Positions 1 to 64,000 of a stretch of 64,000 nt of DNA are shown here, one piece after another (position 1 is the first letter of the stretch; each line of letters begins with the position of its first letter). A program made the translations under genes and the position numbers. Where the stretch lies: the NCBI GenBank assembly GCA_002102555.1, contig MCFL01000004.1, positions 744,001 through 808,000 on the forward strand. The letters run 5' to 3'. This DNA is from Catenaria anguillulae PL171 (taxonomy: Eukaryota > Blastocladiomycota > Blastocladiomycetes > Blastocladiales > Catenariaceae). Under the pieces are notes generated by a model. The model saw nothing but the letters and a program-made list of their open reading frames with translations, searched no databases and was not told the origin of the DNA.

Positions 1-1448
1 CGCCGCTGGTGTGGCGGGAGAGCTGGGCGAGCTTTTGTATGGAATGACGATTGGTGTGCGAGAGCGACCGAGAAATTTGACGAGACCACTGTTCATCATG
101 GCATGACGTCAAGCACACAAAGATATCGATGGCATTTCGTATGTTGTGGCTATTCAGGCTTGAGAGGAAGGGGATGGACGGTAGCTGGTCGAGTGCTGGC
201 GGTCCACGGCAACGAGAACAGGGGCGAGTATGCAATCGAGAACAGGCGAGCGAACCGACATACATTTGGACCAAGAAGATCGGGACGAGGAGAGCAGTAG
301 ATAGGTGGGCAAGCCTGAAAGCTGATATCGATCTGTCCAAAGCATCGACATACGCTCTCGTTGGGTGAGCCAAAGACAACAGAAAATCATGGCGGCAACA
401 CGAATGCTTGTGTCCATGGACGCTGGGATCTAGGCCCAAATGTGCCACGATCACAAGTCTCCGAACGTGAGGCAAAAAGAAATCCTTCCACAAGACCCCA
501 AGCTCAATGCAGTAGGTAAAGTTCGCACCAGAAGCGAAAACGTGGTCGAATCCGCACAGAACTTACGGGCCAGGGGCGGACGAATCGAGTGCCAACAGGG
601 ACGATGGTGGCCAAGGAGTTGTGGCCGTGGTGGGCAATGGCTGCATATACTATATCGTTCGGTACCCCGTTTGAGGTGATGCTGGTTGAGCTGTGGCTAG
701 GCTTGAGGGTCTACTGTTTCGATTCGGAGGGAATGAAGGTATATGTACCAAATGAGGTGGGAGAGGGGACGTTTGGTATCTTTCCTTTTTGTTTTTTCGC
801 CGCTCTCCACTTTCCTCTGCGTTCGAACAGCGACAAACCCTTGCCGGCCTGCGCACTGAACGTCAAACGACAGCTCCTCGGTCTTGTTCGTTTTAGCCCT
901 GGTCCCTTACCTATTCAACTTGCCTTGATTGCGACTTCAAAACATGCAAGTATGCCTGTGGTCCTTGTTGGGTAACCTTCTTTTGCAAATCCCACTGGCG
1001 TTCGACCTTCATGGCATGCAGCAGATGGGGCCAGCCAGCCAGCCGTTACGTTCACGAGCTCGGAAAGGGTTTCGGTCCGTGATCCGAAGCGAAGAAGAAG
1101 TGAACGGCCAATGACTGCGCGATCGGGGAAAAACTCTTGCTAGGCACGTCGTCAGTAGCCAACACCAACCAAGCAATGCAAAGGCAAGGAGCCTCAGATT
1201 TTGCTGGTTGACATGTTGTGACTAAGGGCTCGTCATGAGACGTGGGAATGCAGCTTCCGTATGATATAATTTTGACAAAGTGACACGCGTAAACATGTGC
1301 CTTCGGACTGACTCGATACTGCTCACAAAGGCCTTCAGTCTACAGTATGTACTAGAACGACGTTATGCAATGCACTTACAGCAGAGCGCCCTTGAGGAAG
1401 CCAGGTAGTTGAGAGAAACGATCGGCTGGAACAGTAATCAACCTACTG
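1..1448. other. No recognised gene
   Basis: Only short open frames without recognisable domains are present on both strands. A stretch near 780-920 is pyrimidine-rich and could be promoter or UTR of a gene left of the window. I see no RNA gene or repeat here. Confidence 0.5.
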
Positions 1449-1491
1449 TCACGAAACAACCACCACAACATGTCCCACTGCTTCACCTGTA

Positions 1492-3504
1492 TCACTGTAG
1501 AGACCAAGTTGTGCGCAGTGGGCCACTTGAGCGCATTTCCCCGATCGAATCCACCACAAAAAACACAGTCATTTGGCCTTGAGCAATCGCGTCATTCAAC
1601 GCGAGATCTGAATACAGCAAAGGGAGCTGACTCGCTTGCCACCACTCAAGCACAGCGACATGGCCCTGCTTTGAAGCCAAGTCGAGCGCAGCTTCAGAGT
1701 ATGCGACGCGCTCAGGGCCAGCAAACTGGAGCCACCAGGACAAGATCTGCACATGGCCCAGCTCGCTCGCTGTATCCATCACCTCGTAACTGTTCTTGTT
1801 CAGTGGGAATCCCTTATCAACCCACCACTGCAAACACTCCACGTGTCCGCCGTGCACCATAGCCCGCGCACACTCGAGTTGATCATACAGCACTGGCGAC
1901 AGACCTGACTTGAACCACCATTCAAGCGTAGCGACTGCACCGGACGAGCATGCACACTTGACGGCGCCAGGTGGAAAAATGAATGAGGCACCGAGCTCGT
2001 CTTTCCACCATTGTAAAATCTCAACGTAGCCAGACGCGGCCGCCGCCTTGACTGCGTCTTCGGAAACCATTTCGTAGTAAATGTCGTGCGCCTTGAAGTA
2101 CTTCAGCACGTGCAAGTGGCCCGACATGGTCGCACAGTCCAGCGGGAATGCGTAATACAGCACCTCTTCGAAAAATTCTTCGCGCTCTGACTCGTTGACC
2201 TGTGCCACAGCCCACTCAATCAAATCGAGATTCCCGTTGATTGCGCCTCGTTCAACGACGCTAGCGAGCAAGTCGTGCGACAGCGGCCACTCGGACCGCG
2301 CAGCCAGTCGCTTGATGGCATCAAGGTTCCCTTCAAACGTGGCTTGCTCGAGCGCATCAGTGAGATTTGGCTGACGGATTCCACGATAACTGCACCGACC
2401 CAACCACCAGTCAGCCACGTCAACGTGGCCGCGGAGCAGTGCTTTTTCAACGGGCGAGTCGTACTTTTCGCGCAAACCCGATTCGGCAAACCATTCAAGG
2501 ACGGCAAGGTGACCGTTTTCGGACGCAGCATCAAGCCCAGCTTGTTCATAGCGTAGCTGCAAACCCGAGCTGGTAAACCATTCAAGGACCGCAACATGGC
2601 CAGCGGCGCATGCATCGTGGAATGCGGATCGAGTGTATTGCATTGGCCGCCCGGATGCCAAAAACCATTGCAGGACGTGCACATGGCCATTGCGAGATGC
2701 ACCGTCCAGGGCTGCCGCCGTATACCGAAAAGAGTGTCCCGAACCGGCCCATGCCTTGACGATGTCAAGATGACCATTGGCACTTGCCAAATCCACAGCC
2801 GTATGCGAATACTTGAGAGGCAAGCCCGAGTCAAACCACCACTGCACTGTATCGAGATGCCCATTGGCACTTGCCTCGTTGAGCGAACGCTCAGTGTACT
2901 GGAGCGCATCCGTCGATTCAAGCTTTTCCTTGGCAACCCGCATCCAAAACGCCAATGCTGCGACATTTCCCTTGGCACTTGCGCCATCCATGGCCGCCTC
3001 CGTAAACCGCAAATCCAACCCAGAGTCAAACCACCAATTGAGCCCATTCAGATCGCCATACACGCTTTCCCAATCCAGGACGGAATGCCAGTACAGAAGC
3101 GGGATCGGGCCGCCATGTGTTGTGCTATGCTGTAACCACCAGTTGAGTACTTCCCTGCGACCATGCTTGGTCGATTCGGCGATGGCTGCACTCGTGTACA
3201 GCAGGGCACGCTTGATGCCGAGTCGATGTGCGCGGCAGAGCTGGGCAATGATGCCGAGAATGGCGAAATCGCCGCGCGCAGAGGCGGCGTCGCCGTGCGT
3301 CAAGTGGCCTGGTGGCGGCGGGAGGACGAGGAGAGCGAGGCGGTTGACAAGAGTCATGTGTTCGCGGCTGGCCACTTGAATGGCCGTCCGACAAACATCC
3401 GTCGCCGTTAAAGTGGTTGTTGAAATCAACACGGACAGGCCCTTCGACTGACCCAATCGAATGGCCACGACGAGGATGGTATCGCATATGTCAAGTGTCA
3501 ACAT
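1492..3504 (-). CDS. Ankyrin-like repeat protein (29-residue repeats)
   Basis: A single exon of about 670 residues is made almost wholly of short ankyrin-like repeats. The period is 29 residues rather than the usual 33. Each unit has the pattern GH-hydrophobic-x-VLEWW-x-x-SGL-x-x-Y and then an Ala/Ser-rich helix, for example GHVAVLEWFTSSGL and GHLAVLEWFAESGL. Such repeats normally bind proteins; no partner or enzyme domain is visible. The start at 3504 begins MLTLDICDT; an upstream in-frame extension has no better start. Near the 3' end the frame appears to slip: dropping one T from the T6 run at about 1555-1560 restores another WW-x-x-SG unit and moves the stop to about 1449. Expanded families of this kind are, from memory, common in blastoclad fungi. 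Confidence 0.75.
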   Translation of the reverse strand: MLTLDICDTILVVAIRLGQSKGLSVLISTTTLTATDVCRTAIQVASREHMTLVNRLALLVLPPPPGHLTHGDAASARGDFAILGIIAQLCRAHRLGIKRALLYTSAAIAESTKHGRREVLNWWLQHSTTHGGPIPLLYWHSVLDWESVYGDLNGLNWWFDSGLDLRFTEAAMDGASAKGNVAALAFWMRVAKEKLESTDALQYTERSLNEASANGHLDTVQWWFDSGLPLKYSHTAVDLASANGHLDIVKAWAGSGHSFRYTAAALDGASRNGHVHVLQWFLASGRPMQYTRSAFHDACAAGHVAVLEWFTSSGLQLRYEQAGLDAASENGHLAVLEWFAESGLREKYDSPVEKALLRGHVDVADWWLGRCSYRGIRQPNLTDALEQATFEGNLDAIKRLAARSEWPLSHDLLASVVERGAINGNLDLIEWAVAQVNESEREEFFEEVLYYAFPLDCATMSGHLHVLKYFKAHDIYYEMVSEDAVKAAAASGYVEILQWWKDELGASFIFPPGAVKCACSSGAVATLEWWFKSGLSPVLYDQLECARAMVHGGHVECLQWWVDKGFPLNKNSYEVMDTASELGHVQILSWWLQFAGPERVAYSEAALDLASKQGHVAVLEWWQASQLPLLYSDLALNDAIAQGQMTVFFVVDSIGEMRSSGPLRTTWSLQ

Positions 3505-3851
3505 TGCCAAATGTATTATTGAAATTTCATTGAATATCAAGTGCAGGTCATGATTATTCAGGTAGCGAATCTGGTCAATGACAAGGAAAAGTGAGCAGAG
3601 CACAGTCAGTCAATAACACCAGGTCAAGAACACAGAAATTGAACATCCATGAGCAAAGGACAATTGTATTGAGGTGACATTGCACGGCAGTAAATGATAA
3701 CCAAAGAGAGGCACGTGGGGAATAAGAAGACACTAACCAAACTATCAGACCAAAGTGGAAAAGGGGATAATATTCACAAGGATGGGAGGACAAACGGCTG
3801 GACACAAAGCAAACGCAAAAACAACCGACATCAAGGGCAACAACCTTCTAC
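3505..3851. other. Intergenic, 5' of ankyrin gene and 3' of CAD
   Basis: AT-richer stretch carrying the promoter side of the ankyrin gene and the 3' end of the CAD transcript. No gene seen. Confidence 0.5.
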
Positions 3852-6800
3852 TTACGACAACTTGCCCATGACCATAGCGAGCAAGGCCATACGTACAAAG
3901 AGACCATAGCGCATCTGGCGGAAGTAGGCGGCACGAGGATCGAAATCAACATCGGGCGAAATCTCGTTGACACGCGGCAGCGGGTGCATGACAATCATAT
4001 GCTCCTTGGCCTTGGTCATGACGTCGTTGGTGATGATGTACGAATCCTTGACGGCATTATACTCGGCCTCGGACGCGAACCGCTCCTTTTGCACACGCGT
4101 CACGTACAAGACATCGGTCGTGCCAATGAAGTCATCCAGGTTGGTCGACTCGCGCTGCACAATACCACGAGCCTTGAGCTCGTCCGTGATCGACTCGGGC
4201 ATGCGCAATGCCGCGGGGCTGCAGTAGTTGATCTTGACGTCGTACATGGCAAGCAACTTGACGAGCGAGTGCACCGTGCGGCCGTTCTTGAGGTCACCAA
4301 CAAGCGTGATGGTCAAGCCGTTGACCGAGCCAAGCTCCTCACGAATGGTAAACACGTCCAAGAAAGCTTGCGTCGGGTGCTCACCAGTACCGTCGCCGGC
4401 GTTGATGACGGGGATCTTGGTCACCTTGGCGGCTTGCGAAGCACTGCCCTTTTCGGGGTGGCGCAACACAAGGCAATCCGAGTATGCGGCAAGCGTACGG
4501 ACCGTATCGGCAAAGGACTCACCCTTGGCAATCGACGACGTGATTTGGTTGACGCCCATGATGTTACCACCGAGGCGCTGCCATGCCGACTCGAACGAGC
4601 AAGCAGTGCGGGTCGAGGGCTCGTAGAAGGCAGTGCAAAGGACACGACCTTGGAGCACATCCAGCGATTGACCGCGCTCGACCATGTTGCGCATTTCTTG
4701 AGCAACGCCAAACAAGTTGTGCAACTCGCTGCGCGTAAACTGGTTGACCGAGAGAATGTGCTTGCCGTAGAAGGCCGACTTTGACAAGGACGAGTGCAAG
4801 GCAACCAAGGGCGAGGCACCCGGGGTGCCGACCGTGATGGCCGGGGTGGCCGTGGCGGAAATTCGGCGCTTGCGGACTTCGGCAATGTCGAGAATCTCGC
4901 TGTCAACAGTGCCATCGGTGTGCGGAGCCGGGGCAGGCGACTTGAAGCGCGGGGTACGAAGAATACCGGCCGAGGCGGCAGTTGGGGTACTGGGCACCAA
5001 GGACGATGAGACCGAGCCGACATGAGTGAGCGACGGCAAGGCAACATTGGTGAAGGCACCATCCAAGTACACGACCTTGTCCATGACCGAGACGCGGTTA
5101 ACAGTTGCGCGGGAAGGTCTGTCCTCGACCTCGACCGAGGCCTCGACTTGCACGTCAAAGATTCTCTTGGGCGCCGTCGAGATTTTCTCAATCACCTCCT
5201 CCTCGGAAAGGCCAAACTTGTTCATGACCGTGAGCAACTGCGACAGGGCATCGTTTTCTTCTCCGACACGCACGCCGAAAGCGTCCACCACATCAAGGTA
5301 CTTGGCGTACATGCCGTTGGGAGTGGCCTTGGCCAACTGCGAAATGTGGGCATCGCACGTCACGCGGACATGGCGCTCCTTGGCAAGCGACACGAGCTCG
5401 ACATCGTCGGCGCGGAGGGCAGTGATGTGCACGGCCTTGTTGTGCATGGAGCAAAGGAACAAGAGAGAGGCAAGAGCGGCACCTTGAGCGTTGGTCACGA
5501 GCGGCTTGGTCGAGGTACTGATCTTGCGGGCAACAGTGGCGAGGTCGTTGGTCACCTCGGAACTGGTCACGGCCATGGCATCGACGCACGCGGCAATACC
5601 GGCAGCGAGGCAAGTCTTGACGTCACGGTTGGGGTTGAGCACGACCCAGCCGGGCAAGTGAAGCGTCTTGAACGAGGTCTGGTTGTCAACAACCGACACA
5701 TCGAAATCGCACGTCGGGTTGCGGGCCAGGGCCTCCACAAACACCTTGGCGCACTTGACGTTGGTGATGAGCGGCACAGCCAAGTCAACGGCCATACGAC
5801 GCGACTTGTATCCACGTGACACGTACGAGGCCGGGCGGCGGTACTTGTTGCGCGAAGGCAAGTTGATGTACAAGTCAATCAAGTTGGTCGACAGGGCATG
5901 CTGGAGCGAGTACTCGGGCTTGGCCTCGCCGCCAGCGGCGGCATCATGCACGTCAAGGTACTGGACGGGCAAGTTGTGCTCGGAGATGAAGTCGGCGGTA
6001 CCGGCCGTGGCAAAGATCTTGAAGCCGCACTTGTGGAGCTTTTCAATCGACGGCAAGAACTCCATCTTTTCCTTGTACGAGCCAATGGAAATGAGAATGT
6101 TCTTCTTCTTGGGCAACTTGAAACCGGTCGCAACGAGAGCCTTGATGTACGCCTCGTACTTGTCCTTGCCAAAGCAAGCGACCTCACCCGTGGAAGCCAT
6201 CTCGACACCGAGTACGGGGTCGGCACCAGAGAGACGCGAGAAGGAGAACTGCGGGACCTTGACGGCAACCGACTGGGGTTCCTCAACGGAAATGGCCGGC
6301 AGCGGCAAGTCGAGCATGGCCTTGACGGCAATCTCAATCATGTCGACACCCATGACCTTGGACACGAACGGGAACGACCGCGATGCGCGCACGTTGCACT
6401 CAATCACCTTGATCTCGTTGTCCTTGGCGATGAACTGGATGTTGTACGGGCCAGTGACGTTGAGGGCATGGCCAATCTTGGCAGTCGCAACACGAATCTT
6501 TTCCACAGTCTCTTGCGACAAGTCCTGGGGCGGGAGCACGAGCGTGGCATCACCAGAGTGGACACCGGCATTCTCAACGTGCTCGGAAATGACCGAGTAG
6601 ACCACCTTACCCTCGTGGGCAACGGCATCCATCTCAATCTCCTTGGCCTCCTCGATAAACTTGGAAATGACGACGGGGAAGTCACGCGACACGGCCACGG
6701 CCTGCGACAAGTAGCTCGACAAATCGTCGGCCGAGTTGACCACGTTCATGGCCGCACCCGAGAGCACGTACGAGGGACGCACGAGCACGGGGTATCCAAC

Positions 6801-9800
6801 GTCCTCGCAGAACTTTGCCGCCTCCTCGTGCGACGTGAGCTCCTTCCACTTGGGCTGGTCGACACCAATCTTGTCGAGCATGCGTGAGAACTTGTAGCGG
6901 TTTTCGGCAGAGTCGATCATCTCGGGGGACGTGCCGAGGACCTTGACATTGTGGCGGTGCAAAGGCAAGGCAATGTTGTTGGGGGTTTGGCCACCCATGG
7001 ACAGCACCACACCAGCAGACTGCTCAATCTCGTAAATGTCCAAGACGCGCTCGAGAGTAATGTTTTCAAAGTACAAGCGATCGGCCTCGTCGTAATCCGT
7101 CGACACCGTCTCGGGGTTGTAGTTGATCATGACCGTCTTGAACCCGTTGGAACGCAGCGTGCGAATAGCGCGCACGGCACACCAATCAAACTCGACCGAG
7201 GAACCAATGCGGTATACACCGGAACCAATCACGGTAATACCCTTGTCGGTAAAGTCGACATCGTGCTCGACGGCATTGTACGTCATGTACAAGTAGTTGG
7301 TCATGGCTGGGAACTCGGCAGCAACCGTATCGATTTGCTTGACAAACGGCGTCACGCCAAACGACAAGCGCACCTCGCGCACCGCCATCTCGGTCGACTT
7401 GAGGGCAATGGCGAGCTGGCGATCCGAGAAACCAATCTGCTTGGCAGCGCGCATGGTCTCGGGGGTGATGCTCGACAAGGTCTGCTGCGACACGTGCTTG
7501 TCCAAGGCAACAATGTTGGCGAGCTTGTTCAAGAACCACTTGTCAATCTTGGTGAGCTCCCAAATGCGGTCAATCGTGTAACCTTGGTGCAAGGCGTTGG
7601 CAATGGCAAACAAGCGCAAGTCGGTTGGGTTGGCCAGTTCCTCGTCAATGTTGTTGACATAGTCGTTTTGAGCAAAGCCAATGAACGAGTACTCGACCGA
7701 GCGGATGGCCTTTTGGATCGTCTCCTCAAAGGTACGGCCAATGGCCATGACCTCACCGACCGACTTCATTTGCGACGAAATCTTTTTCGACACGCGGTTG
7801 AACTTTTTCAGATCCCAGCGCGGAATCTTGACAACGCAGTAGTCGAGCGACGGCTCAAAGCACGCGCAAGTGACACGTGTGACGGCGTTCTTGATCTCGT
7901 TGAGCGGAATGCCCAAGCCGAGCTTGGCGGCAACAAAAGCGAGCGGGTAGCCCGTGGCCTTGGACGCGAGCGCCGACGAGCGAGACAAACGGGCATTGAC
8001 TTCAATGATGCAGTACTCCTTGGTTTGCGGGTTGAGCGCGTACTGGATGTTGCACTCGCCCACCACACCCAAGTGGCGAATCACGTTGACGGCCGTGGTG
8101 CGGAGCATCATGTAGTCCTCGTCGGTCAAGGTTTGCGAGGGAGCGACGACGATCGAATCACCCGTGTGGATACCGAGGGGGTCAAAGTTTTCCATGTTGC
8201 ACACTAGGCAAGACAATATGACCATCGAAGGGTGTCAGCAACGACTCAAAGTAGAAAATGTGAGAAAGCGTAAAGGACAATGCGTACCCGTGATGCAGTT
8301 GTTGTTGCTATCGCGAACCACCTCGTACTCAATCTCCTTCCAGCCCTTCATGGACTTTTCAATCAAGACTTGCGGCGACGATGCAAACGCACTCGTGCAC
8401 AAGGCCACAAGCTGCTCCTCGTTCTCGGCAAATCCAGAACCGAGGCCACCAAGCGTGTAGGCGGCACGGCAAATGACGGGGAACCCAATCTTCTTTGCCG
8501 ACGCAACGGCATCCTCGATCGTGGTGGCAGACGCCGACTCGGCGCAACGCTCGTCAATCTGGCGCATCGACTGCGCAAACAACTCGCGGTCCTCGGTCAA
8601 CTCAATCGTGCGAATGGGCGTGCCGAGCACCTTGACGCCAAGACCAGCAAACTCGTCCTTCATTTGCACACCACAGTTGAGCGCCGTTTGGCCACCAAAA
8701 GTCACGTAAATGCCGTCGGGCCGCTCGTGCTGGATCACCTTGCGCACAAATTGCGGCGTCACGGGCAAGAAGTAGACCTTGTCGGCGAGACCTTGCGACG
8801 TTTGGATCGTGGCAATGTTGGGGTTGATGAGGATGGTGTAGATGCCCTCTTCCTTGAGTGCCTTGATGGCCTGGGAACCGGAATCTGTTACCACAAAGAA
8901 TCAAGGGTGAGAAACACGGACAAGAGAAACGATGGCAAGAGGGAGAGCAGGACATACAATCGAATTCGCCAGCCTGACCAATAGACAAACCGCCGGATCC
9001 GAGCACAAGCACCTTGCGCACATGCACGCGGGTGTCCCGGAGCTTGGACGGCACAATTTCGGCCTCGGTGGTTGCGGGCGGCGCAACAAGCTTGCCAGCC
9101 TCGGCGCAACGCACAACGTTGGCAATGAACTTGTCAAACAAGTACTCGGTGTCGCGCGGTCCGGGCGTCGATTCGGGATGGAACTGGACCGAGAAGTAGG
9201 GCAAGTCCGTGTGGGCAATACCCTCGTTGGACCCATCGTTGGCATTGACAAACAGCTCCTTCCACCCTTGCGGCAGCGTCTTGGCAATCACAGGCGTAAC
9301 CGTGGTTTGCGACGTGATGTGGCAGCGGCCCGGTCTCCAAGTCCGTGCAGGGAATGTTGTGGCCGCGGTTACCAAACTTGAGCTTTTCGGTTTGCGCCCG
9401 GCAGCAAGTGCCATCAACTGGTGACCGAGGCAAATACCGAAGATGGGCTTGGACTTGCGCTCGAGCATGGTGCGCAAGCGAGCAATCGTGGTTTGCACCA
9501 TGGTGGGGTCACCGGGGCCGTTGGAAATGAAAAGACCGTCGTAATCCTGGTCGGCAACGAAATCGTAGTCCCAGGGCACAACCTTGAGCTCGACGCCGCG
9601 GTAGGCAAAGCAGCGGATCTGGTTGAACTTCATGCCGACATCCACGGCCAGCACGCGCAGGGCCTTGCCCCCGCGGGCCTTGGACTTGAGCACGCCGTTG
9701 GGCGCAAGCTTGGGCTTGGGCGTGGGCGGGTACACAGTGACGGTTTTGGTCGAGACTTGCGCAACCAAGTTGGTCGTGTTGGGATCCGAGAAGGGCAGAT

Positions 9801-10582
9801 CCTCGTAATCGGCGAGTGTGGCGCCGGCGCCATGGCGACCCTTGTCCGACTTGGGGAAGAGCAGCTTGCCGAGCAACACACCCTTGGTGCGGATCTTTTT
9901 GGTGATGGCGCGCGTGTCGATACCGTAAATGCCCGGCACATTGTTTTCCTTGAGCCAGTCGGCGAGCGACGAGGTGGCGAGCCAGTGCGAATACTCTTGC
10001 GAGTACTGGCCGACAATAAGACCGGCAATGTGGATGCGCGACGACTCGAGGTGCACCTTGAGGTTGGCCAAGTCCTTTTCGACCGAATCGCGCGAAGGCA
10101 CACCATAGTTGCCAATGAGCGGGTACGTCAGGACGAGCAATTGGCCCGAGTAGGAGGGATCCGTGAGCGACTCGACGTAGCCGACCATACCTGTCAGTCG
10201 ACACGAATCACGGGTTGTGAGCATTCCCGTTTGGGACGAAATGAGCGTGCGAGGGTGGACCCGATGGACGGCTTACTCGGCGGATCACGGCGGCAGATCA
10301 CGACGGATCAGACACCACCATCAACGCACGCGAGCAACGAGCAACTGACGCAAAAAGGACGTCAAGAGAAGTAACAAAAAACGCACCAGTCTGGAAGACA
10401 CACTCGCCGGCAATGGAGCGCTGGGCGCCAAACGAGTAGCCTTGGTACGCGGAACCATCGGCAAGCGTGAGCGTAGCCACGACAGGGCCGCCGGGGGCAG
10501 CAATGTCGGCGGCATTGGGCGTGCACGCGGGCCCGCACGGCACGGTGGTGGGCGGAAGAATGGTAGCAGCAACAACAGTCAT
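3852..10582 (-). CDS. URA2: Trifunctional-type pyrimidine synthesis protein (GATase-CPSase-DHO-like-ATCase)
   Basis: Cytosolic protein that makes carbamoyl phosphate and then carbamoyl aspartate for UMP synthesis. Exons (minus strand): 10582-10387, 10190-8958, 8884-8288 and 8203-3852. All junctions are GT-AG and give 2125 residues, close to yeast Ura2 (2214). Order: glutamine amidotransferase (residues 1-400, nucleophile in [11 protein letters not shown] present), two ATP-grasp CPSase halves (about 420-1470), dihydroorotase-like segment (about 1478-1800), linker, aspartate transcarbamylase (about 1813-2125, with [14 protein letters not shown] and HPLPR). The dihydroorotase part has LPGWVVLN where active enzymes carry the metal-binding HxH, so it should be inactive, as in fungal Ura2. 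Around 9290-9410 four single-base slips cancel out and scramble about 40 residues of the amidotransferase; probably consensus error. Confidence 0.95.
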
Positions 10583-12114
10583 CTTGGAAATGAGGCAAGC
10601 AAGCAAGCGAGTACGAGTACGGATACGGGTGTTGGAATTTGAAGAGCAAACGGGTACGACGGATCGGATCGAGGTCAAGGTCGGGGTCGATGCAAAGCAG
10701 GTGCGAGCGAATGCGAGCGAGAGAGACAAGAGCGTCGATCGGAAGTGTGGTTGGTGGCAGGGGCGGAATGCGCAGGGATGCGATGGCGATGGGATATGCA
10801 AAGCAAGGCAAGGCAGGGTTGGATCGTGTGGATTTGGTGGCAGTGTTCTTCAAATGGCCGTAGCGGACTGTGCTAGGATTGCTGTGCTATGAGAGCAGCA
10901 GATGAGGTAGTGTTGGTGTTGTAGCTACAAGTGTCCGGCCGTTTGGTCCGGAGAAGAACTCTGGCGGGAGGGAGGGAAAGGGCGGGGAGCGAGCTGCCTT
11001 TATAGGTCCAGATCGGGGTCAGGCCGCTCCGCTCGCGTCTCGAATGTCCTTCTTGTTTGCCAGTGGGCTGATGGCATTTCGGCGACGCTGGTGGGTGGGT
11101 GGGTGGGAGGCAAGAAGCACAAGCGAGCAAGAACAAATTGTTTGCGGCTGATCATCGCATTGATTTCCCATATCCCTCGTCGAGCAAGCCCGTTGCTGTG
11201 CTTGCAAGTTGTCCGCGCCCATTTTCGCGCTGGCCGTGAAACCCGACCGGTACGCGAATACGCACTTCCGATACAAGCCGACGTTCCCACGGCCGCGGTG
11301 GTGGGCGAGTGGGCACGATAAGGGATGGTAATCGCAGATCGGAGCTCTGGCGGCGTCCACCTCCTGCGGATTCCGATCTCAAGCCTCATCGCGTCCAACA
11401 AGCGCCTTCTCGACGTCATCTCGAAAAGTGTTCCATGACCCCCGTGATGAAGCTCGCCTCTGGTTGGTTCATTCTCGAACATGATTCGATGGCTTAGCAA
11501 GTGGCTGAGAAAGGGGTCGAGAACATTGCTTGTTTGCTCATGATCATCGCAAGCATCACAAGAGAGAGCGTCGGACCAAAGACTGGTTTCTCCGCGTGCT
11601 TGTTTTATTCGAATTCATTGATTTGTTTTCCGCGAGTACCAGTAGTCCAACATTCGCAAGGGTATTCAATGCCCCAGAGCAATGCTACGCCCTGCGGTGG
11701 CGCAGATCGACGTCAAGCGAGGAGCGACTGTCTCACGAGTTGACCGGCCGACACGGCCGATGGTTGGTTGTGTCTCCATGGTACATATGTACAACGATTA
11801 TGTATATGCACCACGTGGACATAAATATTGGAATTCGTGGGTGAGACAAACGCCCTGTGATCGCAAGTCGAAATCTGGTCAGCCATGGTCCGCCGATCTT
11901 TCAAGTTACACCGGGTGCATGAACAAATCAATCATCACGCACGTACGCTCAATGCTTCATGTTATGGCATTCAATGCAACGCACTACAAAATACAACTTT
12001 GAGCATTCCACCCCCCCCCCCGCATCATCAGTTGTCACTCAACTCTGAAATCCGACCTTAGGAGCGTTCGCCACCTCAACCTAGCTATTCTGCCAAACCC
12101 ATCAGGCCACCACC
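10583..12114. other. Divergent intergenic region between CAD and RPC11
   Basis: About 1.5 kb shared upstream region of two head-to-head genes. It holds a C12 run near 12011 and only short, non-conserved frames. No RNA gene or element recognised. Confidence 0.5.
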
Positions 12115-12628
12115 ATGATTTTCTGTCCTCAGTGCGGAAACCTGCTGATTCTCTCGCTCGGGCCCGAGGGCAATCAGCGCTTCTCTTGCCGAACCTGCCC
12201 TTATGTATTCAACATTGCTCAAGAGGTCCGTACCGCGTTGCTCTGCGCTGACCACCATCCAGACCACACGGACGGCAACGGTTAACGGACGTTCACTCAC
12301 ACATGGTAAAACTTTGTCAACACCTCCAGTTCAAGCACCGCACCAACCTGGAACGCAAAGAGGTTGATGACGTGCTTGGTGGCGAAAAGGCGTGGGAAAA
12401 TGTCGCCGCAACGGAGGGTCTGTCTATGTTACTTCCTCGACATTTTCGTCCACCATTCTGATTGCTCCTGCTGACTCTCTTTGTTCCTATATCCCAGCTC
12501 AATGCCCCAAATGCGAACACCCGCGTGCATACTTCCGCGAATTGCAGATTCGGTCGGCCGACGAACCCATGACCGTCTTCTACAAGTGTGCCAACATGGA
12601 TTGCCAATACCAATGGAAAGACCGGTAG
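12115..12628 (+). CDS. RPC11: DNA-directed RNA polymerase III subunit C11 (TFIIS-like)
   Basis: Small Pol III subunit needed for RNA cleavage, termination and reinitiation. Three exons, 12115-12225, 12330-12417 and 12498-12628, with GT-AG introns of 104 and 80 bp, give 109 residues (yeast Rpc11 is 110). The N-terminal Rpb9-like zinc ribbon starts MIFCPQCGNLL and contains CRTCPYVFNI. The conserved linker KRKEVDDVLGG is matched by ERKEVDDVLGGEKAWENV. The C-terminal TFIIS-type zinc ribbon has CPKCEH, the acidic hairpin QIRSADEP that reaches the active site, and CANMDC. All eight cysteines are present. It is divergent from CAD. Confidence 0.95.
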
Positions 12629-13237
12629 TGGTCGCCCTCTTTTGCGGATACTTCTGCCGTCTCTCGTGCCCATCCTCCAATTTAGCTTCTTAGCAAGTAC
12701 TCTAGTCCAGATGCAATCATCCCTACCATACCTCTTTCCTGCGTTGGAACCAGCCTGGGACTTCTCACCAAGCACTTGGTGCTCTCGTCGCACCACAATG
12801 GGCGTCCAGCACTTTCCGCCACAGCCTGCTCGGTCTCTGGGCTCCCTGCGAGTCAATCTTTTTTGATTTTCATGCAGCTTCGAGGCCCGAACATGCTTTC
12901 TCGCCGCTTTTCGCCCAGGGGTGTTCATTCTTGACTCGCCCCACCATCCAAATCGGCAGACAATGAGCTCTGTCTGTCAGGGCAGCTCGAAGTCTGCATG
13001 GTGCAAGGGCACACTCGACCTTCAAACAGTTGAACTGAGCCAAGTCCAGCGGTCTTTGCCACACAAAGTACACACGCAGGTCGAGTGTAGTGTTTACAAA
13101 CCACCGCAAATTGCCGTACCTCAGACCACAACTAACGAATCCAAGGTAGGCACAGGACACGGCACAAAAACGACCAAGAATGCAAATAAAGACTCAATGA
13201 AAACACATCCAGCAATCCAACCTCACATGCAACTTAG
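12629..13237. other. Convergent intergenic region
   Basis: About 0.6 kb between the 3' ends of RPC11 (+) and the C2H2 gene (-). Probably two 3' UTRs; no gene seen. Confidence 0.5.
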
Positions 13238-13982
13238 CTACTCTTGATCCGGGAACAAACTCTGCCAATACGGTTCCCACTGCGTATCGTAACACCTAGG
13301 ATCCACACCGGGCGCCTGCCCATCCGATACGCGCCGCCGCTTACTTGCGGGCTCTTGCGTGCCCTCCTGTCGTTGCTGCTGCTGTTGCTGCGCCTGCATC
13401 TGCTGCTCGTGATGCTGCTGGGCAACCTGCAACTGCGACACGCCGCCCGGGGCGCCGGCGCCGGCGCCCGCCTGCGGGTCGTCCATCATGCCGAGTGCCG
13501 GACTCTCCGCAGGACTGGGTGCAAATCCACCATCGGGCGACATGAGCGCAGGCATGCCCGGGCCCGTGAGCGGCGACCCGGCAACCACGGGCGAGAACAT
13601 GGATTCGGGCGGGAGGTCGTGGTCGGGCAGTGCGGGCGAGATAAAGTGTGGTGCTGCGTAGCTATTCCACGCGGGCGTGCGCGCAGCGGGAAAAGCGTGT
13701 CGGTCGGGCATGGCGGGCGACCACGCAGATGGGTGAATACGGCGGATTGGGAGAGGCATGGGCATGGTTGCGGGAAGGAAGGTCACGGTGGGTGGGAGCA
13801 TGGGTTGGGGTTGCATGGCGATGGGTTGCTGCTGTTGCAAGGTTGATGCTGCAAATGCTTGGGCAGCGGAAAGAAGAGCAGAGGTGGATGTGGGCGAGGT
13901 GACAGCAAGTGGGGGTTCCATAGGTTCGGGCGGGGTCGATAGTGAGACAAGGCCGGCAAGGGCAAGAGCGTTCGGGTCGGGC

Positions 13983-14017
<35 letters not shown>

Positions 14018-16125
14018 TTGCTGCTGCTGCTCCTGCGGTTGCCCAAGATCCGACAAGGAAATCAAGGCTGATGGATCCGGGTTCGCACTGGCAGACGATG
14101 CAGCAGCGACCTGCAACTGTTGCTGTTGCTCAACGTGCTGCTGCAAACCACTTGCCACGGCCTCAACCGCCGCCGTATCAAACGAGTTTGCATCCGCCAT
14201 GGCCGGTGACGCAGCCGGTGAATTGGTCTTGGACGACGACATGTCCATGAGCACGCGGCCCGAGAGTTGACGTCCGCGACGCGGAAGCTTGGCAATTTCG
14301 GCCTCGGACGGAATGGGCGGAATACTGGGCAGGTTGGTGTGCTTGTACTGCCGGCGAGCACAAAAGTGCGTCCGGTAGTGTTGCCAACGGTTGTCGTTGC
14401 GAGTGAAGCGAGCGTCACAGCCTGGGAACGGGCACGAAAAGGGCTTTTCACGGCCGTGGATAGAACGTTCGTGGCGGTGAAGGTGGCCACTAATTGTTTG
14501 CGAGATAAACGGTGAGTGTAACAAATACCAAGGGAATAAAGATGTGTCGCGACGTACGATGAGGTAAACACTTTCCCACATCCCTCCACTTGGCACGGAA
14601 ACTGCCTCTTCTTTCCACCACTGCCTCCGCTACTACTTGCAGCCCGGGATCGCTTGCCACCAACCTTGGGAGTCGAAGATTTGCTTGCCGGCGACGCCGC
14701 GGCCGAATCCATGGCAGGCGACGGTACTGCTGCCTCGGACTGCGACTGCGACTGAGCCTGCAACTGTGATTGCGACTGCGATTGCGACCCACTGGTCATC
14801 GACGCGGCCGGATGATCCAAACCGACTTGGCGCTGCTGCGGCTGTGCCTGGGTTGCGGACGCGGACGCGGTCAACTCTTGCGGCGGAGGCGACGGGGCAC
14901 GCAATGCAAGCTTGAGCGGTGATGGCGACAAACCCGACTCGGCCGTCATGGACTTGCCGCGCTCGTCGGGCGTACTTGCACGCGCTTGTTCCGTTGTACT
15001 TGATGGAACGGCAGGCGGTTGAGGAAGCAGGAATGTGTCGGCCATGTTGCCCGATGCATCTTGAGACGCGTTGTTATTGTTGGTACTTGCAGGTGCATAA
15101 GCGGCCGAGGGCATCCATGCGGCAAACTCGGACGGACCAGCATCCATATCAGGCTCGTACGGCGACGGCATGATTGGTCCGACAGGTGGTGCCAGCTGTT
15201 GCTGCTGCACTTGCTGCCGATCTTGGCTTGCGTCGGCAACACCTGCTGACTGGGCTGCCGAGGATCCTTGCGGCGTGAAACCGTACTGAACCATGGCTTG
15301 CGCGTGCTGAAGCTGCTGTTGTGCGTACACAGGCCGAGGTCGTTGCATTTGCTGCGGCTGAGAGGCAATCGGGAATCCCGAAGCGTCGGTGAGTACGGGC
15401 GACGCCATTTCTTGCATGGGCGGCGTGTTGGGCGTCGGAAGCGTACGCGCGGCCGCCGCCGCGGCAGGATGAGCGAGAAAGTAGGCGGCTGTGGCGGCGG
15501 GCCCGCCGTTGCTTGTTGTGCGCATTGGCGCGTTGTACGGATAGTATGCTGCTGGTGTTGCTGTCGGATAGCCATTGGACGCTTGCTGCTGCATTGAGCT
15601 TGGGGCAGGAGCGGGAACAGTGTACATGCGATAGTGTGTTGCGCCTGCGGCTGGACGCATGGACCACGTGCGCTTTTGCGCTGGGTTGGGGACAGTCGTT
15701 GGACCCAAACTGGCTGTTGTCGAAACGGGTGGCCGGCCATATGCCTGATACCCTTGACCATTGGCATAGGTCGCGGCAATCGCGTACTGCTGCTGATGTT
15801 GCTGTTGTTGCTGATTGGGTACTGACTGGGCGTAGTAGGCAGCAGGAATGGGTTGAGACTGCGCGAGCTGCTGTTGCTGTTGCACTGCGGCTGCATAATA
15901 CGCGGCGGCGGCGGCGCTCGTGGTAGCTGGACCAGCATTCGGCAATGTTGCAGTTGGCAGGAATGGGCTGGACGCGCGGCTTCCACCACCACTGCCGGCT
16001 GCGGACGCGTTTGCATTAGCCTGAGCTTGTGCTTGCGCTTGCGCTTGGGCAGCAGCCGCGGCAGCCGCGGCGGCGGCTTCGTTGAGAAGATTGACTTGGG
16101 AGCCACCAGAATTGCGGGCCCACAT
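13238..16125 (-). CDS. C2H2 zinc-finger transcription factor with polyQ/polyA
   Basis: Likely nuclear DNA-binding regulator of 939 residues. Exons 16125-14558 and 14489-13238 with a 68 bp GT-AG intron that splits the first finger. After splicing there are two adjacent fingers: FPCQVEGCGKVFTSSGHLHR followed by HERSIH (C-x4-C-x12-H-x4-H), and FSCPFPGCDARFTRND ending HYRTH (C-x4-C-x12-H-x3-H). Tandem C-x4-C fingers of this kind occur in fungal stress and nutrient regulators (Msn2/Rsv types), but I cannot assign an orthologue. The rest is low complexity: a polyAla run and AQAQ repeats at the N terminus, Ser/Gln-rich middle, a Q-run coded by CTG/TTG repeats at about 13981-14032, and Pro-rich tail. 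The start at 16125 (MWARNSGG) is preferred; an in-frame upstream codon at 16242 is possible. Confidence 0.85.
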
Positions 16126-17820
16126 GGTAGACGGTTGACCAGAGAAATGAGATGGAATGGGTCGAGCGATGATGATGGATTTGGCCGTGCGGCGGTGACG
16201 AGACAATGGAGGGATATCGAAGCCTTTGACAGGAAGGGGCAAGGGCGTCTTAAGGGAAAGTGGGTAGCTTTGGTGGGGGCGCAGCTGCTACACATGACAA
16301 ACGTTACGCGAATCGCACACAGAATCGATCGCGGGTCAGTCAGCGCGAGACGCATTGTTTCTCGATAACAGGCAGTTGGATTGGAGCGGTCGTGGAGGCT
16401 GGCAAAAGCTCTGTAGGGGAATGAAGGACGCGGATCCTGCGCGCAAAGGGCAGGGGCAGAACGGACGGCAAGTGAAGCGAGGAGCTTGGGCCAGACTCGT
16501 CAATGACACCTTTTTCCTTGCTTGGATTCCATGCCTTGTACCACCAGTTCAGCGAGGCAACCCACGGCATGATGCACATGGTGGGATGGGCTGGCTCGCA
16601 GAGTGGTGAGAATGATCCCCGAGTCCAGCTCCCATCGCCCAGCAGAGGCATACGTCACGACTTGCGTGTGGGGAATGGACACTTGTTCCAGAAGGATTTG
16701 GTGGGGATGGCGGCAAAGAATTGCTGCGGCGGGCGTCATGGGAATAGGAAGGGATTGTGCGATTGAAGCAGCTGATCACGATAGATGCGGCGGAGACAGG
16801 AAGAACGGCGTGCAAGAGGCGAGACGAGGTAACGGACCTAAGGGGTCGACTCTTTTGTAATGCAAGAGGTGAGAGACAATCTGTGGGTACTGAATGGAAG
16901 GAACGGACGGTCAGCCAGTGAATTGGAAATGTAGAGAGGGCGAGTGCAACACTTTGGTCAAGACTGTTGAGTAAGGGGTAGGGGGATAGGTGGACTGGGA
17001 CTGTACTGACGTTGATTGTGGAAGGGAGCAGGGAAACAGAGCCAGCAATCGGAGGGAAGGGGACAGGTACTCTCGACATATAAATGCCCATGTTCCTGCG
17101 TCCGCGCAGGAGGTGGTACCGCAAAAGTGCAAAGGCTATCCAAAATACACGCACAAGTTAATGATAATGAATCTGGCGCGGGTCAATGTTCAATGCAGTA
17201 TTGACCTCGTGCTGGCAGGGTCATACCCTGATATTTATTATTTTGAGAGTAGGTATTTACTGTGCCACAAGAATGGTGCGAGAACTCTGATTTCAGTTGG
17301 TTGGCGGGTGTGGTGGTTGGTCAGGGATTAAAGTTTTGACAGGGCATGACACGGCGTGAGTCACGTTGAACCCTGCGATCGGCCTTCTAGAATGAGTGCC
17401 CTCGATTGGGTTCGTTCTGAACAACGCGCCATCGTTTGTGTGCAGACTCTGGACTCAGATCGAGCCACAAATGGTGGAAGGATGTTGAAAAAACCTCCAG
17501 GCGAGGCTGCTCCGTGGTATGTATTTGTATTTACCACGAACCATGGTCATCTTGAGGTCTGCGAGCCTGGACCCCAACAGTCAAACTGGCATCGAAAAGC
17601 ACAATCGGACTTGGCCAGTGCAAACGGTGCGAACAAGGAGGTGCAAACATTTTAGTACCTAGTACTCGTCGTGCGCGTCTTGATTCCGTGGAAACATGAT
17701 GATGTCTATGCGCCAGAGAAAAGAAATGGCCAAATGCCATAGGTAGATGACACGATTTGCATCGTGCAATCAGCTCGGACCAATGAACCTGTAAACTCCT
17801 GTCGCTTTCGACTTCCCATC
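16126..17820. other. Divergent intergenic region between C2H2 factor and ThrE-family gene
   Basis: About 1.7 kb of shared upstream sequence, with a TGAGTCA bZIP-type site near 17356. Whether that site works is unknown. No gene or repeat recognised. Confidence 0.45.
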
Positions 17821-20800
17821 ATGACGTTCCTCAAGCTCCATCTCAGCCACAATGCGGCCAATACCAAGGTCAGCCCATCGCCTGCACCGTCGAATCCTCA
17901 CTCAAATGTACCGCCGCCCTCACCTTTGATGACGGCCGCCCCACCAACCTCACCGGTTGCCGATGCCAATGGGAAATCCCATATCGAGCTGCAAGGGGAA
18001 ACAGGTTGGAAGAAATCTGTCAGTGTTCCTTCCAAGCTATTCACAAGCGCATTCGCAGCCTCAAACCGGCAACACGCGAAAGACGATGATGATACCCCAA
18101 TACCCAGTAATTTTGATCGCGAAGGTCATGCTGGAAGCGTTCCCACATCACCAAACACTCACAGACACCATCCATACAATCACTATCGGAGCCCGGCCAT
18201 GCTCTCGTCGCCTTTATCAAGAGACATGCTTGGTCGTCGGTCCGTTTCACCTGTCCGCCGCCATTCAACAACAAATTACGCCGAATCCTCGACAGCATCC
18301 CATTCGAGCCACACATCGCCAGATCGCCGGTCAGAATCGCAACACCATGGTGTGCGAGAACATTTCGTTGGTGATGAAATACTGCTCCAAGCGCCAGTAC
18401 CTGTGTATGCAGCCCCGCAATCACCTGGGTCGTCATCGCCTCCACGAGCAGGACATCATTCTCGGAACACATCGACTGACATCAGGAATCGGTCCGTTTT
18501 AAAGCTACCAACGAGTCCTCCTCCACCACCTCCCCTGCCACCATTGTTGCCATCGGTCGCTAAGGCCGCTGGCTCCCGCGCTCAGACGCCTCACTCGCCA
18601 CATCCCCTGTCCCGCTCACCCGTTCTGGGCCCAGAGTCTCCAGCCTCTTTTCGGCGCAAGAGCGAGATTGCCTTGCGAAAGATCAGTGAGATGACCTCTG
18701 TACACGGCAGCACTCGCAGCTTGAACAGCGATATGACGCAGCATCACCACCGTCATCATCATCACCACCAGCATCACCATTTTCGCAACGAGTTTGGCAC
18801 ACCACCGCCGCCAGCGCCATTTTCTCCCTCGAGTCCACATTCCCATCCGAATTATCCGATACCTTCGCACTCCCCTCATCATTCTGTAAATGTTCCTGCC
18901 CCGCCCTCCACGATTGAATGGACTGCATCACTGGCACCTTACGCATCAACATTGCCACCGCCGCCTCCAACACCAAGTGTTCCTCCGCAAGGCTCACCCA
19001 CCCCTCCATTGGACGAGGTGGTGGTCGGCAATAACGGAAAAAGAAAGGACATTGACGCGAAAATATCTCGTGGGTCAGAATCTGGGTCCTTCTATTCGAC
19101 ATCGACCAAGACTCGGGTGGAAACAGCGACCGACTTGTTTTTGATCAAGCGCTACTTTGTTGTACGCTTGGCTGAGGCCCTTTCCGTGTTTGGTGCACCC
19201 GCCTACAGGATAGAGTACAGTTATCCATCCGTTTTCAAGGCTCATTGCTCGGAACTGTTCTTGTCTCACACGCACGTCCATGTGGCGTACTACTGCAGAC
19301 ACGTCCTGTTGACCGTCGCTGAAGCCATCAATATGAATGCGACCTTTGCGACACTTCCTAACATGATTCTCCTCACCATCGAAGCCCCGCCGCCTCCACC
19401 GTGTCCAGCCTGCACCTCTCACGGCTATCACGTTGCAGGCCCAACTTCCGAAACGCTCACACTGCCAACGCGTCAAGGTTACGACATGGGACGTCTCTAT
19501 GTCACAATTCAGCTCACTTTGCTTCTTGCAGCCCGCCAAGTATCGCTCGAGGAGGCTATTGACCGGCTAGACGAGCTTATTGCTGAGCCCATTGCGACTG
19601 CACCCGACTACGAGCATGGGCGGCACAAGTGGTGGTGGTGCCGCGACTACCCACAATCGCTCCTGACCATCACTTCCTGCGCAGCTATTGCCCCGCTGGC
19701 ATTTTCGGGATCGTGGACAGACATGCTTTGCGCATTCATTCTCGCTACACTCGTTCAACTTGTATGCCGCATTGGGCGATACGTCAAAGCCGTCGGCTTG
19801 ATATCCGACCCACTCGCTGCGGTTGTTTGTGGCTTTTTCGGATCAGGTATGGTGGTTTGGGTCCCACGAATAGGTCAAGCGCTCAATATTCCAGGGGGCT
19901 GGCCGTATGCTATCGAACCATTACTCTCTCTGGCGTATTGGACCAATTGCCCGGGCTCATTCTGTGCTTGTCTATGGTCGACATGGGCTCGGGGCATCTC
20001 ATTTCAGGCACCACGCGGCTCATGCATGGAATACTGAAAGCCTTGGTCCTTGCCCTTGGGCTCATCATCGGGACCAATGCCTACCTTGCGGTGTTTGCCA
20101 ACACTCCTTACGCCACCGAGTTTACCACTTCGTGTGCGTCTGTACTGCCTGTCAGTAAGCGCGACCATTGGATTCTCGTCGCCAACGGACTTTTATTTCT
20201 CATGGTGGCGGCCAACTCGGCCAGTATGCGCGCCGCACCCCGGCAGTTCCCCATCATGATGTTGACGGGTGCCATGGCGTTTTGGATTGGAGATGCATTT
20301 GATTCCATGGGAATGGGTTACGATGCATCGAGTTTGCTCACGGCGTTTGTGATTGGGATCGTGAGCAATGGATACAGTCGGTTGACGGGATGCCCAGCAA
20401 TTGCTCCGCTCCTCTCTGGAGGTACGGTCAAAACTCATTGTCTCATCCACACGTTTGCTTTCCAAATCTCACGGGCACATCTGTGAATCTTTCAACCTCT
20501 CAGTCTTGCTCCTCGTTCCTGGGTCCATTGGAGTCCGACGCACCATGGCCGCTCTCGATCCAACCAACTTTGGTGCCGGCTCGGGTTTTGCCATTGACTT
20601 TATTGTGATTGCGGCATGGCTCAGCATTGGCATTCTCGGGTCGCGCGTGCTACCGCCCATCGAAAACCATCTCAAGCCCAAAGTCGTCAAAATGCTCTGG
20701 GACATCAAGCGCTCCAACGGAATCGACAGTCGAAGCGTGTACGCGTCCACCATCGGGTCGCAAAAAAGCGAGACAGGAGCACGCCGCCGTCGGCCGTCCA

Positions 20801-21492
20801 ACTCGTCGTCGTCCGTGTACTCGTCCACGTCGTCATTGGGCCCACAAACCGACCGAGCAGACGCCAATGCGACGCCCGTGCCGCTCATTGTGCACATTCC
20901 GCCGACACGGCCACAAACTTCGTATGCCCAAACGTCCCGACCGCCGTCGTCAACGCTCAACACACCCAAACGGCCGCCAACACGAGCAACCAGCGGTACA
21001 AAGACCCACCACTTCGACCCTGTCCCCACAGACACCTCCCACTCGCCGCCTCCACGACCTACGTCCTCATCTGACGCGACCCCACGTGCATCAAGATTCT
21101 CGACCGGTGTCAGACGCGCAGACACGCAAAAGACAGTGGCAACCAGAGTCGTCGGTTCCCGTACCCACGAGTCAGAACAGCCGATGTATGCAAGCAACCC
21201 GTCGTGCTCTGGCTCTTCGGAACCGTTGCACACGACGACGAGCGAGCACCACGACGAGAAGGAGGCGCGGCCAAGCCGAGGCAGGCTCGGGACCATCATG
21301 AGCATTGACCACGCGTTCCGGTCCATGTTTGCGCGTGGTGGGCGAGGGTCGAGGGCAACGACAAACGAGTCGCGGGTGGATGCACATCAGGAAGTAGCGG
21401 ACGAGAGGCATGACATGGAGCCACAGGTCACGATAGAAATGTCGGTTCCGATGACCTTGAATGAGACAGTGCGGGACGGCCCGCATCTTTGA
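17821..21492 (+). CDS. ThrE/PRM10-family membrane transporter with long disordered N terminus
   Basis: Polytopic membrane protein of the bacterial threonine/serine exporter family, which in fungi includes Prm10; the fungal substrate is unknown. Exons 17821-20421 and 20504-21492 (82 bp GT-AG intron). Residues 1-420 are Pro/Ser-rich with a histidine cluster (HHHRHHHHHQHHH, near 18741-18779). The ThrE_N domain follows: ETATDLFLIKRYFVVRLAEA and FGAPAYRIE. Multiple hydrophobic helices come next, then the second ThrE domain (LPGLILCLSMVDMGSGHLI, MHGILKALVLALG) and LVPGSIGVR after the intron. The C-terminal tail is cytoplasmic-looking and Ser/Pro-rich. At about 19915 the frame must shift by one missing base (AACC where AAACC is expected) to keep the domain intact; probably a sequence error. 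Confidence 0.85.
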
Positions 21493-21821
21493 GATGTTGG
21501 CGTTCTTTGGATTCCTTTGGAGTGTTTTAATCGTGCATGACGCCGACCATTTCGCACATAGGATAGGAATACATGTGGGATAAAGACTGTACATTGAAAG
21601 AAATGAACGCAAAAACGGTGCACAAGATACAAACGTGCCATGCATGGGATCAGAAAAAAAAAACAGTGGTGGGGGGTGTCATGAACAAGGAAAAAGAGGA
21701 TGTGGATCGTTGGGAGACACACACGGTACAAAACACATGAAGGAAAAAAAAAAAAAAAAAAGAAATCAGTAAGGGCACAATCAAAAAAGATGTCGACATC
21801 GGCTTGGAGTTATGAACTGAA
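21493..21821. other. Convergent 3' intergenic region
   Basis: Short A-rich stretch with two poly-A tracts (about 21655-21664 and 21746-21762) between convergent genes. No gene. Confidence 0.5.
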
Positions 21822-24062
21822 TCACCAACGTTGCTGGCCTTGGCCCTGCTGCTGGCCATAGTACTGTTGATGTGGCTGCTGAGCGTACTGCTGCTGTTGC
21901 TGGGACGGTTGCTGTTGCTGGGACGGTTGCTGTTGCTGGGACGGTTGCTGCTGATGGTACGCTTGCTGCGGCATGGGCGGCTGCTGGTGGCCACGGTAAT
22001 CGGCCACATCGTCGTCCGACATGTCACTAGCCACCGTGTACTGGGTGAACCGGTATGCCTGTGGGTTGACCATGGTCTCGCGCACGCCGCCTTCTTGCAT
22101 GTCCCGCAGCGGCTCGCCGCCGGGGCTTTGCTGCATCTGCGGCGCTCCTTGCTGTTGCATGTGCTGCGGCGGTGGGGGTGGCGGCAACTGCTGCTCAAGC
22201 GGCACATTGGGATCCGCCAAGCACATGATCGGGAACACGCCCTGCCTGCCGTCCATTGTTTCGCCCCACGCGTATCCGTCAGCGTAGTCCTCCCACACGG
22301 CCACTTGATCGCCAACGTGCACCTCGAGCTCGTCCTCGAGCCGGGGCATGTACGACAAGATGGCTGGGCGCGGGTACACGGGGTCGCGCGGCATCATGGA
22401 CGGCGGGCGGGTCGAGTCGCGTTGAGCAATCTTTGTCCATGTTTCGGGACGGCCCGCACTTGGCTCCTTTGCGGGCGGCGGGGGCGGCGGCGCCATGGAT
22501 CCGTACGCATCCTGGTGGGGTCCTTGCCAGCCACCTTGAGCGTGCGCGGCATGCGGTGGCGGAGGAGACGGCGAGCGTGGGTGGCGGAAATGGTCCTGGG
22601 TCGGCGATGGCGGGAAAAAGTCCTTGCGGTCATTTGAGTAGTGCTGCTGCTGAGGGTGAAGCGACTGGCCATTGTTGTTATACGCGCCGTACTCGTTGGT
22701 CGGCGACATGGGTCCTTGCTGCGGAACGCGCGACGACGTGAGCGTGCCGAGGGCAAGTGCCGGAGGCTTTTCGCCAAATCCGTCACGGGGTGTGCTGCCA
22801 GACTCTTCGAAACGCATGTTGCGCGACTTTGCAGCCATGCTGGCGGCCGTGCGGCGGCGGATCATGACGACGCCAACGAGAATCACTGCGATACCAATAA
22901 TGCCGACGCCGCCAATAACCCAAAACTTGCCTGCGATACCAGCGATGGGGCGGTCCATGAAACCGAGGGTGGTTGAGTCGGTTGCTGCGGGCGGGAAGGC
23001 GCCATCGGTCGTCGTTGGTGAGCCAGAAGCGGTACCTTCCGATCCGGTGCCTGTTGGGGACGTCGCCATACCAGAAGGCGCTTCAAAGCTAGCTTCGGTG
23101 AGGAACGGAACGGGATCAAAGTTGAGCGGTGGGATATTCCTGTCTTGACGAGACATGAGGAGTTTACAAGCTTGTTCAATGGGCACATTGCCGAGACTCG
23201 CAGTCTTGAGTGCTTCCGCGACGAAAGCAGGTGTGCGGCAGGAGTTCGCACACGCTTGGGACAAAGTTGGAAATCCGCAGAGAGCCTCGCCTTCGACTTT
23301 GGAACCAGGGAAACAAGAAGATTCCTTGGAATCGCGCAAAAGCCTCGATTTGGAAACAATGTCGTTGAACTGCTTGGCCCAATCGGGCGGGCATGCGTTG
23401 GATGGGTGGCCAAATGCTTGCTTCCAGGTGGCAAATGCTTCCTTGAGCTCCTTAGGACACAAAAGCGGACGAGGGGGTCCCGATTGGCAGTACGTGTTGC
23501 TCATTTGAACGAGTGTACTGCACGTCAATGCGCGGTACCAGCGGCCGTGCAGGGCTTTTGGCGCGCACTTGGCAAAAGTGATGCCCCATCCTTGAATGCC
23601 TTCAACGGTGAACATGAACTCTCGCAGCAGCCGAGAGTAGCGCTCTAGCGACGGGTTGTTAAGCAGGTTGCGAGCGGTCGTGCTGCTGCTGGACTGGTTC
23701 AGCGAAGGTGAGTTCAAGAACGGGTTGACGACAGCTACTGCTGCTTGAGGAGGGGTATTGGGCAAACTAAGTTTACCAATGCCTACAAAAATGAATGGAA
23801 TACTTGTTATGTCGGGGTGAGGGAGGCCAACCGCTGGACGGCAACACGGACCTTGACACAGATTTGCTGAAGAATCGAAGTCAATCTCCACACATTGCTG
23901 GGCCTGGGTTTGGGACACGACCAAAGCAGGTTGAACCAAGAGCACCAAGAGAATGGCAAGGACTGCGCGGTGGAAGGCCAACCGAGGGCTTGTTGCGGTC
24001 ATCGGTGAGGAGGCAGTCGGCCGGATTGATTTAGATGTAGAAGTGGGGGTTGTTGGAGACAT
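21822..24062 (-). CDS. Type I membrane protein with Cys-rich ectodomain and cytoplasmic SH3 domain
   Basis: Single exon, 746 residues, not a family I can name. It starts with a signal peptide (hydrophobic core LAILLVLLVQPALVV, residues about 34-48). The ectodomain of about 320 residues has many cysteines, among them LCQGPCCRP, a CAPKALHGRWYRALTC segment and CANSC. A transmembrane helix (FWVIGGVGIIGIAVILVGVV, about 378-398) is followed by the stop-transfer RRR. The cytoplasmic tail carries Pro-rich stretches and an SH3 domain at about 564-615 (ILSYMPRLEDELEVHVGDQV, WGETMDGRQGVFP). The C terminus is a QQQQPS repeat. The layout suggests a surface sensor or adhesion protein signalling through SH3 partners. 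It is divergent from the uL1 gene. Confidence 0.8.
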   Translation of the reverse strand: MSPTTPTSTSKSIRPTASSPMTATSPRLAFHRAVLAILLVLLVQPALVVSQTQAQQCVEIDFDSSANLCQGPCCRPAVGLPHPDITSIPFIFVGIGKLSLPNTPPQAAVAVVNPFLNSPSLNQSSSSTTARNLLNNPSLERYSRLLREFMFTVEGIQGWGITFAKCAPKALHGRWYRALTCSTLVQMSNTYCQSGPPRPLLCPKELKEAFATWKQAFGHPSNACPPDWAKQFNDIVSKSRLLRDSKESSCFPGSKVEGEALCGFPTLSQACANSCRTPAFVAEALKTASLGNVPIEQACKLLMSRQDRNIPPLNFDPVPFLTEASFEAPSGMATSPTGTGSEGTASGSPTTTDGAFPPAATDSTTLGFMDRPIAGIAGKFWVIGGVGIIGIAVILVGVVMIRRRTAASMAAKSRNMRFEESGSTPRDGFGEKPPALALGTLTSSRVPQQGPMSPTNEYGAYNNNGQSLHPQQQHYSNDRKDFFPPSPTQDHFRHPRSPSPPPPHAAHAQGGWQGPHQDAYGSMAPPPPPPAKEPSAGRPETWTKIAQRDSTRPPSMMPRDPVYPRPAILSYMPRLEDELEVHVGDQVAVWEDYADGYAWGETMDGRQGVFPIMCLADPNVPLEQQLPPPPPPQHMQQQGAPQMQQSPGGEPLRDMQEGGVRETMVNPQAYRFTQYTVASDMSDDDVADYRGHQQPPMPQQAYHQQQPSQQQQPSQQQQPSQQQQQYAQQPHQQYYGQQQGQGQQRW

Positions 24063-25478
24063 GGATGGTCGGTCTATGAGCGACGGTGCGTCTATAGTGT
24101 ATGGAAAATGGAAAATGGTGTGTATCCCCTCGGCAGGCCGTCGGAGAGAGGAATGGAGGCAGGGGCGCTTCGAGACAAACTCGGCCTAAATGACCACAGG
24201 CAAGGATGATGAAGGTAAGCAGAGGTGGCAAGAAGGTGCTTACCGTCGGTCGATTATGGGTGCGGGCGTACAAAGGGTCAACGGCGACCGAGACGGATGT
24301 CAGTTGAGGGACGTCGTGAGAGTGGGAGAGCGACGGGTTGTCGAATGCGGGAACGATGACGAGGCCGGGCAGGAGGAGGCGGTGGCAGGATGGCGAGAAA
24401 TGAAGCCAGTGGGGCCAGGCAAGTGCTTGTGCGGACGGAGTGGGCTTGTGGGCTGGGTTCGAAATGTCCGCTCTTCATGAAGCCTCGTTATTGAGAGGCT
24501 CGTTCAGTAATTCAGTGCATCCAGAAGGCGGTGGCCGGGCTGGACCTCGGCACCAGCACTGCGGACAAGCCACGCGCCACCCATTCAGGTCGATGGCACC
24601 GTTAGATCGGCGGCCAGAGCCGCGATCGGAGCGTCGATCGTCGTCCACATATCGTCCGCGTGGATGGCCCGTACATAAACCATCGTGGGCAGCCCTGGGC
24701 TTCACCTTGGCTCATCTTGCCCCCGCCCTTAATGCTCTTGAACCCCGATGCCGCAAGTTAATGTGCTACAGCTTGCCCTGTGAACTCGGCGGAAGGAAGG
24801 CTCCCCAGCGCCAAATCTTTCAGAATGACCTCGCCGATTCGTTGTCACAGACTTGTCCTTGGGTCTGTTCCACCACGCCCAGCCAGTGCGAGTTCAAGCA
24901 CCGCGATACGACGACGGCGGAATCACGCATCATGAGCATGTAATATAATGCGCGCTATACAGCATCCTGCACCAATCATTGACATGTGCAAGAATTTCGA
25001 CTCCATTGACCTTCTTCGTTTCATGTTCGTCAGCGGCTGATGATATCAAACAATTTGTGGAGGACGATTAGGATTTAAGGGATTGCACTACCATCAAGCA
25101 GGCAACTTGGAGTGGAGAGAGCAAACAAATGTTCGCGGACTGACATGGCATCTGAATTCACATTATCGAGTCCTGTTTTGTGGCTGAGGCCATTTATGTG
25201 TGAATAATTCACCGTTTTTTTCATTTTATCAGGGTTGCGACCAGCCCAGCTTGATATGTATATAGCCGCCGCACCGAAGACAACAAGGTCGAGTTGCTCG
25301 AGCAGCAAAGTGACCGTGCAAAACGTGAACGTCAAGAAGAAGATCGCCAATCGGGTCACCGATCCAACTGTGTCGATGTGCAGATCCTTTCATCCATTGC
25401 ATCCACCTCTACCGAAACAGATGGTTCCTTCTCCCCAAGTCCAAGTCGACTTTGCTACGTATCTCCACGTCAACCAAC
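24063..25478. other. Divergent intergenic region between SH3 protein and uL1
   Basis: About 1.4 kb. The part next to uL1 (25250-25478) may hold a 5' UTR, possibly with an intron, but I could not place splice sites. Nothing else recognised. Confidence 0.4.
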
Positions 25479-26129
25479 ATGTCCAAGGTGTCCACCGCCG
25501 CTTGCCGTGAGGCCGTCAAGGCCGTCGTTGCCGGTTCCGAGGAGAAGAAGCGCAACTTTGTCGAGACGGTTGAGCTCCAAATCGGTCTCAAGAACTACGA
25601 TCCCCAACGTGACAAGCGTTTCTCGGGTGTCGTCAAGCTTCCCAACATCCCCCGCCCCAAGATGAAGGTGTGCATTCTTGGTGACGCCTTCCACTGCGAC
25701 GCTGCCAAGAAGGTTGGTCTCGAGTCCATGTCGGTTGAGGACCTCAAGAAGCTCAACAAGAACAAGAAGCTCATCAAGAAGCTCGCCAAGAAGTACGATG
25801 CTTTCCTCGCCTCCGAGGTGCTCATCAAGCAGATTCCCCGTCTTCTCGGCCCCGGTCTCCACAAGGCTGGTAAGTTCCCCACCCCCATCTCGCACGCTGA
25901 CGACATCGTCGCCAAGGCCGATGAGCTCCGCTCCACCATCAAGTTCCAGCTCAAGAAGGTGCTCTGCCTCGGTGTCGCTGTTGGCCACGTTGCCATGACT
26001 GAGGACCAGCTCGTTGCCAACATCATGCTTGCCGTCAACTTCCTCGTGTCGTTGCTCAAGAAGAACTGGCAAAACGTCAAGTCGCTCTTCATCAAGTCGA
26101 CCATGGGCAAGGCCGTCCGTCTCTACTAA
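25479..26129 (+). CDS. RPL10A: 60S ribosomal protein uL1 (L10a)
   Basis: Component of the L1 stalk of the large ribosomal subunit, which handles E-site tRNA release. Intron-free in the coding part, 216 residues (yeast Rpl1 is 217). Family signatures include [20 protein letters not shown] near the N terminus, [18 protein letters not shown], then [15 protein letters not shown] and the C-terminal [11 protein letters not shown]. The start at 25479 gives [13 protein letters not shown], matching the family; an upstream in-frame extension has no ATG. Codon use is strongly biased to C-ending codons, as expected for a highly expressed gene. The 3' flank begins with a short (GCTC)n tract. Confidence 0.97.
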
Positions 26130-27440
26130 GCGCTCGCTCGCTCGCTCGCGGATTTGTCGTGGATACTTGGTCGGTGCTCGGATGTTTGGGTTGATTTTGC
26201 TTCGTTGCGCGCGCGGTTTCCCCCTTTCCTTTGGACTTTGCCTTCACCCCACTCCCCCTCCCATCTTTTGCTCGTTTCGTCTACTTGTTGACTTGACTTG
26301 TTCCGGTCGCACTTTTCCTTTCGCCCGTTTCCCCCTTCGCTTTGCTTTTTTTTCGCTTGTCGACTAGGGAGTTATACCAAGGTCTCTCCGTCCCCGTGCG
26401 GAGCGATGATCATTGGAAGCCTGTTTATTCGGGTGCCTTTTTGCATTAGTGATGTGGGATTCAGTGTGTTTGGATTTTGCTTTCCGTCATCGTCGAGGGG
26501 TCTTCAAGGGAGCTTGTGATTGGTGGTTGATGGGAAGCGGGAGCCATGGCGGGTTTGGATGAGGGTGGGTTGGCCGTGTGTGTTGGCGGTGCAACCTCGT
26601 CCTTGCTCTTCTGGTGCTCGTTCCCTTGTATACATGCTTTCTCGTACTTGACCTTTTTTTGGCACGGAAATCAAAATCGCAATCCATACGTTTCCTCCCT
26701 CACCCTTGCACTTGGCTCGTCCCGCATACATGGCGCTCATGACTCCTGTCCCTTACCCTCTCGCCTTTGTCTTGTTCGTCTCCCACCTTTCATCCTCATT
26801 TCGTTCGTCTTGTACACTTGCTTTTTGGTCATTCGGACCTGGTGTGTACCATGTATTTGGGGCACGAGCGAGTTTCTCGGCGATCGAGTCATGCGGTTGA
26901 CAAGGTAGGTTGACGTTCGGATGCTGGTGACGGAAAGGCAGTGTGGTCGTGTGTGTTGGGAGTGTGCTGGGTGGTTGAGTGCAGGGTTTGGGGGGGCGTC
27001 GACAAAAGTGAGGTGAGAGGGCGGCATTGTTCACCAGACATCCAACACACATCCGTGAGCTCAACTTGATCTCGTGGGAACAATGACCCATGGCCTGCTA
27101 TTTTATGCCTCCTACCTATAAGTATATGTGTTCACGGACTTGGGAAAGGGACGGTTTGCTTGCGTACTATGTAAATTGGAATGGACAGCGTTTGGGCTGC
27201 ACTTGGACAGGTTGGATGGGAGCGCGTCACATTTCATGTCCGTGTTCAGCGAACAGCAGTTGGCTGTCCAAAAAATGTCCACTTGGCTCAGGGGTCGCTG
27301 ACATGAAGGTGACCAGCGTCAACCCTCTTCACTGCCGTACGCGTATAAAGCCATTGCTCATCCCCGCGCATGTGCCCTCTTGCTCTGCACGTTATTCAAT
27401 CGATTTCATACCATCCCTCGTCTACTTTTACACGACAATC
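26130..27440. other. Intergenic, 3' of uL1 and 5' of small secreted protein gene
   Basis: About 1.3 kb, T/C-rich on the plus strand in the first 300 bp (3' UTR of uL1). No conserved frame or RNA gene seen. Confidence 0.45.
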
Positions 27441-27760
27441 ATGCGTTCGGCAACCATCATCTTCACCATTCTCGTAACAATCCTTCTCTGCGGCATTCAG
27501 GCCGTCAACGCGGGCCTCGTGACGTACGCAGCGTGCCAATCTGGCTGCAACATTGCAGTTGTCGCCTGCTATGCAGCCGCTGGTGTCGTCTTTGGTTCGT
27601 TCCCACCCGTGCTTCCAACGACCAGTCCCATTCCGTTTTCCGGCTGACACTGCCAAATGTGTGCCACTGCACAGGTGTTGGTTCGGTTCCTATCTGCAAC
27701 GTTCAGCAAGGTCTCTGCATGGCAACGTGTGCCGCCATGGCATTGACTCCGACACCTTGA
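27441..27760 (+). CDS. Small secreted Cys-rich protein, zygote-specific-protein-like
   Basis: Two exons, 27441-27594 and 27675-27760, with an 80 bp GT-AG intron, give 79 residues. Residues 1-24 form a signal peptide. The mature part has paired cysteines in ACQSGCN, VACYAAAG, ICN and GLCMATCAAM, ending LTPTP. The pattern C-xxx-C, then CYAAAG-x-x-FG, then GxCMxxCA resembles small fungal proteins annotated as 'zygote-specific' after a Chlamydomonas gene. Their function is not established. The hydrophobic spacing between cysteines suggests a compact secreted or membrane-associated helical hairpin. The TTTG|GT junction restores the family's VFG motif, which supports this gene model. Confidence 0.75.
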
Positions 27761-28605
27761 TTCAAAGTCAAGACACAAAAACCAAGCTCCAAGCCCCGGT
27801 ACATGCCACAAAGCCGCTGTTGCCAAGTATCCCTCCGGTCACCCTCAAGTCATTGCCCACATCTCAAGAATTTTTCGCCCTAATCATTTCTTCGCGTGGA
27901 ATCGATGTTGTGCAGGGAGTGGCGGGCATGAGAGTTTCGCGGGTGAACGGCGTGCGAGCGAGAGAGAATCTTGTACAGTTCAAAGCTTGATCTAAATAAA
28001 CTTTACCGTTGAAGTCTTCACTTCCTTTGTCCTGGGAATCGATTCAATGCACAGGCCGGGATGGTTGCGAAGCAAGATGCCACCAAAGCTCGGCGCGAGA
28101 CAGGTGGGACATATATGGCGAATAGTGATCACGTGCTTCTCATCTTCTGTCACCTTCCTCTGGCTCGATCTCCTGCACCGCGACGGCATGTGGATCCGTC
28201 CCGAGTCATGCATTAGAGACCACGGCAGGATTTTCGCACAAATCTTTTGCAAATGATTGCAACATGAATCGCCGAGGAAACCTCAATCGGTGAGACCAGC
28301 TGGCTTAGCAGCACGTGGTGACACTAAGTGTGGAAGTGAGACCGCTCAAGAATGTGATAAAGATTGAGAATCATATGGTTTACGAGGTGTGAGTCGGTGT
28401 CAAACTTTTGTGAAAAGGCCGCCGATGAACGAATTTTCGCAAAAGTTAGCGGTGAGCACAAGGTCTCACTTAGGCGTGATTAAGATTTGTGCGAAAAATC
28501 CTGCCGTGTCTCTATTCTTTGTCCATGAAATACGACGAGTAACCCTTTGCATTTCAACCGGAGCATTGCACACGACACCTTTTTTCGCTCGACCCACAAC
28601 CAACC
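27761..28605. other. Intergenic region holding an inverted-repeat element
   Basis: Upstream region of NudC. The only structure seen is the TA-flanked element at 28216-28512, listed separately. Confidence 0.5.
28216..28512. mobile_element. MITE-like element, 31-bp terminal inverted repeats, TA flanks
   Basis: The left end (28216-28246) reads GAGACCACGGCAGG and onward. The reverse complement of the right end (28482-28512) reads GAGACACGGCAGG and onward. The two arms match over about 31 bp apart from two one-base gaps. Both ends abut a TA dinucleotide (28214-28215 and 28513-28514), as expected from a Tc1/mariner-type target duplication. The inside has further short inverted matches (AAGTGAGACC near 28334, GGTCTCACTT near 28462) and no coding frame. 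It is a non-autonomous element by appearance; no transposase is present in the window. Confidence 0.7.
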
Positions 28606-29528
28606 ATGATGTCGTCTTCATCCGCCGATCCGTCGTCCCTCCCCACCTTTCCCAAAGTCGACGACGACAGCCTCACTGAGCAAGAGCGTGAAGAGCGCGA
28701 CCGCCAGGCACGCCTCAAGGAGGAAGCCGAGCAGGCCGGTATGATACCCTGGCGCCTGCGTCTGCCAAATTCAGCGTTCTGGCACATCGTCTTTTACCTT
28801 GGCTGAAACGTGCGAATCTGCCCACAGCGTTGCCATACAAGTGGCGCCAAACATTGCAGGATGTCACCGTGACCATTGATTTGCCCAAGGGAACCAAGGC
28901 TCGGGATTTGACGATCGTCATGGAAAAGAAGAAGCTCAAGGCGGGGCTCAAGGGCAAGGAACCAATCATGGAGGTTCGTTCTTCTGTTCCAATAGATCCA
29001 ACTATGCTCGATCACTTGTCTGATGATGGCTCCATATCACGTGCAGGGTGAGCTTCATTCCGCCATCAAGCTCGACGACAGCACCTGGGTCATCGAATCG
29101 GGCGAGCTCATTATCCAGCTGGAAAAGGTCAACAAGATGGAATGGTGGAAAAATGTGCTCACGCACCACCCAGCAATCGATACGACCAAGATCCAACCAG
29201 AAAACTCGCGACTGGATGAGCTCGATGGCGAAACTCGTGGCCTGGTTGAGAAAATGATGGTACGATCTGACACACCTGCGCAACTGGGTCTCATTGCCAC
29301 GCTGCTGACACTATTCTCGCCAAAGTATGATCAGCGGCAAAAGGCCATGGGCAAGCCCACGTCAGATGAGCAAAAGAAGTATGAGATGCTCGAAAAATTC
29401 AAGTCTGCTCATCCAGAACTCGACGTACGTCTCCCATTCTTCCTCCCACTCACCTGCATCGCATCGTTTGATCGGCCTTCTAACAGTTTTCTCTTGTCTA
29501 GTTCTCAAATGCCAAGATCAACTTTTAA
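28606..29528 (+). CDS. NUDC: Nuclear migration protein NudC
   Basis: CS-domain co-chaperone acting with LIS1/dynein and Hsp90 in nuclear movement. Five exons: 28606-28738, 28828-28973, 29047-29259, 29326-29424 and 29502-29528. All junctions are GT-AG and give 205 residues (Aspergillus NudC is about 198). The N terminus is acidic and charged (LTEQEREERDRQARLKEEAE). The CS/p23 domain runs LPYKWRQTLQDVTVTIDLP, then DLTIVMEKKKLKAGLKG, GELHSAIKLDDSTWVIESG and LEKVNKMEWWKNVL. The signature tail follows: KMMYDQRQKAMGKPTSDEQ, then HPELDFSNAKINF. The last exon codes only eight residues and the stop. An inverted-repeat element ends 93 bp upstream of the start. Confidence 0.93.
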
Positions 29529-29636
29529 CTGTGTCACCGCCCTGTTTGCCCCATTGGTGCTTCAACGTGTGTCTTGTTTGTCGACTAAATGTAAAATTGT
29601 CGCTTTTGATCATGACAATTGCCCAGCACCAACTTA

Positions 29637-30461
29637 TCACTTTCCTTGGCCACCTTTCATCGATACCTTTTTCTTTACCCCCTCCTTGGCCGGCGAACCT
29701 GCTCCTGTCTTTTCTTCACCCGCACCAGCCCGCTCAGCCCGCTCAGCTCCTCCAGAAGCTGTGTTGGTGCTTCCTTTCGTGCCTGGCGCTACCGACAAGG
29801 ACGACGCCGACGTGAGATTCCCAGAAGTCAATGCAGCTGCACCACCGCTCGCTGCTCCAGCTCCATTCGAGCGATGCGAGCCAGGGGAGCTGACGCGTTT
29901 TCCGCCCTCGTCGGTGCCGCCGTTTCCCGACGAGTTGAGTCCGCCTGCAGCAAAAATGTTGCGCTTTGTCATTCGGCGACCAGCAGCTCCACCTAAACCA
30001 ATAAACCAATCCCAAAGAGTGGTCAGATACACATGCTTCAACAGCGTTACACTTCACGAACGCACCGGGCATCTTGAGACTCTTTTCCAACGCTGCGCTC
30101 TCTGCCAGCGGCACATAAACAATAGACCCGTCCTCATCGTCTTTGACGACCTTGAGTAATGTGCACACAGAGCGTGGCTCGATCGATTTGCGTGCGTATT
30201 CTTTGGGCTTGGATATGAGGTCCAAGATGTCGCCGGCATCCGTCGCCAAATCGACCGGCTCAGCAAAGTCCAGTTCGAGTGCATGCTTGATGTGCGATAG
30301 GAGGACCGTATTCATGCAGTTTGTGTTGAACAGGCGCTCAGCATTGTTGTCTAAAGTGCCTCAACGACCGTGACGACGCTATGGTTCAGTGTGATCAACA
30401 ACATTTTTCTCGGAAGGTTGACGCGATCCGTACCGCCATACTTGACCGTGAAGAACGACAT
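29637..30461 (-). CDS. CXorf65/C22orf15-like protein
   Basis: Three exons, 30461-30434, 30350-30066 and 29992-29637, with GT-AG introns of 83 and 73 bp, give 222 residues. The first 75 residues (MSFFTVKYGDNNAERLFNTN, then LLSHIKHALELD, then LDLISKPKEYARKSIEPR and CTLLKVV) match the small family of human CXorf65 and C22orf15 (pattern F-I-x-H-GDN...N-x-NC...LL-x-x-I). That family has no known function; from memory it occurs in organisms with cilia. The rest is Gly/Ser/Ala-rich and probably disordered. It is convergent with NudC, with only 108 bp between them. The first exon is just 28 bp, so a start further upstream cannot be excluded. Confidence 0.7.
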
Positions 30462-30809
30462 GGCTTCAGAGTTATGTATGAATGCCGAGGGTTGGAATAC
30501 ATTTGCATCAAAGGTAATCATGAAGCGTGGGAACGAACCGCCGGTAACAAAGTGCGTGTGACCATGAGACTTAACATGGGTATTGTTCGCACCACTCCTT
30601 AGATCGTGACGGATCTGGTCCTCATGAATTACTCTTTCCTTTGACACGTTTGAGCAAAGTATACAGTTAACCAACCACCACGGTCTATATTCCTCTTTTT
30701 GCAATTCCTACGTAGATCTTTGTCTGCGGGTGTCGGTTTGCCTCACTCACGCACTGCCATCGTCAATCGGAAAGCCATCGACCATTCCGCTCTGCATGAT
30801 AAAGCTGTC
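30462..30809. other. Divergent promoter region
   Basis: 348 bp between the CXorf65-like gene (-) and the homeodomain gene (+). No gene seen. Confidence 0.5.
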
Positions 30810-33693
30810 ATGGACCCTCCATCCCGCCCAACGGCCGCGATTCTGGCAAACGGATCTGACAATGGCACAACAACCGCGTTGAACCACTCGTCTCGCCCGC
30901 ACGCCCCTCATTTACTCAACCGAAGTCAGTCTGAGGACTCTGGCCATCTTTCTCTATCGACCGAGCACGGCAGGTTCACTCGGCATCAAGTGATTGTCAA
31001 TCGTTTGAATCAAGCTAATCGGGAAGATGGGAACCGAGACGCTTCACGTCAACACGAGGAGCCTGCCAAGGACGATGTGAGCCTTTCGGTTTCCGCCGCG
31101 GACGCATTGGCTTTGATTCAGTTTAGCATGTCGGAGCGGCATGCAACATACTCACCGGTCAACCGTCAAGAACAAAATCCGGCGACTTCTATTTCCCGTG
31201 CTGGTGCTGGTGCTGGTGCAGTAACGGCAAATCAGCAAGCCCATGTGCCGATCGAATATGGGCGAGACGATGGTCAGCTTGACGCGTCGCCGCCACCGCT
31301 GTTGTCCGCAGTGACGCATGTCGTCGTGGGCAGTGAGGCCAGCAGCCAGCAGCAGTCTCTCCCGCCTCGGATACCACCGAGAACCCATTTATTCGGCAGC
31401 ACTAGATCAGATACGATTACGGAACTGTTTGGTCCACATGTACCGGTACGCTTGTCTATTCGCTTGTCCGGCACACACGTCCTAGTTTTGCTCACGCCTC
31501 GTATCCATTTGCAGTCGACTCAACCAGATGAGCATACTATACACCAAAATGCGGGATCCGTTCACAGTGGATCGCTTCGCTCGTCGCTGAGCATGTCCGT
31601 GTTTGATATTCGCCCACCCGCTGTTGCGACCGATGCGCAACCTGCTGTACCAAGATCGCCAGTCACTGTAGCATTGGCCAACGACTCTGAAAGCACGGGC
31701 GACGGCAACACCGAGGGCATGCCTGCGACATCGCTACGTTCATCTGGGATGAGCCAATACATTGACCTGTCGGGAATGCAAAATCATCAAGTCCAGCCAC
31801 CATCAACGGCTGCAACCGAATATGCAGCAGGCGCCGTCACGCATGCAGCCACACTAGCAGTAAGCGCGCCGTTATCGCCAGCGGTGCCTTCTCCATTTCC
31901 GACGTTCTCCCGTGTAGCGTCCGATCCTGGTTCGCCCACAACCACAAATGTAGCGGGTCATACAGAAGGTTCAGCCGTGAACCATGTCGAAGATTGCCCT
32001 TCGCAAGCTGCCAAGTGGACTCCGCGTCTTGGACATCGCATCCCGGATCCAATCGTGCCTAGCTCGGCTCGGCCTCAAATCGCATCACCACCAGAGATCA
32101 ATCAATGTGCCACGACTCGAATTACCACTGACTGCAAAAAGGACAAGCCAGGCAAGCTGGTCGCACCGCCATTGCGCAAGCGCACAATCACCAGTCCAAC
32201 CGGATACCCTCGCGAGATATTGGACGTTCTTGAGGCGCACTTTGAGAAGTGCTCGCATTTGTGCAAGGAGCGCGCCGAGTTGATTGGACAAGAGGCAGGC
32301 GGTCTGGAAAAGTTTCGGGTTGACAGTATGCAAGGTTACTCTGATCAGCGTGGGTGCCTCGATTCTGACTACCCGGGAACGTTGTATTCTCGCAGACTGG
32401 TTCCATAACCGCCGCAAAAACTACAAGAAACGCGGGTATGAGCTCAAGTGCGATCCGGACGAGTGTGTCGATGTCAAGCTCAAACCAGCCAAGCCGCCAG
32501 TGAAGCGCAAAAGGTCAGCTGCTTCGACGCGACAATCGAGTTTAACAAACATGGACACGAGCATGTCTGCTGCTACAAGTGCAGACAATGGTGCCGGTGC
32601 CAACTCATCCAATCCAACCATGGCTCCCTCGCTGTCGGCGTTTTTCCAGTCCATTATGGCAAACCAGACGCCCTTGTCACGCTTTCATGTGGGTTCGGTT
32701 GGGAGCGCGTTGGCGGGACAATCTTCTTTTGGAAGTGCTGCCGGACCCGTATCCCAAACGTCCGCATCTCATCTGCCACCGCGCATGCCAGCACCAGTGA
32801 ACACGGCAACTGCATCTACTGGCCATGTGTCACAGCAGCCGCTCCAACGCCCAATCCCATGCTTGAATGCGTCGCCGACACAAACGCATGGCCAGCTGCA
32901 TTTCACGCATCACCAGGCACCTCCGAGCCTCCAACACCACCCGATGGTCGGGTTCCCACTCTCACCTCCTGTCTTTCCTTTGTATCCGACCACCAGCCAA
33001 GTTTCTTCGTTCCCTACGTTCCCAGCCTGGCCAATCCCGTCGTCGACCGGAACACCCCCGATGCCTCGCCCGCCAACCTCTTCCAGCGTGTCCAGCGCAG
33101 AGCAACAGATGCCACCAGCTCCTCCTGCGCCTTTCATGTCTCCAGCGTCGTATTACTCCATGTTCAATATGGCACACTTGATGCACCATCAATCGCCTCA
33201 GGGGCCGAACGCGACCGTCCCCATTCCCATGCCGTTCCCTATGACCCATTCGCCCTTCATCTTGGTTCAGCAACGACCGCATACGGTCGCCACTGGAGCG
33301 ACTACAGCACCTGCGGGAGGTACTTCAGTGGGGCAATTGCCTTCTTCGGTACCCGTTTCATCCCTCCTGTCCGACATGCCCGCGTCCAGCGCGGATCGCA
33401 GTCTTTCTGTCCAATCGGGGTCAGCGGAAAGTGAAGCGAGTGATGGAGCATGTGACATCGCCCAAAGGCAGCAAGGGTCGACCGCATCATCCGTGGCAGC
33501 CTACACGGCTCGCTCAATTGAAGGGCCAAGGGGAGAGAGATCTGGTGCAGCAAGCGAGACTAACGTTCCAAATGCGAACATTGCTGCTTCCCAAGCGACG
33601 AAGCGCAAGGCCGAGGACGAGGCGATGGACGACGCTACTTCACCAAACGAGGCGAAGCGTCCAAAGCACGACCTGATCAAGAAAGAGGGTTAG
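30810..33693 (+). CDS. Homeodomain transcription factor
   Basis: Nuclear DNA-binding protein of 937 residues, exons 30810-32325 and 32396-33693. The 70 bp GT-AG intron (donor GTATGC) falls inside the recognition helix. After splicing the homeodomain (about residues 456-520) contains GYPREILDVLEAHFEKCSHL and then KERAELIGQEAG. Helix 3 reads RVDNWFHNRRKNYKKRG, with the invariant W, F, N and R positions. Using this donor is what creates the VDNWFHNRR core. The flanks are long, Ser/Pro/Thr-rich and disordered, with a basic stretch after the domain (KPPVKRKRS) and an acidic C terminus. The start at 30810 is the first in-frame ATG; upstream in-frame codons lack one. No orthologue assigned. Confidence 0.85.
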
Positions 33694-34193
33694 ATTCCCA
33701 AAACCATTCATTCGTAGTATTCCCACACTTCATCCGTTCATCGTTTCATTCTCTTTTCGCGCCTTCCCCGTAGGTACAACGTGTTCTATTTTCCTCGTTC
33801 CCTCGCTCGCCGCGCTTGGGTCCGCAGTCCGCCGTGTTATCGTAGCTTCAACTTGAAAGTCAATACATAATTTGGAATGTGGTAGTGTCCCCTGATCGTT
33901 TCCATCAAGCACAGGGCCTGGCCTCCTCGAGTCGGGAACATAATACTTCGTGGCTGCAGGTGCAAACACATCAAGGCAATCATGCGACAGCGCAAAAACA
34001 TGTCCACATTGAAAGACGATCTGTTCTGAATCGGTAAAACTGCAGTATGCAACGACAATGGGAACACAAGACATTGTTCCAGCAACAACAATAAGCACAA
34101 GAACGAGCGAGCACACAACGTGCACAAGGTTATGGATCGTGAAAAGTGAGCGGGGGGTAGGGAAAAAGAACGACGAGAGCCAAGACACGGCAT
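33694..34193. other. Convergent 3' intergenic region
   Basis: 500 bp between convergent genes, mostly 3' UTR by position. No gene or repeat recognised. Confidence 0.5.
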
Positions 34194-36170
34194 TTACAAC
34201 TTTGCGCCCAAGATTTGCGCCACCTTGAACGACTGCCGCATGCCCAAGTCCAACATAATCTCCTCACTACCGCCGGGAATCGCATACGCGCGCACCTCAC
34301 GGTACAACCGCTCGACCTTCTCAGCCTGGCCGCCGCGCGTGTACGCCAATCCACCAAAGATCTGAGCCGCCTCGCGCGCCACATACTCAAACATTTGCGT
34401 GGACGCAGCCTTGCACAGGGCAATGGGTCCACCAAGACGCAACATTTGCTCCTGCTCGCTCATGTGCATGGACTGGTACATCAAGCTCTCCATCCACGAA
34501 TGAACCGTCTCGATGCGATGCGCCATTTGCGCAAGCTTGTTGCGAATCACGTCGTGCTGGATAAGCTTCTTGCCAAACGTGCGCCTGCGGTTGGCATGCT
34601 TGATGGCCTCTTCAAAGCACACGCGCGCAAAGCGGGTGGCTTGGATCACAATGCCCATGCGCTCGTGGTTGAAGTTCTTCATGATGTACTTGAAGCCCTT
34701 GTTTTCTTGGCCAATCAGGTTCTCGACGGGAACCTTGACGTCCTCAAACGTGATGTAGCCGGTGCCAGAGGCCCACATGCCCGAGCATTGCATTTGGCGG
34801 GTCGTGACGCCGGGCATGGTGCGCTCGACGAGGAGCATCGAGATGCCGCCCATACCTTCGCCGCCAGTCCTGTGAAAGAGAAGCGAGAGGACACACAGGG
34901 TTGAACAAGGTCAGTTGGGTCCATTCTCTTGTCAAGTGAGGCGATGGGAGAATGTAAATGGCATACCGGCAAGCGACCGAGAAGTAATCGGCAAATGCAC
35001 CATTGGTCTAGGGTCACGAAATAGAGACAGTGTCAGCTAGTGAGTGACGTGATATGGGAGCCGAGCGACATCAAGAGCAGCACGTACGATCCACTTCTTC
35101 TCGCCGTTGAGAATGTAATACTTGCCGTCGGGGGTAAGGCGGGCTTCGGTCTTGATGTTGGCGACATCAGACTGGACAAATAGAGGGAAGTCGCGTTAAC
35201 TCGCACGTCGCTTTGGCAAATTGCTGAAACAGCAAGAAAGTACGTACTCCAGCGTGCGGCTCGGTCACACACAAGCACATGTTCTTTTCGCCAGAGTAGC
35301 ACCCGGGCAACACCTTTTGCTTCAAGAAATCGGACCCAAACATGATGACAGGGGGCATACCGATGCCCAACCCGCCAATCAATCCCCAAACGGCACCACC
35401 GGACCCCGTGCGGCACAACTCATCGCACACAATAAACTCGTGGAACACATCCCATTCCTCGGCGGGAATGCCCGCGGGCAACGGCGCAACAAAGTACTCT
35501 GGGCACAGTGGGCCGGCAACCGCTTGCAAAATACCGGCCTTACCAGCCTTGAGGAACAAGTCGCGTGGCAGCTTCTTTGCCTCGTCCCACTCGTGGCAGT
35601 AGGGCATCATTTCCTTCTCGACAAACTGGCGCATGAATGCGCGCACCTTGCGGTGCGAGTCCTTGTAGTAGGGCGAGTGGAAGTCTTGGTACCACGACGG
35701 GTCGGCATACGGGATGAGGTCGCCGAATGAGCCTTGCAGATCATCGTCCGAGGGGAGCGGGTAGAGTTCAGCGGCGGTTTTGCCAGCGTCGCTGCCGGTG
35801 GCGGTGGCAGACGTTGCGGCAGCCGACGACACGTCGCCCACGGCACCGATCAGGTATTTCTTGCCGACAGTCTCGAGGATTTGTGGGTTGTGGAACTTCA
35901 TCCACTCCTTGGTGGCGTCGGTGCCAATATGCTTGAGGAGGATCTTGCGGCCGCCGGGGTGGACGGCAATGAAGTTCTACGCATGCAAACGCCAGACGGG
36001 CAGACAGGGTCAGGCCACGAGCTCTCGGAAAAAGACAGGACTGATGTCCCCGTCGGCCACAGTCCAAAGCGTACCGTGACATCGTAGACATGTCCGCGAA
36101 CGACAATCCAGGCATCGGTGGCCGACTTGTGCTTGGCGACCTCGTCGAGGGTAAACGTGCGAAGTGACAT
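34194..36170 (-). CDS. Cytochrome b5-acyl-CoA dehydrogenase fusion
   Basis: Predicted flavoenzyme oxidising acyl-CoA, with its own heme domain. Exons 36170-36075, 35976-35248, 35171-35088, 35007-34967 and 34869-34194; all junctions are GT-AG; 541 residues. Residues 1-80 are cytochrome b5 with both axial histidines (HPGG and FHNP). From about residue 125 there is a full acyl-CoA dehydrogenase: EPHAGSDVANIKT for FAD/substrate binding, then GEKKWITNGAFAD and RRRTFGKKLIQHDVIRNKL, and GGLAYTRGGQAEKVERLYRE near the C terminus. The usual C-terminal catalytic Glu site reads IPGGSEEI. A Glu in CFEEAIKHANRRRTFG lies where the isovaleryl/long-chain types place their base. Such fusions are known in fungi; the substrate is unknown. 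No clear mitochondrial presequence. Confidence 0.92.
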
Positions 36171-36521
36171 TGTGGATTTGCGTGGTGGTGGATTGGTGCG
36201 TTGCGCGGCAGCTCTTAGCAGGAGAGGCGGGCGACTGTCTTTTTTATAGGTTGCGTTGACGATGAGAGCTGAGAGCGGGGCAACGTTATTTAGTCTGTCG
36301 GGTGAGCCTCGGCAAGCAAGCTCTTTACATCAGTCAGTCAGTCGGTCAGTCGTGAGCACGCGGAACTCGCACAGTTGAAAGCCGATCCAAATGGCTGCTC
36401 GTCGGTTGGCTCTGCCATGGCCATTGTTCGTGTTCGTGGTTGAAAACGCATTGACATCACAGATCACGTGATTCTACATTGAGCGATTCGGTGATAATCC
36501 AGAACTAAACACCCCAAGCAA
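36171..36521. other. Upstream region of b5-ACAD fusion gene
   Basis: About 350 bp between the fusion gene's start and the tRNA. No other feature seen. Confidence 0.4.
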
Positions 36522-36594
36522 GCCTCCTTAGCTCAGTCGGTAGAGCGCGTGACTTTTAATCATGAGGCCACGGGTTCGAGCCCCGTAGGAGGTA
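36522..36594 (+). tRNA. tRNA-Lys (anticodon TTT)
   Basis: Full cloverleaf without intron. Acceptor GCCTCCT pairs with AGGAGGT (the first pair is G-U), with discriminator A. D stem is GCTC/GAGC. Anticodon stem CGTGA/TCATG encloses the loop CTTTTAA, so the anticodon is TTT. T stem is ACGGG/CCCGT with loop TTCGAGC. The A box (TAGCTCAGTCGGT) and B box (GGTTCGAGCC) are intact. A T5 Pol III terminator follows at 36595-36599. Confidence 0.95.
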
Positions 36595-36599
36595 TTTTT
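36595..36599 (+). terminator. Pol III terminator of tRNA-Lys
   Basis: Five T residues directly after the tRNA 3' end on the coding strand. Confidence 0.8.
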
Positions 36600-36606
36600 C
36601 GGCCTG

Positions 36607-36607
<1 letters not shown>

Positions 36608-36639
<32 letters not shown>
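36608..36639. repeat. T32 homopolymer
   Basis: Uninterrupted run of 32 T just downstream of the tRNA, perhaps a back-up Pol III terminator or the tail of an old retroposed copy. The exact length is unreliable in sequencing. Confidence 0.7.
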
Positions 36640-36678
36640 CTTCGAACACGACCCGATGATCCTGTCACTCATCCCCAA

Positions 36679-38731
36679 ATGCTAATGACGTTACTATGGA
36701 GCAGGAAAGCACATGGAGCAATGGAGCATTGTCAAACCTATCCAACTGCCACCGCCCGGTCGCTCGCCTCAGTCTCGAGTGAAGTCTTCACGCTCGTCCT
36801 TGCTCACTTGACGCTCACAGACATATTAAACGTGGGCCGTACATGCAAGCGTTGGCATCAAGCTTGCGGCGACTCTGCCGTCTGGCGGCGCCTCTTCCTT
36901 CGCCATTTCACGGTCGACCTTCACCACCGTCCACCGCCCTTGCTTGTGGTGAATGCGTTTGTCTCTGCCCATGGCGCCCGCGCGGCCCATGTGGGCCATG
37001 GGATTTCGCCGGCGCCCGACTTGAACGTTGTCGATTGGAAAAGCCTTTTTCGATTGCAGTACTGCTGGGCAAATGGCCGCTGCTCGCGACAAACGGTGGC
37101 GACTGGTGATGGTCATGGTCACCTCACGGATGCCAACAATTATACAAATGCGCCGGAATCGGGGTTGGCCGGTTGCGGTCAAGCATCCGCCGTGTCGTTT
37201 TTGGCGGTTGGAGACATGGTTTTTCTGGGCAGACGAAATGGCGACATTTTCGCTTGTCACACGCAGCCGACTTCGTCGGATTGTCATCCAAAGTTGACCC
37301 GTTTGGACCCGCCCGCGCCGATTCTGGGTCTCTTCCACCTCGCCCACGGCCGTCATTCGCCCACAGACGGCCAATCATCGATTGTCGTGGCACTCACCCC
37401 AAGACGTGTACATTGTTTTTCCCTCGACCCACAACCTTGTCACTTTCGCTGTTATCGTCAGCGAAGCACTCTCTCCTGACTGTATCACGACCGGGACCTA
37501 TCAAGCTGCTGTCTCTACCCCATGTAAGGGGATCATTTGTCGACGAATCAACAATGCACTGCTTGTTGCACCCGTCCTGTCGCCATCTGAACTCGTTGCA
37601 TTTCAGCTGATCCCCATTCGACTCTATCGCGCGCGCCGACGCTGTCCATCATGGACCCAACAACCGGCACCTTGTCACATGTCATGACGGGCATTCCAGC
37701 AGCATGTGCTTTCGATTTACATGCGACACTCAATCCGGACCGCTCCCGTCTCATGTCCTCATCAGCATGTCTACGCAGCTGTACACCCCGCCCAAATCTC
37801 TCGAACAGCATGAGCTTCGGCTTCAAACCATTCACTTTCAACGCTCGTCACCGTCTGCACCCAACCGACGCTGGTATCACACCGACTCACAAGTTATTCT
37901 GCCGACTTGGACACCCAATTCTCTGTGGCCAAGTCCGCTGTCGCAGCAAGGCATTCCCCTCTCACCGCCAACACATCATTCACCCATCACGTCCATTCGT
38001 ATCGCGCAAGACCTCATCATGTCGCCATCTGGCTCCTCCTTTCTGCTTCAACCTCTCTTGCACTCCGGTACATTGTTGCTGCACACCGAGACCACTCGCT
38101 TTCCCTCTACGCGCTTGTTCCGACTCAACATTTGGGCCGCGAGTATACTTTTTGGGCACCCTTCCCGACCAAGTGCACTCTGCCATCCTGGATGTGACCA
38201 TCACTGCCTCCATTGGCCGCGTCGTCGCCCTGTGCCGTGACGGAAACGCGCGCATTTGGCAACTGGAGCCGTGGTTGCCAGTGCCAGGTACCATCGTGGG
38301 CGGCGTTGCTTCCGAAGCTGTGGCGCCCGCGGCAATTGAGAGCGGACCTGTGGTCGATTACGATGTACTCTTTACCGGCCGTCACTTTCATACTCGCGCA
38401 AGTCGCGCTTCTCCATGCTGCACTTGCGAAATGCGACACCCACGCAAATGCGTGTTCCTCGCGCATCTGGGGACAGGAGGACATGCCCGAGGGGCATTAT
38501 CATCAAGGAATTGCAGGGAAATGGCTCACGGTGGACGACCAAAACGACGGAACCGGCCAATCGGCGTGGGAGCACAAGCGCGTTCGCACGGATGCGTTGG
38601 TCGCAGAGATTCCCGTCTTGCAAGGCCGAACGGTCGGCGAGCATGTGGAGCGGGCGTGGGTACATGTGGCGAGGGACCGGCTCGTCTGTGCAGTGCAGAA
38701 TGAGATCGTGTGCCTCAATTTTGCGGGCTAA
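36679..38731 (+). CDS. F-box protein, gene model broken in several frames
   Basis: The first frame (36679 to about 37400) codes an F-box near the N terminus: SLASVSSEVFTLVLAHLTL, then NVGRTCKRWHQACGD and WRRLFLRHF. F-box proteins link substrates to SCF ubiquitin ligases. After it come beta-strand-like pieces such as FLAVGDMVFLGRRNGDIFA and IGRVVALCRDGNARIWQLEP, typical of a WD/propeller-like substrate module. The pieces lie in different frames. One change is explained by a good intron (37524-37606, donor GTAAGG, acceptor TTTCAG, 83 bp); others near 37400, 37760, 38050 and 38390 are not. The last frame ends with NEIVCLNFAG at 38731. Either consensus indels or decay; I favour indels because nearby essential genes show the same. 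Confidence 0.55.
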
Positions 38732-38984
38732 CTTTGTCCCTGGTTTTGATTTTAGCAGGCGCGGCATTTGACGCGCTGCTCACAACGCTATACATGAAAT
38801 TGTCGCTGATTTCCCACTAGATACTCCATGTTAACATCCTGACAGGTTTTCGCTCAAACAAAACGACACAACGAGCACGAGTCGTCCGATAAGAAACGCG
38901 GCACATTTGGAGATCAAATCAATCGATTTTAGTACCCGGAGACAACGATCTCAGCACGCACTCACACACAAGAACTCAATGAGC

Positions 38985-39613
38985 TTAGAACTTGAGGAGG
39001 TGGGGGATTTGGCCGTTGGACAAGGAGAAGGTGCCAGCCATGTACTTGGCGAGCTGGGGGACCTTGTTGATGGAGGCGAGAATGGCCTTGTCAACGTTCT
39101 TCTGGTCAGCAATGCGGGAAGCAGGCAACTCAGAGAGAACAGCCTTGGTGTCCTCAAAGAAGGCCTCGGCCGTCTTGGGGGCGGCGGGGGCGTTCACCTT
39201 CTTGAAGTAGGCATCGTCAAACTTGGCCAAGTCAAGCTCGGGAAGCTCAACCTTGGTCGAGGTGGCAATCACGTAAGCCTGGGCAACGCGACGGAGGGGC
39301 ACACCGTTGACGCGGAAGGGGCCGGTCACGAGGAGGAGACCAGACTCGAGCTGCTTGAGGAACACAACACGACGGCCACGGAAACGGCCGGCGAGGAGGA
39401 TCAGACGGTGCCGGGGGTGATGGAGGCACGGAGCTTGGCGGGCTTGACAGCGGCCTTGCGCGAAACCTTGGGCTTCTTGACGTCCTCAGCGGGGTAGAAC
39501 TACATGAACGGTTGGGTGACGAGTGCAACGGAGGCGGGCGGTTGGCCGTCAGCGTCATGATTTTGGCAGAGATTCGGTTTGGAAAAAGCGGTATTTACCT
39601 TGGTCGGCTTCAT
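38985..39613 (-). CDS. RPL6: 60S ribosomal protein eL6
   Basis: Structural protein of the large ribosomal subunit. Exon 1 is 39613-39599 (MKPTK) and exon 2 is 39499-38985, with a 99 bp GT-AG intron. A short first exon is common in fungal ribosomal protein genes. Family motifs: [47 protein letters not shown], then [18 protein letters not shown] and [10 protein letters not shown]. The frame is broken at about 39403: ACCGTCTGATCCTC should read with one more C, giving Thr-Val-Leu-Ile-Leu. As read, a stop falls inside the conserved core. With that base the protein is 176 residues, the same as yeast Rpl6. A break in an essential gene points to an assembly error. Confidence 0.92.
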
Positions 39614-40228
39614 TTTGAGTAAACCACTGCGATTTGGCGATGAAGTTCAATGAATGCATGCGAAGAGGGGGACAAAGGGTCGGTTAGCTATTGTCGAACG
39701 GCCAAACCGGACAAGTCACGGGCGTCCAGCCTGCACGCAAGTTGCCTGCTCTACGGTTCATCGATCCCGATTCGTTCAAAGTGCCAATTGAGTATGGTCG
39801 TTGCATTGCAAGGTAGAAATCGTGGGGTGCTGAATGAGGAATCCATAATGTTAACTCCGTCGGCCAATCGCGGCGTAGTGCTGGGCGTGGCAAATGGGTT
39901 GGTGGGTGTTGACGACGGCACATGATTTCGGTGTTGGGGACGCTTGGTGCGAACATAGAGCAGGCAAATCGATGCAGACATGGATACATGGGTTCTTTCA
40001 TGGCAATTTCATACCCTAGTATGGCGATATAATACGTGGGAGGGGGGTGCGCAGTTGCAAGTTGTGGATGCGGGATGCAGTGGAGGATCGGCAGTGACTG
40101 TGGCGCTTTGAACGCAAGCGCCCCGATCCAGCGCGTCCACAAGTTGAAGGCCTGGCTCTGAACTTGAACGCACGCAAGCAAGTGTCAAAAACTGACAAAA
40201 AAAAAAATACACAATACATTCACAATTC
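39614..40228. other. Intergenic, promoter of eL6 and 3' of TFIIIC gene
   Basis: About 0.6 kb with an A-run near 40197-40207. No gene seen. Confidence 0.5.
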
Positions 40229-42762
40229 CTACATCAAGTATGATAAATCCTCGTCATCTTCGGGCTGCTCGTCTGACGCCTCACCGTCCTCCTCTTCATC
40301 CACTAAGCCTTGCTGTGGCTGACTGCCCAATAATGACAACCGACCAGGGACGCCAGATTGCTGCGAGCGGTGCTGCTCATTGGCATTCCCGTCCTCGTCA
40401 TCATCCTCAAAGGGATCAAAATCAAATACGTCAAAGATATCCTCGTCCCCGGCCCTTGCCGCCGTTGCTGCCGCCGACACACGCCTGGGACATTGAGGTT
40501 GCGCATGAGCGCATCGACCTCGGCTAGCACGCCGCTGCGCGGCGGATGGTCGGCTTGTGCATCGCAACTTCCCCATGGTCACGTCGCCGTCTGCATCGCG
40601 GGTTTCACCCGTGGAGGCCCCGCTGCGCCACCTGTGCTTGCCGCTTGCTCGCCAGATTCATCGTGAGCCGGGTCGCCGTCCATGACTACTTCCATATAGT
40701 CCTCCGGTGGCGGGACGTATGGCTCACCCGTTGCGAGGGCCAGGCGCTTGTTGCGGAGGCGGGCACGGAGCTTGAGAATGAGGCCGCGGTAGTACCATCC
40801 GTCAAACGGCTATAAACCAAGAAATCGCCGGGGAAAGTTTTCAATGAGCCGCGGCAAGATGAAAATGTCAAAGTGGAGGGAAACGAAACGCACGTCGCAA
40901 GTGTCCCGCAAATACTCTTGCGTGTCGACCAATTCCTTCAGCAAGGGATCCACCAGGTCGCAAAACTGGAACACAGATGTCTCGTCGTTCACATGTACGC
41001 CATCAAACACATGCGACTTGATTTCTTGCCTGCTTGCTGTTGATGCGCCGCGCGCTTCATCGGCCTGCTGATCCGGGTCCAAGTCGTCCATCTGCTGATC
41101 CTCGTGCATGTCATCCTCGCCATGCCCGTGCACCTCGTCCTGCCGTCCCGTCCCCTCTGTACCCCCTCACCGCCGCCGCCGCCGCCGCCGCCCCACGAGG
41201 CGTTCATAGTCGGTGCCGCATGTGGCACGGTCGTGAACGACTTGCGCTTTGCGCGCTGCCACCCAGACTTGAAGTGATTGCGCGTGTCAAGCGTCTGCCA
41301 CAGCCGCGTGCTCTTGTCTGTGCGCGGATCAAACCCGAACCGCACCCACGTCATTTTCCACGGGCCCGAGATAAAGTAGTAGCCGACGGCCGGCAGAATG
41401 CGTTGGACGCGTCGGGCAATCAACGGGTCGTGGTTGCGCTTGATTTCGTTGATGAGCGCAAGGCGGGTCCATACGGGGCGGGCGCAAATAGGGATTTCAC
41501 CACATCAACCATGTGGGTGGGGATGTTGACGAGTTGGGCCGTCGCTTGTGACAGTGGGCTGTCGGGGTGGGTGGTGGCTGGCGACGGTCGTGATGGGCAG
41601 TCCGGCTTCGCGAGAGCGGTTGAGCAGGCGGACAGAGTTGGTCTGCGATGTGGCGGATGTGTGTGAGCACGTCCCGTGTGTGAAAGCGAAAGCGGGTGTA
41701 AGAAGAACATGTGCGTACGCCGTCAGGGTGCTGGATTTGGACCTTGACCACTGCTGGGTTCTGTTTGTAATCGTATCCCAGCGGGAGCTCCACTTGAGAA
41801 AAGATGGGTGGCGGGAATTGTCGCAGGTTATCGAGTTCGGTTTCGTCGGGAACTTCAAGCGGGAACTGCTTGAGTGTTTCCACTCCAAAAGCAAAATGTG
41901 TGAGGTGTTTGGTCGTGGATGAAAACAGCGGTTGATGAAGTGGGCAAAGAGACATACAGTCCATAGATTTCATCGCCTGACGCAGCTGGGTAACGGGATC
42001 ACTTGGATCTGGCATCCACTGATAGTCGGCCATACCTGCATCGGATGTCGTGCGAGTGCCGGTCGTGAGTGGGATATCGCATTGTGCACACCAGGTTGCA
42101 AATGCACAATGTACCGCGAAAGCGCCCAGTCTCGTGGATGATTCCGCGAACTTGGCTCACATACTCCCACGGATCGTCTGTCCCACGCCGCCGCCGGCGC
42201 ACGACCCGCAAAAGCAAATTGCATGTGGGAATGACCTCGCCGAAAATGGGGTGCGCAAACGGATCCTCGGGGCTCAATCGCAACTCCAACGGCATATGCC
42301 CATCGGGTCGCTCGTTTTTGGGTTGGTCTGGTGGTTGGGTCGAAAGACACTGTGTACAACATCACCAATAGAGTCAGATGACCGAGCCGGAAAAAGGATA
42401 GACCAGAAAAGGCACCTTGGCAATCGACGCCGGCCCACCGAGCATTTCCAAAGCGCGATCTGGATTGGAAATGTATCCCGGAAACTCGACAGAGACATAT
42501 GGAATGTCAGGAACCTGAAACATGGGGCCCTTGGAGAGCGGCGGCTCGGCGCTTTCCTCCGGCTCCTCCTCCCCATCCTCATAGTACTCGTCCTCGTGCC
42601 CAAAGCCATGTGTCTGCATCGCCAGTTGGTACCTGTGGTAGTACTCGTCAACGTCCTCAGGATCCGGCTGATACGTCGGATCTCAACATCCTCATCATCG
42701 CTACCGTGGTCAGCGTGAGGGTAGGGTGGGAGACCGTATTGGTCCAGAGAATCCTGGTCCAT
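40229..42762 (-). CDS. Transcription factor IIIC subunit 5 (Sfc1/Tfc1/GTF3C5 family), frames broken
   Basis: TFIIIC recruits TFIIIB and Pol III to tRNA genes; this subunit contacts the A-box side. Segments in order match the family: VSVEFPGYISNPDRALEMLG, then LRLSPEDPFAHPIFGE and NLLLRVVRRRRR, GMADYQWMPDPSDPVTQL, RQFPPPIFSQVELPLGYDYK, RPVWTRLALINEIK, VGYYFISGPWKMTWVRFGFD, PFDGWYYRGLILKLRARLRN and an Asp/Glu-rich tail to LSYLM. Supported introns: 42415-42350, 42114-42036, 41957-41883 (in frame, could be retained) and about 41708-41623. Breaks by single bases are needed near 42680, 41560, 41478, 41150 and 40500. The N terminus from 42762 depends on the first of these; otherwise the start is 42619. 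Gene identity is firm, exact model is not. Confidence 0.85.
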
Positions 42763-43226
42763 TGCGCCGCTGTTGATGCTTTAATTCCGGTGGAGACGTG
42801 TCGACATTGACAGCGGGGCAGGCGGGCACGCAAGAGCCGAGCTGAAGTGATGTGTCGTGATGGTATTGGGTGCAGAGGATTCAATGATGCCGTTTGCCGT
42901 GCAAGTCCATAGGTACATTGTACATCGTCGGTCAGGACTCAGGACCTTGGCACTTTGGGCACCGGTCAGTGGTCTCTGATCATTGACATTGTGAGCAAGG
43001 AGCCGACCTTGCACTGATACGCATCACGTGAACCCTCACGCGAAAAGATGCGTACGTCAAGTTCGCAACCAAGTCAAGGGAAGGACACGCACGCCAGCAA
43101 GAGGAGGACTCATGACGGTATTGGGACACATGCACAAGCCCACGTTTGCTTTCCATGTAAACCGCTGTCAGCCACGCCGTTTTCCTCCCACCACCTTTCC
43201 GTCGTAGCCACCAACCACCAACGACC
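42763..43226. other. Divergent promoter of TFIIIC subunit and NOC3
   Basis: 464 bp shared upstream region of two genes for Pol III transcription and ribosome assembly. No other feature seen. Confidence 0.5.
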
Positions 43227-46200
43227 ATGGCCAAAGCCCCAGGCTCCAAGAAATCCCAGCGCGCAAAGGATCACTCTGCTGCGCGCAAGCAGGCAAAGCA
43301 GGACGCGGCCTCACTGCGCAAGGCAAAGCAAAGGCTGCGCGAGACAAAGCACATTGTGCCCGAGACCGAGGTCGACACCGACTTGCTGTCGGACGAGGAT
43401 CTCCAATTCATTGAGCAAAATGCACAGTTTGCGCCCTGATTGCCGAGACCAATGTCAACGCCCTGACAAAGTACGCCCGGTAGACGCTAATCCCGTCATT
43501 GCAAAAAAAAAAAAAATCGCCAAGTGCTGACAGATCGTCCTGAATGCAATCCACAGGAAGCAACCAAAGTCAAGCAGCCCGCATACGCTCGTCGATCGGT
43601 TGCACCACCATCCGACAACGACGACGATGACAGCGACCTCGATTTGGACGGCGCAGACATCGTTGCAGAATCTTCGGACGAGGAAGGTGATGAATCCGAC
43701 TGCCAGCTCTTATCGCAAACCCGCACCGACCCGCAAATCCAAATCGCTCCCTGATCTCGCCCCCGAATCCGACTCGGACGACGAAATTCACCAAACACTT
43801 GTCGAGGGCAGCGACGAATCCGATGCTTCGGACAACGACTCGGGCTCTGACGGCTCGGCCAGCGACTTTGACGATGACAGCGATGGATCTGGTTACGACT
43901 CGGTGGAAATGGACGTGGAAGCGATCCCTTCGGATATTGAATCGTCGGACGAGGAGGCAGAGGTCGAGCTGCCTGAAGTCGTGACTGCTGCCGAGCTGGA
44001 GCGCCAAGAGGCTCGTGCTCGCAGTGCGCTCAAGAAGCAACAAAAGTTGGACGAAGCCAGTGGCAAGAGCAAAGGAGGCGATGCAAGTGCCAATGGCGGT
44101 GACGCAGATGAGGAGGCAGAGTACGAGCAGCGTCCGCGGACGGCGCAATCGCTTGGCAAAGTGGGTCGTGCCATGTTGCCCATCAAGACGGCCGACGGCC
44201 GACTTGTGACTCGCGAGGCAGACAGTGACCAGGAAGCAGGCGCTGGGGCACAAGATAGCGAAGAAGAAGATAGCGAGGACGAGCGTGCGGCCGCTGCTGC
44301 CAAGCGGAAAAAGGCCGATGCGGCCATTCGCGCCAAGAAATACGCCGACCTGGACGAAGCCGAGCCTACCATGCACCCGCTCGAACGCATCGCGATTGTG
44401 TGCCAACGCATCATTGATTCGCCCGAAGACAATATCTCGCTCATCTCGCGCATTGCTGAGCTTGTCAAGTACCGCGGCCCAGCCGTTGGCGGGATTGGCG
44501 CCGAGCAAATCCAAGCGGTCGCCATTGCCTCGATCGGCCAAGTGTTTCTGGACGTGATCCCTGGATACCGCATCATCGAACTGACGGCCGAGCAAAAAGC
44601 CGAAAAGGTGTCCAAGGATGTCCGCAAGTTGCGCACATTTGAGCAAACGCTTCTCGCCACCTACCAAAAGTTCCTCACGGCTCTCGACGGCGTCGTCAAG
44701 CATCGCATTGCGCAAGCAACAAGGTCGTCCGCCATCAAGCCCAACGAGCCCGCACGTATCGCCATGGACATCTTTTGCAAGCTGCTCATAACACATCCGC
44801 ACTTCAACTTTCGTCTCAATGTCATCAACGCCATTGTCAAGCGGCTCACTCGCCGCGAGCTCATGCACGGCATTCTCGAGACGTTGCGTCAAGTGTTTCG
44901 CCGCGACGAGGAGGGCAGTGTGTCTAGTGAAACCGTGCGCTTGATTGCCCGACTCATCAAGACGGTGGCATACAAGGTGGACCCGGAGGTGTTGCGTGTC
45001 TTTATGCACTTGCGGCTCAAGCACGAGCTGACGCTCGAGGACTTGATGAAGAAGGGCAAGGGCGGATCGTCTGGTCCACAGCACAAGGTCAAGAAGCCAT
45101 CGCGCAAGACAAAGGACCAGTACGTCAACAAGAAACAGCGCAAAAACTCGAAATTCACCAAGGAGGTGCTTGCCGAGCTCAAGGAGGCCGAGGCCGTGGT
45201 TGATCTCGAGGACCGGAAGCGCCAGCACAAGATTACGCTCGAGCATGTGTTCCTGACCTACTTCCGTATTCTGAAAACGTCGCCCTACTCGCGAGTCATG
45301 CCCGCTGCCCTCGAAGGCCTCGGTGCCTTTGCCCATCTCGTGTCGATCGAGTACTTTGACTCATTGTTCCGCGTCTTCAAGCTCTTGCTCGCCGACCCTT
45401 CGATCGCATACGAATCCAAGCTGTCCATCATTGCCACAGCTAACCGTGTTGTCTCTGGCCAAGGCGAGGTCCTTCACTTGGACCTGGCCGAGTTTTACGA
45501 GGCGGCATACGCCGTGATTGGGTCGCTCCGCACCGTCGCCTTGCCGCCCAACTCGCCCGTGTTCCGCATGGCGCTCGAAGTGGTCGAAACATCGGTGCTC
45601 AAGCGCAAGTGCTCGCCTACCATCATCCTGGCCATGTTTGTGCGGCTGCTCTCACTTGCAGCCTCGGTGGACGACCCGGGCGCCGTGCTCGCCATCCTGT
45701 CGTTGTGTTCCACCTTGTTTGCCAAGTTCCCGTCGGTCTTGCGCAAGGTCCTCGACTCGCCCGCCGACCGTGCTGCGGGCGTTGCGGATCCCTGGACACA
45801 CGACCCGCACCTAGCCAACGCCGCACATGCTGCGCCGTACGACCTGGCGCTGCTTGCAGCCCACTGGCACCCGGACGTGCGTGCTGCGGCCAAGGCCGTC
45901 ATGAAGGACATGGATCCACGCAATGCGACAACGGGCAGGGCGCCCAGCCGGATTCTGGGCTGGCGCGAGTGTATTGAGCGGTGGGCGTGGGAGGGCAGTG
46001 CGCGCAATGTGCCCGAGATTGCAACTCTCGACCCGGCGAATCGCAAGGGTAAGAAGGGGGCAGCAAAGCACCAGCAGCAGCAGGACAAGCAAAACCGCAA
46101 GACTGAGAGGAAGCATTTGCAGGAGCAATATGCCAAGGATCAGTTGGCAAAGCCCGGGCGCAGGCAGCGAGATGACGACGACGATGGAGCAGAGGCTGAC

Positions 46201-46371
46201 GAGGAGCCGGCGGTGCAGAACGGCAGGGCAGGTGACGGGGAGGCGTTCAGCACCTACGAGCGCAGAGGCGGGAGCGGTGGACGTGGTGGACGAGGAGGTG
46301 GTCGTGGTCGTGGTCGCGGAGGCGGCCGAGGTCGAGGTGGGCGAGCGTTCAAGAAGCCAAGGATGCATTAA
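43227..46371 (+). CDS. NOC3: Nucleolar complex protein 3
   Basis: Nucleolar factor for 60S subunit maturation and export, with a reported role in replication initiation. Exon 1 is about 43227-43470, intron 43471-43556 (86 bp, GT-AG), exon 2 to 46371; about 1000 residues. The N terminus is Lys-rich, followed by DLQFIEQNAQF and an acidic region. The core runs HPLERIAIVCQRIIDSPEDN, then VRKLRTFEQTLLATYQKFL, LRQVFRRDEEGSVSSETVRL, then HVFLTYFRILKTSPYSRVMP and GLGAFAHLVSIEYFDSLFRV, as in the NOC3/CBF family. The C terminus is an RGG box (GRGRGRGGGRGRGG). One base is missing near 43433 (GCGCCCTG, GCGGCCCTG expected) and the acidic part changes frame near 43700; both look like consensus errors. Confidence 0.9.
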
Positions 46372-46515
46372 AATCATGTATACGCACTCGCTAATGAATA
46401 CACTTTGTCCTCTCTGTTTGTTTGTCTGTATCTTGCTGCAAAACGTGACCCGCGTTCAAAAATGGCACGGATCAATCACGTTTCCGCCACAAGTGCATCT
46501 TTGTACAGAGGGTGT

Positions 46516-48372
46516 TTACAAAATGGACTGGTTCCGCTTGGCTTCCCAAGATTGAATGGGCACCGCCACAGGTGCCGCCAAATACCCATGCCCGGCGGCC
46601 TCCTCCTGCATCGTCTGCTGCATCTGAACCAACATGGCCTGCTGCGCGGCGTTTCGCCGCTCCAACATCTCAGTACGCAAGTTCTGGTAATTGCGATCCA
46701 AGGCAAACTCGACAATACACCGATTCTTGATGAGCGACATGAGCGGCCACGTGGACCGCTCGCCCTTGGCCATCCAGTAATCCATGTCGGCATTGGTCGG
46801 ATTCGAAAACAAGCTGCGGTAATCTTCGAGTGTCAGCTCGGGGGTGATGGTGACGTCGCCCGTGATGGTTTCGGGCGCAATCCATCGTGCAACGAGGCTC
46901 GGGACTAGGCCCACGTAGGCGGCCTGCGCGGTGCGATGCCGGACCTCCATGAGAATGGCTGATGCGACGCGCGCCAAGAACGAGTGGCGCTCGCGCCAAC
47001 CACGCAACACCATGGGCGCGGCCAAGGCGCCCGCTTGCGAGACAATCAGGTGGTTGACGTTAAAGAGTTCTGCCAGCCGGTGGTGCGGCGAGGCGTCATT
47101 GTCGAGCGCGCCAAACGTATTGTTGGAGTGTGCTGAAGAGGAGGAGTGTGTCAAGGCCGTGTAGTAGAGCCCGGCGCCTGGTTGTTTTTTGGCCGAGTTT
47201 GAGCCCGAAGGGTGTGTGAGCAGGCCGCGCGGACCGGAGGCGGCGGATCGTCGGGAAAAGGACGAGGAGGGAGCATTGTGTTGTGTCCATGTGATGTCGG
47301 CCGGCGACCACTTGGTAATGATACCCTTGTCGTCCTTGGCAAGCAAGTGCACTTGAGAATACAGCGGGTAGGTTGCCGCTGTGGATGCACATGCCGCAGA
47401 CCAAATGAGGACATTGGGTGCGGTGAGGTAGTTGAGCACTTTGGGCACCTCGTTGGGGCGCGCAGACGACACGGTGATGTTGAGAATGCGACGAGTCTTG
47501 TGGAAGGCTTCCTCGAACGTGACGTCGCCCACATTGGACCGCACGCAATCTTCCAACACCTTCACATCGAGCGCATGCCCGTACTTTAGCCAGCGCGTGA
47601 GCTTTCGGCGAAATGTGCCACGCTGTCCGACTTGCTCAAACGCCGACAAGTTGATGCCGCCGTGGCGCAAAACATGCTGGAGCTCATCGTCGGAATGGAT
47701 GCAAACGAGTGCGGCAATAAGCGCGCCGACTGCAGAACCGGAAATGACACGCGGAAGCAGTTGCTGCTCGTGCAATGCCTTGACGACGCCAATGTGGTAC
47801 AGACCAAACGTTGCTCCGCCTTCCAAAATGAGCGCCGAGCATCCAAACGACTGCTTTGTCTCGTGAAAGAAATCCAGTCGGGCTTGGAACGACAGGTCGG
47901 GGTGATCCGTGGTTGCAATGTAGTTGAGCGAATCCACGACTTCGCGCGTGTACTCTTGGATGAGGCGTTTTGTGCCAACGTAGGATGTGCAGTACAACCG
48001 CGGGTCCGAAATGCCACCTAAATTGCGAAGCAGGCCCGAGCGCAGAGAATACATGGACGAAATGACGTCGCCTGCCAGGCGATCATTGCGCAACTTTGAC
48101 AAGCGGTTGTGAATGAGGCGATGGTCGTATTCTGACGATTCTGGGTCGGCCTTCCAGTTGTCGTTGCCCAAGGCTCGGTCGAGTTGCTGCGCGACGGTGC
48201 GCCATTGTGGGTAAGTATTGCAGAGGGAGAGCTGGTGGCGGAGCTTGTCGAGTTGCTCACGCGAGGCCAAGACGGGCCGCGACCCTGGGAACTGGACCGA
48301 GATGGGAATCAGCCACGCAACGAGCGATAGCGCCCAGGCACACACCGATGAGAGCAGAGAGGCGACAGGCAT
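46516..48372 (-). CDS. Patatin-like (Tgl3/4/5, SDP1) lipase homologue without catalytic Ser-Asp dyad
   Basis: Single exon, 618 residues. It has an N-terminal hydrophobic segment (about 8-25), then the fungal/plant triacylglycerol lipase layout: YTREVVDSLNYI, LSFQARLDFFHETKQSFG, the oxyanion loop LILEGGATFGLYHIGVVKAL (residues about 178-197), LNITVSSARPNEVPKVLNYL, then APNVLIWSAACAST and LAELFNVNHLIVSQ. The nucleophile elbow should read GSSxG. Here it is GSAVG, with Ala214 (codon GCA at 47733-47731) in the serine position. The catalytic Asp motif, normally W-x-DGS-x-DNDLP, reads NTFGALDNDASP, with Phe420 in place of Asp; the NPH that usually follows is also lost. Both dyad residues being absent argues for a true pseudoenzyme. 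Divergent from DGAT2. Confidence 0.88.
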   Translation of the reverse strand: MPVASLLSSVCAWALSLVAWLIPISVQFPGSRPVLASREQLDKLRHQLSLCNTYPQWRTVAQQLDRALGNDNWKADPESSEYDHRLIHNRLSKLRNDRLAGDVISSMYSLRSGLLRNLGGISDPRLYCTSYVGTKRLIQEYTREVVDSLNYIATTDHPDLSFQARLDFFHETKQSFGCSALILEGGATFGLYHIGVVKALHEQQLLPRVISGSAVGALIAALVCIHSDDELQHVLRHGGINLSAFEQVGQRGTFRRKLTRWLKYGHALDVKVLEDCVRSNVGDVTFEEAFHKTRRILNITVSSARPNEVPKVLNYLTAPNVLIWSAACASTAATYPLYSQVHLLAKDDKGIITKWSPADITWTQHNAPSSSFSRRSAASGPRGLLTHPSGSNSAKKQPGAGLYYTALTHSSSSAHSNNTFGALDNDASPHHRLAELFNVNHLIVSQAGALAAPMVLRGWRERHSFLARVASAILMEVRHRTAQAAYVGLVPSLVARWIAPETITGDVTITPELTLEDYRSLFSNPTNADMDYWMAKGERSTWPLMSLIKNRCIVEFALDRNYQNLRTEMLERRNAAQQAMLVQMQQTMQEEAAGHGYLAAPVAVPIQSWEAKRNQSIL

Positions 48373-49216
48373 GGTCGGTCAAGCATTCATGGGTTGGAGA
48401 GTAATTGCATCGAGTGATCAGTGATACTTTGTGACCTTAAGTTGTGCTGGGACGCCTTCCCATTCTCAACTGTTGCTTTTGCCTGCGGTTTCTCCATCGC
48501 AATTTGCTGCCACGTGCGTGATTCCTTTTTTCGTTCGTTGGTCAGGCAAATCGAGGAGTGGGGCCAGGTATGACATCACTTCTTTGTCCACATCGACTGG
48601 TGAAGGAAGTTTCTTGAGCAAGACGACGAAGACCGGCGGCCCAGGAAATATCACTCCATGACACGCCAGCGGCGGTGGTAGCAGCCAATAGCAGCAAAAT
48701 GGATGTCGCAGACATAGCATACCTACGAGGCATGTTCCGGAGAGCCCATGACGATAATTCGTCATCGCATCATTGGAGCTAAGAACTGGGATGGTGATCG
48801 GCCGAACTGCAAAACGCCAGGATTGCATCACTTGCCGGTCCACCATTGCCTTATCGAACAGGAGTTCTGCAAATATACGTGACGACGGACGACGGGCGAC
48901 GCTGGTGGACGGATATGGCGGCAAAGCTGGCCGCCGCCGCTCAGTAATACGTCAACCGGCAGCTGGGAAACGGCGGCGAAATCGCCAAAATCGACCCAGA
49001 TCCGGGAGTCCGTGCGTGCGTGCTTGACGCCCACACGGATCTGACAGATTTGAGAATCCCTCAAGTACGACACTTGGCCCGCCCTCGCTCGCCATTCTGT
49101 CTCCATTGCCGTCATCAACCATAACTTACATACATGTGCCCATGGATAAAGCAAGCACAAATACTCTCTGAATTGACGCAAGCACATTGTCCTGCTCCAT
49201 CCATTCCGTTGCAACC
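48373..49216. other. Divergent promoter of lipase homologue and DGAT2
   Basis: 844 bp shared upstream region of the two lipid genes. Small open frames occur (one at 48542-48733 minus begins with a hydrophobic stretch) but none is convincing. Confidence 0.45.
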
Positions 49217-50248
49217 ATGGTCATCAAGCTCGCACCGCTCAATGTGCCCATGCACCGCCGCCGGCAAACCGTGGGCGTCCTCTCGTGGCTACTCCTGCTC
49301 CCAATCTCCATCTCGCTCTTTCTCCTGTGCCTATACTTCACCTACACTCGCGCCCTCGCCCTCGCATATTTGACGTGGATTCTGTTTTGGGATCAGTCCC
49401 CCGAAACGGGCGGCCGCCGCTCGTCGCTGATCCGCCGCCTCAAGATCTGGAAGTGGATGCGAGATTTCTTCCCTGTGGTCCTTGTCAAGGAGGCCGAGCT
49501 GGATCCTTCGCGCAACTATGTCTTCGGATACCACCCGCACGGCGTCATTTCGCTTGGTGCTTGGGTCAACTTTGCCACCGAGGCAAACAACTTTTCTGGC
49601 CTGTTTCCGGGCATTCACTTGCGCCTGTTGACGCTGTCGTCCAACTTTTTGTTGCCCTTCTTCCGCGAAGTCATCCTGTGGCTGTCGATTGCATCCGTGT
49701 CTCGGCGGTCGTGCGAGGCCGTTTTGAACAAGGGTCCTGGGCATTCCGTGTGCATTGTCGTTGGCGGCGCACAAGAGTCGCTGTACGCTAAACCCGGCAC
49801 GCTCGACTTGGTGTTGCGCAAGCGGCTCGGGTTTGTCAAGGTGGCCATCAAGAACTCGTCGTCGCTTGTCCCCGTCTTGTCGATTGGTGAGAACGAAGTG
49901 TACAACCTCATCTCGACACGCAAGGGATCGCTCGCCTACACGGTCCAGCAGTCGTGCAAGAATGCGTTTGGGTGGACCGTGCCTCTTTTTTCTGGCCGAG
50001 GCATCTTCAATTACTCGGTCGGCGTCATGCCACACCGCCGGCAAATCGCAACCATTGTGTGCAAGCCCATTCACCCGGACGAGGTCATGGGCCATCCCAT
50101 CAACCCAGAGGCTCTCACACCCGAGGAACTCAACGAGATTACCAAGAAGGTGCACGAGGCGTACATTGTGTCGCTCATGGACGCTTGGGAAAAGTACAAG
50201 GATCAGTATGCGCCAGAGCGCATTCAAGAGCTGAGGTTGGTCGAGTAA
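49217..50248 (+). CDS. DGAT2: Diacylglycerol O-acyltransferase type 2
   Basis: ER and lipid-droplet enzyme adding acyl-CoA to diacylglycerol, the last step of triacylglycerol synthesis. Single exon, 343 residues, slightly shorter than human DGAT2 (388). The N terminus carries a double hydrophobic hairpin (LSWLLLLPISISLFLLCLYF, then LALAYLTWILFW), which anchors the family in the membrane. Catalytic motif YHPHG at about residues 105-109 (GYHPHGVISLGAW). Later signatures: VVGGAQESLYAKPGTLDLVL, RKRLGFVKVAIKN, VPVLSIGENEVYNL, GRGIFNYSVGVMPHRRQI, then GHPINPEALTPEELNEITKK and AYIVSLMDAWEKYKDQY. All expected conserved blocks are intact. The ATG at 49217 (MVIKLAPLNVP) is the first in frame. Confidence 0.96.
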   Translation: MVIKLAPLNVPMHRRRQTVGVLSWLLLLPISISLFLLCLYFTYTRALALAYLTWILFWDQSPETGGRRSSLIRRLKIWKWMRDFFPVVLVKEAELDPSRNYVFGYHPHGVISLGAWVNFATEANNFSGLFPGIHLRLLTLSSNFLLPFFREVILWLSIASVSRRSCEAVLNKGPGHSVCIVVGGAQESLYAKPGTLDLVLRKRLGFVKVAIKNSSSLVPVLSIGENEVYNLISTRKGSLAYTVQQSCKNAFGWTVPLFSGRGIFNYSVGVMPHRRQIATIVCKPIHPDEVMGHPINPEALTPEELNEITKKVHEAYIVSLMDAWEKYKDQYAPERIQELRLVE

Positions 50249-50771
50249 GGGACAAGTACTTGTTAGATTTATTGTTTGGGACTGTGCTTTGGTAACTTTT
50301 CTCTTTTTCTTGTGCATGTGCTCCTCAATGTACGGCCTCTTTGATTCCCATTCCGACTGCCCCTGTTCAGGTTGACAGGAGGAAGCCTCCATGAAGGAAG
50401 GTGTGCGACGACACACAACCACACCCACAACTTTGATCCTCTATCTATCCCTCCTCTTCCGAAAATACCATATGGTTTACTTTTAATTACTCGTTACATG
50501 ATGAAACGCTCGCAGCCGCCCACCCTGACGATCCCCTTCGATTTATTTACAATCTGACCGACCGAATTCGTTCCTGCTCTCATCCGCGACGAGACTTGGC
50601 AAGACGGGCATGAGGGTAAACGTGAGTGTCTTGGACTGTTCCCTAAACATCTCATTCTTGCGTTTCTTGGGCAGCAATCCTTGCAGCAAGGCTCAGCCGA
50701 GATGTGATGCAAGACGAGATACATGCATTCGACCATAAATTCACATAGGCACACACGCGCACACACAACCA
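50249..50771. other. Convergent 3' intergenic region
   Basis: 523 bp between DGAT2 and the lectin gene, with an ACACACGCGCACACAC stretch near 50752. No gene. Confidence 0.5.
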
Positions 50772-51889
50772 TCAGAAATGCTTGAAATCCCTCTGCGACT
50801 GCCCGCCAAATGCGGAAATTCCCATGGCGCGCCCGCCAAAGAAGACAATGGCCGCCAACAAGCCAATCACCATGACAATAAAGAAGTAGGACGGGCCCTT
50901 GGACTCGCCGCCCTTCATGAACGACGAATTGAAATGATCCTTTTGGTCCGGGTTGGTATGTGTGAGCTTTGAATCGTCCTTGAGGATCTGGTTGGTCGAC
51001 ACCGAGATGATGTCGTGGTTATCGGCCAATCCGCCCGTCTCGCCTGTAAATGACATGAAGCCCATGTCAAACAGCTTCACGTCCGACACTTGGAAGCACG
51101 TGGTCCAGTCGTCCCAGCCCTTTGTGTTGAGCTCCACCTTGAGGTACTTGCCTTTGACAAAGCGGATGCGAGCGCGCGTTGCATAGTCCTTGTTGCGGAT
51201 GTCAGCTTGGCACCCGCCGAGCTCGAGCTCTTTGCCGTCCGTGTCCTTGTTGTAGGTCTTTGTGCCGTCGTTATAGAGTGCGGCAACGTACGGGTACGAA
51301 TACTGGATCAAGTTTGAACTAATGCGGTTAATGGATACGTGTATGAATATTGACAAAGAAAGTGGGAGATACGTGCACCATGGCGGCCATTGTCATATGT
51401 ATCAAAGACGATGGAGAGACCCTTCCACGTTTCCGGCCCGCCGAGAACAGTGCCAACCTTGTCAATCTTGTCTTCGGTGTACCTGTGCACTCTGAGATGA
51501 ATTTTCCTATTCACAAGATCGCATACCATGGGCATTCACTCAACGCACCAAAACGCCATGCCATCGCCAGCCAAATGCGTCGCCTTGCCGTGAATCTTGT
51601 ACTCAAACTCGACCGACCAGCTCTCGGCATACAGAGCCGTCTTTGACCTGAGCCAGCCCTTGCGCCCTTGCATTTCGGGCGTCAGGCGCACGTAGCGGTT
51701 GGTGTTGATGATGGTGTCGCCGCCGAAATCAAACCACCGGTTGGACATTTCGTGGTCAATGTAGGGCGGGTACAGCGACTGGGTGCGGATGAAGAGGACA
51801 GTGTCCTCTGGGTTGTGCACGGCGGACACGGTGGCGACCAGCGAGGTCATGGCCACGAGGGCCAGGGTGGCGACAAGCGTGGTGGCCAT
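50772..51889 (-). CDS. L-type lectin, VIP36/ERGIC-53-like cargo receptor
   Basis: Type I membrane lectin of the early secretory pathway that binds high-mannose glycoproteins. Exons 51889-51549, 51482-51377 and 51302-50772; 325 residues. A signal peptide is followed by the lectin domain: WFDFGGDTIINTNRYVRLTP, then ESWSVEFEYKI, GDGMAFWYTED, LSIVFDTYDNGRHG, YPYVAALYNDGTKTY, ELGGCQADIRN and GLADNHDIISV. The sugar/calcium-binding Asp and Asn (FDTYDN) and the DNHD loop are present. One transmembrane helix (YFFIVMVIGLLAAIVFFGG) and a short tail ending DFKHF follow. Intron 1 is GT-AG. Intron 2 (51376-51303, 74 bp) only fits with a GC donor (GGT|GCACGT); otherwise one base must be wrong. Confidence 0.9.
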
Positions 51890-52921
51890 GGATCTTGATG
51901 ATCCGTGGGGAATGTGGCGTCGTTGACTTGGGTTAGTGTTGGCTAAGGGTCGCGGATGAGATTCCATGATGAATGGCGATGTCTGCATTGCACCGAGTCA
52001 GGCCGGATGGATTGGGCGGTATAGCATCATGCATACGGTCCCAGACTTTGCCTGAAAGATGTTGCGTCGTCTTGACGCCTCATAAATGTTGATTGACGTG
52101 TCGCATCGGATCGGATCATCGTCTCTCACATCGGCGGACCGCGGATCGGGTTACGACGACTGGCAACTCTCACCGACCTATGTATGATATGGACATGTAT
52201 GTATCCTGTACTTCCGTTTTCCCCTCATGGCCGCTATTGTTCAAGGACAGCTTGCAAGCGCAGATGAGCTGCGCGCGGAACAGAACAGATCAGTTGGCTT
52301 CGTGTCGCTGAGAACGCAAGGTTGCCCAAGAACAAGTCGGACAGGTCGTCGATTGCTCCTTGGCCAGCTGGCCTGACTCGCGTCTCTCATCAAGCGCTGA
52401 CCATGTTCTGGATGCATTCCAAGTCACTCTCAACTCCTTCAGCGATCAAGAACGTCTGCTCGTGGCCGTGTCCGAGGAGGAGACTGACAAGGAGGCCACC
52501 CTCCGAACCAATAGGCTTGTCGCCTGAGCGATTCGGCAGGATGCGCCAACTGGGAAAACCGCGGAACGTGAGCGACTTTTGGTGTTGAATGCAGTCCAAG
52601 CTCGATTGGCAATCGCATCGCCAAGGCTCGAGGATGGATGGTTTTGTTGCCGTTTCTGGTATTTACCACTGCCCAAATCGTCCAACAGGTTGTCGTATTC
52701 CTCGGGTCGTGCGACAAAATGTCCGTTCTCGTGGACGGCTCTCACCAACGCCTTGTACAAGCTGCATTTCCATTGCCCGCTGCTTCTTCGTTCTTGCCAC
52801 AACTCTGGGCCAGGTTGTGAAAACGAGTTTAAAAATGTATATTGATTGATAAAATCACAGGGGGGAATCTCAGATACATACAGTGGTGTTGTGATTCAAA
52901 ATCCATTGATTACCTTTAGGC
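51890..52921. other. Intergenic, upstream of lectin and 3' of RecQ gene
   Basis: About 1 kb. On the minus strand at 52390-52850 several short overlapping frames look mildly protein-like (for example LVRAVHENGHFVARPEEYDN), but they sit in different frames and match nothing I know. They may be remnants of a gene. Confidence 0.35.
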
Positions 52922-55900
52922 TCACCCAAAATAACTCGACCGACTCCCGGCTTTAGCTTTGCCCTTTCCCACCGATGCACCACCAGAGCTGGTGCCGGTG
53001 ACACCTCCCTGGACGGCTGTCGCAAACTTCTTTGTCACTTGCAACAATAGCATCCCACCTGCCTCCCACTCGTCAGCATCCACGCCAGGCGTTTCCAAAA
53101 AAGCGCGCATTCCGTCGGGCATGCGCGACGCAAGATGCTCGAGCATGTCATCTGAATACCGAGCAGCAATCGCCGGATTGGACGCGCGTACAGCCCGGAG
53201 TTCGTCCAGGCATTGCTTGAATGCACCGGCAACCATGAACGTGGAAGGCATCGTTGCCGATGAGCGTGATGGGCCGGGCGGGAGCGGCGGAAGAGTCGAA
53301 GTTGAGCGGTGCGACGCAAGTTGACTGTCTTCAATCAGCATGTCGTCGCCGTCATCGTCGTAGTCGCCGTCCAGGTGGATTTGCGCCGGCCGTGGTGGAA
53401 TGTCGGATCCCTTGCGTGTCAGTGGCACGTGTGCCGCGGGCCGCACCAAGCGGCCGCTGTTGCTACTTCCGGGCCGTGATGTTGACGGCGGCGCCGCTGT
53501 GCGAATGGTAAACTCCACATCCACCGCATCGTCCGCAAGCGACGTTCGCGAACGACTAGGCATGGGCATCGGACGCACGCCTCCTCCTGTGGCGGCGCCC
53601 GAGTCGGGCATGGTTGCACGGCGCTTGATGCCTCCGCCGCCGGACATGGTAGACGCACGTGGCGTTGATGTGCCATCATCATCGTGCCCGGACCATCCGA
53701 CAAAGTCGGTGTCGTCGACATGGTCGTCGTCGTCATCTGGAAGGTCGACAAAGGTGTTCTTACGTTTCCGCGATGCTGTGGATTTGGTAGCAGACGTGCG
53801 TTGCCTGCTAGCCGTGGTTGTGGTTGATGGCGAGGTGGACTTGGTGCCGGAATCGGATGTGCGCGATGCCGCCGAGGTGCGGGACGCTGCGGCCTTGGAC
53901 TTGCGTGGGGCGGGTGGCGGAGTCGCGGCGCCCGATCTGTCGCCGTCCATATCGGCCACGGCCGACTTGCGGCTCGAGCGTGATTGCTTGGGTGGTGCCT
54001 ACAAGTCAAACAACCAAGTGAGACGATCAAAGAAAAACTCCACCCTCGACTCGATTCAAACGCACGCACATTCTCAAACTGCATCACAATTCTCTTGTCG
54101 CCCCTCAACACGGCCCCGGCATTCTTTGCCATCTGCATGTAGACGGTCGTGAAACCCTTTGGGTTGCGCCACGGCCGCTCGCGAAACACGTCCTCGTGCA
54201 TCAAGTGGTGCACAAACCGCTCCACGTCGGTCCTTGGCATCTTTGCACCAGCTCCATACCCGCGCAGGGTATCGAACCCGCGGCCCGTGATGGTCTTTGC
54301 CTTGGATCCGCGGTAGCAATCCAGCACCTGAATCAACGTGACGCGAACCGGATCCGTATTCTTCTTGCACTCCTTGCTTGCCAGCGCAAGCATCTCTTGA
54401 GCAAGCTGAATGACGACCTTTGCCTCCTCGGTCATGTCGCGCGACGTGACGCTCGGAGGTGCTGCGCTGCCCACCAATGTCGCCGGCCCCGAAGTCCCGT
54501 CCGTCGCATGGCTCCACAAACTCGTCACGCCCGAATCGGGCACGGGCCGATGCCGCATGCACGTATCGCACGTGGCCTTGCACACGCTGGCATCGAACCG
54601 CTCGTTAAAGTACTCGAGCACCTGCTTGCGCCGGCAATCAAACGTGTTTTCGCAATACTGGATCACGCGTCTCAAGTTGGCGCGCAAGTTTTCCTTTTGA
54701 TCCCTTGTGCCCTCGCCATTCTCAATCAACCACTCGATACTTTGCTTGTCTGAGTAATGGTAGTACAAGATGCAATGCGACTCGCGGCCGTCACGGCCCG
54801 CACGGCCCGTCTCTTGGTAAAACCCCTCGAGCGACTGGGGCAGCGTGTGATGCATGACAAATCGCACATCGGGCTTGTCAATGCCCATACCGAACGCAAT
54901 TGTCGCCACAATCACCTTGTACTTGTCTGCCTTCCAATCCTTTTGAATCTGCTCGCGGTCGGCCTTGGCCAATCCCGCGTGATAGTGCTTGGCGTGTACC
55001 CCACGCGCGGCCAGCTCGGCCGCCACGGTCTCGCACTTTGCGCGCGACACGCAATAAATGATGCCGCACATGTCCTTGAACCGGCGGTCAATGAGCGTAT
55101 ACATGTCGTCAATGACGCCCTTTGGTTTTTTTGGCACCACGTGGTAGATGAGGTTGGGCCGGTTGAACGACTGCCGCAAAAACACACAGTGTTCCATGAG
55201 CAGCGTCGACTGAATGTCGTGGCGCACTTTTTCGTTGGCCGTGGCCGTTAGTGCCATGAACGGCACGTTCGGGTACGTTGTGCGCAGCTTGCCGAGGTCT
55301 TTGTAGTCGGGCCGGAAATCGTGGCCCCATTGCGAAAGGCAATGCGCCTCGTCAATCACAAAGCGTGCGAGCTGGTTGCGCCGAAACAAGGTGCCGAGCG
55401 CATCGGCCATCTTGTTTGACCGACCCAACATTTCGGGCGTCACGTACAGCAAGTCGAGCTGCACGTCCAACAACGACTGCATGACTTGGCGCCGGTCCGT
55501 GGCAGACATGTCGCCGTAAATGGCGGCCGCGTACACGCCCTTGGCTGTGAGGGCATCCACTTGGTCAATCATAAGCGACAGCAGCGGTGTCACCACAATG
55601 GTCACCTTGTGCCTGTTGGCCTCGTGGATCATGGCTGGGATCTGGTAGCACAAGGACTTGCCACCGCCCGTCGGCATGAGCACAAAGCAGTCGCGCCCGG
55701 AAAGTGTCGCGTTGATGGCCGACAATTGGTTGGGCCGGAACTGCTGCAGCCCAAACCGGCCGTGCAGCACGCGATACACTTCGTGCGTCCACGGATGCTG
55801 AACTTGGTCCTGTGCCGTGAGCTGATCTGTGCCGGGCACTTGAAACGGTGGACGGTGCACGCGGGCGGGCGTTGGTGCAGGTGTAGAGCGAATCACTTGG

Positions 55901-57963
55901 ATCTCGTCGTCGTCGTCATCGTCGAGCAGCGACACGGATGGAATGGGACGTTTCACGGGCGTTGCCGTTGATACGTCCATTTTGTCATTGTCGTCGTCCG
56001 AGTCCGAGTCCGAGTCCAGCAGCGAGATGACGGGTTGCGTGGCGGCAGCAGATACGTACTCGTTTGCATCTGCTTGCGACAATTGATGGTCAATGTCGTC
56101 GAAAAAGTCGTCGTCTTCATCAAAATGGAACGAATTTGAGTTTGGCGAGTCGGGCGGTGGCGGTGCGTCATCCCAAAATGCATCCCCTGTCCCGCCAGCA
56201 ACGCCCTGAGCACCAGTAACGGGCGGTGGCCGCAGCGGTTGTTGTCTTGGATCGTTTTCGTCCACATCCATGCGATCATCCGCGTGCACACTCGCAAAGG
56301 GACGCAGGGGCGGTGGCAACTGGACCGAGCGGCTTGAGCCTGCCGCCGTATCGAAATCCATCATGTCCAAGTTTGCAGGCGGCGCGAGCGGCGACGTGCA
56401 CAAGTCAATGGGTGGTGGCTGGCCATTGGATGCGGACGATCGCATGGGCGGCGGAGGTGGAGGCGGAGGTGGAGCAAGTGGTGGTCGAGTACCATTGGAC
56501 ACCAAAGCAGGATCCGGTGGTGGCGCCAATGGCCCGGATCCGAGCGCAGCCTGCGTGTCAAATTCGGCAAATGCAGCACCATAGTCTGTGTCGTCGGACA
56601 AGAGCGGGTCGTCCATAAAGTCCATTTGCGGCGAAGGCTGGTCGCGCGGTTTGGCGGGTGCAGGGGCGGGTGCGTTTCCGGGTGGAAGAGGCTGTTGAGC
56701 CGGTTGCCGTTGCGGTGGAGGAAAGGGGTCCGATGGAATCCTTGCTTGCTGCTTGAATGCAATTGATGGCGATGTCAGCACTTGCTAACCAAACGTATCG
56801 AATTCAGGATGAAGATGAGGGGTACATGCCTGCTCCACACGATTCTCGAGCAATGCTATAATGTTTTGCAAATCCTTCCTCTGACGATTAATTGCCTCGA
56901 GCTCCTTTGGATCCACGGCCTGATCCAAGCCTTCGCAAAACTTGACGCACAGGTTCCAATAGTACCAGGTGGCATCCGACAAGCGCGGTTGGACGCATGA
57001 GGGGGACAAATTGGAGACGACCGTAACCATGACCTCGTCCAGGGTAGTGATGGGTGGCGTTAACGTTGGCGACGACGATTTGGCGGCGGCGACGCTGGCG
57101 TAAGGCGAGGAAGTGGGTGGGGAAGGAGGTTTTGGCGGAAATTCCGAGTTGTGGAGAGGAGCAGCACCAGGTGGGGTCGGGGCAGGTCCAAACGAGGATG
57201 AGAGAGTTGGCACCGCCGTTGAAGGAGCAACCTGTGCGGGTTTGGTTGACCGTGTTGGCGCTTGGGAAAAGATGGGAGCGAGTTTACGTGCAGGCTGGGA
57301 TGCCACTGGAGCAGGTGTGACTGACGTTGATGACACTGATGACGATGAAATGCTCGGGTACAAGGGCTTGGCTGCGGATCGCGCCGGGAATAGTGTCGGT
57401 GCCGGAAGCGGGGCAGACGCTACTACTGGCCCAGCTGGGGGTGGGACTGGTGGTGGAATGGGTGGTGGAAACCGGCCGTGATCCGTCGTAGCAGCAGGAG
57501 CAGCAGCCGAAGGTGGTCGTGAAGAGGCGGAGGTAGCGGAAGAAGTGGATGAAGAGGAAACAGAGCGAAAAGTAAACTTTGGTGCATTGTTATTGGCTGC
57601 CAATGCGCGGCCGAGCAGCGACGGACGGCCATTTGGTGGCTGCGATAGGACACCGGCACCTGCACTGGCGCCCGCTCCAGATGCTGATCGGAAGCCAAGC
57701 AAGGGCGAAGCACGGCCGGTCGCGGGACCATTCGCTGTCATGGAAGTGGTGGAGGTGGAGGATGTGGTGGCCGAGCCAGAGTTGAGGCGGGCGGCCAGGC
57801 TGGACAGGGTCGACTGGAGGTTGTTTTTGACGGCAGGGTTGGAGCCCGAGCCCGAGCCCGAAGGATGGCCGGCATTGGCGCCGATTGCCTGGGGTGGCTG
57901 GTGCTGCTGTGGGTGTTGGTGTGAAGAGTACATGGTGTGCCATTGGAGCATTATGGCGCACAT
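52922..57963 (-). CDS. SGS1: RecQ helicase, BLM/Sgs1 type
   Basis: 3'-5' DNA helicase for homologous-recombination repair and resolution of recombination intermediates. Exons 57963-56830, 56748-54070 and 53998-52922; about 1629 residues. The N-terminal 700 residues are Pro/Ser-rich and acidic, with one helical patch (PKELEAINRQRKDLQNIIAL, about residues 350-375). Helicase core: motif I LMPTGGGKSLCYQIPA (about 731), motif II VIDEAHCLSQWGHDFRPDY (about 846), motif VI HHTLPQSLEGFYQETGRAGR. The zinc-binding module has CENTFDCRRKQVLEYF and CKATCDTC (about 1076). The winged-helix RQC is at about 1130-1260 and HRDC near the C terminus (CLDELRAVRASNPAI and so on). The first intron (56829-56749, 81 bp) needs a GC donor (CAG|GCATGT) to keep frame; the second is GT-AG. 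Start among 57963, 57951 or 57933. Confidence 0.9.
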
Positions 57964-58310
57964 GGACCATATTGACGACACTGACTCACTGTTGCAGACT
58001 TACACTGACACTGCGCGTCTCACTGGTGACTTGAATCAATGCCACAAAACGGAATCCGTGCTGTGCTGAGGTGAAAGAGATACATAGTAATAAGAATGTA
58101 TTCAAGATTGCAATAGGAACCAAAAAAAAAAAAAAAAAACCCAACGGATAACTTCAAGAGTCGCTTGGCATGTGGAAACAAACAAGAACAATGAGTGCAC
58201 GAGCAGAACCGAAAAGAAACTGTGCCGATGCCATGCCGTGTCGTGTCGTGTCACTGGGGGTTGGGGTGCAGGGTATGGGCAAGATAAAGAGCATCAAATC
58301 AAAAATTCAC
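57964..58310. other. Intergenic between RecQ start and Polo kinase end
   Basis: 347 bp with an A18 run at about 58122-58139. No gene seen. Confidence 0.5.
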
Positions 58311-61300
58311 TCATCCAACCCGCCCTCTGGACCGCGTCTGGTACGGCGATCGAACTCCCCCAGCTGCTGCGCCAACGGCCACCGCAGACGACCTGAGCCC
58401 AGCCACGCCATACTGCTCGCTCAACGGCCCACCCATTGCCAATCCACCACCACCGCCGACAACCGACACGGGCCGCGGCGGCACGGCCGCAGCCGCCACA
58501 GCACTCGCCCCGCCACCGCCCAACCTGACGGTCGCCCTGCGCGCCTCACGCATGGCCGGCGTCGGCGTCGGCGACAAGTCCCTTGCACTTGCGCGTGGCC
58601 TCGGCTGCTGCTCATGGTCGCTGCTGCCGACAATGGCCGGCGACTCTGCCACGGCCGCCGCCACCGCCGCCAATGCCGCCCTGCTAGGCGTGGTTGCCCC
58701 CTGCCCCGCACCATTGCCTGCGGCCGCCGTCGACCCCGCCGCGCCTTGATTCCTGGCCGTTGCCGCCTCGATCCGCTTCTTCCACAGCCGGTCCACCAGG
58801 TCCTTGACCGACCCCAACCGCGTCCAAAACTTGAGCGCCAGCTCTTTACTTGCCAGCGGGCCCACCATGGCCTTGCCGACCATCTGCTTTCTCACGGCGC
58901 CCAAATCTGCCAACTGCACAATGTGCTTTTTCCGATCCGAGTCAATAAACAGTACCATTTTGCCACCCTGTGCCAATACCAACTTTGAATGATCGCCGAA
59001 ATTCATCTGAAACACCTGATTCGACAACCGAAACACATTGTCGCGACATTTCGGGTCCTCGTCGCGCCCGCGGAAAAACTTGATGAGAAACTCGAGGTCG
59101 CGCGTGCGGGCCATATCCAGCTGGTCGGCGGGCAATGCCACCATGTGCGTGTCCATGTAGTCGCAAAAGTGGTTGAGCAGCGTCACCTTCTTTTCCAGGT
59201 CGGGTGGGTACGCTTGCATGGTATGAGCTTGGCGCTTCATGGTGGGCCCTCCCGCCGCAGCTCCGGCACCCGTTGGTGTAGGGGCACCGCGCCGAGGCGG
59301 CGTGTCGCCGTTACCGCCGCCGCCGCCGCCCCGTGTCTGGTACAAGTACTCAATGTGAAACTTGTCTGGCGCGCGCGCCAGCACCGTTGAGTCGTTAAAG
59401 TAGACGCCCGTGACGCCATTGGTCAGCTGGTACCCGATGCCGTACTTGTCGCAATAGTCAATGCACTTGACCAGGTACACTTGCGGCGGCTGCGCGTCCG
59501 CACCATGCAACCGTAACGCCTCGAGCTTGAGGTCGGCCAGCGGCGACGTCACGTCTTGCGCATACTGGAAAGCAATCGCCAGGTTGCGCTGCATGCTTTG
59601 GATCAGCGATGCAGACGACGCCGGGGTCGAAGGCGTACTACTTGCTCCAAAAGTGGCAGGGGCCGCAACAGGTTGGACCGGTGCGGCTGACTTTTGCGAT
59701 GCCGCATCAATGAATCCAAGGGCCGAACCGCCGACGTGCCCGCCATCGTTGGATGGGCGAGCACTGAGGTTGACGCTCGCACGTGACCGCACCGCCGCCT
59801 CCCTCGGCGCTGTGGCCCAGCTCTGCCGATGGCGCTGGTGCGACGCATGCATGCTTGCTCCAGGCTCTTGCTTTACCTCGGCATACCGCCCACCATCATC
59901 ATCGACCCCACTCCTTGGCTTGGCCTCATCCACCATGTGTTGGCCAGCAGTTTGGCCCGCACGTGTCTGCCTGCGCCGATGCCACTCGTCCACGGCGGCC
60001 TCCTGGACCTCAACGGACGCGCCAACCAACGGTGGTGCCGGCGGAGGCGCATGCACGTGCCGATCTGCCCATTGCCTATCCTCGAGCGACATGCGCATGA
60101 ACCGGTCGGTCCCAGGCGACCGCGTTCTGACCTCGCCCGCCCGCAATGCCGATGTCCCACCCACACTTGCCGGCCGTGGTGAAGGCGATGACGCCAAGCT
60201 GACTGATGTGGACAAGGACGACGGCACGCCAACGGATTTGGCCAATCCGCTCGACGTAGTCGTGGCCGACGACGGATTGTACCGCGACGCGAGCGACCCG
60301 TGCGAGGCCGACCGCGACGGACCACGTGACTCGAGCGACGGGGCAATGTGCGGCACACTTTGTGCCAAGCCTGCATGGCCCGTTTCGGCCAAGGCGTGTG
60401 CCCCTGGTGGCGATGGGTGGCGGGATTGCCGCGTAGACGAGGAGGCCGACGATGACGACGACGTGAACCGGTCGAGCGATGCCGCCATGTGGCCGTACGA
60501 CCGGGCGCGCGCCAGCGATGGCGGCGGAACAAGTGCCGCGTCGGGAGTCTCCTCGTCTTGGAGGTTGTGCGAAAGGACGCGGATCGTTGGTGGTGGCGAG
60601 TGCCTGCCGGAAACACTGTTGGATGCCGATCCTGATGCCGTCGACGAGGGAATGGGTGGAGATGGGCGGCGTGCGTCAGAATAGATGTGCGGAGAAGGTG
60701 TCGAGGATGACATGGACGTTGGATTATACAGGTGATGCCCGTATGGCGCACGCATCGTTGACGACACTGGTGCCAAGGTCGAAACGGCCGACCGCGACAT
60801 GGATGCCATTCCGCCGCCGTTTCGAGGTGGCGGCGCGTGTGTCGATTGGTACAAGGACGCTCCCGCACTCGGATAAATGGGCTCCACCGTCACGGGCACA
60901 ACGGGCGGCGGCAGCTCTGGCGGCTCGGTCAGTGCCTCGACGCCCATCTTTTCGAGCATGAGCTCGGGAGCATTCACGTACGGATGCTGCAACAGATCGT
61001 GAATGGTGGGTCGCCGTTCGGGCTCACGCTGCAGCATCGACTCGATGAGTGCGCGCGCATCATCGTGGATGGGCACCGACGATGGGAACGAGTAGTCGAG
61101 CTCGTTGATGCGCTTGTAGATCTTGTTGACGTCGTTTGTTTGAAAGGGCGGGCGGCCAATTAGCATCGAGTACAGGATGACGCCCAGCGACCAAATGTCG
61201 ACTTCAAAGCTGTGGCCGCCGGATTGCGGGCCAGTTAGGATTTCGGGGGCAATGTAGTTTGGCGTGCCACAGATGGTTCTACACGCAGTGGTCCAAGTCA

Positions 61301-62223
61301 GATCGAGATGGGCGCGCAGAGTGCAAAGACAAGTGTGTACTTTTTGCGCTCATTCTCGACCGTGATCTCGGTCGCCAGCCCGAAATCGCCCACCTTTGCG
61401 TGCATGTCGTCCGATAAGAAGACATTGCCGAGCTTGAGGTCACGGTGGATAATGTTGCGCTCGTGCATGTATTGGACGGCAAGCAGAAGATCCTTGAAAA
61501 AGTAGCGAGCTTCGTGGTCCGTGAGTCGTTTGCGTGCCTTGACCATTTCTTGCAAACTCTAGTGTGATTGTTGTTGTTTTGTGATAACGAGGTGAGCATG
61601 TGGGATTCGTTGTCTGAAACGAAAAAAAAAAAAAAAAAGAGAGACGGACCCTGTTGGGACACAGCTCAAGCAAGATATGAACATGGTCCTCGTCCTCTTT
61701 CCAGCCAAACAGCTCGACAATGTTGGGATGCTTTGCTCTGCCCTGAATGCGAATCTCGTGCCGCAACTACATTATGCGCATTGAGGAGTGAGTCATGCAA
61801 TCCCGTCGGCCTCGCAAAAGGGGAACTTGGGACAACCTTTTGTGCGTGCTTTCCATTCTTGATCATGACCTTGTTGACGACCTTGAGCGCAAACCTGCGC
61901 CGGCAATTGTCGAGTGCTTCATAACACCGAGCGAATCCGCCCGTGCCAATGAGCTGCCTGCGGTACAGCCGAAGGGGCCTGTCCTGGCCTTGAAGTGCAA
62001 AGCTAAGCTCGGTGGGTGGATCGGGCAGCTCGGTGAGCTTGATTGGCTTTTGCTTTGGCTTCGCCATGGCGGCGGCTGAGGCGACAGCGGCGGCATGCAG
62101 GTGGCGATCGGTGGAGGAGGTCGGCTGGGTGTATTGTGCAGTAGGTGCGCCCGAGGGAGCCGACGAGGAGAGCGTCGGAGCAGACGGTGTGGCCGAGGAC
62201 GACGACGGCGATGGGCCGAGCAT
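58311..62223 (-). CDS. Polo-like kinase with extended linker and altered polo box
   Basis: Mitotic Ser/Thr kinase of the Plk1/Cdc5 family. Exons 62223-61837, 61766-61650, 61558-61341 and 61278-58311, all GT-AG; 1229 residues, about twice Plk1, owing to long Ser/Pro/Ala-rich linkers. Kinase domain (about 78-335): [31 protein letters not shown] and the activation loop [12 protein letters not shown] with its phosphorylatable Thr. Polo box 1 starts near 840 ([16 protein letters not shown]) and polo box 2 has [18 protein letters not shown]. In Plk1 the first motif reads KWVDYSDKYGLGYQL, and that Trp contacts the phosphopeptide; here it is Cys (TGC at about 59467). The His-x-Lys pair of box 2 is kept. 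The start at 62223 is preferred over in-frame 62409. Confidence 0.93.
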
Positions 62224-62823
62224 GGCGGTGTGCGGTGAGGTGCGGATCACTTTGGGTTGGTTTGGTTGCGAGCGGCGGATCAGTCTGCCGGGAAGGCGGT
62301 GCGCTGTGAGGCGTGGATCGGCTCGAGTGGGATGCGGGAAGTCGGTTGGCAGATACGTTGCGAAAAGTGCCGACAGTCGATGCAATGAATCCAACTCGAG
62401 AGCCAACATGCATTATGTATGCGTTAATTGAATCTTTTACGGCCTCAAGTGTGATCACAGCGGTCGTTGGCGGCTGAGGCAAACGGAAGGCACACGCAAG
62501 ATTCAGGCCAGGCCAGGACGCAAAAAAAACAGGCGCGCACAGACTGGGCACACGGCAAGTAAGTGATGATATGAAATATTAATTCTTACACCGTGAATTC
62601 ATATCATCCCTTTCTCTTTTTCTCTTTGGTTGAGTCTCGGAGGTGATCAACATGGTGGGTGGGGACGTGGGAAGTCGCATCGACGGCCCGAGCGCGTTCA
62701 CGCGCCGCCGATCTTCGTCATGTGGCAATGTGGCGTTGGCATCTCCTGAACTTGTTTCTTGCATGAACGTCAAAGCTGTCCATGAAACAACCGCCATCTA
62801 CAACGTCTACATTCACCAACACC
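62224..62823. other. Divergent intergenic region of Polo kinase and Ych1-like gene
   Basis: About 0.6 kb. In-frame ATG at 62409 could extend the kinase upstream. No other gene. Confidence 0.45.
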
Positions 62824-63330
62824 ATGACAAACTCACCCGACCCGCATGCCGGCGAAATCGCCCGCCGCATCCAAGTGGCCGATCTCTTGACCCTGGTCCG
62901 AGACCCGACCCTTGTCCCTGGGTCCGCCGCATTTCAGTTCTCGCTATGGACAGGAATACATGCAAACAGCATCTCACACTCCCGTTCTTACATACGCTAC
63001 AGCAAGGACTACCTGGTTGTCGACGTCCGCGACGCAGACTACAAGGACAACAAGATCCGCGGCTCGCTCAACGTTCCCTCCAAGTCGCTCGCTGACCCCA
63101 ACGTGGCCAAAGCCAAGGCACAGCAACTCGCAAACATTCCCAAACTCATCTTTCACTGTGGCCAGTCGCAGCACCGCGCGCCCAATGCCGCGAAAAACCT
63201 GATTCACGCCATGCCAAAGGACGCAACGGCCGAGGTGCTGGTGTTGACGGGCGGCATTGTTGCTTGGCGCGAGCAGCATGGCGACCTGGTCGAGCCCATC
63301 GGAGATGAGGACAAGAAGGCGGACCACTAA
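62824..63330 (+). CDS. Rhodanese-fold phosphatase, Ych1/Ibp1 (Cdc25-like) family
   Basis: Small single-domain protein related to Cdc25 and Acr2 arsenate reductases. Exons 62824-62921 and 63003-63330 give 141 residues; the 81 bp GT-AG intron is a multiple of three, so read-through is also open, but splicing joins the domain cleanly (VPG|KDYLVVDVRDADY). The rhodanese fold is visible in YLVVDVRDADYKDNKIRGS and LNVPSKSL. The active-site loop HCGQSQHR fits the C-x5-R signature with Cys nucleophile and Arg. The domain ends with VLVLTGGIVAWREQ. The known yeast relatives have phosphatase activity in vitro; cellular role is unclear. Confidence 0.85.
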   Translation: MTNSPDPHAGEIARRIQVADLLTLVRDPTLVPGSAAFQFSLWTGIHANSISHSRSYIRYSKDYLVVDVRDADYKDNKIRGSLNVPSKSLADPNVAKAKAQQLANIPKLIFHCGQSQHRAPNAAKNLIHAMPKDATAEVLVLTGGIVAWREQHGDLVEPIGDEDKKADH

Positions 63331-63341
63331 AATTCATTTCG

Positions 63342-63443
<102 letters not shown>

Positions 63444-63476
63444 GCATCATGTCCACATATGCACGCGTTGCTTAAC

Positions 63477-64000
63477 TTACTCAACAGCAACGCTGTTGAC
63501 GGCCACAAAATCCCCATATCCGTCGGTAATCACCAGCTTGATGTGCGACACGGGTTGTGACAGGCGCAGCGGGACTGATGCGGTGGCATTCTTTTCAGGC
63601 AGTTCGAGCGTCGTGACGAGATCAAACGGGTCGAGGACCTCGCTTGCACTGGCGTTGCCGCGGAGAGCAGCGTCCATCGAGTCGGGCGTGGCAGAGTAGA
63701 CTCGAATGGATTTCACTGAGGATTGATTCTTGCTTGTGAGAATGCGACGGAAGCCAAGAGATGGAGTTTGTGTGTGGGAAGAAACATACGTTTGGACCCT
63801 TGGATGATGAGCCGTTTAGCATCGGAGGGGGTAGCAAGCTGGAGGATGAGTTCTTGTGGAAACAGGCCCGTCGAAGTCCAGAACGACTTTGGGTTTCTGC
63901 AGGCCAGAAATTCTCAATACAAGAGTACTGACGGGCAACGGAATACATGAAAAATCACTAGAAGAAACTTCGGACCCATCGATGGCGTTTGACGCGGGGA
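63477..64000 (-). CDS. IFT25: Intraflagellar transport protein 25 (HSPB11), 5' end outside window
   Basis: IFT-B subunit that pairs with IFT27 in cilia. Exons seen: 64000-63976 (partial), 63896-63790 and 63715-63477, with GT-AG introns of 79 and 74 bp. The joined protein reads ASNAIDGNPKSFWTSTGLFP, then QELILQLATPSDAKRLIIQG, SKLKSIRVYSATPD, and ends LVITDGYGDFVAVNSVAVE. This matches the galactose-binding-like fold of IFT25, including the N-P-x-x-FW-x-(S/T)-TG-x-FPQE block and the D-H/Y-F-x-S/A-V-x-SV end. The phases of all three pieces agree. The N terminus lies beyond 64000. Its presence means the organism builds a motile cilium. Confidence 0.88.

Follow-up and report, generated by a model that had tools for sequence, protein, structure and literature searches.

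A Tgl3-type patatin-family protein of Catenaria anguillulae without the catalytic dyad, a predicted pseudolipase

The minus-strand gene at 46516..48372 of the window, the 64,000-nucleotide stretch of Catenaria anguillulae (Blastocladiomycota) DNA analyzed here, encodes a Tgl3-type patatin-family protein in which the catalytic dyad is absent. The evidence for loss of the dyad is strong at the sequence level, and we posit that the protein is a Tgl3-type pseudolipase that, by analogy, most likely serves as a non-catalytic partner of complete-dyad paralogues (probability of roughly 0.55). It belongs to a fungal Tgl3 clade in which the dyad residues are often missing.

The gene and its catalytic sites

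The reading frame extends from an ATG at 48372 to a stop at 46516 on the minus strand and comprises 618 codons with a terminal stop only, in keeping with the undisturbed frame reported by the first-pass annotation of this DNA. The window is part of a 41.07 Mb assembly of 457 contigs, and a search of this genome found the Tgl3-type gene in a single copy. Pfam places a DUF3336 domain (residues 36–173; 47854..48267, minus strand; E 3.9e-42) ahead of a patatin domain (residues 181–342; 47347..47832, minus strand; extent according to the Pfam match), the Tgl3/4/5–SDP1 layout that had been proposed, and the predicted fold is that of a patatin (mean pLDDT 84.5, low mainly in an insert and at both ends). 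The N terminus carries a hydrophobic helix (residues 4–21; 48310..48363, minus strand; best 19-residue hydropathy 2.03) that is helical in the fold model, with 10-residue pLDDT means of 55–76, and is possibly a lipid-droplet or ER anchor. A gene for a NOC3/CBF nucleolar protein (43600–46371, plus strand) is convergent with the Tgl3-type gene, with 144 bases between the end of its frame and the stop codon of the latter. On the other side lies a DGAT2-type acyltransferase gene (49187..50248, plus strand; Pfam DAGAT, E 1.2e-84; start codon set mechanically), a gene of TAG synthesis; since the two genes are divergently transcribed and their frames lie 814 bp apart, they may share a promoter region.

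The glycine-rich oxyanion loop expected of active Tgl4/5 and SDP1 lipases is retained in the alignment as GGATFG (residues 185–190; 47803..47820, minus strand), as previously noted. The nucleophile elbow reads GSAVG (residues 212–216; 47725..47739, minus strand), and the replacement of Ser by Ala214 (codon GCA) is confirmed; no GxSxG, the motif expected of an active patatin-type TAG lipase, occurs anywhere in the protein. Nor is there any DG in the entire protein, and hence no DG[ST] before FNVN. The expected place of DGS is spanned by an insert (residues 379–424; 47101..47238, minus strand; pLDDT below 50) that is followed by the conserved stretch SPHHRLAELFNVNHLIVSQ (residues 428–446; 47035..47091, minus strand; alignment A1). 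The first-pass annotation had matched FGA to DGS and set Phe420 in the place of the catalytic Asp; the Asp is indeed missing there, but both the spacing to FNVN and the alignment put Gly421, not Phe420, opposite it, and residue-by-residue matching means little in this region because residues 379–424 are modeled with low confidence and are probably disordered. The NPH that normally follows VSQ is also lost, AGA standing in its place. With both residues of the patatin dyad missing, we infer that the protein should not hydrolyze esters by the Ser–Asp mechanism.

The NCBI model of the gene (BCR44DRAFT_115525; P0001, 472 aa, partial) lacks 55 residues, 380–434, as if they were spliced out. These residues correspond to 47071–47235, and the model also omits both ends of the protein. 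The excision is probably wrong at least at its end, because the relatives P0002–P0006 keep SP(H/Y)xRL(A/V)ELFNVNH in the alignment. An enumeration of in-frame GT..AG excisions of at least 32 nt that fall within codons 340 to 440 and leave the frame open returned seven candidates, none of which (0/7) creates a DG or a canonically spaced Asp, and removal of an intron was therefore rejected as a way of restoring the Asp.

It is extremely improbable that the gene is decaying or that its unusual sites are an artefact of gene modeling or sequencing. Such an explanation could draw on the partial, spliced NCBI model and on the single base that separates Ala (GCA) from Ser (TCA), from which the earlier account had argued that one base error could explain Ala214. 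The difference is indeed of one base; however, the frame is uninterrupted, identity to the Allomyces protein is 73% over 441 tree columns, and related genera, which already contradict this reading, have the same elbow. Five other proteins of Blastocladiomycota (P0002–P0006, from Blastocladiella, Allomyces, Coelomomyces, Sorochytrium, and Paraphysoderma; the phylum was checked for three and is taken from general knowledge for the other two) all have GSAVG and are 53–68% identical to the window protein in the search alignments, which makes a sequencing error at Ala214 very unlikely and points to a protein under constraint. The substitution is thus found in related species, as the first-pass annotation had proposed to check, and its view that selection has kept the protein holds. 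Sequencing error and pseudogene status were both rejected on the shared elbow and the open frame.

Relatives and the Tgl3 clade

We compared the catalytic sites in three sets of matches, obtained with the window protein (best 120 of 1540), with its paralogue C152 (best 120 of 582; the Tgl4/5-type set), and with yeast Tgl3 (best 120 of 235) as queries. These best-120 counts include P0001, which is the gene described here, and P0007, an Allomyces protein whose model is garbled; among the matches listed there is no named Yarrowia or Lipomyces Tgl3, and in the rows used the C413 paralogue represents the SDP1 type. Tgl4/Tgl5-type lipases (e.g., P0121, from C379) share with the window protein the DUF3336 and patatin domains and the same fold; unlike it, they have both Ser and DG[ST] in 120/120 cases (best 120 of 582), and in the model of P0121 a predicted strand ends at the catalytic Asp. 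The nucleophile column is Ser in all 120 of these proteins, whereas it holds A 68, S 35, G 12, T 2, E 2, and Q 1 near the window protein (best 120 of 1540) and A 64, S 53, G 2, and one gap near yeast Tgl3 (best 120 of 235). The Glu and Gln residues occur in the Conidiobolus-type proteins P0073, P0079, and P0062 (GSEMG, GTQIG, and GTEIG). A DG[ST] within 25 residues before FNVN is found in 120/120 Tgl4/5-type proteins (best 120 of 582), in 0/120 near the window protein (best 120 of 1540), and in 1/120 near yeast Tgl3 (best 120 of 235). Among the matches listed, the Tgl3 side therefore has DG[ST] in 1/240 and Ser in 88/240 proteins, the sole DG[ST] case, P0335, being located in a loop of low similarity. 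A canonically spaced Asp is present in 118/118 evaluable Tgl4/5-type proteins (best 120 of 582), in one of the 120 near yeast Tgl3 (best 120 of 235), and in 12 of the 120 near the window protein (best 120 of 1540; 11 with Ser and one with Gly), which comprise seven named chytrids, four metagenome proteins, and one Mortierella protein. At the sites compared, one match that is labeled as SDP1 of Anthurium amnicola (P0008) is similar to the Tgl3-type proteins found in arbuscular mycorrhizal fungi; judging by these sites, it may be a fungal contamination of a plant sample.

A tree of 106 hand-chosen rows (104 of the 360 listed matches, the window protein, and C413) over 503 columns, with the trait columns excluded, separates 90 Tgl3-clade rows, including the window protein and yeast Tgl3, from 16 complete-dyad rows (bootstrap/SH-aLRT 100/99), and a quick tree gives the same split with an SH-aLRT of 99. 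The window protein thus has the DUF3336–patatin architecture and the clustering apart from the Tgl4/5 type that mark the Tgl3 orthologue group. It joins Allomyces, Blastocladiella, and Coelomomyces (100/100) within a group of nine rows, all with Ala (100/99). Ala or Gly is also found in 24 of the 33 rows of Ascomycota in this tree, and the nine rows from Saccharomycetaceae and Saccharomycodaceae have GSSMG or GTSMG. Across the 90 Tgl3 rows, both Ser and Asp occur in 9, Ser only in 24, Asp only in 1, and neither in 56; as to a coupling of the two losses, these rows offer few independent pairs (3 and 4, on starred branches), and the sign test gives a p of 1. These comparisons support the description of the window protein as a pseudoenzyme within the Tgl/SDP1 family, but loss of the dyad was not recent, because the Tgl3 clade is without DG[ST] in 239/240 of the proteins listed, and over half of these proteins do not have Ser at the nucleophile.

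Eleven polar residues (R111, R116, D283, E287, R432, E435, E476, H479, R480, Y532, and W533) show at least 90% conservation among the 57 non-Ser rows of the tree and less than 40% among the 16 complete-dyad rows; in the Ser-bearing Tgl3 rows, 33 in number, their conservation is 0.64–1.00. Because Ser-bearing rows have them too and there is no Ser, Cys, or Thr among them, they do not have the look of a replacement nucleophile; none was found among them, and with no polar residue confined to the non-Ser members this candidate was rejected. N-terminal hydrophobicity is not a clade-wide character, since 51 of 82 rows pass a value of 1.6 and yeast Tgl3 reaches 1.24.

Gain and loss of the serine

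Parsimony on the 106-row tree requires at least five changes of the Ser, and a loss-only history takes eight losses. A two-state model with regain is better than loss-only by 9.7 log units on the best tree and by 2.7–12.9 log units on 20 of 1000 bootstrap trees, which lack branch lengths and are a weak control. This model gives the Saccharomycotina ancestor a P(Ser) of 0.005 (106 rows) and, crude as it is, makes the ancestor of the Tgl3 clade non-Ser (P(Ser) 0.002), a state that we doubt because several chytrid members keep Ser together with a canonically spaced Asp. With Ser imposed on the clade ancestor, P(Ser) of the Saccharomycotina ancestor is 0.015; with Ser imposed on the Ascomycota ancestor as well, it is 0.276.

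Two Ser-bearing proteins that are nested among Ala rows were omitted from the 106-row tree, namely P0321 (from Ogataea philodendri) and P0341. In a 109-row quick tree to which P0321, P0341, and P0293 were added, the minimum number of changes rises from five to seven, loss-only is worse by 25.9 log units, and the three P(Ser) values for Saccharomycotina are 0.006, 0.015, and 0.237. P0321 shares 86% identity with the Ala-bearing Ogataea protein P0304 (GSSIG vs. GSAIG), a change between Ala and Ser that looks recent. P0341 shares 83% identity with an Ala-bearing Sungouiella protein; P0321 and P0341 are each one database sequence. Their position among Ala rows indicates that Ala and Ser are easily exchanged at the nucleophile site, an argument for regain that also allows a regained Ser to do little. 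Regain of Ser in the yeast lineage, inside a serine-less ascomycete clade, is favored rather than shown, the sampling being incomplete. We put forward tentatively, at a little under even odds, that early fungal Tgl3 was a dyad-less regulator and that the Saccharomyces cerevisiae lineage (Saccharomycetaceae with Saccharomycodaceae) later re-evolved the Ser, but not the Asp of DGS.

Proposed function and implications

A partner role calls for lipases to be served, and the paralogues of the same genome, whose comparison the first-pass annotation had suggested, provide them. DUF3336 matches fall in five places of the C. anguillulae genome, namely the window gene, C152 and C379, and C413 and C69; there are two further DUF3336 loci, each on two contigs, and both are complete for the two catalytic residues (as read in C152, C379, and C413), unlike the window protein. 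C152 and P0121 (C379) have GTSAG with QDGS, and C413 has GASGG with WIDGSVESDLP in a single frame, with introns between. The genome therefore encodes two lipases for a dyad-less partner to serve. Other patatin-family genes of the assembly (L001–L004 and L006–L007) come in pairs of similar score whose members lie on different contigs, as they would if a diploid assembly had been left partly unmerged; the window gene has one copy. We hypothesize that the pseudolipase resides on lipid droplets or the ER, where it would recruit, stabilize, or activate the complete-dyad paralogues, on the model of Yarrowia Tgl3 acting on Tgl4.

The known Tgl3 proteins bear on this hypothesis in both directions. Saccharomyces cerevisiae Tgl3 (YMR313C; P0241) resembles the window protein in its DUF3336 and patatin domains, in belonging to the same 90-row clade, in having no DG[ST], and in carrying SPxxRLxELFNVN; it differs in having a nucleophile, Ser237 (GSSMG), and an HX4D at residue 298. 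Mutation of Ser237 reportedly abolishes its lipase activity. Yeast Tgl3 is described as the major TAG lipase, with lysophosphatidylethanolamine acyltransferase activity as well (PMC4446107), and a clade member described as an active lipase counts against the pseudolipase reading. In contrast, a strain engineering study (PMC4815080) states that TGL3 of Yarrowia lipolytica may be lipase-inactive alone, with a key motif missing, and that it positively regulates TGL4, and a review (PMC7762315) likewise presents it as a positive regulator; the source given by both is Dulermo and others 2013. By this description a motif-less regulator Tgl3 is already on record, and Yarrowia Tgl3 (YALI0D17534g) is like the window protein in missing the key lipase motif, a likeness drawn from secondary sources for a protein whose clade membership rests on its name.

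Two other functions were weighed against that of a partner. The acyltransferase activity ascribed to yeast Tgl3 (PMC4446107) could mean that the window protein works as an enzyme through another active site or has another activity, such as that of a lysophospholipid acyltransferase, for which the dyad is unnecessary. E476, H479, and R480 are strongly conserved clade-wide, and the HX4D of yeast Tgl3 has aligned counterparts in Rhizophagus and Quaeritorhiza; however, Tyr replaces that His in the window protein (WLKYGHALDV), its sole HX4D starts at residue 342, where most rows of alignment A1 have no His, and no Ser, Cys, Thr, or further polar residue is restricted to the non-Ser members, and we regard this reading as quite unlikely. 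The protein might instead be a structural or lipid-binding droplet protein that works independently of other lipases, its patatin fold being a lipid-binding shell, as the retained oxyanion glycines and fold, the hydrophobic N-terminal helix, and the adjoining DGAT2 gene would suggest. We consider this unlikely as well, given that the nearest functional precedent works via Tgl4 and that the oxyanion loop drifts in some non-Ser lineages (e.g., QGGTALA in Mucorales).

It is common practice to regard Tgl3 genes as coding for TAG lipases. We recognized no description of dyad loss across Tgl3 in the literature searched, whose coverage leaves out most subscription papers, and a survey of Mucoromycota lists TGL3 among lipases, with no mention of missing residues in the portion available. 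If many Tgl3 proteins are non-catalytic, as we propose for that of C. anguillulae, correction is needed in models of lipid metabolism and in the engineering of oil yeasts wherever TGL3 counts as a lipase. The yeast protein, which has the Ser but no DGS, offers a direct test of how a patatin lipase could work without the Asp, and if regain is true, the yeast TAG lipase of the textbooks would have been resurrected as an enzyme and would use a non-standard base for catalysis.
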